From Clostridia bacterium (GTDB taxonomy: Bacteria > Bacillota > Clostridia > Oscillospirales > Butyricicoccaceae): a DNA stretch of 47,601 nt. Of this stretch, positions 1 through 47,601 are shown piece after piece (positions within the stretch are counted from its first letter, which is position 1; every line of letters starts with the position of its first letter). The notes below the pieces were generated by a model. The model worked only from the letters and a program-made list of their open reading frames with translations. It had not been told where the DNA came from and ran no database searches. The position numbers and the translations under genes were made by a program. The stretch lies in assembly GCA_017521295.1 (NCBI GenBank), contig JAFXDF010000030.1, positions 1 through 47,601 on the forward strand. Direction: 5' to 3'.

Positions 1-964
1 CCATATCCTGCATATCACGATAGTGGTTCTCCAGAGTGGCACAGACCTCGACAAACTGCTCGTAAGCAGCGGGGAACTTGTCGGCCATCTCCTGAATGGG
101 CATGGGAGTACGGACACCGGCAACCACGTCCTCGCCCTGAGCGTTGGTCAGGAACTCGCCCATCAGCTTCTTTTCGCCGGTGGCGGGGTTACGGGTAAAG
201 GCAACGCCGGTACCGCAGTTGTCACCCATGTTACCAAAGGCCATGGACTGAACGTTAACGGCAGTGCCCCAGGAACCGGGGATGTCGTTCATACGGCGGT
301 AAACGATGGCGCGGGGGTTGTTCCAGCTGCGGAAGACGGCCTTGACGGCGCCCATCAGCTGCTCCTTGGGATCGGAGGGGAAGTCAGCGCCGATCTTGGC
401 CTTGTACTCGGCCTTGAACTGGTTGGCCAGCTCCTTCAGATCGTCGGCGGTCAGCTCCACGTCCTGGGTGACGCCGCGCTCTTCCTTCATCTTGTCGATC
501 AGTTCCTCGAAGTACTTCTTACCGACTTCCATAACCACGTCGGAGTACATCTGGATGAAACGGCGATAGCAGTCATAGGCCCAGCGGGGATTGCCGGACT
601 TCTTGGCAATAACTTCCACGACCTGCTCGTTCAGACCCAGGTTCAGGATGGTATCCATCATACCGGGCATGGAGGCGCGGGCGCCGCTGCGGACGGAGAC
701 CAGCAGGGGATTTTCCAGATCGCCGAACTTCTTGCCGGTGATCTCTTCCATCTTGCCGATGTACTCGAAAATCTGAGCCTGGATATCGTCGTTGATTCTC
801 TCGCCATCCTCGTAGTACTGGGTGCAGGCTTCGGTGGTGATGGTGAAGCCCTGGGGGACGGGCATGCCCAGGCTGGTCATTTCAGCCAGGTTGGCACCCT
901 TACCGCCCAGCAGTTCACGCATGGAACCGTTGCCTTCCTTGAACAGGTAGACATACTTGTGCAT
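1..964 (-). CDS. ppdK: pyruvate, phosphate dikinase, N-terminal part (partial)
   Basis: This enzyme interconverts pyruvate + ATP + Pi with phosphoenolpyruvate + AMP + PPi, and in anaerobes often serves glycolysis in the PPi-producing or PPi-saving direction. Only the first 321 residues lie in the window; the gene continues past base 1. The visible part is the ATP-grasp nucleotide-binding domain: it opens MHKYVYLF, has the GGKGANLAEM loop near residue 18, and the SVRSGARASMPGMMDT stretch near residue 100. The ATG at 962-964 is preceded by an AAGGAG site 9 bases upstream, so the start is secure. It is divergent from dnaA, where many Bacillota carry rpmH-rnpA instead. A consensus-like promoter lies at 1032-1060. 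The phosphohistidine and PEP domains are outside the window. Confidence 0.95.
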   Translation of the reverse strand, partial: MHKYVYLFKEGNGSMRELLGGKGANLAEMTSLGMPVPQGFTITTEACTQYYEDGERINDDIQAQIFEYIGKMEEITGKKFGDLENPLLVSVRSGARASMPGMMDTILNLGLNEQVVEVIAKKSGNPRWAYDCYRRFIQMYSDVVMEVGKKYFEELIDKMKEERGVTQDVELTADDLKELANQFKAEYKAKIGADFPSDPKEQLMGAVKAVFRSWNNPRAIVYRRMNDIPGSWGTAVNVQSMAFGNMGDNCGTGVAFTRNPATGEKKLMGEFLTNAQGEDVVAGVRTPMPIQEMADKFPAAYEQFVEVCATLENHYRDMQDM

Positions 965-1031
965 TGCAATCTCTCCTTGTAATATAGTGTTAAAAATTCA
1001 TTTTTTCCAAGGTTTATAATGAACCGATGCT

Positions 1032-1060
1032 ATTATAGCAGAGAGTTTTGAATTTTTCAC
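1032..1060 (-). promoter_or_regulatory. sigma-A type promoter of ppdK
   Basis: On the minus strand, GTGAAA (1055-1060) is followed after 17 bp by TATAAT (1032-1037), preceded by TGC, an extended -10. It lies about 68 bp upstream of the ppdK ATG. The assignment rests on sequence match only. Confidence 0.6.
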
Positions 1061-1250
1061 CCCCATTTTCCAAAAAAATTTCCATTTTTTTATTAAAAAT
1101 TTTGCTTTTTTGAAAGCAATTTGCTCTTTTGCCAAAAAACCGAATTATTTTTTGTTTTTCCGATGCCTCTTTTTGCCTTTTAAAAAGGGTTCCTATAATA
1201 ATATTACTTAATTATATAATAAATAAAATTTGCTTTCTTGCAATTCAATG

Positions 1251-1259
1251 TGGTATAAT
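1251..1259 (+). promoter_or_regulatory. extended -10 promoter of dnaA
   Basis: TGG directly followed by TATAAT (1254-1259) forms an extended -10 about 54 bp upstream of the chosen dnaA ATG. The upstream TTGCTT (1230-1235, 18-bp spacer) is a poor -35, as is common for extended -10 promoters. A second TATAAT at 1194-1199 may be an alternative promoter. Confidence 0.5.
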
Positions 1260-1312
1260 AAAGTGTCTCATTATGCTTGAAATTGAAATGCAAAATAAAG
1301 GGGTTTTCAGAT

Positions 1313-2608
1313 ATGTATACGCCAGAGGCACTGCTGGACGCGGTACTCCGGCAGCTGCGGGCCGAGATGAGTGAGGTTTTGGTGGATCCCTGGTTCACCA
1401 ATGCTTCTCCCATCACCATCCAGGACGATGTTTTTGTGGTGGAGGCCGCCAGCGAGCTGTTCCGGGATACGCTGACCAACCGGTTCACCGACAATGTTTC
1501 CCAGATCATCACCGATCTTTTGGGCTATCAGGCCAAGCCCATCTATGTTTTTGGCGCCGAGGCTGACAGCTGGCGTCTCCAGAGCGATTCTTCGGTTTAC
1601 GCCGGCTACACCTTTGAAAAGTTCATCGTGGGCAATTCCAATAAGTTCGCCCACGCCGCCGCGCTGGCTGTGGCCAACAATCCCGCCCGTCTGTACAACC
1701 CCCTGTTCATTTACGGCGGCTCCGGCCTGGGCAAGACCCACCTTCTGTTCGCCATCGCCAACTCTCTGCGGAAAAAATATCCCAGCTACCGTATCGTGTA
1801 TATCAAGAGCGAGGACTTCATGAACGAAATGGTGGAAGCCGTGAAAACCTCCGGCTTCACCGACTTCCGGGCCAAGTACCGACAGGCCGACCTACTGCTG
1901 ATGGACGATGTACAGTTCCTCAGCGGCCGGCAGAGTCTTCAGGAAGAGTTCTTCCACACCTTCGAATCCCTGTTCCAGGCCAACAAGCAAATCGTTCTCA
2001 CCTCCGACCGTCCGCCCAAGGAGATCGCCACCCTGAGCGACCGTCTGCAGACCAGGTTTGAAAGCGGCCTGCTGGCCGACGTGCAGTCCCCCGATCTGGA
2101 GACCCGTATGGCCATGGTCAAATCCAAGGCCAACAACCTGGGCATCGACATGCCTCAGAACGTGGTGATCTACATCGCCGAAAACATCACCAACAACGTC
2201 CGTGAGCTGGAAGGCGCCGTCAAAAAAATCGCCGCCATCAACGGCCTCATGGGCAGTCCCATCGATCTTCCCATGGCACAGAACGCCATCAAAGATATTT
2301 TCAAAGAGCGTCCCGGCCTCAATCCCACGGCAGAAATGGTGCTCAAGGAGGTTTCGGCTTTCTATTCCGTGCCCGCCGACAAGATCACCGGCAAAGCTCA
2401 GAACAAGGAAGTGGTGCTGGCCCGAAAGGTGGCAAGCTATCTCATGCGGGAACTTTGCTCCATGTCCTATCCCGAGATCGGTAAGATCCTCAACCGGGAC
2501 CACACTTCGGTCATCTACGGCGTGGAAACCCTCACCAAGACCATGACCAAGGATGAAAGCCTCCGGGATGCCGTCAGCGACATGAAAAAGAACATCCAGA
2601 GCCTGTAA
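1313..2608 (+). CDS. dnaA: chromosomal replication initiator protein DnaA
   Basis: DnaA is the AAA+ ATPase that binds DnaA boxes at oriC and melts the origin to load the helicase. The 431-residue product has the four-domain layout: N-terminal DnaB/regulator-interaction domain (about 1-75), a short linker, the AAA+ core with Walker A GGSGLGKTH (135-143) and Walker B LLMDDVQF (near 198), and a C-terminal DNA-binding domain with the family signature around NRDHTSVIYG (near 400). The ATG at 1313 is chosen because AAAGGGG lies about 10 bases upstream. An in-frame TTG at 1277 has no ribosome site. It is the first gene of the replication run and is followed by a 223-base gap with DnaA-box-like repeats, which may mediate autoregulation. 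Confidence 0.98.
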   Translation: MYTPEALLDAVLRQLRAEMSEVLVDPWFTNASPITIQDDVFVVEAASELFRDTLTNRFTDNVSQIITDLLGYQAKPIYVFGAEADSWRLQSDSSVYAGYTFEKFIVGNSNKFAHAAALAVANNPARLYNPLFIYGGSGLGKTHLLFAIANSLRKKYPSYRIVYIKSEDFMNEMVEAVKTSGFTDFRAKYRQADLLLMDDVQFLSGRQSLQEEFFHTFESLFQANKQIVLTSDRPPKEIATLSDRLQTRFESGLLADVQSPDLETRMAMVKSKANNLGIDMPQNVVIYIAENITNNVRELEGAVKKIAAINGLMGSPIDLPMAQNAIKDIFKERPGLNPTAEMVLKEVSAFYSVPADKITGKAQNKEVVLARKVASYLMRELCSMSYPEIGKILNRDHTSVIYGVETLTKTMTKDESLRDAVSDMKKNIQSL

Positions 2609-2831
2609 TTTTTTCATCCTTCACATTTTCCTGTGAAAAACTTTGTGAAACCTGTGAAAAAACTTGACCTGTGTAAACTTTCGAAAAACTCCCCACCCTT
2701 TTCAACAGGGGGATGAGGACGATTGATTTCAGTCGTTGCAACACTTTCCGTCATTTTTCCCCGGTTTCACAGTCCCTAATATTACGACGAAATAGATTAT
2801 CTTACATAAGAAAGAAAGGAGTGACGCGATC
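2609..2831. other. putative oriC segment (dnaA-dnaN intergenic)
   Basis: This 223-base gap holds four direct TGTGNAAA 9-mers on the plus strand at 2632-2640, 2644-2652, 2653-2661 and 2670-2678, and an inverted TTTCACAG at 2766-2773. They resemble the DnaA box TGTGGATAA with two or more mismatches. An AT-rich stretch follows (2777-2815). Position between dnaA and dnaN is a classical origin location in Bacillota. I did not find a convincing dnaN promoter. The origin call is inference from position plus repeats. Confidence 0.55.
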
Positions 2832-3941
2832 ATGCGTTTTACCTGTGAAAAAACCGCATTGAACGAAGCCGTTTCCGTCTGCAGCCACGCCGTCGGCGCC
2901 AAAGGTACCTCCCCTGTCATGGAGGGTCTGCTGCTGGAAGTCGCTTCCTCCGTCACCATCAGCGGCTTTAACTACAAAACCGCCATTCAGAAAACCATCG
3001 AAGCCGATGTTACGGAAAGAGGCTCTGTGGTACTCAACGCCAAGATCCTCTCTGACATCGTTCGCCGTCTGCCCTCTGACACGGTGGAGATCAACGTGGA
3101 CGACCGTCTGATGGCCACCATCCGCGGCGGCGCTTCCGAGTTCAACCTCATCGCCTCCGATCCCCAGGAGTTTCCCGAGCTGCCCTCTGTGGACCAGGCC
3201 GACAGCTTCCAACTGCCTGCCAGCCTGCTGAGAGAGATGATCTCCGGCACCCTGTTCGCCGTTGGCGAAAATGAAAACAAGCCCATCATCACCGGCTCTC
3301 TCATCGAGATCGAAAACCGTACTTTCCGTATGGTCAGCGTGGACGGCTATCGTCTGGCTGTCCGCCAGGAAGAGCTGGAGATCGACGAGGCTGCCAAGTT
3401 CAGCTTCGTGGTGCCCGGCGAGTCTCTCAAGGATCTGTTCCGCATTCTGCCCGATGACGATCAGCTGTGCACTGTTTACCCTCAGCGTAAGCATGCCCTG
3501 TTTTCCTTTGACAATACCCGCATGACCACCCGCCTTCTGGAGGGTGAGTTTCTCAACTGGCGTGCCGCCATTCCCCAGGAGCAGCCCATCAATATTGAGC
3601 TTGACCGGGCCGAGATCATTTCTGCCGTGGAACGTGTCAGCTTGATCATTTCCGAGCGGCTGAAGAACCCCGTCCGCTGCAATTTCGACGGCAACCGACT
3701 GAAGCTGTCCTGTACCACCGCTTTGGGCCGAAGCTATGACGAGTGCATCATTCCCGACTGCGGCGCCCAGGTGGAGATCGGCTTCAACAACCGTTATCTG
3801 CTGGATGCTCTCCGGGCCTGCCAGGATGAAACCTTTATTCTGGGTCTCAAGAGCGGTCTTTCTCCCTGTACCATGCGTCCGGTGGAGGGCGAAAAGTACA
3901 TTTATCTGGTGCTGCCCGTGCGCCTGAAGGCAGGAGAATAA
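2832..3941 (+). CDS. dnaN: DNA polymerase III beta subunit (sliding clamp)
   Basis: DnaN dimerises into the ring that tethers the replicative polymerase to DNA and recruits repair and initiation-control proteins. The 369-residue length fits three repeated clamp domains of about 120 residues each. The start MRFTCEKTALNEAV and the C-terminal PVRLKAGE are typical; the terminal PMRL-type segment in bacterial clamps forms the floor of the partner-binding pocket. AAGGAG lies 10-15 bases ahead of the ATG. It heads a tight run dnaN-yaaA-recF-remB-gyrB-gyrA with gaps of 0-14 bases, so these genes are probably co-transcribed. Nothing is unusual. Confidence 0.97.
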   Translation: MRFTCEKTALNEAVSVCSHAVGAKGTSPVMEGLLLEVASSVTISGFNYKTAIQKTIEADVTERGSVVLNAKILSDIVRRLPSDTVEINVDDRLMATIRGGASEFNLIASDPQEFPELPSVDQADSFQLPASLLREMISGTLFAVGENENKPIITGSLIEIENRTFRMVSVDGYRLAVRQEELEIDEAAKFSFVVPGESLKDLFRILPDDDQLCTVYPQRKHALFSFDNTRMTTRLLEGEFLNWRAAIPQEQPINIELDRAEIISAVERVSLIISERLKNPVRCNFDGNRLKLSCTTALGRSYDECIIPDCGAQVEIGFNNRYLLDALRACQDETFILGLKSGLSPCTMRPVEGEKYIYLVLPVRLKAGE

Positions 3942-3944
3942 CCT

Positions 3945-4163
3945 ATGAAAACCGAAGAGATCGGTATCAAAACCGAATTTATCAAGCTGGACAGCCTGCT
4001 GAAATACGCCGGCCTTTGCATGACTGGCGGTGAGGCAAAGACTCTCATCGAAGAGGGTATGGTCCTTTTCAACGGCGAAGTCTGCACCATGCGGGGCAAA
4101 AAAGTCCGTCCCGGCGACGAAGTTGCTCTGGGTGACACCCTGCTGAAGATCACCGACAAATGA
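3945..4163 (+). CDS. yaaA: S4-domain RNA-binding protein YaaA (RlbA type)
   Basis: This 72-residue protein is a free-standing S4 RNA-binding domain. The core is visible as the [20 protein letters not shown] helix-loop-helix (from about residue 13) and a following beta segment [20 protein letters not shown]. Homologues in Bacillota always sit between dnaN and recF; a ribosome-associated role has been proposed, but the exact function is uncertain. The ATG follows the dnaN stop by 3 bases and the gene ends in an ATGA overlap with recF, so translation is probably coupled. Confidence 0.92.
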
Positions 4164-5239
4164 TTTTAAACGAGATTTCCCTCCGGGATTTTCGCAGTTA
4201 TGACCTGGCGGAGTTTTCCTTTTCGCCCGGTGTCAACATCATCTGCGGTGACAACGGCAGGGGAAAGACCAATCTTTTGGAGGGTATCTGGATGCTTACC
4301 GGCGTCCGGTCCTGGCGGGCGGCCAAAAAAGCCGAACTGATCCGCTGGGATTCCGACAGAGCCAGTCTCTGCGCCCGGGTGGAGACCCGGGGTCGCAGTT
4401 TTGCTTTACAGCTGGACATGCCGGCCTCCGGCCGCAGTCAGATCCATATTAACGGGGTCAAAAAACAGCGTCAGCTGGAACTGTCCGAGTGCCTGCGCTG
4501 CGTGCTGTTTTCTCCCGAGGACCTGTACCTCATCAAGGGCCCGGCCTCCGGTCGGCGGGAGTTTCTGGACAGCGCCATCTGCCAGATCCGTCCCCGGTAC
4601 GGCGATCTGCTGTCCCGGTACGAAAAGCTGCTGGACAGCAAAAGCCGTCTGCTGAAAATGGAAGAGCCCCGGCCGTCCGTCGAACTGATCGCGTCCTATG
4701 ACGATCAGCTGGCCCAGATCGGCTCCCATCTTATGGGATACCGGGCAAAGTTCTGCCGGGGACTGGCCGAAGAGTGCGGCAAGCTCCATGAGGCCATTTC
4801 CGGCGGCAAGGAACAGCTGACCCTCCAATACAAAACGGTAAGCACCGTCACCGATCCCTTTGCCGACCCTTCTGTTATTGAAGGCCAGCTGCGGGATCAT
4901 CTGGAAAGCCACCGGCTGGCCGAACTGCAGTCGGGCTCCTGTTTGTCCGGTCTGCACAAGGATGATCTGGAGCTGAACATCAACGGCCGTCCGGCCCGGG
5001 CCTTTGCATCACAGGGGCAGACCCGGTCGGCGGCCCTGGCACTCAAGTTTGGCCAGCGGGAGCTGTTTTTCCGGGACACCGGAGAATATCCCGTGCTGCT
5101 TTTGGACGACGTGCTTTCCGAGCTGGACGCCCCCCGGCAGGCCTTTGTGGCCAGTCACGCCATGGGCGGACAGTCCATCATCACCTGCTGCGAAGAGCGG
5201 CAGGAGTTTCAAAAAGGAAATTTGATCCTTCTGAAATAG
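4160..5239 (+). CDS. recF: DNA replication and repair protein RecF
   Basis: RecF is an SMC-like ATPase that, with RecO and RecR, loads RecA at gaps and stalled forks. The 359-residue protein shows Walker [10 protein letters not shown] (30-38), the [14 protein letters not shown] region near 260 that includes the ABC-type signature area, and Walker [13 protein letters not shown] near 312. Its ATG overlaps the yaaA stop codon (ATGA), and remB starts 11 bases after its end. Length is normal for the family. Confidence 0.97.
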
Positions 5240-5250
5240 CAGAGGTTTTT

Positions 5251-5535
5251 ATGTTTTTACATCTTGGCCGGGATGTGGCCGTGGCCGAAGACAGCATCGT
5301 TGTGGTCTTCGATATGGATACCGCCACCTGGAGCCGGCATACACGAAATTATCTGACCGCCGCCGAAAAGGCGGGAAAGGTCTATGTGATCACCGACGAA
5401 CTGCCAAAGTCAGCGGTGGTCTGCCGTGAAAACGGCGATTTTGTAGTCTATATCTCTCAGATCAGCAGCAAAACACTGCTGAAACGTCTGGAAGAGGGCG
5501 TGGATGCCTTGTCCGGCGTGGAATTGAGCGAGTAA
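5251..5535 (+). CDS. remB: RemB/YaaB-like DUF370 regulator
   Basis: This 94-residue protein opens MFLHLGRDVAVAEDSIVVVFD and matches the DUF370 family, whose RemA member is a DNA-binding activator of matrix genes in Bacillus; RemB/YaaB is the paralogue encoded between recF and gyrB. That location is conserved here. The acidic, poorly ordered tail (after about residue 80) is compatible with RemB. The ATG follows an AGAGG site and recF by 11 bases. The regulatory target in this organism is unknown. Confidence 0.85.
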   Translation: MFLHLGRDVAVAEDSIVVVFDMDTATWSRHTRNYLTAAEKAGKVYVITDELPKSAVVCRENGDFVVYISQISSKTLLKRLEEGVDALSGVELSE

Positions 5536-5548
5536 CGCGGAGGTTTTT

Positions 5549-7492
5549 ATGCGAGAAGATGTGGTCACCCGGGCAGACGCTGCCCAGTATGACGAAAATC
5601 AGATCCAGGTCCTGGAAGGTCTGGAGGCCGTGCGCAAGCGCCCCGGTATGTACATTGCCACCACCAGCTCCCGTGGTCTGCACCATCTGGTGTACGAGAT
5701 CGTGGACAACTCCATTGACGAGGCGCTGGCCGGTTTCTGTACCCATATCGAGGTGGATATTCTGCCCGGTGATGTGATCCGTGTTACCGATAACGGCCGC
5801 GGCATCCCCGTGGGCAAGCACCCCAAGATGGGCATCCCCACCCTGGAAGTGGTCTTTACCGTGCTGCACGCCGGCGGTAAGTTCGGCGGCGGCGGCTATA
5901 AGGTATCCGGCGGCCTTCACGGCGTGGGTGCCTCTGTTGTTAACGCCCTGTCCGAGTGGCTGAAGGTGGAGGTCCATAAAGAAGGCAAGGTCTATCAGAT
6001 GGCCTTTGCCCGGGGCAACACCACCCAGAAGATGACCGAAGTGGGCACCACCGACCGCAGCGGTACTCAGGTCACCTTCAAGCCCGACGGGGAGATCTTT
6101 GACGATCTGATCTATGATTACGAGGTGCTGCACACCCGTCTGCGGGAGCAGGCCTTCCTCAACGCCGGTCTTAGAATCACCATCACCGACAGCCGGGATC
6201 CCGACAACATCATCCAGGATACCATGTGCTACGAGGGCGGTATCCGGGAGTATGTGACCTACCTGAACACCAACAAGAATCCTCTCCACGAGGGCACCAT
6301 CTATTTTAAGACAGTGAAGGAGGACAGCGAGGCCGAGATCGCCATCCAGTACACCGACAGCTACAACGAGCTGATGCAGTCCTTCGCCAACAACATCCAT
6401 ACCCCCGAAGGCGGTATGCATGAGACCGGCTTCAAGACGGCGCTCACCCGTGTCATCAACGACTATGCCCGCAAGTACGGTCAGCTGAAGGAAAACGACA
6501 AGAATCTTTCCGGCGAGGATGTGCGGGAAGGCCTTACCTGTGTCATTTCGGTCAAACTCACCGAGGCCCAGTTCGAGGGTCAGACCAAGACCAAGTTGGG
6601 CAACGCCTTTATGCGTACCCTGGTGGACAGCATGACCTATGAAAAGCTGGCCGACTACTTCGAGGAAAATCCCGCGGTGGCCAAGGGCATCGTGGAAAAG
6701 GCCCTTATGGCCTCCCGGGCCAGAGAAGCCGCCAAAAAGGCCCGCGAATCTGTTCGCCGCAAAACCGGTCTGGAGTCCGGCCAGATGCCCGACAAGCTGC
6801 AGGACTGCAACGAGCGGGATCCCAGCCTGTGCGAGATCTATATCGTTGAGGGCGATTCGGCTGCCGGTTCGGCCATCCAGGGTCGTGACTCCCGGTTCCA
6901 GGCCATTCTGGCCATGTGGGGCAAGATGCTCAACGTGGAAAAGGCCCGGGCCGATAAGATCTATGGCAACGACAAGCTCTATCCCCTTATCGTGGCCCTG
7001 GGCGCCGGTATCGGTGAGGAATTCAACATCGACAAGCTGCGCTATCACAAGATCATTATCATGGCCGATGCCGACGTGGACGGCGCTCATATCCGCACCC
7101 TGCTTTTGACCTTTTTCTTCCGTTATATGCGGCCCCTCATTGAGCGTGGCTATATCTATTCCGCCGTGCCCCCTCTGTATAAGCTGACCCGGGGCAAGAC
7201 CGTCCGGGTGGCCTATTCCGACGACGAGCGCGACCGGATCTCTGCCGAACTCCGTGGCGACAACCCCAACACTAAGGTGGACATCAGTCGCTTCAAGGGC
7301 CTGGGTGAAATGGACGCCCACGAGCTGTGGGATACCACCATGGACCCCGAAAAGCGTTCTCTGCGCCGCATCACCATTGACGATGCTGTGGCCGCTGACC
7401 AGATCTTCACCGTTCTCATGGGCGAGGAAGTGGAGCCCCGAAAGGCCTGGATCGAAAAGAACGCCCAGTATGCCGTCAACATTGATATCTAA
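5549..7492 (+). CDS. gyrB: DNA gyrase subunit B
   Basis: GyrB supplies the ATPase of gyrase, which introduces negative supercoils. The 647-residue product has the GHKL ATPase motifs NSIDEALAGF, DNGRGIP and GLHGVGASVVNALS in the first 140 residues, the transducer domain, and the TOPRIM metal site EGDSAAGSA (434-442) with DADVDGAHI (507-515). A GGAGG site sits 6 bases before the ATG. It ends 14 bases before gyrA, which starts behind its own strong AAGGAGGTG site. The adjacent GyrA carries a GyrA box, so this pair is gyrase and not topoisomerase IV. Confidence 0.98.
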   Translation: MREDVVTRADAAQYDENQIQVLEGLEAVRKRPGMYIATTSSRGLHHLVYEIVDNSIDEALAGFCTHIEVDILPGDVIRVTDNGRGIPVGKHPKMGIPTLEVVFTVLHAGGKFGGGGYKVSGGLHGVGASVVNALSEWLKVEVHKEGKVYQMAFARGNTTQKMTEVGTTDRSGTQVTFKPDGEIFDDLIYDYEVLHTRLREQAFLNAGLRITITDSRDPDNIIQDTMCYEGGIREYVTYLNTNKNPLHEGTIYFKTVKEDSEAEIAIQYTDSYNELMQSFANNIHTPEGGMHETGFKTALTRVINDYARKYGQLKENDKNLSGEDVREGLTCVISVKLTEAQFEGQTKTKLGNAFMRTLVDSMTYEKLADYFEENPAVAKGIVEKALMASRAREAAKKARESVRRKTGLESGQMPDKLQDCNERDPSLCEIYIVEGDSAAGSAIQGRDSRFQAILAMWGKMLNVEKARADKIYGNDKLYPLIVALGAGIGEEFNIDKLRYHKIIIMADADVDGAHIRTLLLTFFFRYMRPLIERGYIYSAVPPLYKLTRGKTVRVAYSDDERDRISAELRGDNPNTKVDISRFKGLGEMDAHELWDTTMDPEKRSLRRITIDDAVAADQIFTVLMGEEVEPRKAWIEKNAQYAVNIDI

Positions 7493-7506
7493 GGAGGTGA
7501 CGCACA

Positions 7507-10032
<2,526 letters not shown>

Positions 10033-10039
10033 ACCCTGC

Positions 10040-10070
10040 AAGCCCGCCGGACTTGTCCCGGCGGGCTTTT
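10040..10070 (+). terminator. intrinsic terminator after gyrA
   Basis: An 11-bp perfect stem (10040-10050 with 10058-10068) with loop ACTTGTC ends in a T run. It lies 8 bases after the gyrA stop and only 25 bases before the next start codon. Confidence 0.9.
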
Positions 10071-10095
10071 GTCCTAATTCAGAAAGGAAGAAAGT

Positions 10096-10422
10096 ATGTT
10101 TACATCCTGGTATCTTTCCCACAACGCTCCCGGTGTGGAGAAGCTGTTCCTGTTTACTCTGGTGCTGGTGGTCGTCTATTGGGCGGCCTCTCTGGCCTAT
10201 TATGACGGCCGTAAAAAGGCCGCTATCAAGCGGTCGGCCGTGGGCTTTGCCATTGCGGACATCGCTACGGAGTTCGCCTTTTATCTGGGCTACATGGAAT
10301 ATTTCCCCGGTTATGACTCCCTGGGTGAGCCGGCCAAAATGTTCCCCGGCGTGATCCTGCCGGTGGTCTTTTTCCTGTGTGCATGGTTTTTCATGCGCAT
10401 CCTCAACGACATGTTCCGGTAA
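10096..10422 (+). CDS. small membrane protein of unknown function
   Basis: I do not recognise this 108-residue protein. It has three predicted membrane segments: about residues 17-34 (LFLFTLVLVVVYWAASLAY), a less hydrophobic one near 50-66, and 85-101 (GVILPVVFFLCAWFFMRIL), with a basic loop DGRKKAAIKRS between the first two. AAAGGAAG precedes the ATG by about 8 bases. It begins 25 bases after the gyrA terminator and ends 6 bases before the FAH-family gene, so it may be the first gene of that operon. There is no space for a separate promoter after the terminator. Confidence 0.7.
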   Translation: MFTSWYLSHNAPGVEKLFLFTLVLVVVYWAASLAYYDGRKKAAIKRSAVGFAIADIATEFAFYLGYMEYFPGYDSLGEPAKMFPGVILPVVFFLCAWFFMRILNDMFR

Positions 10423-10428
10423 GGACCC

Positions 10429-11316
10429 ATGAAGATCGCAACGTATGAATTCCGGGGACAGGAACTGGTGGGCGTTCTCACCCCCGATGAACAGTTTGTT
10501 TGCCCGCTGACCGCCTTTGGTTATGCCTGCGCCGATATGGTGGAGGCCATCGGCCTGCTGGACCGGCAGGAGGTGGCAAAGCTCTCCGCCCGTCTGGCAG
10601 CGGGAGAGCGGCCCGAGGCCGTCGCTCTGGCCGATGTAAAGCTGCTGGCTCCCATTCCCCGCCCCCGGCAGGATGTGGTGTGCCTGGGTGTCAACTATGC
10701 CGCCCACGCGCTGGAGTGCGGCAGCATCGGTGACTTTTCCGCCCCCCGGGAGACCGAACCCGCCATCTATTTTTCCAAGCGGGTCAACCGGGCCGTGGCT
10801 CCCGACGAGCCGGTGAACAGCCATCCGGATGTGGTGAAGGAGCTGGACTACGAGGCCGAACTGGCCGTGATCCTGGGCAAAGATGCCCTCAATGTGGCTG
10901 AAAATGATTGCGAACAGTATATTTTTGGATATACAATACTGAATGATATCTCTGCGCGGGTGATTCAGCGCCGTCACAAGCAGTGGTACCGGGGCAAGAG
11001 CCTGGACGATTTCACTCCCATGGGCCCCTGGATCGTAACCGCCGACGAGATCGCTTTCCCGCCCCGGCTGAACATCGGCTGCCGGGTGAACGGCGAACTG
11101 CGGCAGAACAGCACCACCGACTGCCTCATCCACGGGGTAGGGGAGATCCTCTCCGAGCTGTCCCAGGGCCTCACTCTGCAGGCCGGCACCATCATCGCCA
11201 CCGGCACCCCCTCGGGCGTGTCCATGGGTATGGAAAATCCCCAGTTCCTGAAGGCTGGCGACGTGATGGAGTGCTTCATCGAGGGCATCGGCACCCTGCG
11301 CAATCCCGTCAAATGA
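10429..11316 (+). CDS. fumarylacetoacetate hydrolase family protein
   Basis: The 295-residue protein is a member of the FAH superfamily of metal-dependent C-C hydrolases, tautomerases or decarboxylases acting on 2-oxo or 4-oxo acids. The N-terminal 70 residues form the small lid domain. The catalytic fold follows with LGVNYAAHALE, the metal-site stretch KELDYEAELAVI, GYTILNDISAR, and the family-typical ATGTPSGVSMGM. The true substrate cannot be told from sequence, because this family also contains oxaloacetate decarboxylase and acylpyruvase. Its stop overlaps the start of the next gene (ATGA), which is surprising given that the neighbour is an aminoglycoside-modifying type enzyme. Confidence 0.9.
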   Translation: MKIATYEFRGQELVGVLTPDEQFVCPLTAFGYACADMVEAIGLLDRQEVAKLSARLAAGERPEAVALADVKLLAPIPRPRQDVVCLGVNYAAHALECGSIGDFSAPRETEPAIYFSKRVNRAVAPDEPVNSHPDVVKELDYEAELAVILGKDALNVAENDCEQYIFGYTILNDISARVIQRRHKQWYRGKSLDDFTPMGPWIVTADEIAFPPRLNIGCRVNGELRQNSTTDCLIHGVGEILSELSQGLTLQAGTIIATGTPSGVSMGMENPQFLKAGDVMECFIEGIGTLRNPVK

Positions 11317-12185
11317 GAACCGAGCACCAGATGCTGGACCTCATCCTGTCCACCGCCAAAGAGGATGACCGCATCCGGGCGGTGATCCTGGAGGGCAGCC
11401 GCACCAATCCCTACGCCCCCAGGGACATTTTCCAGGACTATGACGTGGTCTATGTGGTCCGTGAGACCAAAAGCTTTCAGCAGGATAAAACCTGGATCGA
11501 TCGGTTCGGGCAGCGGCTGTATATGCAGTACCCCGAGGATCACCCGGTGTACCCCTCTGACCGGGAGCATTGCTACGGCTGGCTGATGCAGTTTGCCGAC
11601 GGAAACCGGCTGGATCTCCATGTGTCCACCCCCCACTGGGTGCTGGAGCACGATGCCAAAGACAGTCTGTTTTCGGTGCTGCTGGACAAGGACGGCCTGT
11701 TTGAGGGCCGAAACCCTGCCGACGACAGCGCCCATTGGGTGCAAAAGCCCACGCAGGCGTTGTTTTCCGTCACCTGCAATGAGTTCTGGTGGTGCCTCAA
11801 TAATTTGTGCAAAGGCCTCTGGCGGCAGGAGGTTTCCTACGCCCAGTGGGTGATGAACGACCTGCTGCGGCCGGAACTGCTGACAATGCTCGGCTGGAAG
11901 GCGGCTTTTTCCCACGATTTCCGCATTTCGGTGGGAAAGTGTGGAAAATACCTGCCCAATTTTCTGGAAAAAGAAACCTGGGAGACCTATCTTTCCACCT
12001 ATTCTGCTGCCCGGTGTGAAGAAATGTGGGAGGCAGGGGCGCAAATGTGCGACCTGTTCCACCAAACCGCCCGGGAAGTGGCGGAGAGCATGGGCTTTTC
12101 CTACGATCTGACCGAGGCAGAAAACAGCCGCGGCTTTTTTGACCGGGTGCGGCAGCTGCCCCGGGACGCAAAGGAGATCTTCTGA
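11313..12185 (+). CDS. aminoglycoside 6-adenylyltransferase (ANT(6)/AadE-like)
   Basis: This family transfers AMP from ATP to the 6-hydroxyl of streptomycin. The 290-residue length is normal (AadE is about 290-300). The nucleotidyltransferase signature is complete: GSR at 28-30, QDYD at 41-44 supplying Asp42 and Asp44, and the third acidic residue in NRLDLHV (Asp101). The C-terminal helical domain has EFWWCLNNLCKGLWRQE, LRPELLTMLGWK and the DLFHQTAREVAE segment seen in AadE. The start overlaps the FAH gene stop, and the MATE gene follows after 1 base, so it lies inside a chromosomal operon and not in a visible mobile element. It may be an intrinsic gene with weak or different activity; resistance is not shown by sequence alone. 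Confidence 0.88.
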   Translation: MRTEHQMLDLILSTAKEDDRIRAVILEGSRTNPYAPRDIFQDYDVVYVVRETKSFQQDKTWIDRFGQRLYMQYPEDHPVYPSDREHCYGWLMQFADGNRLDLHVSTPHWVLEHDAKDSLFSVLLDKDGLFEGRNPADDSAHWVQKPTQALFSVTCNEFWWCLNNLCKGLWRQEVSYAQWVMNDLLRPELLTMLGWKAAFSHDFRISVGKCGKYLPNFLEKETWETYLSTYSAARCEEMWEAGAQMCDLFHQTAREVAESMGFSYDLTEAENSRGFFDRVRQLPRDAKEIF

Positions 12186-12186
12186 A

Positions 12187-13557
12187 ATGGCAAAACTGAC
12201 AGACGAACAACAGTATATCCGGATGACCGAAACACCGGTGGCGAAGTTGGTGACCACGATGGCTGTTCCGACGGTAGGCGGTATGCTGGTATCCTCCATT
12301 TATAACGTCACCGACACCTTTTTCGTGTCCCAGCTGGGCACCTCGGCCTCGGCAGCGGTGGGTGTGGTCTTTTCGGTGCAGTCGCTGATCCAGGCGGTGG
12401 GCTTTACCTTGGCTATGGGCAGCGGCAGCATGATCTCCCGCCGGTTGGGCCAAAAGGACACCGAAAGCGCCTGTAAGTTCGTGTCCACCGCCTTTTTGAT
12501 GGCCTTTGTGTGCGGCGCTTTGCTGGGCATCCTGGGTATGCTGTTTTTGGAGCCGGTGATGCGGGTGCTGGGCTCCACCGAGACCATGCTGCCCTATTCC
12601 TGTGATTATGCCCGCTATATTCTGGCCGCGGCACCCATTTTTGCGGCGTCCTTTGTACTGAACGTGGCCATGAAGTCCGAAGGCCGGGCGACCCTGTCCA
12701 TGATGGGACTTGCTGCCGGAAATCTGCTGAATGTGATCCTGGACCCCCTGTTTATCTTTGGCTTGAAGATGGGCACCTCCGGCGCGGCCCTGGCTACAGC
12801 CGTAAGCCAGTGCGTCAGTTTTCTTGCGCTGTTGTGGTGTTTTTTGAAAAAACAGGATACCCTGCGTATCCTGCCCCGATATATCAGCCGGGATTTTCAC
12901 GATTATATCACCATCGTCCGGGTTGGCTCGCCTACCCTCTGCCGCCAGGGCTGCGGCAGTCTGGCGTCGGCTCTGCTGAACAACCGGGCCATGGCCTTTG
13001 GTGACGCGGCGGTGGCCGCCATGTCCATCGCCAACCGCATCTACAACATCGTTCGCTCGGTGCTGGTGGGTATCGGTCAGGGCTTCCAGCCGGTGGCCGG
13101 CTTCAATTACGGCGCCAAGCGCCCCGACCGGGTGAAGGCGGCTTTCCGCTTCACCGTGGTGCTGGGCACGGCGGTGGCTCTGCTGTCCGCCGTGGGACTG
13201 GCAATTATCGCGCCCCAGCTGATGGCGCTGTTCCGCCGGGATGACCCGGAGGTCATTCGTATGGGCGCTCTGGCGCTGCGGATGCTGTGCGTAGTCATGC
13301 CGGTGCTGGCCTATTCCACCTATGTGAATCAGATGCTCCAGTGTCTGGGGCGGTCGGGCAAAGCCACCTTCCTGGCCTCCTGCCGCCAGGGTACGATGTA
13401 TGTGCCGCTGATTTTGACCCTGCCGCAGTTCCTGGGCTTTGTGGGTATTCAGCTGACCCAGCCCATTGCCGACGGACTGACCTTTTTGGTGTCCATTCCC
13501 TTCCACATCTGGTTCTTCCGAAGCCCGGACGGCCTGAGAAAATGTGAAAACGGATAA
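12187..13557 (+). CDS. MATE family multidrug exporter (copy 1)
   Basis: A 456-residue Na+ or H+ coupled exporter of the MATE family with about 12 membrane helices in two six-helix halves. Family landmarks include LVSSIYNVTDTFFVSQLG in helix 1-2, GSMISRRLG, and FNYGAKRPDRVK in the second half. The ATG at 12187 lies 8-10 bases after AAGGAG and 1 base after the upstream stop. An in-frame upstream extension inside the adenylyltransferase gene is rejected. It closes the membrane protein-FAH-ANT(6)-MATE run and is followed by a bidirectional terminator. The substrate is unknown. Confidence 0.93.
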   Translation: MAKLTDEQQYIRMTETPVAKLVTTMAVPTVGGMLVSSIYNVTDTFFVSQLGTSASAAVGVVFSVQSLIQAVGFTLAMGSGSMISRRLGQKDTESACKFVSTAFLMAFVCGALLGILGMLFLEPVMRVLGSTETMLPYSCDYARYILAAAPIFAASFVLNVAMKSEGRATLSMMGLAAGNLLNVILDPLFIFGLKMGTSGAALATAVSQCVSFLALLWCFLKKQDTLRILPRYISRDFHDYITIVRVGSPTLCRQGCGSLASALLNNRAMAFGDAAVAAMSIANRIYNIVRSVLVGIGQGFQPVAGFNYGAKRPDRVKAAFRFTVVLGTAVALLSAVGLAIIAPQLMALFRRDDPEVIRMGALALRMLCVVMPVLAYSTYVNQMLQCLGRSGKATFLASCRQGTMYVPLILTLPQFLGFVGIQLTQPIADGLTFLVSIPFHIWFFRSPDGLRKCENG

Positions 13558-13560
13558 GAA

Positions 13561-13587
13561 AAAAAGCGCCTCGTTCGAGGCGCTTTT
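13561..13587. terminator. bidirectional terminator between two MATE genes
   Basis: An AGCGCCTCG/CGAGGCGCT hairpin is flanked by an A run on the left and a T run on the right, so it can end transcription of both the plus-strand MATE gene and the minus-strand one whose stop is at 13591. Confidence 0.85.
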
Positions 13588-13590
13588 TTG

Positions 13591-14961
13591 TTACTGTTCC
13601 AGGGGTTTGATGATGGTTTTGTTCAAATGGAGGAAGAAGAGGGTGGTGCAGAGCACGCCCATGATCTCGGCAATGGGGAAGGCCCACCATACCGCCCGGA
13701 GCACGCCGGTACGGCTCAGCAGCCAGGCCACCGGCACCAGCACCACCAGCTGACGGGCGATGGACACGAACATGCTGTAAATACCCTTGCCCAGAGCCTG
13801 GAAGGTGGAGCCGATGATGATACACACGCCGGCCGCCAGGAAGGAGATGGAGATGGTCCGCAGAGCGGGTACGCCGATGGCCAGCATGTCGGCGCTGGCA
13901 TCGAAGAAGCCCAGGAACACCTGGGGAATCAGCTGCAGCAGCAGGAAGCCGGTGAGCATGATGGACATGGCCACCACACAGGCCAGCTTGATGGTCTTTT
14001 TCATCCGGTCGGGGCGGCGGGCGCCGTAGTTGTAGGCGATGATGGGCACGATGGCGTTGTTCAGACCGAACACCGGCATGAAAATAAAGCTCTGCAGCTT
14101 GAAATACACGCCGAACACCGCCACGGCGGTGGAGGTGAAGCCGTTGAGGATGCGGTTCATGGAGTAGGTCATCACCGAACCGATGGAAGCCATGATGATG
14201 GAGGGCACGCCCACGCCCAGAATGATGCCGATGACATGGCCGTTGGGACGGAAGCCACGGAGCGTCAGGTGGATCTCCTTGTTCTTTTTGAAGTGCAGGA
14301 CGGCGGCAGTCAGGGCGCTGCACAACTGGCCGAATACGGTGGCGGCGGCGGCGCCGGCCACACCCATGGCGGGGAAGCCCAGCAGACCAAAGATCAGGAT
14401 GGGATCCATGATGATGTTGATCACGGCACCGGTCATCTGGGCCACCATGGACAGCTGGGTCTTGCCGGTGGCCTGGAGCATACGCTCAAAGAAGATGGAC
14501 ACAAAGCAGAAGGGGCAGATGCCGATACAGATCTTCAGATAGGTGATGCCGTCGGCCACGATGGTGGGGTTGGTGCTCTGGGAACGGATAAAGGCGCCGG
14601 CACCGAAGAAGCCGAGCAGCATAAAGAGGGCGGCGGCGCACAGCTCCAGAAAGAGACCCTGCCGGGCCGATTCGTTCACCATTTTCTGATTGTGCTCGCC
14701 CAGAGACCGGGACAGCAGGGCGTTGATACCCACGCCAAGGCCGGTGGCAAAGGCGATGACCAGGTTCTGCATGGGGAAGCCCAGGGATACGGCAGTGAGG
14801 GCGTCCTCCGACAGCTTGGCAACGAAGATGCTGTCCACCACGTTGTACAGGGCCTGTACCATCATGGATAGCATGATGGGGATGGCCATGCTGAACAGCA
14901 GTTTGGGGATGGGCTGGGTGCCCATTTTGTTTTCGGGACGGGGAGATGTTTGTTCGCTCAT
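13591..14961 (-). CDS. MATE family multidrug exporter (copy 2)
   Basis: A second MATE transporter, also 456 residues but clearly divergent from its convergent neighbour. It shows the ALYNVVDSIFVAKLSEDALTA region of the first half and YNYGARRPDRMK of the second. The ATG at 14961 follows an AAAGGAAAAG site 3-10 bases upstream. Longer frames reaching 15114 would start inside the promoter and are rejected. It has a perfect-consensus promoter (TTGACA-17-TATAAT at 15007-15035) that overlaps the promoter of the divergent S4-domain gene. Substrate unknown. Confidence 0.93.
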   Translation of the reverse strand: MSEQTSPRPENKMGTQPIPKLLFSMAIPIMLSMMVQALYNVVDSIFVAKLSEDALTAVSLGFPMQNLVIAFATGLGVGINALLSRSLGEHNQKMVNESARQGLFLELCAAALFMLLGFFGAGAFIRSQSTNPTIVADGITYLKICIGICPFCFVSIFFERMLQATGKTQLSMVAQMTGAVINIIMDPILIFGLLGFPAMGVAGAAAATVFGQLCSALTAAVLHFKKNKEIHLTLRGFRPNGHVIGIILGVGVPSIIMASIGSVMTYSMNRILNGFTSTAVAVFGVYFKLQSFIFMPVFGLNNAIVPIIAYNYGARRPDRMKKTIKLACVVAMSIMLTGFLLLQLIPQVFLGFFDASADMLAIGVPALRTISISFLAAGVCIIIGSTFQALGKGIYSMFVSIARQLVVLVPVAWLLSRTGVLRAVWWAFPIAEIMGVLCTTLFFLHLNKTIIKPLEQ

Positions 14962-14992
14962 ATTCTTTTCCTTTATTTGTGATAGGTTTGGA

Positions 14993-15022
14993 TTGACAAC
15001 TTTCTTATTATATCGGTAATAT
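14993..15022 (+). promoter_or_regulatory. promoter of the YlmH-like gene
   Basis: TTGACA (14993-14998), an 18-bp spacer and TAATAT (15017-15022) lie 34 bp upstream of the ATG at 15056. TATAAT at 15020-15025 is an alternative -10 with an over-long spacer. Confidence 0.65.
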
Positions 15023-15035
15023 AATGGTATGTCAA
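15007..15035 (-). promoter_or_regulatory. consensus promoter of MATE copy 2
   Basis: On the minus strand TTGACA (15030-15035) and TATAAT (15007-15012) are separated by exactly 17 bp, a full match to the housekeeping consensus. It faces and overlaps the plus-strand promoter at 14993-15022. Confidence 0.85.
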
Positions 15036-15055
15036 CGGACTGAGGAGGCCATCGT

Positions 15056-15805
15056 ATGGAAGAGGATATCCGACAGCTGCAAAAGCGCTTTGCCGAGCTT
15101 GCCGCCCGGGCCAACGGCCGGGGCCGGTATACCTATACCCAATTTCTCACCCTGGCAGAGCAGGATGTGCTCCAGACCATGGCCCGTCAGCTGGACGCCC
15201 CCTTTGTGTGGATGGGCGGTTACGAGGCCGCCGAGCGGCGGCTGGCCTGTTTCGGCAGGGAAGAGGACATAGGCTATTCACCTGAGAGCCCCATCTGCTG
15301 TCTTTCCATCGCGCCTGCCAGTAAAAAGTTCGCCGGCGACCTGGGCCACCGGGATTTTCTCGGCTCTCTGATGGCGCTGGGCATCAAGCGCCAGTTGCTG
15401 GGGGATATCCAGATCGTGGAGGGCGTGGGTTATCTCTTCTGTCTGGAGGAGATCGCTCCTTATCTTTGCGAAAATCTCATTTCGGTGGGCCGCACCACCG
15501 TCCGGTGTGAATCCTGCGAAGCACCCGAACAGCTGTGCCAGCCTCCCGAACCCACCGAGGTGGTGGTGGCCTCCGAACGGCTGGACGCCCTCATTGCCGC
15601 CGTGTGGAAGATCTCCCGAAACCAGGCCCAGGAACTGCTGGAACGGGGCATGGTATTTATCGACGGGCGGCTGGTGGAAAGCGCCTCCCACACCCTCCGG
15701 GAGGGGGATGTGGTATCGGTGCGGCACCAGGGCCGGTTCCGCTATGAGGGCACCCTTCGGGAGACCAAAAAAGGCCGTCTGCGGGTCTCTGTCCGGGTGT
15801 GGTAA
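15056..15805 (+). CDS. YlmH-like S4-domain RNA-binding protein
   Basis: The 249-residue protein matches YlmH: an N-terminal alpha/beta domain (about 1-170) containing the GHRDFLGSLMALGIKRQLLG stretch that is characteristic of the family, and a C-terminal S4 RNA-binding domain (about 177-245; VVVASERLDALIAAVWKISR, then the GRLVESASHTLREGDVVSVR beta region). YlmH is ribosome associated and has been linked to ribosome quality control in Bacillus. It is usually encoded in the cell-division ylm cluster near divIVA, but here stands alone between MATE genes. GAGGAGGC lies 7-14 bases ahead of the ATG. Confidence 0.88.
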   Translation: MEEDIRQLQKRFAELAARANGRGRYTYTQFLTLAEQDVLQTMARQLDAPFVWMGGYEAAERRLACFGREEDIGYSPESPICCLSIAPASKKFAGDLGHRDFLGSLMALGIKRQLLGDIQIVEGVGYLFCLEEIAPYLCENLISVGRTTVRCESCEAPEQLCQPPEPTEVVVASERLDALIAAVWKISRNQAQELLERGMVFIDGRLVESASHTLREGDVVSVRHQGRFRYEGTLRETKKGRLRVSVRVW

Positions 15806-15811
15806 AAGCCC

Positions 15812-15840
15812 TTGACAACCGATTTTTCCCATGATAGGAT
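15812..15840 (+). promoter_or_regulatory. promoter of MATE copy 3
   Basis: TTGACA (15812-15817), exactly 17 bp, then TAGGAT (15835-15840) preceded by TGA, an extended -10. It starts a leader of about 135 bases to the MATE gene at 15981. Confidence 0.65.
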
Positions 15841-15884
15841 GGCCACAAAGAGGAACGTAGCCAGTTTGTTGATTATACGGATAG

Positions 15885-15914
15885 TTTTTCACATTTTCCA
15901 CCGATTTTTCCACA
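15885..15914 (-). repeat. DnaA-box-like triad in the MATE copy 3 leader
   Basis: Three 9-mers related to the DnaA box lie within 30 bases: TTTTTCACA (15885-15893), TTTTCCACC (15894-15902) and TTTTCCACA (15906-15914). The last differs from TTATCCACA at one base. Read on the minus strand, their start-to-start spacing is 12 then 9 bp, the same as the triad at 2632-2661. Function is unproven. Confidence 0.5.
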
Positions 15915-15980
15915 GGATAGTGGGCATTTTCAAAGATAAACCATATATCTTGTGTTTCTGCCCAGTTGGAGGGGACAAAT

Positions 15981-17375
15981 ATGGCAAGAAGTCGTAAACA
16001 AAACGTAAACGGAATCACCGAAGGCGTTATCTGGCAGCAGATCATGCTTTTCTTCCTGCCCATTCTGGTGGGTGCCTTTCTGCAGCAGCTGTACAACACC
16101 GCCGACGCCATGGTGGTGGGCCGGTTCGTGGGCACGGCTGCCCTTTCTGCGGTAGGCGGCACCACCAATACCATCCTCAATCTGATCATCGGCTTCTTTA
16201 TCGGTTTGTCCTCAGGCGCCACCGTCATTATTTCCCAGTACTTTGGCGGCGGTGACCAGGAGGAGATCAACCGGGCGGTGCACACTGCCATTGCTCTGTC
16301 CCTGGCCGGCGGCTTGGTGCTGACGGTGGTGGGTCTGGCCACAGCGCCCTGGATGCTGCAGATGCTCAACACCCCTGCCGACGTTATGGAGTTTGCCACC
16401 CCCTATCTGCGGATCTATTTCGCCGGCACCATTGCCAACCTGTTCTTTAACGTGGGCAGCGGTATTCTCCGGGCGGTGGGCGACAGCAAGGGCCCGCTGT
16501 ATGTGCTGGCCTTCTGTACCGTGCTGAACATTGCTCTGGACGTATTGTTCGTGGCGATTCTGGATCTGGCCACTTCCGGCGCCGCCATCGCTACCATTCT
16601 GGCCCAGGCGGTCAGCGCCGTCATCGTTATGGTGATGGTCCACCGCAAGGGTGTGGCCTTCCACATCCATCTGAAGGCCATCAAGCTCCACGGCGATCTG
16701 CTGATGCACATTTTCCGCATCGGTCTGCCCGCCGGTATCGGCTCGGTGATGTATGCCCTGTCCAATCTGATCATCCAGGCCGGCGTCAACGATTTCGGCA
16801 CCATGACCATCGCCTCCTGGACGGTGTTCGGCAAGATCGACTCGGTGTTCTGGATGATCATCGACTCCTTCGGTATCGCCGTCACTACCTTTATCGCGCA
16901 GAATTACGGCGCCCGCAAGATGGCCCGTGTGAAAAAGGGCGTCAAGGTCTGTATCTGGCTGGCCCTCATCATGACGGTGGCCCTGTCGGCGGCTCTATAT
17001 TTCTTTGGCGGCGCGCTGACGGTGTTGTTTACCGATGATCCTGCCGTTATGGCCCGCTCCACCGAGATCATGAAGTTTATGGTGCGGTATTTCTTCACCT
17101 ATCTGTTTATTGCCGTCATTCCCTCGGCTCTCCGTGCCGTGGGCGACAGCATCATTCCCATGATCATCACCGGCATCGGCGTTTGCGGCTTCCGTGCCGT
17201 GTGGGTGCTGCTCATCGCTCCCATCCTGCCCTGGCAGACCCTGGAAGCCACCGTCTGCTGCTACCAGATCAGCTGGGCGCTCACCAGCATCGTCTTTGCC
17301 ATCTATTACTGGAAGTTCGCCCCCATCCAGAACCAGCTGCGGGATATCACCAAGGAAGAGGAGCGACTTGCATGA
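15981..17375 (+). CDS. MATE family multidrug exporter (copy 3)
   Basis: The third MATE exporter in this stretch, 464 residues. Landmarks include LQQLYNTADAMVVGRFVGTAALSAVGGT in helices 1-2 and IAQNYGARKMARVKKG in the second half. The ATG at 15981 has GGAGGGG 6-12 bases upstream; an in-frame TTG at 15966 lies in that ribosome site and is rejected. It has its own promoter (15812-15840) and ends in an ATGA overlap with a GNAT acetyltransferase gene, so the two are translationally coupled. Confidence 0.93.
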   Translation: MARSRKQNVNGITEGVIWQQIMLFFLPILVGAFLQQLYNTADAMVVGRFVGTAALSAVGGTTNTILNLIIGFFIGLSSGATVIISQYFGGGDQEEINRAVHTAIALSLAGGLVLTVVGLATAPWMLQMLNTPADVMEFATPYLRIYFAGTIANLFFNVGSGILRAVGDSKGPLYVLAFCTVLNIALDVLFVAILDLATSGAAIATILAQAVSAVIVMVMVHRKGVAFHIHLKAIKLHGDLLMHIFRIGLPAGIGSVMYALSNLIIQAGVNDFGTMTIASWTVFGKIDSVFWMIIDSFGIAVTTFIAQNYGARKMARVKKGVKVCIWLALIMTVALSAALYFFGGALTVLFTDDPAVMARSTEIMKFMVRYFFTYLFIAVIPSALRAVGDSIIPMIITGIGVCGFRAVWVLLIAPILPWQTLEATVCCYQISWALTSIVFAIYYWKFAPIQNQLRDITKEEERLA

Positions 17376-17905
17376 TCTTTCTGGAGACCCAGCGGCTGAT
17401 TTTGCGCAGTGTGGAGCCGGGCGACGAGGCCGTGATGTTCGATTACCGCAACGATCCCCGTTGCTCCCGGTATCAGCGGGGGCAAAAGCGTGCCCGGCAC
17501 CAGATCCGGGAGATGATCGAGCGGCGAAAGGACGACGTGCTTTCCCATCAGGCCAACTGCATGATCGCCCTGGCCCTGCGGGAAAGGGGCGAAATGATCG
17601 GTGAGATCGTGGTCATGCCCCAGGAAAAGACCTTTTCTCTGGGGTACACCCTCCATTACGCTTATCATCGGCAGGGCTACGCCTTTGAAGCGCTGAGCGC
17701 GCTTATTGAATACCTGCACGGGCTGGAGCCCGCCTGGGAGTTCATCAGCTTTGTTCATCCGGAAAATCTGGCCAGCATGGGTCTGCTGAAAAAACTGGGC
17801 TACCGGGACCTGGGGTACATCCCCGGCATGGAGTCACAGGTCTTTGGCAAGTGGGTCCACCCCGAAACGGTGGAAGAAATGGCCCTGGCGGCGGAAAAGA
17901 AATAA
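17372..17905 (+). CDS. GNAT family N-acetyltransferase
   Basis: This 177-residue protein opens MIFLETQRLILRSVEPGDEA, the usual start of RimJ/RimL-like GNAT enzymes, and has the acetyl-CoA binding region LGYTLHYAYHRQGYAFEAL (about 90-109) with the R/Q-x-x-G-x-G/A type loop as HRQGYAFE. The late NLASMGLLKKLGYRDLG segment is the typical C-terminal motif. The acceptor is unknown and could be a ribosomal protein, small molecule or antibiotic. The start overlaps the MATE stop; a strong terminator follows. Extension into the MATE gene in this frame has no ribosome site. Confidence 0.9.
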   Translation: MIFLETQRLILRSVEPGDEAVMFDYRNDPRCSRYQRGQKRARHQIREMIERRKDDVLSHQANCMIALALRERGEMIGEIVVMPQEKTFSLGYTLHYAYHRQGYAFEALSALIEYLHGLEPAWEFISFVHPENLASMGLLKKLGYRDLGYIPGMESQVFGKWVHPETVEEMALAAEKK

Positions 17906-17931
17906 AAAAGCACCCTTTCGGGTGCTTTTTC
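17905..17931. terminator. bidirectional terminator between GNAT gene and rsmG
   Basis: AAAAAGCACCC and GGGTGCTTTTT form an 11-bp stem with a TTTC loop (about 17906-17930). It lies between the convergent GNAT and rsmG genes, with A and T runs suitable for both directions. Confidence 0.88.
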
Positions 17932-17936
17932 GTTGT

Positions 17937-18653
17937 TTACAGGGGATTTGCCGAGATCTTGGCAAACCGTCTGGGGTACTGGCCCATGGTCTTGGCCGTC
18001 TTGCGGATCACCAGGATCTGATGGGGATAGTCCATGCCCCGGATCTGATATTCCCTGGCGTCCTCCAGCTTGCCGCCCAGAGCCCGGATGGCCGAACGGC
18101 CCTGGTCGATCTCCTGCTCGGCGTTGGCGTTCTTGGACTTGAGGGGCAGGAACAGGCCGCCCACCTTCAGATAAGGCAGGCACAGCTCGGCCAAAATGTT
18201 CAGAGGAGCGACCGCCCGGGAAACCACGATGTCAAAGCTCTCCCGGACGCCCTTTTTCTGGATGTACTCCTCGGCACGGCCGGTGACGGCGGTAACGGGG
18301 ATGTCCAGGGCGGCGCAGCTTTCCTCGATGAACTTGATGCGCTTGCCGGTGGAATCCAGCGGGGTGATGTCAAAGTTGGGATCATAGCACTTCAGGGGCA
18401 TGGTGGGGAAGCCGGCACCGCAGCCGATATCCAGGATCTTTTTGCCCTCGAACTCGGTGACGGTCAGCAGGAACAGGCAGTCCAGCATGTGCCGCAGGGC
18501 GATCTCCTCGGGCTCGGTAACGGCGGTCAGGTTCATCACCCGGTTTTTTTCAATGAGGGCGTCGGAAAACCGCTCCATGCGGACGACGGCCTCGTCGGTA
18601 ATGGGCAGCTGCCACTCCTGGCAGCCGTTTTTCACGATTTCGGAAAAGGTCAT
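17937..18653 (-). CDS. rsmG: 16S rRNA (guanine527-N7)-methyltransferase RsmG
   Basis: RsmG (GidB) uses SAM to methylate G527 of 16S rRNA; its loss gives low-level streptomycin resistance in several bacteria. The 238-residue protein has the SAM motif ILDIGCGAGFP (73-83), the RHMLDCL segment (54-60) that replaces the more usual HFxDSL, and the VSRAVAPL motif near 145. Its ATG overlaps the mnmG stop (ATGA), so it is the last gene of the minus-strand mnmE-mnmG-rsmG operon. In most Bacillota noc follows rsmG; here noc is 6.7 kb away and on the other strand. Confidence 0.96.
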   Translation of the reverse strand: MTFSEIVKNGCQEWQLPITDEAVVRMERFSDALIEKNRVMNLTAVTEPEEIALRHMLDCLFLLTVTEFEGKKILDIGCGAGFPTMPLKCYDPNFDITPLDSTGKRIKFIEESCAALDIPVTAVTGRAEEYIQKKGVRESFDIVVSRAVAPLNILAELCLPYLKVGGLFLPLKSKNANAEQEIDQGRSAIRALGGKLEDAREYQIRGMDYPHQILVIRKTAKTMGQYPRRFAKISANPL

Positions 18654-20539
18654 TTGGGTTGCTCCTCTCTGTGGGAAAGATAAACCATCAGCGCGCCCAC
18701 GTCGGCGGGGGAAACGCCGCTGATGCGCCCGGCCTGGCCCAGGGTCTCCGGCCGGACGGCCTGGAGCTTCTGGCGGGCTTCGGTGCGCAGGGTGCGGATG
18801 GAAAGATAGTCGATATCGGGAGGCAGGGGACTGTCCTCCAGCCGACGCTGTTCTTCGATATCCTTCAGCTGACGGCGGATGTAGCCCTCGTATTTGATCT
18901 CGATCTCCACCTGCTCGGTCACCGGGCGGGGGAGGGAAGGGGGCGCCGGGTCGATCTCCCGAAGATCGTCATAGCACAACTGGGGCCGGCGCAGCAGATC
19001 GGCCAGGGATGCGCCCCGGAGGGCGATGGGCGAGGTGCCGTGGGCCACCAGAAACTCGTTGGTTTTGTCGCTGGGGGGCGCGATAGTCTTTTGCAGGCGG
19101 GATACCTCCTGCCGGATCTGCTCCTGCCGCTGTTCCATGGCGGCCAGGCGTTCGTCGGAAATCAGTCCGATCTCATGACCCAGGGGCATCAGCCGGGAGT
19201 CGGCGTTGTCCTGGCGGCAGATCAGCCGGTATTCGCTGCGGGAGGTCATCATCCGATAGGGCTCGTTGGTACCGCGGGTCACCAGGTCGTCGATGAGGGT
19301 ACCGATGTAGCCGTCCCGGCGCTTGAGGGTAAAGGGCGGCTTGTTCTGCACCCAGCGGGCGGCATTGATGCCGGCCACAAGACCCTGGCCGGCGGCCTCT
19401 TCATAACCCGAGCTGCCGCACAGCTGACCGGCGCACCACAGACCGGAAATCTCCCGGTAACGCAGGGTGTGGTCCAGCTGCAGGGGATCCACGCAGTCGT
19501 ATTCGATGGCGTAGCCCGGGCGCAGGATGTGCACATTCTCCAGGCCGGGGATGGAGCGCAGAAAGGCCCGCTGCACGTCCTCGGGCAGGGAAGAGCTCAT
19601 GCCCTGCACATAGTATTCGTCGGTGTCGTCACCGCAGGGTTCCAGGAACAGCTGGTGGCGGTTTTTCTCCGGGAAGCGCACCACCTTGTCCTCAATAGAC
19701 GGACAATACCGAGGGCCGGTGCCCACGATCTCGCCGCAGTACAGCGGGGAGCGGTGGAGGGAGCCCCGGATAATTTCGTGGGTCTCTTCGGTGGTATAGG
19801 TCAGCCAGCAGGTCACCCGGTTGACCGCTTCGACCGTGCGGTCAAAGGCAAATCCCAGCTCACCCTCGTCGCCGGGCTGGGGAGTCATTTTGGAAAAATC
19901 CAAACTCTTGCCCGAAACTCTGGCGGGAGTGCCCGTCTTGAACCGGCGCAGCTGCAGACCCAGTTTTTCCAGACAGGGGGTCAGATGGTCGGCCGAATAC
20001 ATGCCGTCGGGGCCCATATTGCGGACCACCTCGCCGGTGAAGGTCTTGGCTCCCAAAAAGGTGCCGGTGCAAAGGACCACGGCTTTGCAGTCGTACCGTC
20101 CGCCGCCCACCACCCGAAGGCCGGAAACAGCGCCCGTTTCATCGGTGAGGATCTCTCCGCATTCGCCCTGGGCCAGGTCCAGGTTGTCGCACCGCTCCAG
20201 CGCCCGGCGCATGTAGGCCCGATAGGCCATCCGGTCGGACTGGGCACGGGGGGAGTACACCGCCGGGCCCTTGCCGCGGTTGAGCATCCGGAACTGCAGG
20301 CAGGTTGCGTCGGCTGCCCGGGCCATTTCACCGCCCAGAGCGTCGATCTCCCGCACCAGCTGACCTTTGGCGGTGCCGCCAATAGAGGGGTTGCAGGGCA
20401 TGTTGCCGATGCCCTCCAGGCTGGTGCACAGGCAGAGGGTGCGGCAGCCCAGCCGGGCAGCCGCCAGCGCGGCCTCGATGCCGGCATGTCCGGCGCCCAC
20501 CACTACGATATCATATTGTCCGGCGTAAAAGTCCAGCAT
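18650..20539 (-). CDS. mnmG: tRNA uridine-5-carboxymethylaminomethyl modification enzyme MnmG
   Basis: MnmG (GidA) is the FAD/NADH-dependent partner of MnmE that installs cmnm5 at U34 of several tRNAs. The 629-residue protein starts MLDFYAGQYDIVVVGAGHAG, with the FAD-binding GAGHAG near residue 15, and shows CNPSIGGTAKG, GTFLGAKTF and the C-terminal helical domain ending in a GVSPADVGALMVYLS segment that contacts MnmE and tRNA. The start has no strong ribosome site; GGACGG lies about 13 bases upstream. A 94-base gap with an inverted repeat separates it from the small membrane genes upstream. Confidence 0.97.
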   Translation of the reverse strand: MLDFYAGQYDIVVVGAGHAGIEAALAAARLGCRTLCLCTSLEGIGNMPCNPSIGGTAKGQLVREIDALGGEMARAADATCLQFRMLNRGKGPAVYSPRAQSDRMAYRAYMRRALERCDNLDLAQGECGEILTDETGAVSGLRVVGGGRYDCKAVVLCTGTFLGAKTFTGEVVRNMGPDGMYSADHLTPCLEKLGLQLRRFKTGTPARVSGKSLDFSKMTPQPGDEGELGFAFDRTVEAVNRVTCWLTYTTEETHEIIRGSLHRSPLYCGEIVGTGPRYCPSIEDKVVRFPEKNRHQLFLEPCGDDTDEYYVQGMSSSLPEDVQRAFLRSIPGLENVHILRPGYAIEYDCVDPLQLDHTLRYREISGLWCAGQLCGSSGYEEAAGQGLVAGINAARWVQNKPPFTLKRRDGYIGTLIDDLVTRGTNEPYRMMTSRSEYRLICRQDNADSRLMPLGHEIGLISDERLAAMEQRQEQIRQEVSRLQKTIAPPSDKTNEFLVAHGTSPIALRGASLADLLRRPQLCYDDLREIDPAPPSLPRPVTEQVEIEIKYEGYIRRQLKDIEEQRRLEDSPLPPDIDYLSIRTLRTEARQKLQAVRPETLGQAGRISGVSPADVGALMVYLSHREEQPK

Positions 20540-20573
20540 GGGTAAAAATACCGTCCAATCCGTATAAAATAGG

Positions 20574-20600
20574 AGATTGATTACGATTCGTTATCAATCT
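20574..20600. promoter_or_regulatory. 27-bp inverted repeat upstream of mnmG
   Basis: AGATTGATTACG (20574-20585) and its near-perfect inverse (20589-20600) flank a 3-base centre with one mismatch. It lies 35-61 bp upstream of the mnmG start in an AT-rich gap. It could be an operator or a weak terminator for the upstream small genes; the flank has only a broken T tract. Confidence 0.4.
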
Positions 20601-20633
20601 AAATATTGCAAACTGTAATAATTTATAGAAATA

Positions 20634-20924
20634 TTACTTTCTGCGTTTTTTGCTCTTGCGTTCTTCCTTGAGGTTTTGCGCCTGGGCCTCGGCACGGATC
20701 TCGTCCATGGCCTTCTGCTTGGCCTTGCGGTCCCAGTACAGCACGATGAACACGCCGGCAAAAAACAGCACCGCGCCCACCACGTTCAGCACCGTACCGA
20801 TGGTGCCGGTGAGATACCGGGCGACAAAAATCAGACCGATGCCGGCGAAGGCCATCATGTAATATTTCCAAACTGCCTTGAGGGCTTCCTTATTGGATTG
20901 GCGTTCCCGTTCTTCCTGTGTCAT
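20634..20924 (-). CDS. small two-helix membrane protein, unknown (96 aa)
   Basis: I do not recognise this family. The 96-residue protein has a charged N-terminus (MTQEERERQSNKEALKA), two membrane segments (about 22-40 and 43-66, the second GTVLNVVGAVLFFAGVFIVLYW) and a strongly basic tail ending RKSKKRRK. AAGGAGG lies 7 bases before the ATG. It sits between mnmE and mnmG with a 66-residue two-helix protein 12 bases upstream, so both look translated and part of the mnmE operon. Confidence 0.7.
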   Translation of the reverse strand: MTQEERERQSNKEALKAVWKYYMMAFAGIGLIFVARYLTGTIGTVLNVVGAVLFFAGVFIVLYWDRKAKQKAMDEIRAEAQAQNLKEERKSKKRRK

Positions 20925-20936
20925 GATGGTTCCTCC

Positions 20937-21137
20937 TTATTTGTTCTCTTCTTTTTTCTGACGGATGTGTCGGATGATGGTGACGATGCCCGACACCACC
21001 ATGCCGGCACCGATGATACCCAGGATGATGTTGCCCAGCAGATCGTCGAACTGACCACGGAAGGCCAGCAGGATGATGCAGCCGCCCAGAACGGTGGCGC
21101 AGATATAAGCAAACAGGTTGCGTTTCGGCATATGCAT
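20937..21137 (-). CDS. small two-helix membrane protein, unknown (66 aa)
   Basis: A 66-residue protein of unknown function starting MHMPKRNLFAY, with two membrane segments (about 9-24 and 33-55, the second LLGNIILGIIGAGMVVSGIV) and a basic/acidic tail RQKKEENK. The ATG at 21137 is chosen because AAGGAGG ends 8 bases upstream; a second ATG two codons later is possible. The ribosome site overlaps the mnmE stop, indicating coupling to mnmE. Size and layout resemble the neighbouring 96-residue protein, but I see no clear sequence similarity. Confidence 0.7.
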   Translation of the reverse strand: MHMPKRNLFAYICATVLGGCIILLAFRGQFDDLLGNIILGIIGAGMVVSGIVTIIRHIRQKKEENK

Positions 21138-21150
21138 AACAGGTTCCTCC

Positions 21151-22518
21151 TTATTTACCAACACAAAAACGGCCAAAGATCTCATGGGCCAGATCGGCCG
21201 AAGCGGTCTCGCCGGTGATCTCGCCCAGCAGGTTCACCGCCCGCTCGGCGTCCAGCAAAAAGGCGTCGGCGGTCATGCCGTCCCGGGCGCTGTCCACGGC
21301 AGAGGACATGGCGTCGGAGGCGCTTTGCAGCAGCCGCGCCTGCCGTGCCGAGGTGATGAGCACCTCCTGGGGCTTGGGCGCCAGGGTGGACAGCCACTGG
21401 GCCAGGGGCTCCACCTGTCCGCTTTGGGCGGACAAATGAAAGACCTGCTTCCAGGGATGCATGGCGGTCACTTCCGCTGCCCAGTCGGGCAGCCGGGCGC
21501 ACAGATCGTTCTTGTTGAGCACCAGCACCGGCTGTTCGCACAGGGGGATCAGCTCCAGGGCCTCCCGGTCCTCCTGGGTCAGCGGGCCGGAAAGATCCAG
21601 CACACAGATCACAGCGTGAGCGGTCATGGCGGCCATCCGGGCCCGCTCCACGCCCATGCGCTCGGCCTTGGAATCGCTCTCCCGCAGACCGGCGGTGTCC
21701 AGCATCCGGATGGGGGCGCCGTTCACCGAGATCACCTGCTCCAGCACGTCACGGGTGGTGCCGGCCTCGTCGGTGACGATGGCCCGCTGGCTGCCGGCCA
21801 GGGCGTTGAACAGGGAGCTTTTGCCGGCATTGGGCTTTCCGATAATGGCCACCGGCACGCCGTCCCGCACCAGACGGCCCCGCTGGAAACCCTCATGGAG
21901 GGTGTCCAGGGTGTTGCGGGCCTCTTCCAGAACGGAAACGGCATTTTCATATTCAAAGGGGTCGATCTCTTCGTCGGTATAGTCGCACACGGCGTAAAAG
22001 TGGGCCAGCAGAGCCAGCACCTTTTCCCGGACGGCCTTGACACGGCTGCCCACGCTGCCTTCCAGCTGAGCCACGGCGGCCTTTGCCCCCAGCTCCGACT
22101 GAGAGTGGATCAGATCGGCCACCGCTTCGGCTTCGGTGAGGTCCAACCGGCCGGACAAAAAGGCCCGCTTGGTGAACTCACCCGGCGGCGCGGGCACGGC
22201 GCCCAAGGCAAAGCAGTGATCCAGCATGGCGGCCACCACCGCCTGGGAGCCGTGGCAGTAGACCTCGGCCAGGTCCTCGCCGGTATAGGAATTGGGAGCA
22301 GGGAAGCAGGCCGCCAGGCACAGGTCCACGGTGGCGCCGTCCTTGGCCAGCAGGCGGCCATAGTGCATGGCCCGGGCCTTGCGCTGGCTTACCGGCAGGC
22401 CGCTTTTGGGTTTGAAAATGCCGTCCAGCACCGAAAAGGCCTCCGGCCCCGACAGACGCACGATGGCGATGGCACAGGGCATACTGCCGCTGGAGCAGGC
22501 CGCGATGGTACTTGCCAT
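21151..22518 (-). CDS. mnmE: tRNA modification GTPase MnmE
   Basis: MnmE (TrmE) is the GTPase that acts with MnmG on U34 of tRNA. The 455-residue protein has the N-terminal formyl-THF-binding domain (about 1-118), a helical domain interrupted by the G domain with G1 GKPNAGKSS (227-235), the switch stretch IVTDEAGTTRDV and DTAGLR, and the invariant C-terminal Cys in the last four residues CVGK. The start at 22518 is preferred to the ATG at 22524 because GGAGGG abuts the first ATG directly but lies 6 bases before the second. It heads the minus-strand operon to rsmG; jag, normally upstream, is absent. Confidence 0.96.
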   Translation of the reverse strand: MASTIAACSSGSMPCAIAIVRLSGPEAFSVLDGIFKPKSGLPVSQRKARAMHYGRLLAKDGATVDLCLAACFPAPNSYTGEDLAEVYCHGSQAVVAAMLDHCFALGAVPAPPGEFTKRAFLSGRLDLTEAEAVADLIHSQSELGAKAAVAQLEGSVGSRVKAVREKVLALLAHFYAVCDYTDEEIDPFEYENAVSVLEEARNTLDTLHEGFQRGRLVRDGVPVAIIGKPNAGKSSLFNALAGSQRAIVTDEAGTTRDVLEQVISVNGAPIRMLDTAGLRESDSKAERMGVERARMAAMTAHAVICVLDLSGPLTQEDREALELIPLCEQPVLVLNKNDLCARLPDWAAEVTAMHPWKQVFHLSAQSGQVEPLAQWLSTLAPKPQEVLITSARQARLLQSASDAMSSAVDSARDGMTADAFLLDAERAVNLLGEITGETASADLAHEIFGRFCVGK

Positions 22519-22560
22519 GGACATCCCTCCTCAAAAAAGACACAAATTTTCTATTTTCTT

Positions 22561-22589
22561 ATCATACCATAATTTTTTCCCTTTTGGAA
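22561..22589 (-). promoter_or_regulatory. possible promoter of mnmE
   Basis: On the minus strand, TTCCAA (22584-22589), 17 bp and TATGAT (22561-22566) lie 43 bp upstream of the mnmE start. The -35 match is weak. Confidence 0.4.
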
Positions 22590-22601
22590 CAGGCAGAGCG
22601 G

Positions 22602-22629
22602 TTGCTTTTTGTGAAAAAATCATTATAAT
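22602..22629 (+). promoter_or_regulatory. promoter of mscL
   Basis: TTGCTT (22602-22607), a 16-bp spacer and a perfect TATAAT (22624-22629) lie 44 bp upstream of the mscL ATG. The spacer contains TGTGAAAAA (22610-22618), a single DnaA-box-like 9-mer that is probably coincidental. Confidence 0.65.
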
Positions 22630-22672
22630 CTAAGGTAACACGACATATTTCTAGAATTTGGAGGCATTTCCA

Positions 22673-23134
22673 ATGAAAAAGTTTTTTTCTGAGTTCAAAA
22701 CCTTTATCTCCCGCGGCAATGTAGTGGACATGGCCGTCGGTGTCATCGTGGGCGGCGCTTTTGGTAAGATCAGCACCTCTCTGGTGAACGACGTCATCAT
22801 GCCTGCCGTTTCCATGCTGATGGGCGGCGTAGACTTCACCGCCTGGAAGATCGTTCTGAAGGAAGCTGTTACCACCGTTGGCGCTGACGGCGCTGTGGTG
22901 GAGACCGCTGCTGAGGTGGCCATCAAGTACGGCAACCTGATCGCCGTCATCGTGGACTTCCTGATCATCGCCCTCTCCGTCTTCTGCATGGTCAAGCTGA
23001 TCAACAGCATGAAGGCAAAAGCCGAGGCCCTCAAGAAGAAGGAAGAGGAAGAGGCCGCTCCTCCCGCCGATCCCGAGCCCTCTGCCGAGGAGAAGCTGCT
23101 CACCGAGATTCGCGATCTGCTGAAGAGCAAATAA
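22673..23134 (+). CDS. mscL: large-conductance mechanosensitive channel MscL
   Basis: MscL opens under membrane tension to release solutes during hypo-osmotic shock. The 153-residue protein has the N-terminal amphipathic helix MKKFFSEFKTFISRGN, TM1 with the pore-lining VVDMAVGVIVGGAFGKI (about 17-33), TM2 near 100-122 (LIAVIVDFLIIALSVFCMV) and a charged cytoplasmic tail with a polyglutamate stretch and a terminal helix ending LLKSK. The ATG at 22673 follows GGAGG by 9 bases; an in-frame TTG 15 bases upstream overlaps the ribosome site. It has its own promoter and terminator. Confidence 0.96.
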   Translation: MKKFFSEFKTFISRGNVVDMAVGVIVGGAFGKISTSLVNDVIMPAVSMLMGGVDFTAWKIVLKEAVTTVGADGAVVETAAEVAIKYGNLIAVIVDFLIIALSVFCMVKLINSMKAKAEALKKKEEEEAAPPADPEPSAEEKLLTEIRDLLKSK

Positions 23135-23159
23135 AGCAGACAACACCCTTGTACACAAT

Positions 23160-23195
23160 AACCGTGACCGGATGTCCCGGTCACGGTTTCTTTTT
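23160..23195 (+). terminator. intrinsic terminator after mscL
   Basis: A 12-bp perfect stem (23160-23171 with 23177-23188) and a T-rich tail. It ends about 18 bases before the next start codon. Confidence 0.9.
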
Positions 23196-23212
23196 CGAGG
23201 TTTCTGGTTTCA

Positions 23213-25093
23213 ATGGATAAAATTCAAAACTGTTTTTTCTTTGCGTCTGACGCGCAAAAGGATTGGAGCCGAGGCAAAAAGACCGCTTTTTGGCTGTGGA
23301 ATACCGGCTGGATATCACTGTTTGCCCTCTTGGTAGGCGTGATGGCCCTGAGACTGGCTTACGGCACCTATGACAATGGGTTTTTTCGGGCCTATTTCCA
23401 CAGCTTCACCTTGGTGCTGGGCAATCTTTTGCCGCCGCTGCTGCTGATTTTGACTTTATGGCTGCTGCTGGGCCGGGCCTGGCTGGCCTTTTTGCTGGGC
23501 GGTGTGGTGAGTCTGGGCTTCCCCCTGGCGGGTTATTACGTACTGCGCTTCCGGGATGATCCGCTGACCCCCAATTTGCTGAAGTATCTCCGGGAAGCCG
23601 TGTCCATTTCCTCCACCGCCAAATACGATCTGACCCCCGACGGGCGCATTTGGACGGCCATTCTTTTGCTTGTGGGTGGAACGGTGCTGCTGGTACTGGC
23701 GGCCCGGGGCAGACCCCGTCCCCGGGTGCTTTTTTGGGTGCCGGTGGTGATCGCTTTGCTGTTGGAACCCGCCTGTGGAGACAACAAGCTGTATGCCGAT
23801 ACCTTGGGCACCCTGGCCGATCCCTATTCTGCCACCCAGACTTACATCGCCCGGGGCTTCTGGTATCCCTTCCTTCACGGTTTGCTGGCACAAGAGGAAG
23901 ATGTGCTGATACCGCCGCCTGAGGAGCCGGCGGAACAGGAAGAACAACAGGCGCCACCCCTTACTGCCGAGGAAATTCTAGCTCAATATACCGACAGCGA
24001 CATCCCCGAGGACCGAAAGATCGACCTTTTGGTGTTCCAGCGGGAAGCCTATGCCGACTTTTCGGTGTTTGACGTGGAAGGCATGGACTGGAGTTGCTAC
24101 GATTTGTATCATGCATTACAGGCAGAAAGCTATACCGGTACGTTGATCACCAATACCTTTTCTGGTGGTACCATCGACACAGAGCGGTGCTTTCTCACCG
24201 GCCTGTATAAGGTGGGTGATCTGCCCGAAGAAGGTAACTTGAACAGCTATGTATGGTACCTGAAAAACCAGGGCTACACGGTGGAGGGCTGTCATCCTTG
24301 TTATGAGTGGTTCTACGACCGAAAAACGGTAAATACCCGGTTGGGTTTCGACCGCTATCGGTTTAGCGAGGACACCTTTACTGCCTTATCAGGGGATGTG
24401 GTGGCCTATGACAAAATTCTCATGCCGGTTGTATGGGATATGTATCAGGAAAAAACCGCCGACGGAACGCCTTATTTCGGGTATCATGTTACTTACCAGG
24501 GTCATGGCCCCTATACGACCACCTGGGTGCAGTGGCCGGGAGCTCATTTTTCCGAGGGCGCTTTGGAAGGCGAGAACTGTAATATCTTCAATAACTATTT
24601 AGGCAGCCTCCGGGACAGCGACGTACAGATGATGGATCTGGTGGACAAGCTGCGGGAGAGTGAACGTCCGGCAGCGCTGTTGATCTACGGTGACCACAAA
24701 CCCTGGCTGGGTGACCAGCGGCAGGTTTATGACGCCTTGGGCATTAATCTGGATATGGGTACCGAGGACGGCTTGGTCAACTATCTGTCCACGCAGTATC
24801 TGTTGTGGATCAACCCGGCAGCCGAGGCGCTGTTGGGCAAAGAGATTCGGGGACAGGGCCCCACCATCTCCCCCTGCTATTTGATGAACCTTGTTTTTGA
24901 GCAGCTGGGATGGGAGGGCAATGCCTTTTCCAAACTGATGGACGAGTACCGGCAGGTGATGCCGGTAGTCAGTATCGTGGGCCGCTACATCGTGGACGGC
25001 CAACTGGTGTCTGATATTCCAGAGGATCGCCTGACGCTGATGCAGGACTTCTTAAAAGTGCAGCAGCTGTGGAAAAGTGAATTTTTGCAATAA
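23213..25093 (+). CDS. LTA-synthase-like membrane phosphotransferase/sulfatase
   Basis: The 626-residue protein belongs to the alkaline-phosphatase/sulfatase superfamily branch that includes LtaS and phosphoglycerol transferases. About four to five membrane helices occupy residues 27-180 (around 27-48, 63-85, 86-108, 139-158, 165-181), followed by a Pro/Glu-rich linker (about 225-250) and an extracytoplasmic catalytic domain. The likely nucleophile is Thr320 in FSGGTIDTE, and the metal site includes YGDHKPW (492-498) and a His in VTYQGHGPY. It could build a glycerophosphate polymer or decorate a surface glycan; substrate is unknown. The ribosome site is poor and there is no room for a promoter after the mscL terminator. 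Confidence 0.82.
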   Translation: MDKIQNCFFFASDAQKDWSRGKKTAFWLWNTGWISLFALLVGVMALRLAYGTYDNGFFRAYFHSFTLVLGNLLPPLLLILTLWLLLGRAWLAFLLGGVVSLGFPLAGYYVLRFRDDPLTPNLLKYLREAVSISSTAKYDLTPDGRIWTAILLLVGGTVLLVLAARGRPRPRVLFWVPVVIALLLEPACGDNKLYADTLGTLADPYSATQTYIARGFWYPFLHGLLAQEEDVLIPPPEEPAEQEEQQAPPLTAEEILAQYTDSDIPEDRKIDLLVFQREAYADFSVFDVEGMDWSCYDLYHALQAESYTGTLITNTFSGGTIDTERCFLTGLYKVGDLPEEGNLNSYVWYLKNQGYTVEGCHPCYEWFYDRKTVNTRLGFDRYRFSEDTFTALSGDVVAYDKILMPVVWDMYQEKTADGTPYFGYHVTYQGHGPYTTTWVQWPGAHFSEGALEGENCNIFNNYLGSLRDSDVQMMDLVDKLRESERPAALLIYGDHKPWLGDQRQVYDALGINLDMGTEDGLVNYLSTQYLLWINPAAEALLGKEIRGQGPTISPCYLMNLVFEQLGWEGNAFSKLMDEYRQVMPVVSIVGRYIVDGQLVSDIPEDRLTLMQDFLKVQQLWKSEFLQ

Positions 25094-25098
25094 AAGAG

Positions 25099-25135
25099 AA
25101 CCGCCTTTTTTCATGGAAAAGGGCGGTCTTTTTTT
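25099..25135 (+). terminator. intrinsic terminator after the LTA-synthase-like gene
   Basis: ACCGCC and GGGCGGT arms pair around an AT-rich interior (TTTTTTCATGGAAAA can extend the stem), followed by a run of seven T. Confidence 0.85.
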
Positions 25136-25171
25136 GCCGATTGTTTGAAGGGTTGGTCATTTGGAAAGCTG

Positions 25172-25316
25172 ATTTCCCCGCAAAACCGGAAATGAATCAA
25201 AATGATATATAAATATATAGATTAGGCGCACAATTTTGGAGGTTTTTCCAAAAACTACCTGAAAAGAGCATTTCCCAATTTTCGCCAACGGCCTTTGACA
25301 GAATTTTCGATTTCCC
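25172..25316 (+). repeat. three NBS-type half-sites (ATTTCCC) upstream of noc
   Basis: ATTTCCC, the half-site of the Noc binding sequence ATTTCCCGGGAAAT, occurs at 25172-25178, 25270-25276 and 25310-25316. The first pairs with GGAAAT at 25188-25193 as a spaced inverted repeat. Noc autoregulation is a possible reading; no full NBS palindrome is present. Confidence 0.35.
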
Positions 25317-25353
25317 GATGGTATTCTGAAGAAAAAGAAGGGAAGTGGAAACA

Positions 25354-26166
25354 ATGGCATTGCCATGGCGACAGCAAACCAAACAACCTCAGGAGTTCCG
25401 CCGCATCCCCATCCGGCAGATCCGGAAAAATCCACATCAGCCCCGGAAGATCTTTGACCCCCAGGCCCTTCAAAGTCTGGCTGACAGCATCCGGCAATAC
25501 GGCATCATCACACCCCTCACTGTGCGGCAGGTGGGAGAGGACTTTGAGCTGGTGTCGGGGGAACGGCGTCTGCGGGCGGCCACCATTGCCGGGCTGTCGG
25601 TGGTGCCCTGTTACATCGTGTCGGTGGACGACCGGCAAAGCGCCCTCATGGCCCTGCTGGAAAATCTTCAGCGCAAGGACCTGGACTGCTTCGAGGAGGC
25701 CCTCTTTCTCCGGCGGCTGTGCTCGGAGTTTCATATGACCCAGCAGGAGGCCGCCCAGCGGGTGGGTAAGACCCAAAGTGCCGTAGCCAACAAAATGCGC
25801 CTGCTGCGGCTGTCTCCGGCTACCGTGGAGGTCATCCGAAGCTGCCGCCTCACCGAGCGCCACGCCCGGACCCTGCTGCAGCTGGAGGAGGAGGAGGCCC
25901 GCTTTACCGCCGCCGAGGAGATGGGCAAGCGACATATGACGGTGGCCCAGGCTGAGCAGTATGTGCAGCGGCTTCTGGAAGAAAAGCCCCGCCCCCGGCG
26001 GCAGGGCATGATCCGGGATGTGCGGCTGTTCTGCAACACAGTGGATCGGGCGGTCCATCTCATGCAGGAAAGCGGTCTCAAGGCCCGGATGGAAAAACGG
26101 CAGGAGGGGGAGGACCTGATTCTTACAGTATATGTACCCTCTGCCATGATTTCAAAAAAGTCATAA
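25354..26166 (+). CDS. noc: nucleoid occlusion protein Noc (ParB paralogue)
   Basis: Noc binds NBS sites and blocks septum formation over the chromosome. The 270-residue protein has the ParB CTP-binding domain with GERRLRAATIAG (about residue 69) and ENLQRKDLD, then the helix-turn-helix. At the four positions known to separate Noc from ParB specificity it has Gln141, Lys147, Arg152 and Arg169, three identical to and one conservative with the Noc pattern, while the ParB below has the ParB pattern. The C-terminal RRQGMIRDVRLFCNTVDRAV segment is also Noc-like. The N-terminus (MALPWRQQTKQ) before the ParB fold is shorter than in Bacillus, so the membrane-binding helix may be reduced. ATG 25354 is chosen; GTG 25345 is an alternative. 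Confidence 0.85.
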   Translation: MALPWRQQTKQPQEFRRIPIRQIRKNPHQPRKIFDPQALQSLADSIRQYGIITPLTVRQVGEDFELVSGERRLRAATIAGLSVVPCYIVSVDDRQSALMALLENLQRKDLDCFEEALFLRRLCSEFHMTQQEAAQRVGKTQSAVANKMRLLRLSPATVEVIRSCRLTERHARTLLQLEEEEARFTAAEEMGKRHMTVAQAEQYVQRLLEEKPRPRRQGMIRDVRLFCNTVDRAVHLMQESGLKARMEKRQEGEDLILTVYVPSAMISKKS

Positions 26167-26167
26167 A

Positions 26168-26183
26168 CGTTTCACGTGAAACA
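26168..26183. other. parS centromere site
   Basis: CGTTTCACGTGAAACA matches the 16-bp parS consensus TGTTTCACGTGAAACA at 15 of 16 positions, with a perfect palindromic core at 26169-26182. It starts 1 base after the noc stop, 125 bp upstream of parA, next to the genes whose product binds it. Its right arm overlaps the left arm of the noc terminator. Confidence 0.93.
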
Positions 26184-26208
26184 CCGCTCTGTTGGGCGGT
26201 GTTTTTAT
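26179..26208 (+). terminator. intrinsic terminator after noc, overlapping parS
   Basis: AAACACCGC and GCGGTGTTTTT form the stem with loop TCTGTTGG, ending in a T run (to about 26207). The AAACA of the left arm belongs to parS. Confidence 0.8.
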
Positions 26209-26218
26209 GTTGTGAATG

Positions 26219-26234
26219 GTTTTCCCGTGAAACA
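26219..26234. other. hybrid NBS/parS-like site upstream of parA
   Basis: GTTTTCCC joined to GTGAAACA. The right half equals the parS half-site exactly (GTGAAACA). The left half contains TTTCCC, the NBS half-site core, and matches parS less well (three mismatches in eight). It lies 6 bp upstream of the parA -35 element. Binding by either protein is not shown. Confidence 0.45.
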
Positions 26235-26239
26235 ATACC

Positions 26240-26268
26240 TTGCAAATCGACAAAAGCAAGTATATAAT
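26240..26268 (+). promoter_or_regulatory. promoter of parA-parB
   Basis: TTGCAA (26240-26245), exactly 17 bp, TATAAT (26263-26268), 41 bp upstream of the parA start. The hybrid site abuts its upstream edge, which suggests autoregulation by ParB or Noc. Confidence 0.75.
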
Positions 26269-26308
26269 AGGAACATCTGTAAAATATCTATAGAAAGGGG
26301 TGTGTGCC

Positions 26309-27070
26309 GTGGCAAAGATCATCGCGGTGGCCAACCAGAAAGGCGGCGTGGGCAAGACCACTACCGCCGTGAACCTGGCCTGCTGCGTAGCGGCAAAGGG
26401 TTATAACGTGCTGCTGTGCGACTTTGACCCCCAGGGCAATGCCAGTTCGGGCGTGGGCGTCAATGCCCAGCCGGGAAAAAGCATCTATGACTGCATCATC
26501 GGCGGTGTGCCCGCAAGCGACTGCCTGGTGCGCACCAAATACTGCACCGCCCTGCCTGCCGACATCCGTCTGGCGGCGGCCGAGGTGGAACTGGCCGACC
26601 TGCCCCGGCGGGAGCGGCGGCTGAAAGAGGCGCTGGACAGTGTCAAAGACCAGTTTGACTATGTGTTCATCGACTGCCCCCCCAGTCTGGGCCAGCTGAC
26701 GGTGAACGCCCTCACCGCCTGCGACACCGTTCTGGTGCCCATGCAGTGTGAGTATTACGCGCTGGAGGGCCTTTCCCAGCTGGTCTCTTCCATCCGAATG
26801 GTCAAGCGGTCCTCCAACCCCCACATCGACATCGAGGGCATCGTCCTCACCATGTACGACAGCCGTACCAACCTGACCATTCAGGTGGCAGAGGAAGTCA
26901 AAAAGTATTTCGGCAGTAAAGTCTTTAAAACCGTCATCCCCCGGAACGTGCGCCTGTCCGAGGCGCCCAGTCACGGTATGCCCGTCATCGCCTATGACCG
27001 GCTTTCCCGGGGTGCCGTGGCCTACAGCGCCGTGGCGGAAGAATTCTTGAAACGAGGAGGGAATCGATAA
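26309..27070 (+). CDS. parA: chromosome partitioning ATPase ParA (Soj)
   Basis: ParA is the deviant Walker ATPase that, with ParB-parS, drives origin segregation and in Bacillus also controls DnaA. The 253-residue product (same length as Soj) begins MAKIIAVANQKGGVGKTTTA with the deviant Walker A KGGVGKTT at about 10-17, then DFDPQGNAS (switch) and FIDCPPSLG (Walker B). The GTG at 26309 is chosen because GAAAGGGG ends 8 bases upstream and the N-terminus then fits the family; an in-frame GTG at 26300 lies at the ribosome site. The stop overlaps the parB ATG by one base. Confidence 0.95.
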   Translation: MAKIIAVANQKGGVGKTTTAVNLACCVAAKGYNVLLCDFDPQGNASSGVGVNAQPGKSIYDCIIGGVPASDCLVRTKYCTALPADIRLAAAEVELADLPRRERRLKEALDSVKDQFDYVFIDCPPSLGQLTVNALTACDTVLVPMQCEYYALEGLSQLVSSIRMVKRSSNPHIDIEGIVLTMYDSRTNLTIQVAEEVKKYFGSKVFKTVIPRNVRLSEAPSHGMPVIAYDRLSRGAVAYSAVAEEFLKRGGNR

Positions 27071-27933
27071 TGGCAAAAGGAAAGGGCCTGGGCCGCGGTC
27101 TGGAGGCCATCTTCGCCGAGGAAGTTCCGGCAGCGCAGAACACTCCCGTGGGCATCCGTCTGTCAGATATCGAGCCCAACCCCCGTCAGCCCCGACAGGA
27201 CTTTGATCCCCTGGCTCTGGAAGAGTTGGCCCAGTCCATTCGGGAAAACGGTGTTATCACCCCCATCACCCTGCGCAAAACAGGGGATACCTATCAGATC
27301 ATCGCCGGCGAGCGGCGCTGGCGGGCCAGCCGTCTGGCAGGCCTCCACGAGATCCCGGCCATCGTGCTGGACGTGGATGAGGACGCCGCTTATGCTCTGG
27401 CACTGATCGAAAACCTCCAGCGGGAGGACCTGAACCCCATGGAAGAAGCCGAGGGTTACCGCCGGCTGACCCAGGAGTTGGGCCTCACCCAGGAGCAGGC
27501 CGCCCATCGGGTGGGCCGTTCCCGGCCCGCTGTGGCCAACGCCCTGCGGCTTCTGACCCTGCCCGGCTCGGTAGCATCTCTGCTCCGGGACAAGCAGCTG
27601 TCGGCCGGCCATGCCCGGGCGCTGCTGCCTTTGGAGAGAGAGGAGGTCATGCTGAAAGCTGCTCAAACCATTCTGGAGCAGCAGTTATCCGTTCGGCAGA
27701 CCGAAACGCTGGTCAAGCAGCTGCAGAAGCAGCCCGCCGACAAACCCGAAAAGACCCCCGACATCTATGTCCAGGATCTGGAACGGGCTATGGCATCCCT
27801 GACCGGCCACAAGATCACCATCAAACACGGTGAGAAAAAGGGCAAAATTACCATTGAATATTACGGAAACGAGGACCTGGAGGCCGTCTGTGAAGCGCTG
27901 AAGGGGATCCGCACCGAAAAAACCGCGGAATAA
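27070..27933 (+). CDS. parB: chromosome partitioning protein ParB (Spo0J)
   Basis: ParB loads at parS, uses CTP to slide and recruits SMC. The 287-residue protein has the ParA-stimulating N-terminus MAKGKGLGRGLEAIF, the CTP-binding motifs GERRWRA and ENLQREDLNP, and a helix-turn-helix. Specificity positions are Arg152, Ala158, Thr163 and Gly180, i.e. the ParB type with Arg and Gly at the key sites, in contrast to the Noc paralogue upstream. A C-terminal dimerisation region follows a Lys/Gln-rich linker. It is coupled to parA (TAATG) and followed 17 bases later by serS. Confidence 0.96.
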   Translation: MAKGKGLGRGLEAIFAEEVPAAQNTPVGIRLSDIEPNPRQPRQDFDPLALEELAQSIRENGVITPITLRKTGDTYQIIAGERRWRASRLAGLHEIPAIVLDVDEDAAYALALIENLQREDLNPMEEAEGYRRLTQELGLTQEQAAHRVGRSRPAVANALRLLTLPGSVASLLRDKQLSAGHARALLPLEREEVMLKAAQTILEQQLSVRQTETLVKQLQKQPADKPEKTPDIYVQDLERAMASLTGHKITIKHGEKKGKITIEYYGNEDLEAVCEALKGIRTEKTAE

Positions 27934-27950
27934 ACAGGAGGAAAACCACC

Positions 27951-29246
27951 ATGTTGGATATCAGACGTATTAAGGAAAATCCCGAAGAGATCATCGACCT
28001 GCTGGGCCGCAAGGGCAAGGACGCCCGGGAAGCCATCCAGCGCATTCTGGAGCTGGACGGCCAGCGCCGCGTTCTGGTCAGCGAGACCGACAACCTGAAG
28101 GCCAAGCAGAATGCCGTGTCCAAGCAGATCCCCGCCATGAAGAAGGCCGGTCAGGACACCGCTCCCGTATTTGCCGAGATGAACGCCCTCAAGGAGACCA
28201 TCAAGGAAAACGACGGCAAGATCTCTGCTATCGAAGCCGAATATAAGGACCTGATGCTGGGCCTGCCCAACCTGCCCGACGGCGATCTGCTGCCCGGCGG
28301 CAAGGAGAACAACGAGCCCCTGCGCTATTTCGGCGAGCCTCATGTCTTTGACTTCGAGCCCAAGAACCATGTGGATCTGTGCACCGGTCTGGACCTGATC
28401 GACTATGAGCGCGGCGTTAAGCTGGGCGGCAACGGCTTCTGGATCTATAAGGGCATGGGTGCCCGTCTGGAGTGGGCCCTGCTGAACTATTTCATCGATA
28501 CCCACATCCAGGACGGCTATGAGTTCATCCTGCCTCCTCACATGCTGGAGTACCAGTGCGGCGTCACCGCCGGCCAGTTCCCCAAGTTTGCCGACGAGGT
28601 CTATAAGATCGCCAACCCCACCGCCGAAGGCCGCGTCCACTATATGCTGCCCACCGCCGAGGCAGCTCTGGCCTCCTACTTCCGTGACGAAGTGCTGAAG
28701 GAGAGCGACCTGCCCCAGAAGATGTTCGCTTATACCCCCTGCTTCCGCCGTGAAGCCGGTTCCTACCGTGCCGACGAGCGCGGCATGGTCCGCGGCCACC
28801 AGTTCAACAAGGTGGAAATGTTCCAGTTCACCACGCCCGAGGGCTCTGACGCTGCCTTTGAGGAGCTGGTCACCAAGGCCGAAAACCTGGTGAAGGGCCT
28901 GGGCTTCCATTTCCGTACCGTCAAGCTGGCCGCCGGCGACTGCTCTGCTTCCATGGCCCGCACCTACGATATCGAGATCCAGATCCCTTCCATGAACGGC
29001 TACAAAGAGGTTTCTTCCGTGTCCAACGCCCGGGATTACCAGGCTCGCCGCGGCAACATCCGCTTCAAGCGGGAAGCCACCGGCAAGCTGGAGTTCGTCC
29101 ACAGCCTGAACGGCTCCGGTCTGGCCACCAGCCGAATCCTGCCCGCTCTGGTGGAGCAGAATCAGCTGCCCGACGGCTCTGTTAAGGTTCCCGAGGTGCT
29201 GCAGAAGTATCTGGGCGGCCTGGAAGTGCTGAAGAAGGAGAAATAA
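27951..29246 (+). CDS. serS: seryl-tRNA synthetase
   Basis: SerRS charges tRNA-Ser. The 431-residue class II enzyme starts MLDIRRIKENPEEI, has the long N-terminal antiparallel coiled coil (about 30-105, rich in Lys/Glu/Ala) that grips the tRNA variable arm, and the catalytic core with motif 2 (TPCFRREAGSYRADERGMVRG split around FRREAGS) and motif 3 (GSGLATSRILPALVE). AGGAGG lies 9 bases before the ATG. The gap to parB is only 17 bases, so no T-box fits and serS is co-transcribed with parAB. A tRNA-Ser gene lies 0.6 kb downstream. Confidence 0.97.
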   Translation: MLDIRRIKENPEEIIDLLGRKGKDAREAIQRILELDGQRRVLVSETDNLKAKQNAVSKQIPAMKKAGQDTAPVFAEMNALKETIKENDGKISAIEAEYKDLMLGLPNLPDGDLLPGGKENNEPLRYFGEPHVFDFEPKNHVDLCTGLDLIDYERGVKLGGNGFWIYKGMGARLEWALLNYFIDTHIQDGYEFILPPHMLEYQCGVTAGQFPKFADEVYKIANPTAEGRVHYMLPTAEAALASYFRDEVLKESDLPQKMFAYTPCFRREAGSYRADERGMVRGHQFNKVEMFQFTTPEGSDAAFEELVTKAENLVKGLGFHFRTVKLAAGDCSASMARTYDIEIQIPSMNGYKEVSSVSNARDYQARRGNIRFKREATGKLEFVHSLNGSGLATSRILPALVEQNQLPDGSVKVPEVLQKYLGGLEVLKKEK

Positions 29247-29247
29247 A

Positions 29248-29706
29248 ATGCGGAAAATGCGTCGGTCCGACCGGGCCACCACAGTGGAAAAAGCCTGGGA
29301 AATTCTGGAAAATGCGGAGTTCATGACCCTGTCCATGATGGGCGCCGAGGGCGTGCCCTACGGCGTGACCCTGTCCTTTGCCCGGGTGGACAGCGCCCTG
29401 TATTTCCACTGTGCCAATGAGGGCTATAAGCTGGACAGCCTGCGGAAGAATCCCGCCGTTTGTGTGTCTGCCGTCCATCAGCAGCGCACCAAAGCCGAGG
29501 AGTTTACCGTGGCCTTTGAGAGCGCCGTGGCTTTCGGCACCGCCTGCGAGGTTACTCAGCAGAGTGAGAAGGAAGCCGGCCTGCTGGCCATCTGCAAAAA
29601 GTATGCCCCCGAAAACGCCGGTGCCGCCGCCTACATTGCCCAGTATCCCCAGGTTTCTGTCTGGCGCATCAATGTGACTAACATTTCCGGCAAGATCCAC
29701 GATTGA
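29248..29706 (+). CDS. pyridoxamine 5'-phosphate oxidase-like flavin protein (Nim-like)
   Basis: The 152-residue protein is a small FMN-binding split-barrel of the pyridoxamine-phosphate-oxidase-related type; the pattern FMTLSMMGAEGVPYGVTLSF near the N-terminus, LYFHCANEGYKLDSLRKNP and VCVSAVH resemble Nim/NimA-like proteins, which in anaerobes can act on nitro compounds. The real substrate is unknown. It starts 1 base after serS with the AAGGAG site inside the serS end, so the two are coupled. Confidence 0.82.
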   Translation: MRKMRRSDRATTVEKAWEILENAEFMTLSMMGAEGVPYGVTLSFARVDSALYFHCANEGYKLDSLRKNPAVCVSAVHQQRTKAEEFTVAFESAVAFGTACEVTQQSEKEAGLLAICKKYAPENAGAAAYIAQYPQVSVWRINVTNISGKIHD

Positions 29707-29709
29707 AAA

Positions 29710-29738
29710 TTGACCTCCGGCGGGGTCTGTGTTACAAT
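29710..29738 (+). promoter_or_regulatory. promoter of tRNA-Ser(UGA)
   Basis: TTGACC (29710-29715), exactly 17 bp, TACAAT (29733-29738). An inverted repeat CCGGCGGGGTCT/AGACCCCGTCGG (29717-29750, one mismatch) covers the spacer and -10. The predicted transcript start is about 117 bases before the mature tRNA, with a REP-like element in between. Confidence 0.6.
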
Positions 29739-29755
29739 AGACCCCGTCGGCGTTC

Positions 29756-29835
29756 TGTCATCCTGAGGAGCGACAGCGACGTGAGGATCTCAGGGTAAGC
29801 CTGCCGTGAGATCCCTCGGCAAGCTCGGGATGACA
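29756..29835. repeat. REP-like inverted repeat, copy A
   Basis: An 80-bp imperfect palindrome beginning TGTCATCCTGAG and ending CTCGGGATGACA, with internal GAGGATCTCA/TGAGATCC arms. It shares termini and inner motifs with the element at 45484-45556. It lies between the promoter and the tRNA-Ser gene. Confidence 0.75.
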
Positions 29836-29861
29836 GCGTTTTGGACAGGACAATGAAATAC

Positions 29862-29949
29862 GGAGAGATGGTCGAGTGGTTGAAGGCTCCGGTCTTGAAA
29901 ACCGGCGATATGCGAGTATCCGTGGGTTCGAATCCCACTCTCTCCGCCA
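29862..29949 (+). tRNA. tRNA-Ser (anticodon UGA)
   Basis: An 88-base tRNA with encoded CCA. The acceptor stem is GGAGAGA/TCTCTCC with discriminator G; the anticodon stem CCGGT/ACCGG encloses loop CTTGAAA with anticodon TGA at 29896-29898; a long variable arm (about 29907-29920) marks it as serine-type; the T arm is GTGGG TTCGAAT CCCAC. It decodes UCA and wobble-related serine codons. It lies downstream of serS. Confidence 0.96.
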
Positions 29950-29991
29950 CATAGCAAAAAGCCACCCCTTGCGGGTGGCTTTTTGCTATGT
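29949..29991 (+). terminator. long terminator after tRNA-Ser
   Basis: An 18-19-bp almost perfect stem centred on CTTGC (29967-29972), with GCCACCC/GGGTGGC inner arms and AGCAAAAA/TTTTTGCT outer arms. It begins at the tRNA CCA end. Confidence 0.88.
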
Positions 29992-30007
29992 AGGCATGGA
30001 ACTTTGT

Positions 30008-30104
30008 AGAGTGGGATTCGAAAGGCGGCTCTTGGCAACATGCCGGTGGCATGTTGCAACCGCCGTGGCTTTTCCGCAGAAAAGGGAGCCCACACTCTCC
30101 GCCA
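30008..30104. repeat. rearranged tRNA-Ser tail fragment with hairpin
   Basis: AGAGTGGGATTCGAA (30008-30022) is the exact inverse of the tRNA-Ser T-arm segment 29927-29941. A perfect 10-bp hairpin GCAACATGCC/GGCATGTTGC follows (30035-30057), nested within GGCGG/CCGCC arms. The segment ends in CCCACACTCTCCGCCA (30089-30104), 15 of 16 identical to the mature tRNA 3' end. It reads as a decayed duplicate or remnant of an insertion at the tRNA. No full second cloverleaf can be drawn. Confidence 0.65.
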
Positions 30105-30107
30105 AAG

Positions 30108-30137
30108 CAAAAAGCCGCCCGGATGGGCGGCTTTTCT
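30108..30137. terminator. bidirectional terminator, tRNA-Ser side and flotillin gene
   Basis: AAAAGCCGCCC/GGGCGGCTTTT with a GGAT loop (stem 30110-30120 with 30125-30135). The minus-strand side has a long T run (TTTTTGC), so it ends the flotillin transcript. Its left side AGCAAAAAGCC repeats the start of the tRNA-Ser terminator. Confidence 0.85.
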
Positions 30138-30151
30138 GTTATGTAGAACAA

Positions 30152-31678
30152 TTACAGCACGGGGTCGGGCTCTTCTTCTGCGGGAGGCTCACACTTAACG
30201 TCGGGAGCGGTGATGTTGATGACGGTGGGAGCGGGGGGATCGCTCTCGGCCATCTTGCCGCCGATGATGCCGGCCAGCAGGGCCTTCAGATCAATGCCCA
30301 TACCTGCGGTAAGGCCTTCGGTGACCTGGGTGGTTCCGTTGACGATATCGGAAAGCAGCTTTGCGCTGTTGCCCTCGCCGTACATGGTGATCTTATCCAC
30401 CTTGGACAGAGGCTCGGCAACATTCTTGGCGATCTGGGGCAGGGCCTCCATGATCATCTCCACGATGGCGGCCTCGCCGTACTTCTTCATAGCCTCGGCC
30501 TTGCGGTCGATACCCTCGGCCTCTGCCAGGGCCTTGGCCTGGATGGCCTCTGCCTCGGCGCGGCCCACGGCGGCAATACCGGCGGCCTCCTGCTCCTTGG
30601 CAAACTTGGCAGCCTCGGCGGCCTTTTTCATGGCCTCGGCGGCCTGCTCTTCTTCATAGCGCTTGGCTTCGGCTTCCTTCTGGCGCTTGAACAGATCGGC
30701 CTGGGCCTCCTGCTCCATACGGTAGCGCTCGGCGTCGGCCTGGGCGCGGATGTCGGCGTCCAGCTTCTGCTTGGCAATCTCGACTTCCTGCTTTTTCAGC
30801 TCGGCGTCACGCTCGGCCTTGGCGATCTGGGCGTTGACGCGGGCGGTCTCGATGGACTTCTGCTGCTCCTGCTCCTGGATGGTGTAGGCAGCGTCGGCCT
30901 CGGCCTTTTTGGTGTCGGAGGTGATCTTCAGCTCGGCACGGGTGATCTCCAGCTCGGTGTTCTTTTGAGCGATCTGGGTGTCAGCCAGCACCCGGGCGTC
31001 GTTGGCCGCCTTGTCGGCCTCGGCCTGGGCGATGGCTACGTCACGGTCAGCCTGGGCCTTGGCGATGGAGGCGTTTTTCTTGATCATGGCAGTGTTGTCG
31101 GCACCCAGGTCGCGGATCAGACCGTTCTCGTCGGTGACGTTCTGGATGTTGCAGGACAGGATCTCGATGCCCAGCTTATCCATATCCCGGGAAGCCTTCT
31201 GCATCACCTGGTCGGAGAAGGAGTCACGGTCGGTGTTGATCTCCTTCAGGGACAGGGTGCCGATGATCTCACGCATATTACCCTGGAGGGAGTCCTGCAG
31301 GTCGGTGGTGATATCGGAGGCCTTTTTATTCAGGAAGTTCTTGGCGGCCAGCTTGATGCCGTCGGGGTCGGGCGAGATGCGAACCTTGGCAACGGCGTCC
31401 ACATTCACGTTGATGAAGTCGTTGGTAGGCACCGACTGTCCGGTTTTGATATCTACCGTCATCTGACCCAGATACAGCTTATCCAGGCGCTCGAAGAAGG
31501 GGACACGGATGCCTGCCCGGCCGATGAGCACCTTGCTTTCCTTTTTCAGACCGGAGATGATATAGGCTTGATCGGGAGGCGCTTTGACATAACCGATAAG
31601 TACCAGCGCCAGCAGGATCACTACCACGGCGAGAACGGGGATAAGGGTGAGGATGCCGGAGAGAGATAATGCAAACAT
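30152..31678 (-). CDS. flotillin-like SPFH membrane protein
   Basis: The 508-residue protein is a flotillin (FloT/YuaG type), a scaffold of functional membrane microdomains. One membrane segment near residues 8-30 (LTLIPVLAVVVILLALVLIGYV) precedes the SPFH/PHB domain (about 30-210). A long Ala/Glu/Lys-rich coiled coil with repeated EAEA/AKAQA motifs spans about 210-410. The C-terminal part carries GAEA-like segments and an acidic Pro-rich end. AAGGAGG lies 6 bases ahead of the ATG. Flotillins are often paired with an NfeD protein; none is adjacent here. It is a single-gene unit. Confidence 0.93.
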   Translation of the reverse strand: MFALSLSGILTLIPVLAVVVILLALVLIGYVKAPPDQAYIISGLKKESKVLIGRAGIRVPFFERLDKLYLGQMTVDIKTGQSVPTNDFINVNVDAVAKVRISPDPDGIKLAAKNFLNKKASDITTDLQDSLQGNMREIIGTLSLKEINTDRDSFSDQVMQKASRDMDKLGIEILSCNIQNVTDENGLIRDLGADNTAMIKKNASIAKAQADRDVAIAQAEADKAANDARVLADTQIAQKNTELEITRAELKITSDTKKAEADAAYTIQEQEQQKSIETARVNAQIAKAERDAELKKQEVEIAKQKLDADIRAQADAERYRMEQEAQADLFKRQKEAEAKRYEEEQAAEAMKKAAEAAKFAKEQEAAGIAAVGRAEAEAIQAKALAEAEGIDRKAEAMKKYGEAAIVEMIMEALPQIAKNVAEPLSKVDKITMYGEGNSAKLLSDIVNGTTQVTEGLTAGMGIDLKALLAGIIGGKMAESDPPAPTVINITAPDVKCEPPAEEEPDPVL

Positions 31679-31782
31679 AGGGAACCTCCTTATTAGTCAT
31701 ATTTATAACTTTATTTTAGCATAAGAGCGGGCCATATGATATTGAAATAAATCTTAAAAATTCTTAAAACACAGAGAGAATT

Positions 31783-31800
31783 GTTATATTTTGATATAAC
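31783..31800. promoter_or_regulatory. inverted repeat GTTATAT-N4-ATATAAC upstream of flotillin
   Basis: A perfect 7-4-7 inverted repeat (31783-31789 and 31794-31800) about 105 bp upstream of the flotillin start in an AT-rich gap. It has the shape of a regulator operator, but no regulator is implied by context. Confidence 0.35.
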
Positions 31801-31826
31801 TATACGATTTGTAATCAAAATTAGCA

Positions 31827-31853
31827 CAAAAACGGCGGGGATTTTCCCCGCCG
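31827..31853 (-). terminator. terminator of the transglutaminase-like gene
   Basis: CGGCGGGG/CCCCGCCG stem (31833-31840 with 31846-31853) followed on the minus strand by TTTTTGTGC. It lies just after the stop at 31869. Confidence 0.88.
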
Positions 31854-31868
31854 CTCGGTTTTATGAAA

Positions 31869-33260
31869 TTACTCCTCGATTTCCTCCACAGAGACCATCT
31901 CCATGTTGGCCCGGACCTCCCACCGGGGATAGCCACGCTTGCTGTCCTCCACCTCGCCACGCTGGTTGTCGTAGGGGTCGTAGCGGAAGAACTTGCTCTG
32001 GGGCTCAAAATCGGCCATGAAGGTGTTGGTGGTCACGTTGCGGTACACGTCCAGATTGCCGAAGTAGTGGTTGCGGCGCTCCTCGGCACCGGCACGGAAG
32101 GCGCTGCCGCCAAAAGAAGGATCGGCAAACATCCAGCCGTAGGGGGCAACATAGAACATGGCCCAGTCGTGCATACCAACGCTCTCGGGATCGGCCACCT
32201 GACCGCTCTGCCACTTGGCGGGGATGCCGGCACAGCGGCACAGGGTGATAAAGGCCAATGCCTGTACACCGCAGTCGCCCCGCAGGGTCCGCAGACAGGT
32301 GTCGGCGATGTCGGGCATACAGAAATAGTCGGGCACGAAGCTGTACTTCACATTCTTGGTGATGTAATCATAGATGGCCCGGGCCTTGGCGATGGGATCG
32401 GTGAGGCCGTCGGTGAGCTCGGCGCACAGGGCCTTGATATAGGGGGTAAAGACGATGTGGGGCGCCAGTTCGCCGGTGAAGAATTCGGGCTGGACGGGGT
32501 CGGCCTTGATCTTGGAGGGGTCCACATAGGGGGCCACGTGCTTGTAGGAATATTCCACCCAGAAGGGATGGTTTTCGGTCATGGTCTCCTCCCAATGGAT
32601 GGTGCAGGTGTCGGCCTCGCCGGCGCAGATATGGGTGGGCTCACCGTAACAGTCGATGATCTCCAGCTCACTCTGCTGGATACAGTCGGCGGGCAGGGGG
32701 ATATACACCCGATAGGTCTCGCCGGGAACGAAGAATTCGTCCCGCACCTCCACCGTGTGGCGGATGGTGATCCGTGCGGCCATTTTGCCCTTTTCCTGCA
32801 TGATCTTCATACCGCGGTTCAGACGGCCGGTGCGGTCCAGCACCTCATGGCTGACCTTGGAGGGGTCCACTTCTTCCTTGGGCAGGCGGGCGGCAAAATC
32901 GGGCTCCTTGGACAGGGTGCCGAAGAAGGAGCCGGCCAGATGCTCCACACCATTGATAAAGATCCAGGTGATACGGCCTTTATCCATATAGGCTTTCAGC
33001 TCTGCCATGGTGAAATCGGGGATCTTTTCCTGGACACGGGCCAGAGCCTGGTCCTTGGAATAGGGGAACTGCCGGGGCAGACGCACCATCATCTCCCGCT
33101 GAGCCAGCAGGTTTTCCTGCATACACTTGGGGGTGGCGGGGTCGGCCAGAATGGTATCGACGATGCCGATGGCCCGGTCAAAATAACCGGCTTCCTTCAG
33201 ATGCTGAACGTGTTCGGGAAGGCCGATGCCGGACTGCTTGAAATAATGATTCTGGTTCAT
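31869..33260 (-). CDS. transglutaminase-like domain protein
   Basis: The 463-residue protein has a C-terminal transglutaminase-like cysteine protease fold with the full triad: Cys330 in RGDCGVQA, His364 in GMHDWAMFY and Asp380 in FADPSFG. The N-terminal 280 residues include a beta-rich region (about 160-260) and no signal peptide or membrane helix, so it is probably cytoplasmic. Bacterial members can be peptidases or amidases; its substrate is unknown. The ATG at 33260 has AAGGAGG 8 bases upstream; a longer frame has no such support. It has a near-consensus promoter whose -35 overlaps that of the divergent NUDIX gene. Confidence 0.88.
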   Translation of the reverse strand: MNQNHYFKQSGIGLPEHVQHLKEAGYFDRAIGIVDTILADPATPKCMQENLLAQREMMVRLPRQFPYSKDQALARVQEKIPDFTMAELKAYMDKGRITWIFINGVEHLAGSFFGTLSKEPDFAARLPKEEVDPSKVSHEVLDRTGRLNRGMKIMQEKGKMAARITIRHTVEVRDEFFVPGETYRVYIPLPADCIQQSELEIIDCYGEPTHICAGEADTCTIHWEETMTENHPFWVEYSYKHVAPYVDPSKIKADPVQPEFFTGELAPHIVFTPYIKALCAELTDGLTDPIAKARAIYDYITKNVKYSFVPDYFCMPDIADTCLRTLRGDCGVQALAFITLCRCAGIPAKWQSGQVADPESVGMHDWAMFYVAPYGWMFADPSFGGSAFRAGAEERRNHYFGNLDVYRNVTTNTFMADFEPQSKFFRYDPYDNQRGEVEDSKRGYPRWEVRANMEMVSVEEIEE

Positions 33261-33288
33261 AGGAATGACCTCCTTACAGGTTACCTCG

Positions 33289-33317
33289 ATTGTAAGCCCG
33301 GGAGAAAGGCTTGTCAA
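33289..33317 (-). promoter_or_regulatory. promoter of the transglutaminase-like gene
   Basis: Minus strand TTGACA (33312-33317), 17 bp, TACAAT (33289-33294). The -35 shares five bases with the plus-strand -35 of the NUDIX gene. Confidence 0.75.
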
Positions 33318-33340
33318 GGTTTTGGCGGCCGTGGTATACT
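33311..33340 (+). promoter_or_regulatory. promoter of the NUDIX gene
   Basis: TTGTCA (33311-33316), 18 bp, TATACT (33335-33340) with TGG before it (extended -10). The start codon is 27 bp downstream. Confidence 0.7.
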
Positions 33341-33366
33341 GAAAAAACAGAATGGAGGCGAAGCCT

Positions 33367-33840
33367 GTGAGCAAACAGACCACCCTGTGTTATATCGAGC
33401 AAAACGGCAGATATTTGATGCTCCACCGCATCAAAAAGGAGCAGGATGAGAATCGCGACAAGTGGATCGGCATCGGCGGCAAATTCGAAGAAGGGGAGAG
33501 CCCCGAGGAATGTGTCCTCCGGGAGGCCAGAGAGGAGACCGGCCTCACCCTCACCGCTTATCAATACCGGGGCATCGTCACCTTTGTGTCGGATATCTGG
33601 CCCTGCGAATATATGCACCTGTTCACCGCCACCGGGTTTGAAGGGGAACTGAAGGACTGTGACGAGGGCGTGCTGGAATGGCTGCCCAAGGACGAGCTCT
33701 ACGGCCTGCCCATGTGGGCGGGAGACCGGATCTTCCTGGACCTGCTGGACCGGGGCGCGCCCTTCTTTTCCCTCAAGCTGGTGTACCGGGGGGAAACCCT
33801 GGTCTATGCCGCCCTGGACGGAAAAGAACTGAAGATTTAA
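33367..33840 (+). CDS. NUDIX hydrolase (MutT / 8-oxo-dGTP diphosphatase-like)
   Basis: The 157-residue protein has a perfect Nudix box, GGKFEEGESPEECVLREARE ending in ETGL (38-60), with the catalytic glutamates in REAREET. Its overall pattern (TTLCYIEQNGRYLMLHRIKK at the start) fits the 8-oxo-dGTP diphosphatase-like group that sanitises the nucleotide pool, though NUDIX specificity is hard to predict. The GTG at 33367 is chosen because GGAGG ends 8 bases upstream; an in-frame ATG at 33352 overlaps that site. It has its own promoter and terminator. Confidence 0.9.
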   Translation: MSKQTTLCYIEQNGRYLMLHRIKKEQDENRDKWIGIGGKFEEGESPEECVLREAREETGLTLTAYQYRGIVTFVSDIWPCEYMHLFTATGFEGELKDCDEGVLEWLPKDELYGLPMWAGDRIFLDLLDRGAPFFSLKLVYRGETLVYAALDGKELKI

Positions 33841-33869
33841 AAAAGAGCGGCAAAAGCCGCTCTTTTTTT
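33841..33869. terminator. bidirectional terminator between NUDIX and hydrolase genes
   Basis: AGAGCGGC/GCCGCTCT with an AAAA loop, flanked by A and T runs, between convergent genes. The T run overlaps the stop codon of the minus-strand gene. Confidence 0.88.
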
Positions 33870-34929
33870 ATGCTTTGTCCAGGAAATCCAGAAACCGGTT
33901 CCATTCGTACCGGCTGAGGTAGTGCTCACCGGGCCGCAGGTGATAGCCCAAAGAGCCCTCGGCAAAGACCTCGCCGGCCTTGGGCAGCCGGTCGGGACAG
34001 ATCAACCCGGGAACGCCCAGGGCCTGCCAGGCCACATCGGCCGCCTTGCAGCACAAAAACTCCGAAGGGGGATCGTTCCACAGGTCCATGGCCGCCGAGG
34101 CCACATACAGCCGGCGGGGGGCGATGAGGGCCAGCAGAAAATGCTGGTCAAAGGGCATCTCCCACTCATGCTCCAGATAATCCTGCAGCCGGGGACAGAA
34201 AAAGTGGGGGAAGGTCTCGCACACGTCCTCCAGCTGTTCGCCCTTTTTGCCCCGAAGCAAAGCGCCGCCCAGGGTGCCCGGCTCGTTGGCCAGCACGGCG
34301 AAAAACCGGGTATCCAGACCGGCGGCCAGTAGGGCCGATTTGGCAAGTCTGGAGTGACCGGCCACGGCGATGCGCCGGGGGTCGATCTCGGTCAGGGTGC
34401 GCAGATGGTCCAGCACCCGCATGGCCGCCCATGCCCACAAAATCAGCTTGCCGGGAGCGTCGGGGCTCCGCCGGTCCACGCCCAGAACGCCGGCCAGGCC
34501 GTCATGGAAGTCGGCGTTGTCGTCGGACACATCCCGATAGCAGAAGGAGGCCACCGCGTAGCCCCGGTCGGCCAACTCCTCCGAGGGCAGATATTTGTCG
34601 GGCACGGCGGGGCGGAAGTTGATGAGCACGACGGCGGGACAGGGCTTTTCGCTCCGGGGGATCACCAGCGACACCGGGAAGGAAAACTGCCCGCCGGGCA
34701 GGGTCACCGTCAGCTTCAGCTTGCGCAGGGGGGCGGTGCCGGCGCAGAACCGCTCGTCCACCGTCACTTCCCGGACGGTGGTGTGGATGGGGGGCGGCGG
34801 CAGCTGGCCGTAGGCCTCCCGGCACAAAAGCTGCTGCAGCTCCATATGCCGTTTCCACCAGCCGGTGGCGGTATCGGGAAAATCAACAGCCGGCAGTGTG
34901 CGGCTGTCCAGCATTTCCTGTAAGGTCAT
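33868..34929 (-). CDS. alpha/beta hydrolase, CE15 glucuronoyl-esterase-like
   Basis: The 353-residue protein carries the CE15-type nucleophile motif GHSRLAK with Ser193 and a late catalytic His336 in RPGEHYLSRYEW, the pattern of glucuronoyl methylesterases and related acyl esterases. WWKRHMELQQLLCREAYGQLP near the start is also typical. No signal peptide is visible, so it may act on imported oligosaccharides or other intracellular esters. The ATG at 34929 is preferred because GGGAGGG lies about 6 bases upstream; the ATG at 34944 lies at the end of the preceding gene. It is in an operon with an esterase 14 bases upstream. Confidence 0.8.
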   Translation of the reverse strand: MTLQEMLDSRTLPAVDFPDTATGWWKRHMELQQLLCREAYGQLPPPPIHTTVREVTVDERFCAGTAPLRKLKLTVTLPGGQFSFPVSLVIPRSEKPCPAVVLINFRPAVPDKYLPSEELADRGYAVASFCYRDVSDDNADFHDGLAGVLGVDRRSPDAPGKLILWAWAAMRVLDHLRTLTEIDPRRIAVAGHSRLAKSALLAAGLDTRFFAVLANEPGTLGGALLRGKKGEQLEDVCETFPHFFCPRLQDYLEHEWEMPFDQHFLLALIAPRRLYVASAAMDLWNDPPSEFLCCKAADVAWQALGVPGLICPDRLPKAGEVFAEGSLGYHLRPGEHYLSRYEWNRFLDFLDKA

Positions 34930-34943
34930 GGCGTTCCCTCCCA

Positions 34944-35732
34944 TCAGTCAAAGCAGAAGTGCAGGCCCATTTTGAGAGCCTCATTGAAAAAGGTCCAGTT
35001 GTGCATCCGGTCGGGTACCTCTTTGGACTGGATGTCCCAGCCCAGCGCGGCCATTTGGCCGGGGAAGGCCCGGTTGGTGTCCACAAAGATGTCCTGCGCG
35101 CCCCAGGTGGTGAAAATACGGGGCTTTTTGGGGGCGGCGGCGTTTTTTTCGGCCAGGGCCAGAATGTCATGGTCGGGGTCCCAGCTGCCCGCCGGGCCAA
35201 ACACCGCCTCAAAATCCCGGGCCACCGGGGCGCCGAAGGCACGGCGGAAGGGGTCGGCATCGGTGCCGTCACGCCATTCGGCGGTCATGTACCGCTTCAT
35301 GTCCAGGCAGGCAGGGGAAAAGGCGGCGCAGGCGGCGTAGTTTTCCGGATAGGTGAGGGCGGCCTTCAGCGCGCCGTAGCCCCCCATGGAGGTGCCCATG
35401 ATATAGGTGTCCTCCGGCGCGGCCGACACCCGGAACACATCCCGGACGATGTGGGGCAGGTCCTGGGTCAGATAGGTGAAAAACTTCTGTCCCCGGACCA
35501 TGTCGGTATAATAGCTGCGCTGTCCGTCGGGCAGCACGAAGAGCACGTGATAGCTGCGGCACCAGTCGGCCAGCATGGTATAGTTGATAAAGTTATCCGC
35601 CCGGCCCTGGAGCCCGTGGAGCAGATAGCACACCTTGCGGGGCGGCTCCTTGGAGAAATTGTTGGCTGCCACAAAGCAGACGGTGGTCTCCATATCCAGC
35701 GCGGTGGAGTAGACATTTCCTTGCAAAATCAT
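34944..35732 (-). CDS. esterase, S-formylglutathione-hydrolase/tributyrin-esterase family
   Basis: A 262-residue alpha/beta hydrolase with nucleophile Ser115 in GTSMGG, Asp214 in WGAQDIFVD and His244 in RMHNWTFF. The LLHGLQGRADNFINYT oxyanion region and LPDGQRSYYTD are typical of the EstA/tributyrin esterase type. It lacks a signal peptide. AAGGAG precedes the ATG by about 9 bases. With the CE15-like gene downstream it forms a two-gene esterase operon, which suggests removal of acyl or methyl groups from plant glycans, but this is inference. Confidence 0.88.
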   Translation of the reverse strand: MILQGNVYSTALDMETTVCFVAANNFSKEPPRKVCYLLHGLQGRADNFINYTMLADWCRSYHVLFVLPDGQRSYYTDMVRGQKFFTYLTQDLPHIVRDVFRVSAAPEDTYIMGTSMGGYGALKAALTYPENYAACAAFSPACLDMKRYMTAEWRDGTDADPFRRAFGAPVARDFEAVFGPAGSWDPDHDILALAEKNAAAPKKPRIFTTWGAQDIFVDTNRAFPGQMAALGWDIQSKEVPDRMHNWTFFNEALKMGLHFCFD

Positions 35733-35764
35733 GTGAAAAAGCTCCTTTTGGTTTGCTTTGGCCT

Positions 35765-35793
35765 ATTATAGCATGAAATATTGTCTTGTGACA
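35765..35793 (-). promoter_or_regulatory. promoter of the esterase operon
   Basis: Minus strand TATAAT (35765-35770) preceded by TGC (extended -10); the -35 region TGTCAC (35788-35793, 17-bp spacer) is a poor match. It overlaps the promoter of the divergent GIY-YIG gene. Confidence 0.55.
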
Positions 35794-35809
35794 CAAATTT
35801 TGATAAAAT
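35781..35809 (+). promoter_or_regulatory. promoter of the GIY-YIG gene
   Basis: TTGTCT (35781-35786), 17 bp, TAAAAT (35804-35809) preceded by TGA (extended -10), 24 bp upstream of the ATG. Confidence 0.6.
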
Positions 35810-35832
35810 AAGCCCGAAAGGGGGTGGGCAGC

Positions 35833-36090
35833 ATGTATTTTGCCTATCTGGTGCGGTGTGCCGACGGCACCCTCTACGGCGGCTACACCACCGACCTGCA
35901 AAAACGGCTTGCCGCCCACAACAGCGGCAAGGGGGCCAAGTACACCCGCTCCCGTCTGCCGGTGGAGCTGGTCTGGTGGGAAGAATGTCCCACCAAAGAG
36001 GCCGCCATGTCCCGGGAATGGCACGTGAAACGCCTGCCCCGGGCGGAAAAATTGAAACTGGCAGAGAACTTTCACCCAGAAAAAGAATAA
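35833..36090 (+). CDS. GIY-YIG nuclease-domain protein (UPF0213/YhbQ-like)
   Basis: An 85-residue stand-alone GIY-YIG domain. It shows the family core as FAYLVRCADGTLYGGYTTDL (YGGYT in place of GIYIG-type wording), a conserved Arg in KRLAAHNSGKGAKYTRSR, and a late Glu in SREWHVKRL. Members of this small family are named as endonucleases but have few proven roles. AAAGGGGG lies about 9 bases before the ATG; an in-frame GTG at 35824 is too close to that site. Confidence 0.9.
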   Translation: MYFAYLVRCADGTLYGGYTTDLQKRLAAHNSGKGAKYTRSRLPVELVWWEECPTKEAAMSREWHVKRLPRAEKLKLAENFHPEKE

Positions 36091-36117
36091 AAGCGACAGG
36101 AAGCTCCTGTCGCTTTG
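36090..36117. terminator. bidirectional terminator between GIY-YIG gene and psd
   Basis: AAAGCGACAGGA/TCCTGTCGCTTT 12-bp stem with AGC loop (36090-36101 with 36105-36116), between convergent genes. Confidence 0.85.
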
Positions 36118-36123
36118 TCGTTT

Positions 36124-36975
36124 TCAGCAGGCTTTGCCGATGGACTGGCCCATCTGCACCGGTACTTCTTCGCCCCGGGCAGAGGCCTCCAGCAGGTCGC
36201 CGTTCAGCGTGGCCCGGCCTTTTTCCAGCAGCAGGATCACCGTGCTGCCGCCGTAGAGAAACATGCCCTTTTCCTGGCCCCGGCTGATGGGGCCCGCGCC
36301 GTGGTGGTTGAGGATCTTGCCCACCAGCATGGCGCCCACTTCCACCTGGGTCACCGGACCGAAATTGTCGGTGTTCAACAGGGTCAGCTCCCGGCAGTTC
36401 TGGGTGAACACCGGGCCGGCCGCCAGGGCCACCGGCCGCACGGTGTGCAGTTTGCCGGGCAAAAAGCGATTTTCCCCCTTGGTGCCGTTGTCCAGATAGC
36501 AATAGCGGTGATAGTGGTGGACGCACAGACGGAACACCAGACAGAGGCCGTCCCGGTATCGCCGGGCCAGCCGGTCATCCTCCAGAAGGTCCGGGAGGGT
36601 ATAGCGGCTCTGCTTCACCGGCAGGACGGTGTCGCCCTCAATGGGGTACACCGACAGAAGGCCGTCACAGGGGGCGATCAGCGTTCCGGGATCGCGGTCG
36701 ATGGGGCGCAGAGGCTCCCGGATCTTGCGGGTGAAGCAATCGTTGAAGCACCGCAGATCGTCGGCGTAGAAGTCTTTGAGATCGATGTTGTTTTTCCGCA
36801 CAAAGGGCCGGATCAGCGGCTTGGACATGGGGGAGTCCAGAAACTTGCCGGACACCTTGGATACAGGGCGGCAGGTGAGGGGCTTGAGCAGCATACGGCC
36901 CGGGCGGGTGTGGTATAAAAAGCGCAGGGTGCGGTCGGGGCGCTTGTGCCTGCGGTTTCGGATGCGGCGGCGCAA
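36124..36975 (-). CDS. psd: phosphatidylserine decarboxylase proenzyme
   Basis: Psd makes phosphatidylethanolamine and creates its pyruvoyl cofactor by self-cleavage. The 283-residue proenzyme has the GGST cleavage motif (242-245; cut between Gly243 and Ser244) and the conserved Asp104 in APCDGLLS and His156 in HYHRYCY. GGST is the usual form in the clostridial branch. The start is a TTG with AAAGGAG 9 bases upstream, right behind the pssA stop, so pssA and psd are co-translated. The next Met (residue 28) would remove conserved sequence. The N-terminus is strongly basic. Confidence 0.92.
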   Translation of the reverse strand: MRRRIRNRRHKRPDRTLRFLYHTRPGRMLLKPLTCRPVSKVSGKFLDSPMSKPLIRPFVRKNNIDLKDFYADDLRCFNDCFTRKIREPLRPIDRDPGTLIAPCDGLLSVYPIEGDTVLPVKQSRYTLPDLLEDDRLARRYRDGLCLVFRLCVHHYHRYCYLDNGTKGENRFLPGKLHTVRPVALAAGPVFTQNCRELTLLNTDNFGPVTQVEVGAMLVGKILNHHGAGPISRGQEKGMFLYGGSTVILLLEKGRATLNGDLLEASARGEEVPVQMGQSIGKAC

Positions 36976-36993
36976 GGGCGGTCGCTCCTTTCT

Positions 36994-37725
36994 TTAGTGG
37001 GATACAAAGATGCTGAAAAAGCTCAGGGAAGAGGAGGTCAGGGTCATAATGACGATCATCACCGCCAGGATGAGGATGCCCACGGCCAGCATTCCCAGGA
37101 TGCCGTTGATGCCCGGCTTGGGCACCTGCAGCTTGGAGACAAAGGCCAGGGCGGTGACCAGGGCTACCGCGATGTAAAACAGGCTGATGTCGGCCGCCGT
37201 CATATACTGGACCAGCATCACCAGGGGGAAGATCAGAGAAGCGGTGGTCACCGGCAGGCCGGTGTAGTACTTGCGGACGCCGCCCTCGGTCTTTTGGCGC
37301 TCCTCTTCGGTGACGTTGAAATAGGCCAGACGGATCAAGGCCGCCAGCACATAGAGCAGCAGGATGGCAAACAGCACCAGGGCGCCGATCACAAAGAACC
37401 AGCGGTCCCGGTACAGGTCGGTCAGCTCCTTCAAATAAGTGGAGTCCAGGATCAGCGCGCCGCCGATGCAGGCAGGCAGCACGCCAAAGGCCACCAGGTC
37501 GGACAGGGAGTCGATCTGGATGCCGTAGTTGCGCTCCATGTCGGTACGGTCCTTTTTGGTGCGGGCAACCTTGCCGTCAAAGGCATCGCAAAAACCGCAG
37601 AACATCAGAAAGAAACAGGCCATAAAGGGGTGGCCCTGGCCGGCCAGCGCCACCACGATGCCGGTGCAGGCGCTCAGCAGGGAAAGATAGGTCAGAAGGG
37701 TGGTATAATCGTAAAATCCGATCAT
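36994..37725 (-). CDS. pssA: CDP-diacylglycerol-serine O-phosphatidyltransferase
   Basis: PssA joins CDP-diacylglycerol and serine to give phosphatidylserine, the substrate of the downstream Psd. The 243-residue membrane protein has about 6-8 helices and the CDP-alcohol phosphotransferase motif with Asp50-Gly51, Ala54-Arg55, Gly68, Asp72 and Asp76. The stretch between Arg55 and Gly68 is 12 residues instead of the usual 8, a small insertion. GGAGG lies 9 bases before the ATG. The upstream promoter has an extended -10. Confidence 0.92.
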   Translation of the reverse strand: MIGFYDYTTLLTYLSLLSACTGIVVALAGQGHPFMACFFLMFCGFCDAFDGKVARTKKDRTDMERNYGIQIDSLSDLVAFGVLPACIGGALILDSTYLKELTDLYRDRWFFVIGALVLFAILLLYVLAALIRLAYFNVTEEERQKTEGGVRKYYTGLPVTTASLIFPLVMLVQYMTAADISLFYIAVALVTALAFVSKLQVPKPGINGILGMLAVGILILAVMIVIMTLTSSSLSFFSIFVSH

Positions 37726-37755
37726 GGGGATCAGCCTCCGGATTAGAATGACCCT

Positions 37756-37786
37756 ATTATATCAAATTCTGAAAGTAATTTGTGAA
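37756..37786 (-). promoter_or_regulatory. promoter of pssA-psd
   Basis: Minus strand TATAAT (37756-37761) preceded by TGA (extended -10), with TTCACA (37781-37786) 19 bp upstream, in an AT-rich stretch. Confidence 0.6.
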
Positions 37787-37836
37787 TAAATTGTTAACCA
37801 GAGTGAATTTTAAGGGTTTTTCCGAAAAACCGCTAC

Positions 37837-37865
37837 TTGCGCCCCAAACGCCGCTGGGTTATGAT
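37837..37865 (+). promoter_or_regulatory. promoter of the pseudouridine synthase gene
   Basis: TTGCGC (37837-37842), 17 bp, TATGAT (37860-37865), 29 bp before the ATG. Moderate match. Confidence 0.5.
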
Positions 37866-37893
37866 AGAAAAAACAGTCCAAAGGAGGGCCTGT

Positions 37894-38493
37894 ATGTACC
37901 ATTATTATCTGTTCCACAAGCCCTTTGGCTGTGTCACCGCCCGGCGGGATGACCGGTATCCCACCGTGATGGATTGGTTTGCCGGATTGAACAACCCCGA
38001 CCTTTCTCCGGTGGGGCGGCTGGACCGGGAGACCGAGGGCCTGCTCCTCATCACCGACGACGGCATGTTCAACCGGCAGATGACCCGCCCGGAGTTTCAT
38101 AAGGAAAAAACTTATACGTTCACCCTTTTGGGTGATCTTACCGAGGAAAAGCGCCTGGCGCTGGAGGCCGGCGTTTTGCTCAACGGGGAGGACACGCCCA
38201 CCGCCCCGGCCCGCATCACCGTCACCGGCAAGAGCACCCTGGGGGCGGTGCTGCCCACCCTGCATCCCGAGATCCGGGAAAAATCCGCCCACAATCCCCA
38301 GGACCGGCCGGTGACCTTTGGCACCATCACCATCACCGAGGGCCGCAACCGGCAGATCCGCCGGATGATGAAGACCCAGCGCCTGCTGGTGCTGCAGCTC
38401 AAGCGGATCAAAATGGGGGAGATCACCCTGCCCTCTGATCTGAAACCGGGGGAGTGGATGGAAATTTCCCCGGATTTTGACAGCAATCGTTGA
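37894..38493 (+). CDS. RsuA/RluE-family pseudouridine synthase, no S4 domain
   Basis: The 199-residue protein has the catalytic motif GRLDRETEGLLLITDDG with Asp near residue 51 and the late EGRNRQIRRMM of the RsuA family, which isomerises uridine in 16S or 23S rRNA. It begins directly with MYHYYLFHKPFGC, so the N-terminal S4 domain found in RsuA is absent; the length resembles RluE. The ATG at 37894 has AAGGAGGG 5 bases upstream. Its stop codon TGA is part of the -35 box of the ECF transporter operon. Confidence 0.9.
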   Translation: MYHYYLFHKPFGCVTARRDDRYPTVMDWFAGLNNPDLSPVGRLDRETEGLLLITDDGMFNRQMTRPEFHKEKTYTFTLLGDLTEEKRLALEAGVLLNGEDTPTAPARITVTGKSTLGAVLPTLHPEIREKSAHNPQDRPVTFGTITITEGRNRQIRRMMKTQRLLVLQLKRIKMGEITLPSDLKPGEWMEISPDFDSNR

Positions 38494-38518
38494 CAATCCG
38501 CCGGAAAAAGGGTATTTT
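38490..38518 (+). promoter_or_regulatory. promoter of the ECF transporter operon
   Basis: TTGACA (38490-38495), exactly 17 bp, TATTTT (38513-38518). The -35 includes the stop codon of the upstream gene. Predicted transcription start is about 38525, at the foot of a hairpin. Confidence 0.7.
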
Positions 38519-38526
38519 AAAATAGA

Positions 38527-38550
38527 TGAGGTATGGGCTTCCCATCCTCA
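38527..38550 (+). promoter_or_regulatory. 5' leader hairpin of the ECF S gene
   Basis: TGAGGTATGGG pairs with CCCATCCTCA (10 bp with one bulged T, CTT loop), at the predicted very start of the mRNA. The CCTCA arm (38546-38550) can also pair with the Shine-Dalgarno TGAGG (38569-38573). It may stabilise the mRNA or act as a simple translational switch. The leader is too short for an FMN or TPP riboswitch. Confidence 0.5.
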
Positions 38551-38583
38551 CGCAAGAGATAAGAGAAATGAGGTTACACGAAA

Positions 38584-39132
38584 ATGAAGAAGTTTTCTGT
38601 CAAGACCATCGTCGCCATCGGTATCGGCGCCGCCCTGTTCTTTGTTCTAGGCCGTTTTGTTTCCATCCCCAGCCCCGTGCCCAACACCACCATCAACGTT
38701 CAGTACGGTCTGCTGGCCTTTATGGCCGTAGTTTACGGCCCCATCGCCGGCGCTCTGATCGGTCTGATCGGCCATGCGCTCATCGACTTCAGCTTTGGCT
38801 GGGGCATCTGGTGGAGCTGGGTCCTGGCTTCCGCTGCCTTCGGCGCTCTGATGGGCATCGCCGGCACCACCCGCAAGCTGCGCAATGAGATCGGCAAGGA
38901 GACCATCCTGCCCTTCAACGTTTCCCAGGTGATCTGCCACATCCTGGCCTGGGGCGCCATTGCTCCCGCTCTGGACATCGCCATTTACCAGGAGCCCATG
39001 GAGAAGCTGTTCGCCCAGGGCCTGATGGCCGGTGTGGGCAACGCCGTCACCACCGCCATCGTGGGCACTCTGCTGTGCGTGGCTTACGCCGCTGCCAAGC
39101 CCAAGGCCGGCAGTCTGAATAAGGAAGACTGA
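38584..39132 (+). CDS. ECF transporter S component (UPF0397-like)
   Basis: The 182-residue membrane protein resembles the UPF0397 group of substrate-binding S components: VKTIVAIGIGAALFFVLGRF at the start, PNTTINVQYGLLAFMAVVYGPIAG, IGHALIDFSFGWGIWWSWV and GVGNAVTTAIVGTLL near the end, in about five to six helices. S components bind a vitamin or cofactor precursor and team with an energising A-A'-T module, which is encoded next. Riboflavin is the usual database guess for this group, but nothing here fixes the substrate. GAGG lies about 10 bases before the ATG. Confidence 0.88.
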   Translation: MKKFSVKTIVAIGIGAALFFVLGRFVSIPSPVPNTTINVQYGLLAFMAVVYGPIAGALIGLIGHALIDFSFGWGIWWSWVLASAAFGALMGIAGTTRKLRNEIGKETILPFNVSQVICHILAWGAIAPALDIAIYQEPMEKLFAQGLMAGVGNAVTTAIVGTLLCVAYAAAKPKAGSLNKED

Positions 39133-39150
39133 TCTTACACATACCATCCC

Positions 39151-39178
39151 ACAAGGGCAGGCTGCGGCCTGCCTTTGT
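39151..39178 (+). other. intercistronic hairpin between S and A genes
   Basis: A 12-bp stem with one G-T pair and a TGCG loop (39151-39162 with 39167-39178) without a long T run, ending 5 bases before the ribosome site of the ATPase gene. More likely an RNA processing or stability element than a full terminator. Confidence 0.55.
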
Positions 39179-39195
39179 ACGTAGGAGGGATCTTT

Positions 39196-40908
39196 TTGGA
39201 AAAAGATGTCATCATCTCCTTTGAGGATTTCGGCTTTCACTACACCGCCCAGGCCGAACCCACCCTCTACAACATCAATCTGAATATCCGCAAGGGGGAA
39301 AAGGTGCTCATCGCCGGCCCCTCCGGCTGCGGAAAATCCACCCTGGCCCACTGCATCAACGGTCTGATCCCCGCTTCTTACGAGGGTAAGATCACCGGAA
39401 AGCTGACGGTGGCCGGACAGGACGCCCAAAAGCTGGGCCTTTTTGGCCTGAGCAAGATCGTGGGCACCGTGCTGCAGGACTCCGACAACCAGTTCATCGG
39501 CCTCACCGTGGCCGAGGACATCGCTTTTTCGCTGGAAAACGACTGCGTGGAGCGGCAGGATATGCACCGGCAGGTGGAACAGGCCGCCGCCCTAGTGGGG
39601 GTGGAGCAGGTGCTCCGGCACGCCCCTCATGAGATCTCCGGCGGTCAGAAGCAGCGGGTGGGCCTGGCCGGTGTCATGGTCAACCAGGTGGACGTGCTGC
39701 TCTTTGACGAGCCTCTGGCCAACCTGGACCCCGCCACCGGTAAACAGACCATCGAGCTCATCGACCGGATCCAGCAGCGCACCGGCTGTGCCGTCATCAT
39801 CATCGAGCACCGTCTGGAGGACGTGCTCTACCGCAAGGTGGACCGGGTGGTGGTGATGAACGAGGGCCGTATCCGCTTCGACGGCACGGCCGACCATCTG
39901 CTGTGCTCCTCTGTGCTGCAGGAGAGCGGCATCCGGGAGCCCCTTTATGTCACCGCGCTGAAATATGCCAAGGTGCAGCTGACGCCGGAAATGCACCCGG
40001 CCTTCCTGCCCGAGCTGACCCTGAGCAAGGAGCAAAAAGCCAAGGTGTGCCGATGGTTCTACGGTCAGCCCATTCCCCAGCCCGCTCCCCAGGCCCCCAC
40101 GCTGCTGGAGGTCCGGGACCTGGACTTTACTTATGAAAAGGGCACCCACGCCCTGCGGGGCATCAATGTGACCATCCGCAAGGGCGAGATGCTGTCCATC
40201 GTAGGCACCAACGGCGCCGGCAAGTCCACCTTTTCCAAGGCCGTCTGCGGCTTTGTCACCCCCCAGAAGGGCACCCTGACCCTAAGCGGACAGGATCTTT
40301 CCGCCCTCAGCATCAAGGAACGGGCCGACCGCATCGGCTATGTGATGCAGAATCCCAACCAGATGATCTGCGAGACCCACATCTTTGACGAGGTGGCTCT
40401 GGGCCTGCGCAACCGGGGCATTCCCGAAGCTCAGGTCAAGGTCCGGGTGGAGGCCACCCTGAAGATCTGCGGCCTGTATCCCTTCCGCAAGTGGCCGGTG
40501 TCGGCCCTCAGTTACGGCCAGAAAAAGCGGGTGACCATCGCCTCCATTCTGGCGCTGGCTCCCGATATGATCCTGCTGGACGAGCCCACCGCCGGACAGG
40601 ACTTTGCCCACTATACCGAGATCATGGAGTTCCTCCGGGAACTGAATAAGCAGGGCATCACCGTTGCCCTCATCACCCACGACATGCACCTGATGCTGGA
40701 GTACACCCCCCGGGCGGTGGTCTTTCACAACGGGCAGATCGTGGCCGACAAATCGGCCGCCGAGGTGCTCAACGATCCCGAGATCGTGGAACAGGCCAAT
40801 CTGAAAGAGACCTCTCTTTACCATCTGGCCATGGAATGCGGCATCGACGATCCCGAGGCCTTTACCCGCCGCTTTATCGCCGAAGATCAGGAGGTGCGTG
40901 CCCGATGA
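39196..40908 (+). CDS. ECF transporter fused ATPase (EcfA1-EcfA2 type)
   Basis: A 570-residue protein with two complete ABC ATPase domains. Domain 1 has Walker A GPSGCGKST (41-49), signature SGGQKQR (148-154) and Walker B VLLFDEP. Domain 2 has GTNGAGKST (337-345), signature LSYGQKKR (438-445; Tyr in place of the usual Gly) and MILLDEPTAG. It powers substrate release from the S component. The start TTG at 39196 is chosen because AGGAGGG ends 6 bases upstream; an earlier in-frame TTG at 39175 is inside the intercistronic hairpin. It overlaps the T gene by ATGA. Confidence 0.94.
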   Translation: MEKDVIISFEDFGFHYTAQAEPTLYNINLNIRKGEKVLIAGPSGCGKSTLAHCINGLIPASYEGKITGKLTVAGQDAQKLGLFGLSKIVGTVLQDSDNQFIGLTVAEDIAFSLENDCVERQDMHRQVEQAAALVGVEQVLRHAPHEISGGQKQRVGLAGVMVNQVDVLLFDEPLANLDPATGKQTIELIDRIQQRTGCAVIIIEHRLEDVLYRKVDRVVVMNEGRIRFDGTADHLLCSSVLQESGIREPLYVTALKYAKVQLTPEMHPAFLPELTLSKEQKAKVCRWFYGQPIPQPAPQAPTLLEVRDLDFTYEKGTHALRGINVTIRKGEMLSIVGTNGAGKSTFSKAVCGFVTPQKGTLTLSGQDLSALSIKERADRIGYVMQNPNQMICETHIFDEVALGLRNRGIPEAQVKVRVEATLKICGLYPFRKWPVSALSYGQKKRVTIASILALAPDMILLDEPTAGQDFAHYTEIMEFLRELNKQGITVALITHDMHLMLEYTPRAVVFHNGQIVADKSAAEVLNDPEIVEQANLKETSLYHLAMECGIDDPEAFTRRFIAEDQEVRAR

Positions 40909-41732
40909 CCAACCTGTTCAACTACATCGACCGTCCCTCTCCCATCCATCGGCTCACCGGCGCCAGCAAGCTGTTTTGCCTCATTCTGTGGAGCCTGGCC
41001 GCCATGAGCGGCTTCCACACCCCGCTGCTGATAGCGCTGACCCTGGCCTCGGTGATGCTGTTCAAGCTGTCCAAAATCAGGGTGAAGGATATTTCCTTCA
41101 TGCTGGGTGCCACCATGATCTTTTTGGTGCTCAACAACCTGCTGATCTATCTCTTCAGCCCCGAACACGGCGTGGAGATCTACGGCAGCCGCACGGTGCT
41201 GCTGGAGGGCTTCGGCCGCTATACCCTCACCGCCGAGCAGCTGTTCTATCATCTGAACGTGGTGCTCAAATACACCTGCACCATCCCCATCGTGCTGCTT
41301 TTTGTGTGCACCACCGACCCGTCGGAGTTTGCCGCCTCCCTCAACCGGGTGGGCGTCAGCTACCGCATCAGCTATGCCGTGGCCCTGGCCCTGCGGTACA
41401 TCCCCGACATCCAGCGGGAATACCACGACATCGCCCTGGCCCAGCAGGCCCGAGGGGTGGAAATGAGCAAAAAAGCCAGGCTCACCGACCGCCTGCGCAG
41501 CGTCAGCAAGATCCTCATCCCACTGATTTTGTCCAGCATGGAGCGCATCGACACCATCTCCAACGCCATGGAGCTGCGGGGCTTCGGCAAGAATCCCAAG
41601 CGCAGCTGGTACTCCGGCCGGCCCTTTACCAGGGGCGACATGGCGGCCATGGCCGTCTGTGTGGCGCTGATGGTCCTGTCGCTGCTGCTGACCGTCCTCA
41701 ACGGCAGCCGGTTCTTCAATCCCTTTATCTGA
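40905..41732 (+). CDS. ecfT: ECF transporter transmembrane component EcfT
   Basis: EcfT is the scaffold that couples the ATPases to the S component. The 275-residue protein has about five to six helices and the two coupling-helix motifs: AQQARGV (near residue 184) and AMELRGFG (near 224). Its ATG overlaps the stop of the ATPase gene, and a terminator follows, so S, A-A' and T form one transporter operon dedicated to one substrate. Confidence 0.94.
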   Translation: MTNLFNYIDRPSPIHRLTGASKLFCLILWSLAAMSGFHTPLLIALTLASVMLFKLSKIRVKDISFMLGATMIFLVLNNLLIYLFSPEHGVEIYGSRTVLLEGFGRYTLTAEQLFYHLNVVLKYTCTIPIVLLFVCTTDPSEFAASLNRVGVSYRISYAVALALRYIPDIQREYHDIALAQQARGVEMSKKARLTDRLRSVSKILIPLILSSMERIDTISNAMELRGFGKNPKRSWYSGRPFTRGDMAAMAVCVALMVLSLLLTVLNGSRFFNPFI

Positions 41733-41738
41733 TAACAG

Positions 41739-41767
41739 GAAAAAGCACCCCGGGCGGGGTGCTTTTT
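41739..41767. terminator. bidirectional terminator between ecfT and the EamA gene
   Basis: AGCACCCC/GGGGTGCT stem (about 9 bp) flanked by A and T runs, between convergent genes. Confidence 0.88.
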
Positions 41768-41781
41768 GTTTTGCCAAAAGT

Positions 41782-42726
41782 TTATTTTGCGGCTTTGCGT
41801 TTTGCGTCCCGGATGGTGATCCAGCTGACGCCCACCATGCGGATCACGATTAGGGTCAGACCGATGAAATGGAAGCCGTAAAGCCGCTCTTTTCCGATCA
41901 GACAGCCGATGGCGATGGTCACAAAGGTGGAAATACCGCCGAAGGCCGTCACCGTAGTGACCGGAAGCCTGCCCAAAGCATAATTGTTCATGGAGGCGGC
42001 GAGCACGGTGCAGAAGATGGCCAGGAACACAAAGCCGATGAGGTTCTGGAGATCAAAATAGGGGTCAAAGTAGTGGAGCAGGTCGCCTTTGATCAGGTGG
42101 CGGATCACATTGATGCTGTTGAAAAAGGTGGCGGCCATCATACAGGCGATATAGGAGACCTCAAACGGCGAAAAATGAGAGGATGCCTTTCGGGAAAAAG
42201 CGCCGTAAAGGCAGCCGCTGATCACGGCGGCCACCAGGCACAGAATGCCCAGCGGCGTGTCCTTACCCGCCGAGGAGTTGGTGTTGACGGCGATATAGAT
42301 GACACCCACCACGCCCAGCGCCAGGAAGAACTTTTTCAGATTGGAAGAATGTTCCTTTAAGATCAGCACCTCAAAAATAGAGCTGAACACCGGCGGCAGG
42401 GAGAGGATGACACCGGCGGTGATGCCGGTGGTCATGGTGATGCCCAGCGTCTCCAGCATCATATAAAGCAGCGGCTCAAACAGAGCCGACAGCAGAAGCG
42501 GCTTGACGAAGGCGTGCCGCTCGGTGGGCTTGAAAACATCCCGGAGGCCCACCCTGATCTTGAGAATGCCGACGGTTTTCAGCAGAAACAGCGCCGTAAA
42601 GCTCATCAAAAACCGCAGGGATAGCAGATCCAGCACATCGGTGGAATTGGACAGGGAAGAGGTGAAAAACACCGAAGCGCCGTAAATGACATTTTTCAAA
42701 ATGGTGAAGAGGTACGCCAGGAACAT
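41782..42726 (-). CDS. EamA/DMT-family transporter
   Basis: A 314-residue membrane protein with about ten helices in two EamA repeats: the first ends near GVILSLPPVFSSIFEVLILKE (about 115-135), the second near FGGISTFVTIAIGCLIGKER (about 265-285). Members export amino acids, nucleobases or other metabolites; the substrate is unknown. The ATG at 42726 has GGGAGG 7 bases upstream; longer frames reach into the divergent promoter zone and are rejected. A minus-strand promoter TTTACT-17-TACAAT lies at 42762-42790. Confidence 0.9.
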   Translation of the reverse strand: MFLAYLFTILKNVIYGASVFFTSSLSNSTDVLDLLSLRFLMSFTALFLLKTVGILKIRVGLRDVFKPTERHAFVKPLLLSALFEPLLYMMLETLGITMTTGITAGVILSLPPVFSSIFEVLILKEHSSNLKKFFLALGVVGVIYIAVNTNSSAGKDTPLGILCLVAAVISGCLYGAFSRKASSHFSPFEVSYIACMMAATFFNSINVIRHLIKGDLLHYFDPYFDLQNLIGFVFLAIFCTVLAASMNNYALGRLPVTTVTAFGGISTFVTIAIGCLIGKERLYGFHFIGLTLIVIRMVGVSWITIRDAKRKAAK

Positions 42727-42761
42727 AGCAAGGCCTCCCTTTGGAAATCTATGACAGAAGA

Positions 42762-42790
42762 ATTGTAGCACGGTACTGTAGGAAAGTAAA
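42762..42790 (-). promoter_or_regulatory. promoter of the EamA transporter gene
   Basis: Minus strand TTTACT (42785-42790), 17 bp, TACAAT (42762-42767) preceded by TGC (extended -10). Confidence 0.6.
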
Positions 42791-42875
42791 GCGCAAAAAA
42801 TGCGGCTTTGGCATAATCCCCGCCGCTTTACAGATACTAACAACACAAATTTGTAAACCGAGGAGAGATTTAGAT

Positions 42876-43403
42876 ATGAAAGCAACCGGAATCGTACGCC
42901 GCATCGATGATCTTGGGCGGGTGGTCATCCCCAAAGAGATCCGCCGCACCCTCAAAATTCGGGAGGGCGAGCCTATGGAGATCTTCACCGAGCTGGGCGG
43001 CAGCGTGATCTTTAAGAAATATTCCCCCGCCGGGGAGCAGAGCGCCACGGCAACCAACCTGTGCGAGGCCCTCTACCGCACCTGTGCCCGGCCGGTGGTC
43101 ATCTGCGACCGGGACAGCGTCATCGCCGCCAGCGGCGCCCTCAAGCGGGAGCTGGACGGCAAGCCGGTCTCTGCCGAACTGGATGCCGCCATGCAGAGCC
43201 GCCAGGTACAGCAGCCTCAGCGGCCCATCCCGGTTTCCCTGGCAGTGCCCGGGGCCGAAGCGGTGATGGTGGCGCCGGTGATTTCCGGGGGAGATCTGTG
43301 CGGCTGCGCCGCCCTGTTGGGGGCGGACAGCCCGGTCAGCGACTCGGACGGCAAGCTGCTCCAGGCGGCAGCTCTGTTTTTTGCCCGTCAAATGGAGGGC
43401 TAA
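42876..43403 (+). CDS. spoVT: stage V sporulation regulator SpoVT
   Basis: SpoVT is an AbrB-type DNA-binding regulator of late forespore genes in Bacillus. The 175-residue protein has the swapped-hairpin DNA-binding domain MKATGIVRRIDDLGRVVIPK (residues 1-47), nearly identical to SpoVT over the first 50 residues, and a GAF-like domain (about 55-175) ending ALFFARQMEG. The full two-domain length distinguishes it from AbrB. It suggests spore formation or a spore-derived ancestry but does not prove that this organism sporulates. GGAG lies about 10 bases before the ATG. Confidence 0.93.
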   Translation: MKATGIVRRIDDLGRVVIPKEIRRTLKIREGEPMEIFTELGGSVIFKKYSPAGEQSATATNLCEALYRTCARPVVICDRDSVIAASGALKRELDGKPVSAELDAAMQSRQVQQPQRPIPVSLAVPGAEAVMVAPVISGGDLCGCAALLGADSPVSDSDGKLLQAAALFFARQMEG

Positions 43404-43417
43404 CGGGCAAAAACTGC

Positions 43418-43487
43418 CGAAAAAGTGTCGAAAAATTGCGAAAAAGCGCAAGTTTCTCTTGCGTGCCCGATCAAACGGGCGTATAAT
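43418..43487 (+). promoter_or_regulatory. complex promoter of the 71-aa orphan gene
   Basis: TTGCGT (43459-43464), 17 bp, TATAAT (43482-43487). The spacer is an inverted repeat GCCCG-ATCAAA-CGGGC (43465-43480). A second inverted repeat GCGCAAG-TTTCT-CTTGCGT overlaps the -35 (43447-43464). Upstream, CGAAAAA recurs at 43418, 43429 and 43439 in 10-11-bp phase, which should bend DNA toward the promoter. Confidence 0.6.
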
Positions 43488-43523
43488 AGATACAATCTTT
43501 TTTCAACATGGGAGGGCCGCGTT

Positions 43524-43739
43524 ATGGCTTGGATCGCTTTGAGCTATCGTGGTGAGGACTACACTGCCAAGGATTTGATCGACATTTCCAAGAAGTTCCT
43601 GGAGGGAACGGGCAGTACCTTTACCAACTACGAGATCTATGACGACTGTGAAATGCTGATGATCTGCGGCATCGACGCGGACGGCCGGGAGACCTGCATG
43701 GAGCTGTCCCTGGACGAATTGATCGATTATCGGGCTTGA
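43524..43739 (+). CDS. small acidic protein of unknown function (71 aa)
   Basis: I do not recognise this family. The 71-residue protein (MAWIALSYRGEDYTAKDLID...) is acidic, has no membrane segment, and looks like a compact alpha/beta fold with FTNYEIYDDCEMLMICGIDADG in the middle and two cysteines. GGGAGG lies 8 bases before the ATG. It stands alone between spoVT and the rimP operon, each with its own promoter. Its promoter is unusually structured (phased A tracts, two nested inverted repeats), suggesting tight control. Confidence 0.75.
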   Translation: MAWIALSYRGEDYTAKDLIDISKKFLEGTGSTFTNYEIYDDCEMLMICGIDADGRETCMELSLDELIDYRA

Positions 43740-43787
43740 AAAGTGCCCGAAAACCCTTGAAAACAGGGAATTTCCCCGGATTTTCTC

Positions 43788-43816
43788 TTGCATTTGCAGG
43801 AATGTGATGCTATAAT
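43788..43816 (+). promoter_or_regulatory. promoter of the rimP-nusA-infB operon
   Basis: TTGCAT (43788-43793), exactly 17 bp, TATAAT (43811-43816) preceded by TGC (extended -10). Confidence 0.78.
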
Positions 43817-43844
43817 AGGGGCGTAAGTTAGGATAGAAACGTGT

Positions 43845-43874
43845 AAGAGTGGGCATTTGCCCACTCTTCTTTGT
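43845..43874 (+). terminator. leader attenuator hairpin upstream of rimP
   Basis: A perfect 10-bp stem AAGAGTGGGC/GCCCACTCTT with ATTT loop (43845-43868), followed by a pyrimidine-rich CTTTGTTG. It lies between the operon promoter and rimP, 30 bases before the ATG, so it is likely a leaky terminator or attenuator. Confidence 0.6.
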
Positions 43875-43903
43875 TGAATAAGCCAAAGAAAGGCAGGTTG
43901 ACC

Positions 43904-44368
43904 ATGACCAATAAGGAACTGATCCGGCGGGTCACCGAACTGGTGACTCCCATCTGCGGCGAGGCCGGCGTGACCCTGTGGGATGTGACCTTTGAAAAGG
44001 AAGGCCGCCAGCATGTGCTGACGGTGTACATCGACCGGGAAGAGGGCGTGAACATCACCCACTGCGAGCAGGTATCCCGGGCGCTGGATCCCCAGCTGGA
44101 CGCAAAAGTCTTTGACAGCCTGCCTCCCTATACCCTGACCGTGTCCTCCGCCGGACTGGAGCGGCCCCTGACCCGGCCCGAGCATTTCCAGTGGGCCCTG
44201 GGCAAGGCGGTGAACCTGGGCTTTTACAAGGCCACCAACGGCGTCAACGAGCTGGTGGGCACCCTCAAGGCCCACGACGGCGTACAGATCGTCATCGAGG
44301 AAAACGGCGAGGAAAAGACCTTCGCCCTGTCCGACGTGGCCCGGGTGCGCCTGCATTTTGAGTTTTAA
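43904..44368 (+). CDS. rimP: ribosome maturation factor RimP
   Basis: RimP assists 30S subunit assembly. The 154-residue protein has the N-terminal alpha/beta domain (MTNKELIRRVTELVTPICGEAGVTLWDV, DREEGVNITHCEQVSRALDP) with the family-typical VSSAGLERPLTRPEHF near residue 83, and a C-terminal SH3-like barrel. The ATG at 43904 follows AAAGGCAGG; an in-frame upstream extension begins within the attenuator and is rejected. It is first in the conserved rimP-nusA-ylxR-ylxQ-infB operon. Confidence 0.95.
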   Translation: MTNKELIRRVTELVTPICGEAGVTLWDVTFEKEGRQHVLTVYIDREEGVNITHCEQVSRALDPQLDAKVFDSLPPYTLTVSSAGLERPLTRPEHFQWALGKAVNLGFYKATNGVNELVGTLKAHDGVQIVIEENGEEKTFALSDVARVRLHFEF

Positions 44369-44399
44369 AAAATTTTTGAGATAGAAAGAGGAAGGAACC

Positions 44400-45470
44400 A
44401 TGGCAAGTGAGATGATCAAGGCCCTGGAGGATCTGGAGAAGGAAAAGGGTATTCAGAAGGAATACATGCTGGACCGGATTTCCCAGGCACTGGTAGCTGC
44501 CTACAAGGCTCTGTACAAGCGCGACCCCCAGAGCGCACCCCTGGACAACGTGTTTGTCCACATTGACGAGGAGACCGGCGCCATCACCATGCACGCCGTC
44601 AAGACCGTCGTGGAAGAAGTGCTGAACGCCGCCGCCGAAATGACCCTGGAGGAGGCCAAGGCCTATTCCAAGGATCCCCAGCTGGGCGACGAGATCCGCA
44701 TCGATGTGAAGACCAAGGATTTTGGCCGCATCGCCACCTCCACCGCAAAGCAGGTCATTATCCAGGGCATCCGTGAGGCCGAGCGCGGCATGATCGCCGA
44801 CGAGTACGCCAGCAAGGAGCATGAGATCCTGACCGCCGTTGTCACCCGCATCGACCCCCGCTACGGCAGCGCCATCGTGGAGCTCACCGGCAAGCGTGAG
44901 CACACCGAAGCCACCCTGACCGCCTCCGAGCAGATCGCCGGTGAGGTCATCAACGAGGGCGACCGCATCCGCGTTTACGTGGTGGAAGTCCGCCGCGGCG
45001 GCAAGGGCCCCCAGATCATGCTGTCCCGTACCCATCCCGGTCTGGTCAAGCGTCTGTTCGAGCTGGAAGTGCCCGAGATCGCCGACGGCACCGTCACCGT
45101 CCAGTCCATGGCCCGCGAGGCCGGCTCCCGCACCAAGATCGCCGTCTGGTCCAGCGATGAAAATGTGGATCCCATCGGCGCCTGCGTGGGCCCCAAGGGC
45201 GGCCGTGTGGCAGCCGTTGTCAACGAGCTGAAGGGCGAGAAAATCGACATCATCAAGTACAGCGAGGACCCCGTCCAGTTTGTGGCCGAGGCCCTGTCTC
45301 CCGCCGACGTGTTGAGCGTCCAGATGAAGGAGGACGGCAAGTCCTGCACCGTCATCGTGCCCGACGATCAGCTGTCCCTGGCCATCGGCAAAGAGGGCCA
45401 GAACGCTCGTCTGGCCGCCAAGCTGACCGGCTTTAAGATCGACATCAAGCCCCAGTCCCAGGCGGAGTAA
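44400..45470 (+). CDS. nusA: transcription termination/antitermination factor NusA
   Basis: NusA binds RNA polymerase and nascent RNA and modulates pausing, termination and antitermination. The 356-residue product has the polymerase-binding N-terminal domain (about 1-130), an S1 domain (about 135-200, from [19 protein letters not shown]), and two KH domains including [14 protein letters not shown] (about 260) and [18 protein letters not shown] (about 328). It lacks the C-terminal acidic repeats of E. coli NusA, as is normal in Bacillota. GGAAGGAACC precedes the ATG. A REP-like element follows it. Confidence 0.97.
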
Positions 45471-45483
45471 AAACAACCATTCG

Positions 45484-45556
45484 TGTCATCCTGAGCGTAA
45501 GCGAAGGATCTCCTCCCGAGGAGGGAGATTCTTCGGCCTTTGGCCTCAGAATGACA
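45484..45556. repeat. REP-like inverted repeat, copy B
   Basis: A 73-bp palindromic element starting TGTCATCCTGAG and ending CTCAGAATGACA, with an inner CTCCTCCCGAGGAGG-type hairpin and TTCGGCCTTTGGCC. It shares both termini and the GGATCTC/GAGAT inner motifs with copy A (29756-29835). It lies inside the operon between nusA and ylxR. Confidence 0.8.
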
Positions 45557-45583
45557 GTTTAAAAGAAAGCGCAGGTGTAACAA

Positions 45584-45856
45584 ATGCCCAAGAAAATACC
45601 CATTCGCCAGTGCGTGGCCTGCCGGGAACACCGGGAAAAGCCCCTGCTGGCCCGGATCGTCCGCACACCCGAAGGCACGGTCCAGTATGATGGACGGGGA
45701 AAGGTCTCCGGCCGGGGCGCTTACATCTGCCGCAGCCGGGCATGTCTGGAAAAGGCCGTCAAGAGCCGTGCCCTTTCCCGGGCGCTGGAAACCGAGATCA
45801 CCCAGGAGATCTATGACCTTCTGGACAGCCAGATGAAGGAGGCGGAGCAGCAGTGA
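45584..45856 (+). CDS. ylxR: YlxR family protein (RNase P modulator type)
   Basis: The 90-residue protein matches the YlxR/DUF448 family; Bacillus YlxR (RnpM) binds the RNase P RNA and modulates its activity. The signature is visible as RQCVACREHREKPLLARIVR (8-27) and SGRGAYICRSRACLEKA (about 42-58), with the Cys pairs and the GRGAY motif. AGGTG lies about 8 bases before the ATG. It is placed between nusA and ylxQ, as usual, and its stop overlaps the next start (GTGA). Confidence 0.93.
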   Translation: MPKKIPIRQCVACREHREKPLLARIVRTPEGTVQYDGRGKVSGRGAYICRSRACLEKAVKSRALSRALETEITQEIYDLLDSQMKEAEQQ

Positions 45857-46425
45857 GCGAACAGATTTTGGGCTTTATGGGCCTGATGCGCCGGGCAGGA
45901 GCCCTGGCGGTGGGTGCCGAAGATGCCTTTGACGCCGCACGGGAGAACAAGGCCCGGGTGCTGGTCACCGCTTCCGACGCGGCAAAGAACACCGTGGACG
46001 CCATGCACAATGCCGCCGCCCAGCGGGAAGAACCGCTGCCCATCCTGCGGCTGCCCTGCACCAAAAAGGAGCTGGGAAGTGCCCTGGGCGTCCGGGAGTG
46101 TGCCGCTCTGGCGGTGCTGGACACCGGCTTTGCCCTGGCTCTTTGCAAAAAGCTGGAGCAGGCCGAGCTGATCGCCTCTCTGGAACAGCGTCTGGCCCGG
46201 GAAAAGAAGCGCAAAGCCAAAAAAGAAGCACGCAAAGAAGCGAAAAAAGAACCTCAGGCGCCCGCAGGCGCCAGGACAAGCGGCGCCGTCCGACGGATCG
46301 CCGAAAAGAAAGGCCGTCCCGGACAGGGAAAGCCCGGCTCCACCGGAGCCAAAGGTCCCGCAGTGGGCCGCAGCAAGACCCAGCGGGAACATAAGCCGCG
46401 CGTCACCGGAAAAAGGGGGAACTGA
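45853..46425 (+). CDS. ylxQ: YlxQ-like L7Ae/L30e RNA-binding protein with basic tail
   Basis: Residues 1-100 form an L7Ae-type fold (FMGLMRRAGALAVGAEDAFD at the start, ARVLVTASDAAKNTVD, RLPCTKKELGSALG) that binds kinked RNA. The remaining 90 residues are a low-complexity basic extension rich in Lys, Arg, Ala, Gly and Pro (KKRKAKKEARKEAKKE and later), absent in the about 100-residue Bacillus YlxQ; it is probably disordered and RNA-binding. The start is GTG overlapping the ylxR stop. infB begins 3 bases after its end. Confidence 0.88.
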   Translation: MSEQILGFMGLMRRAGALAVGAEDAFDAARENKARVLVTASDAAKNTVDAMHNAAAQREEPLPILRLPCTKKELGSALGVRECAALAVLDTGFALALCKKLEQAELIASLEQRLAREKKRKAKKEARKEAKKEPQAPAGARTSGAVRRIAEKKGRPGQGKPGSTGAKGPAVGRSKTQREHKPRVTGKRGN

Positions 46426-46428
46426 GTT

Positions 46429-47601
46429 ATGGTAAACAACAAGATTAAAATTTCGGAGCTGGCCAAAGACTTCAACATGCAGGGTAAGGATATCTGCGCT
46501 GCCATGAGCGCCATGGGCAAGACCTACAAGCCTTCCCAGAGCCTCTCTACCCAGGAAGTTGGTATGCTCTTTGACTATCTTACCCAGAAGAATCAGCTGA
46601 ACAGCCTGGAGGATGTCCGGGCCACCGCGCAGCAGGCTGCCGAGCAGCGCAAGCAGGCCGCCGAAGATCGCATCAAGAAGCAGCAGGAAGAGGCCGCTGC
46701 CCGTATCCGTGCCGAGGAAAAGGCCAAGGAGGATCTGATCCGCAAGAACAATCCTCCCAAGCAGGAGCCTGCCAAGCAGAGCAAGCCCCAGCCTCAGCAG
46801 CAGCCCAAGCAGCAGGCCAAGGCCCGTCCTCAGGGTCAGACCCTGCAGCATACCCCTCCCGAGAAGAAGGAGGAGAAGCCCGTCCAGCAGGAAGTCCAGA
46901 CCAGCCAGAAGGGTCAGAAGCACTATGTGGACACCCGCGGCAACAGCGTCAACATCGCCAAGTACGATGAGCGCATGGACACCCTGGTGCCCCAGCAGGC
47001 CGGCCGCTTCGGCAACCAGCAGACCAAGCAGAAGCTGGTGAAGAAGGACCAGCGGGGCAAGCAGTTCGGCAACAAGCGCCGCCAGGAAGAGCAGGAAAAG
47101 ATGAAGCGCCTGGAGCAGCAGGCCCAGATCAAGAAGGCCCCCCTCAAGGTGCTCATCCCCGATGAGATCTCGGTTGGTGAGCTGGCCTCCCGTCTGAAAA
47201 AGACCGCTGCCGAGGTCATCAAGCAGCTGATGAAGCTGGGCGTTCTGGCCTCTGTGTCCCAGAACATCGACTACGATACCGCCTCCCTGGTGGCTATGGA
47301 GCTGGGCGCCATCCCCGAGAAGGAAGTTGTGGTCACCATCGAAGAGCGTCTGTTCGACGAGCGTGAGGACAATGCCGAAGAGCTGGTGGAGCGCGCTCCC
47401 GTGGTTGTGGTCATGGGTCACGTCGACCACGGCAAGACCTCTCTGCTGGACGCCATCCGCTCTACCAGCGTTACCGCCGGTGAGGCCGGCGGCATTACCC
47501 AGCACATCGGTGCTTACCGCGTCACCGCCCAGGACCGCGAGATCACCTTCCTGGATACTCCCGGCCACGCCGCCTTTACCTCCATGCGTGCCCGCGGCGC
47601 C
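46429..47601 (+). CDS. infB: translation initiation factor IF-2, N-terminal part (partial)
   Basis: IF-2 is the GTPase that brings initiator tRNA to the 30S subunit. The window contains 391 codons; the gene runs off the right edge. Visible are the N-terminal IF2N helix-bundle ([20 protein letters not shown]), a long Gln/Lys/Pro-rich linker (about 60-240), a second IF2N segment ([20 protein letters not shown], near 248), and the G domain with G1 GHVDHGKT (330-337), the switch [10 protein letters not shown] and G3 DTPGHAAF. It starts 3 bases after ylxQ with AAAGGGGG upstream. Confidence 0.97.

Follow-up and report, generated by a model that had tools for sequence, protein, structure and literature searches.

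Clusters of DnaA boxes lying away from the replication origin are a known kind of element. In the excerpted text of PMC4447404, Bacillus subtilis DnaA binds eight strong regions in vitro. Peak 4, downstream of gcp and ydiF, contains 10 sites and is strongly bound, with a Kd of 0.15 uM in the presence of ATP versus 0.33 uM with ADP; another strong region lies upstream of trmE, and some B. subtilis operons are described there as DnaA regulated (PMC4447404). Removal of six remote clusters from B. subtilis leads to early initiation, and the same report, in the part available, states that the role of these clusters in regulation is not thought to be significant (PMC5295017). In the DARS cores, three boxes share one fixed spacing, with box I pointing against boxes II and III, and in Escherichia coli both datA and DARS2 have IHF/Fis sites alongside their DnaA boxes (PMC5742627, in excerpt). 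In E. coli, box-rich DNA near the origin has also been proposed to titrate DnaA (PMC12371093, in excerpt). Outside E. coli and B. subtilis, both the role of extra-origin DnaA clusters and whether they are ancient or incidental are unsettled. Below, gcp is taken to be tsaD and trmE to be mnmE.

The window, which is the whole stretch of DNA analyzed here, is contig C41 (47,601 bases) of an assembly of 2,137,826 bases in 113 contigs that is 88% complete. It carries dnaA (1313 to 2608, plus strand; Pfam Bac_DnaA, 1.7e-67, and Bac_DnaA_C, 1e-21), which has a match in 96 of 99 related genomes and is followed by the dnaN ORF (2832 to 3941, plus strand). The predicted DnaA has the usual ATPase and helix-turn-helix domains, and its nearest homolog is 96% identical; among named records, the closest are gut metagenome assemblies carrying the label Clostridia or Oscillospiraceae. 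The gene that usually stands upstream of dnaA is rpmH; here, the minus strand of positions 1 to 964 carries what we take, by eye, to be a pyruvate phosphate dikinase gene. A clear GC skew switch at oriC was not seen across the window.

The initial annotation described two triads of DnaA-box-like 9-mers, one in the dnaA-dnaN gap and one in the leader of a MATE transporter gene, and suggested that DnaA reads both and that the latter is a remote titration or regulatory site. The first triad was indeed found on the plus strand as TGTGAAAAA at 2632, TGTGAAACC at 2644 and TGTGAAAAA at 2653, and the second on the minus strand of 15885 to 15914 as TGTGGAAAA, GGTGGAAAA and TGTGAAAAA, with the same steps of 12 and 9 bp and with CC directly ahead of both. 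The accompanying statement that the boxes differ from the DnaA box by one to three mismatches does not hold at 2644, where the box departs from TGTGGATAA at four positions. In each triad, the first and last boxes fit TTWTNCACA, the E. coli DnaA-box consensus as quoted in the available part of PMC7561715, without a mismatch. Within the window, the two triads are the sole matches to KGTGRAANNNNNKGTGRAANNKGTGRAAAA with at most one mismatch and to TTWTNCACANNWTNCACNNNNTTWTNCACA with at most two, and neither pattern was matched in 100 shuffles (dinucleotide shuffles for KGTGRAANNNNNKGTGRAANNKGTGRAAAA). Across the assembly, KGTGRAANNNNNKGTGRAANNKGTGRAAAA without mismatches matched these two triads alone, and its reversed control matched nothing. 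Since both patterns were built post hoc from the observed triads, independent support comes from the comparative work.

The dnaA-dnaN gap was compared among eight genus genomes and a further named record (L004), with the offsets of L044 re-based on its true first box. Same-strand boxes at offsets 0, 21 and 38-39 and inverted boxes at about 66 and 130 are present in all nine sequences. In the window, they include the exact-consensus boxes 1 (2632 to 2640, plus strand; TTTTTCACA on the opposite strand) and 3 (2653 to 2661, plus strand), whose 21-bp step is kept in 9/9 sequences, a fourth DnaA-like box, TGTGTAAAC, at 2670 to 2678 on the plus strand (offset 38 or 39 in 9/9), and the inverted box TTTTCAACA at 2699 to 2707 on the minus strand (offset 65-67 in 9/9), which is replaced by TTTTCCACA in G001, G002, G005 and G008. 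The middle box (2644 to 2652, plus strand, at a step of 12) is degenerate in the window; it is present in five of the nine sequences, as TGTGGAAAC in two of them, and its absence from the other four counts against the triad as a DnaA receptor. A weak inverted box, TCCTTCACA, lies on the minus strand at 2617 to 2625, 15 bp ahead of the triad, and was scored with at most two mismatches in seven of the nine sequences, L044 being counted from its true first box. At positions where the window has TGTGAAAAA, several relatives have TGTGGAAAA or TGTGGATAA, which supports TGTGAAAAA as a DnaA box. A further TGTGAAAAA lies at 2844 to 2852, within the first codons of dnaN, and is kept in all eight aligned genus sequences; this stretch may do double duty as protein code and DNA signal.

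The likely unwinding site is not the triad but a core at 2763 to 2792, where the box GGTTTCACA is followed by a short C-rich spacer and the DnaA-trio-like CTAATATTACGACGAAA. By inspection, a box followed by trio-like repeats occurs there in 9/9 sequences. This core has the DnaA box, the short spacer, at least three trios and the position in the origin region expected of an unwinding core, a combination that the triads themselves do not have. It resembles the DnaA-trio unwinding system (PMC8287927, in excerpt) and the trio of C. difficile (PMC7561715, in excerpt). In the portions of the literature available, the triads are similar to the low-affinity arrays of E. coli oriC, with boxes 2-4 bp apart, and to the B. 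subtilis unwinding system in having head-to-tail boxes 0-4 bp apart, but they lack a DnaA-trio, and about 100 bp separate the oriC triad from the trio.

The spacing of the triads recurs far beyond this genome, and this class-wide nature of the module is beyond what the initial annotation saw. Among the matches listed for pairs of TTNTCCACA in 87 family genomes, steps of 12 bp (45 rows), 21 bp (32 rows) and 9 bp (15 rows) make up 92 of 150 rows, and within the genus the same three steps account for 27 of the 28 rows listed. The triad was found with up to three mismatches in 80 of 87 family genomes, with a control match in one. With up to two mismatches, it was found in 89 of 291 class genomes, with no control match, and in 110 of 398 phylum genomes, with one control match. 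When one box was moved so that the spacing was 1 bp longer, the number of class genomes matched was 10 of 291, versus 89 of 291. At the same threshold, 202 of 291 class and 288 of 398 phylum genomes have no triad, which counts against the DnaA-receptor reading. In genus g5 (L187-L191), five genomes each have a region with three 12/9 triads, spaced about 120-135 bp from one another. Two candidates were set aside. Matches of g10 genomes to R1, a composite model of the MATE-leader element, turned out to be another locus, with steps of 8 and 12 bp, and a triad-like site in G014 (L102), which by eye falls within repetitive sequence at the gyrA 3' end, is probably a coding coincidence. The g10 8/12 cluster is itself conserved together with further boxes (L126, L128-L130, L134, L269-L275 and L277) and lies, by eye, near a PadR-like and DUF1700-like gene pair.

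The scan of the whole genome and its relatives that had been proposed as a check showed that the triad is rare in the genome, that relatives keep it at fixed addresses and that it is tied to oriC in other genera as well. In four g10 genomes (G017, G029, G049 and G059), a triad precedes dnaA by about 100 bp, and in G032 one follows dnaA at a distance of 15 bp. In the window genome, remote triads with at most two mismatches are at C41:15885, C29:96218 and C70:13300, with a further one at three mismatches near C70:3750; like B. subtilis-type clusters, these are groups of several close DnaA boxes outside oriC. Besides the MATE-leader copy, triads of this genome occupy the tsaD-rex gap (L202) and the pepF-comM gap (L142), and the three-mismatch triad lies upstream of a C39-peptidase-like gene (L143). 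Neighboring genes were identified by Pfam and by tblastn queried with proteins from the window or its genome, and the loci picked for gene context are not a random sample. With the window genome included, the order tsaD-triad-rex is kept in seven of nine genus genomes. In the class, tsaD flanks 10/10 loci among the listed triad matches with at most two mismatches and 9/16 stretches picked for context (L206-L221); in the phylum, it flanks 11/29 loci among the matches listed, with the window genome's own excluded. A match to tsaD was obtained at 37 loci; in all of them the triad follows the matched 3' end at a distance of 89-472 bp, and in 36 the two are on opposite strands. For comM, all 28 rows (26 distinct sites) have the triad past the 3' end and on the opposite strand. 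Other neighbors are mnmE-mnmG, dnaB, spo0A, argH and murC. In L213, L214 and L216 (class families f46 and f48), the triad is found immediately beyond the 3' end of dnaB, which encodes the replicative helicase, and in L219 a gene with a Spo0A C-terminal domain precedes it by about 270 bp.

These addresses bear directly on the comparison with described systems. Like the B. subtilis clusters, the triads are DnaA boxes off oriC; the gcp/tsaD 3' end is their most widespread address, and the mnmE (trmE) neighborhood is common to both. The B. subtilis gcp region contains 10 sites, in contrast to the compact 30-bp triad, and the likeness noted here is one of location. Neither the comM nor the MATE-leader address appears among the top B. 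subtilis peaks cited in the available part of PMC4447404. The E. coli loci datA, DARS1 and DARS2 are likewise remote DnaA-box loci, and the DARS cores, as described in the excerpted literature, also have three boxes at a fixed spacing; classification of the triad as DARS was rejected because all three boxes are parallel in each triad, with no opposed box I. The proposed E. coli titration field is made of dense, scattered boxes, as opposed to the few triads of fixed geometry seen here (PMC12371093, in excerpt). By analogy, the triads look as if they work like, and by location are related to, clusters of the B. subtilis type rather than DARS. Among the papers covered by the literature search, none was found to report the fixed 12/9 geometry, these addresses or the MATE-leader composite.

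The MATE-leader copy is part of a larger conserved element. Upstream is a gene encoding a YlmH-like S4 RNA-binding protein (15056 to 15805, plus strand; Pfam YlmH_RBD and S4), followed by a promoter-like TTGACA-17-TAGGAT at 15812 to 15840 (plus strand; 10/12 consensus matches), the triad, a conserved block CCATATATCTTGTG at 15941 to 15954 (plus strand; 71-100% pairwise identity), a second block AAATATGG at 15977 to 15984 that includes the MATE start codon (plus strand; 88-100% pairwise identity), and the MATE transporter gene itself (15981 to 17375, plus strand; Pfam MatE, 1.1e-56). An imperfect dyad, CGTWAAC-N5-GTWAACG (15993 to 16011, plus strand), lies within the 5' end of the MATE coding sequence. 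Seven genus genomes have one copy each of the dyad, at the MATE-leader locus alone, and it is absent from the other two of nine. The element core TTTTCCACATTTTCCACCGTTTTTTCCACA was found with at most three mismatches in 9 of 99 related genomes, and at the MATE-leader locus in seven of nine genus genomes; G006, in which the S4 gene was not found, was left out of the locus assessment. In the family search, R1 matched at full length in seven genus genomes alone, and its other matches were to the triad or to part of the model. Among seven genus genomes, the triad is 90-100% identical in pairwise comparisons, versus 51-79% at fourfold sites of the S4 gene, and the neighboring spacers are 27-81% and 10-70% identical. 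Judged by these identities, the MATE-leader triad is under strong purifying selection.

The readings of this element differ in what they make of its position. Coincidental resemblance of T-rich sequence to DnaA boxes might be suspected from the post hoc patterns and from the 11 single TTWTNCACA boxes in the window; it is already refuted by the comparative counts, since the triad recurs class-wide at fixed addresses with near-empty controls, and with the empty shuffles it has a negligible probability. The triad pair is not due to chance. Alternatively, the MATE-leader triad could be mainly a transcription switch, with DnaA bound between promoter and start repressing or timing MATE. The triad does lie between the promoter-like site and the MATE start, DnaA-regulated operons are described for B. 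subtilis (PMC4447404, in excerpt), and in G003, whose MATE orthologue sits elsewhere, after rsmG, a triad is still found about 170 bp upstream of it. A similar promoter-like site was seen by eye in G007 and G004, but not in G001, G002, G005 and G008, and the tsaD and comM triads stand at 3' ends rather than at the promoters of those genes. In G001 and G008, the fetched stretch after the element contains no MATE2 orthologue, distant MATE paralogues being found on the other strand instead, yet their triads are identical at 30/30 positions and their dyads at 95%. Retention of the element without an adjacent MATE gene leans against control of MATE alone, and a switch as the main function is considered unlikely, although clearly ahead of the two readings that follow.

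The locus might instead be a datA- or DARS-like element that alters the nucleotide state of DnaA, its extra blocks being sites for architectural proteins. It has a single copy per genome, lies near oriC and combines DnaA boxes with conserved non-DnaA blocks, much as E. coli datA and DARS2 pair boxes with IHF/Fis sites (PMC5742627, in excerpt). Its three boxes are parallel, whereas in DARS box I faces the other way from boxes II and III; the locus has no known partner protein, and the spacing of the conserved blocks differs by a few bases among genomes, all of which makes this reading improbable. Even less probable is that the conserved leader acts as RNA, through a hairpin around the MATE start that controls translation. 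The predicted consensus fold allows CCATAT to pair with ATATGG over the start codon, but the covariation term is unfavorable (+0.59), and the reading frame of G008 is shifted into an immediate stop while the dyad is still kept. Rfam gave nothing at or above the gathering score for the conserved leader, with one weak chance match below it; a tRNA at 29862 to 29946 was the sole other match over the window and the MATE leader.

The reading preferred here, that DnaA reads both triads as a fixed-geometry receptor and that the remote copies are DnaA-binding clusters delaying re-initiation, is considered probable, with some reservation. The receptor would consist of three head-to-tail boxes with gaps of 3 and 0 bp, whose starts, 12 and 9 bp apart, span about two helical turns overall. 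At oriC, the triad would join the box array beside the unwinding core; elsewhere, the receptor would be placed at a few conserved addresses, namely the tsaD 3' end, the comM 3' end and, in this genus, the MATE leader 13 kb from oriC. ATP-DnaA may assemble cooperatively on the triad, and the remote triads, binding DnaA soon after the origin region is copied, would contribute to holding back re-initiation. DnaA bound at the MATE leader may additionally lower MATE transcription. The parts of this proposal differ in strength. Binding of DnaA to the triads is well supported by inference, including from the helix-turn-helix domain of the window genome's DnaA, titration by remote triads acting mainly as DnaA sinks is plausible, and control of MATE as an added effect is possible. 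Weighing against the DnaA-receptor reading are the degenerate middle box in the window's oriC triad, the extra conserved MATE-leader blocks, which DnaA titration does not explain, and the orientation of the MATE-leader triad, whose CCACA strand is that of the upstream gene, unlike the tsaD and comM copies. On balance, the sequence comparisons support the interpretation given in the initial annotation, and because relatives keep the trio of boxes at the same places, the triad probably helps to time DNA replication.

More tentatively, and with doubt outweighing belief, the 12/9 triad may be an old fixed-geometry receptor common to Clostridia, serving the origin and remote control sites, with a tsaD address that predates the split between Bacilli and Clostridia. 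The MATE-leader copy of this genus would then be a single-copy, datA-like control locus near oriC, with extra protein sites at CATATATCTTGTG and CGTWAAC-N5-GTWAACG, and would act independently of MATE. With a fixed 30-bp motif recurring at predictable addresses throughout Clostridia, remote DnaA sites would become findable from sequence alone, so that titration versus transcription would become directly testable in laboratory clostridia, and the strict spacing of the motif would predict how three DnaA molecules must sit together.

Follow-up and report, generated by a model that had tools for sequence, protein, structure and literature searches.

The 16-bp element at positions 26219-26234 of the window, the 47,601-nucleotide stretch of DNA analysed here, raises the question of whether it is a parS site, a Noc-binding sequence (NBS) or a hybrid of the two, and which protein reads it. 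How paired DNA-binding specificities evolve has been studied with ParB and Noc as a model, on the DNA side mostly through designed sites.

An asymmetric parS-like site at the parA promoter

The element (no strand assigned) reads GTTTTCCCGTGAAACA and matches parS, TGTTTCACGTGAAACA, at 13/16 positions. Its promoter-proximal half, GTGAAACA, is an exact parS half, and its distal half, GTTTTCCC, has the NBS-type C at half-site position 6 and a T at position 1. An earlier note on this DNA had described a left arm of NBS type joined to an exact parS right arm, and this description holds in the letters, with TTTCCC as the left core. The element is not itself an NBS, which would carry TTTCCC in both halves with an A, or in this genome a T, at position 1.

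Within three mismatches of parS, the window contains only this site and the one at 26168-26183, where 0.18 would be expected. The latter, parS 1 (CGTTTCACGTGAAACA; no strand assigned), is the 15/16 parS that the same note had placed 35 bp upstream. It is identical in the related genomes G007, G006 and G004, and its 3' half overlaps the start of the intrinsic terminator of noc (26178-26205, + strand), a layout that is also seen in G007. The genomic setting is that expected of parS: the site adjoins parAB, and the window contains noc-parA-parB as well as mnmG and mnmE. The parA promoter (TTGCAA-17-TATAAT, 26240-26268, + strand) has its -35 element at 26240-26245 and its -10 element at 26263-26268. 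The asymmetric site had been said to abut this -35; it does lie at the promoter, but its 3' end stops 5 bp short of the -35 and the two do not touch.

The Noc-type and ParB proteins of the locus

The gene upstream of the site (25354-26166, + strand; alternative GTG start at 25345) encodes a protein with Pfam ParB_N and HTH_ParB domains. It scores 259.8 bits against NCBIfam nucleoid_noc, below the curated cut-off of 315, and is therefore treated here as a Noc-type ParB paralogue rather than a curated Noc. Downstream are parA (26309-27070, + strand), coding for a ParA/Soj ATPase with Pfam matches to AAA_31 and CbiA, and parB (Spo0J; 27070-27933, + strand), with ParB_N, HTH_ParB and ParB_C. A Pfam match to ParB_C was found in ParB only, not in the Noc-type protein, and BLASTP gave no match between the C-terminal regions of the two.

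Specificity residues were read by alignment to the four positions 173, 179, 184 and 201 of Jalal et al. 2020 (PMC7383237), in whose work Q173 pairs with A1 and R201 with C6. The Noc-type protein has Q141, K147, R152 and R169, in agreement with the Noc pattern Q-K-(K/R)-R that is present in nearly all family members examined, and ParB has the parS-type residues R-A-T-G. Judged by these residues, both proteins are ordinary members of their two specificity classes. The claim that a Noc and a ParB with distinct specificity residues flank the site is thus borne out, with the qualification that the former is a Noc-type paralogue.

The Noc-type protein begins MALPWRQQTKQPQEF (window 25345-25400), with only a short stretch ahead of ParB_N; in Bacillus subtilis Noc, a membrane helix occupies the region preceding this domain (PMC4331003). 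A Noc/ParB relative 41% identical to that of the window is encoded at L009 4001-4672, on a contig that is titled as a Methanobrevibacter MAG and is possibly a mis-binned bacterial contig.

The orthologous site in related genomes

The noc-parA gaps of members of the genus, the family and part of the order were compared, several of these genomes being incomplete drafts derived from metagenomes. The gap usually holds one to four parS sites. At the position 5 bp before the parA -35, G002 carries a perfect parS (TGTTTCACGTGAAACA, 16/16), and G004 and G006 carry TGTTTCCCGTGAAACA (15/16), a parS whose distal half has a single A6 to C substitution. In the window genome (G000), the 14-bp core TTTCCCGTGAAACA of the G004/G006 form is retained, and the half that carries C6 differs at two outer bases as well. 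The 5-bp spacing is common to all four genomes. In G007, the closest relative, the orthologous site is absent from the noc-parA gap.

A match of only 13/16 could in principle be a chance resemblance unrelated to parS. With about 0.0005 such sites expected within the gap, and with three species carrying orthologues of it at the same distance from the -35, this reading is refuted for practical purposes.

In a tree of Noc, ParA and ParB, G000, G007, G006 and G004 form one clade with full support, and G002 falls in the sister clade. The simplest reading of this topology is that parS came first and C6 later. The -35 of parA would then have been preceded, at 5 bp, by a parS in the genus ancestor, and an A6 to C change in the distal half would have produced TGTTTCCCGTGAAACA in the lineage of the four genomes, where this form was presumably retained. 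Two outer bases of the same half would subsequently have drifted in the window genome, and the site would have been lost in G007.

All 16 bp are shared by G004 and G006, whose four-fold degenerate sites in noc and parA agree at only 59% and whose intergenic lengths differ. At that level of agreement, drift would leave the 16 bp identical with a probability of ~2e-4 and is an unlikely cause. From this comparison, at least three lineages have evidently inherited and retained the parS with one changed base. An unconserved left arm in close relatives had been named as evidence against the hybrid. The core TTTCCC is kept in G004 and G006, which argues that the arm is not random noise, but in G007 the arm has gone together with the rest of the site. 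This loss in the nearest relative indicates that the site is dispensable. As for the earlier suggestion of an evolutionary intermediate, it is fair as far as the letters go: they lead from parS in G002 through one C6 change in G004 and G006 to drift of the same arm in G000.

The main rival to a functional site is a decaying relic, a former parS that is now too weak to matter and precedes an erasure like that in G007. The two additional changes in one half relative to G004 and G006 and the disappearance from the closest relative would fit this, as would the presence of an intact parS 1 and of another asymmetric site, near a DUF1508 gene (see below). We consider it unlikely, because the half adjacent to the promoter is exact and the 14-bp core is the same as in G004 and G006 at a four-fold identity of ~60-65%.

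The altered half derives from parS

The NBS pattern has 34 near-matches in the window genome, compared with 1 for the reversed control, and several of these NBSs are conserved in relatives; by these counts, NBSs are real in the genus. Of 26 NBS halves in the genus, 22 have T or A at position 1. In the one-sided sites, this position is G in 9/12 C6 halves and in 10/12 A6 halves. This difference argues that the one-sided sites are parS with one altered base, and not an NBS that has acquired a parS arm. The window site is the exception, because its T1 makes the left half, TTTTCCC, equal to the local NBS halves (T1/C6), and this is the basis of the original hybrid observation. We interpret the window copy as an eroding member of the one-sided class, and the agreement of its distal half with the local NBS half as fortuitous.

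Like the parS of chromosomal ParABS (Spo0J/ParB) systems, the site lies beside parAB at a par locus and is accompanied by a parS-type ParB, and its 16 bp approach the parS inverted repeat (13/16 in the window copy, 15/16 and 16/16 in orthologues); it differs in having C for A at position 6 of one half and, in the window copy, two further outer changes. With the NBS (core of GGATATTTCCCGGGAAATATCC; PMC7383237, PMC8429893), it shares C6 in one half and, in the window, a T1 such as many NBS halves of the clade have. Unlike the NBS, it has a pure parS half, relatives keep G1, and its place is that of a parS-derived site at the par promoter. No natural NBS/parS hybrid site was found in the literature searched. 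For the ParB-to-Noc specificity intermediates (Jalal et al. 2020, PMC7383237), transitional sites varying at positions 1 and 6 were designed, and those described here would be their natural, DNA-side equivalent. The natural sites are altered in one half only, however, and the proteins here carry the standard end-point residues.

One-sided position-6 variants recur

One-sided changes at position 6 are also present elsewhere. In G001, CGTTTCACGGGAAACA occurs at a different position of the gap, where G005 carries CGTTTCACGTGAAACA and G008 carries TGTTTCATGTGAAACA (CATGTG); from its position, this change evidently arose independently. All four clade members (G000, G007, G006 and G004) have a one-sided site near a DUF1508 gene. 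In G000 (L001 9539-9929, G000 C38) and G007, it lies ~7 bp past the stop codon of the DUF1508 (YegP-like) gene. In G004 and G006, it has the reverse orientation and is embedded in the reading frame of a lipoprotein (VSRET); in G004, its contig also carries noc, at a distance of 35 kb. The differing place and orientation mean that the two pairs may have separate origins.

A search for GTTTCACG-V-GAAAC, which reveals only the letters queried, returned 12 G (the C6 form), 1 A and 0 C in 87 family genomes, and 22 G, 4 A and 5 C in 394 order genomes. C is therefore favoured at position 6 in the order (22 versus 9 others; p 0.003 at a G share of 0.45, kinship being ignored). Enrichment across the phylum was set aside, as it is not clear beyond the order: in 398 genomes, with the window genome's own variants left out, 8 of 13 were C6 at position 6 (p 0.18).

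Order-level C6 sites occur at the par loci of G332, G288, G378 and G350 and beside mnmE in G245. The 99% complete genome G332 has two identical copies of TGTTTCACGGGAAACA, 39 bp apart and directly upstream of parA (L104 2712-2766, G332 C8), with noc on another contig. No other parS-like site within two mismatches was found in G332. This genome seems to depend on the one-sided pair at par, while canonical sites lie close to parB in its congeners G190, G375 and G405. The par loci of G119 and G120 have one-sided position-6 changes to non-NBS bases. The sites of G120 are all one-sided and have G at position 6 (TGTTTCGCGTGAAACA upstream of parA; L121 2661-2716, G120 C18), and the ParB specificity residues are R-S-R-S, with Ser at the equivalent of residue 201, which reads position 6. 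This looks like co-evolution of reader and site. The use of C6 as such follows no clean rule in ParB: the equivalent of residue 184 is A, T, S, Q, K, H or N in genomes with C6 sites and A, S, G or N in those without.

ParB is the probable reader of the site

The earlier note had suggested a site that can be read by either protein or by a mixed pair. ParB would take the right half and leave the left half to the Noc paralogue, or the two would compete for the whole site, linking segregation to nucleoid occlusion. The identity of the left half with the genome's own NBS halves, the presence of real, conserved NBSs, the two proteins encoded on either side and the preference for C at position 6 are all in keeping with such a dual site. 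The C6 halves of relatives, in contrast, carry the parS-type G1, G119 and G120 use other bases at position 6 of their par loci, G332 uses the variant with noc on another contig, and G007 has lost the whole site. In addition, B. subtilis Noc ignores parS and loads on NBS (PMC8429893). A ParB-Noc heterodimer is unsupported, as no ParB_C dimerisation domain for pairing with ParB is detectable in the Noc-type protein, and the C-terminal regions share no similarity by BLASTP. We regard the dual site as improbable.

Instead, the sequence at 26219-26234 is predicted to descend from parS and to serve, in its asymmetric form, as a ParB nucleation site at the parAB promoter, and this is the reading that we favour with some confidence; one-sided sites in general are most likely ParB nucleation or operator sites. 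A precedent is provided by Pseudomonas aeruginosa parS7-9, in which one arm is intact and the other is changed (CACGAG core), and to which ParB binds specifically, with reduced affinity; changes in the parS core weaken ParB binding in that species (PMC4368675). By analogy, ParB probably still reads the window site, weakly, with the unchanged promoter-proximal half holding the dimer. The degenerate P. aeruginosa sites (parS5-parS10, PMC4368675) are likewise natural parS variants, parS7-9 being changed in one arm including the core. Their substitutions affect other bases and their locations are spread over the chromosome, whereas the variant described here is orthologously conserved at the par promoter, and both parS-like sites of G332 are of this kind.

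We infer that CTP-clamp loading of ParB would be weaker at the asymmetric site than at parS 1 and would add to the origin-proximal partition complex. ParB bound there may also damp parAB transcription, although ParB effects on adjacent genes are often absent, for example in B. subtilis (review PMC7022226). Weighing against ParB as the reader are the match of only 13/16, the absence from G007 and the favoured C at position 6, a preference that is not obviously explained by ParB tolerance alone. Conceivably, but with little likelihood, the one-sided C6 parS is a maintained class open to loading by ParB and the Noc paralogue alike, so that the latter tunes parAB expression and origin segregation; the choice of C over T or G would then be a trace of Noc's contribution.

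For the window itself, the consequence is modest. The orthologous promoter nevertheless offers a natural graded series, from perfect parS through one-sided C6 and C6 with drift to loss. With this series, with G332 and with the G6 sites and Ser-containing ParB of G120, the half-site tolerance of CTP-clamp loading can be tested directly, as can co-evolution between reader and site.

NBS-type half-sites (ATTTCCC) are also present upstream of noc, at window positions 25172-25185, 25270-25276 and 25309-25315. The half-site just downstream of the -35-like TTGACA of noc (~25297) is kept across most of the genus, and others nearby are kept in parts of the family. From this pattern, it is possible that Noc regulates itself through half-sites.
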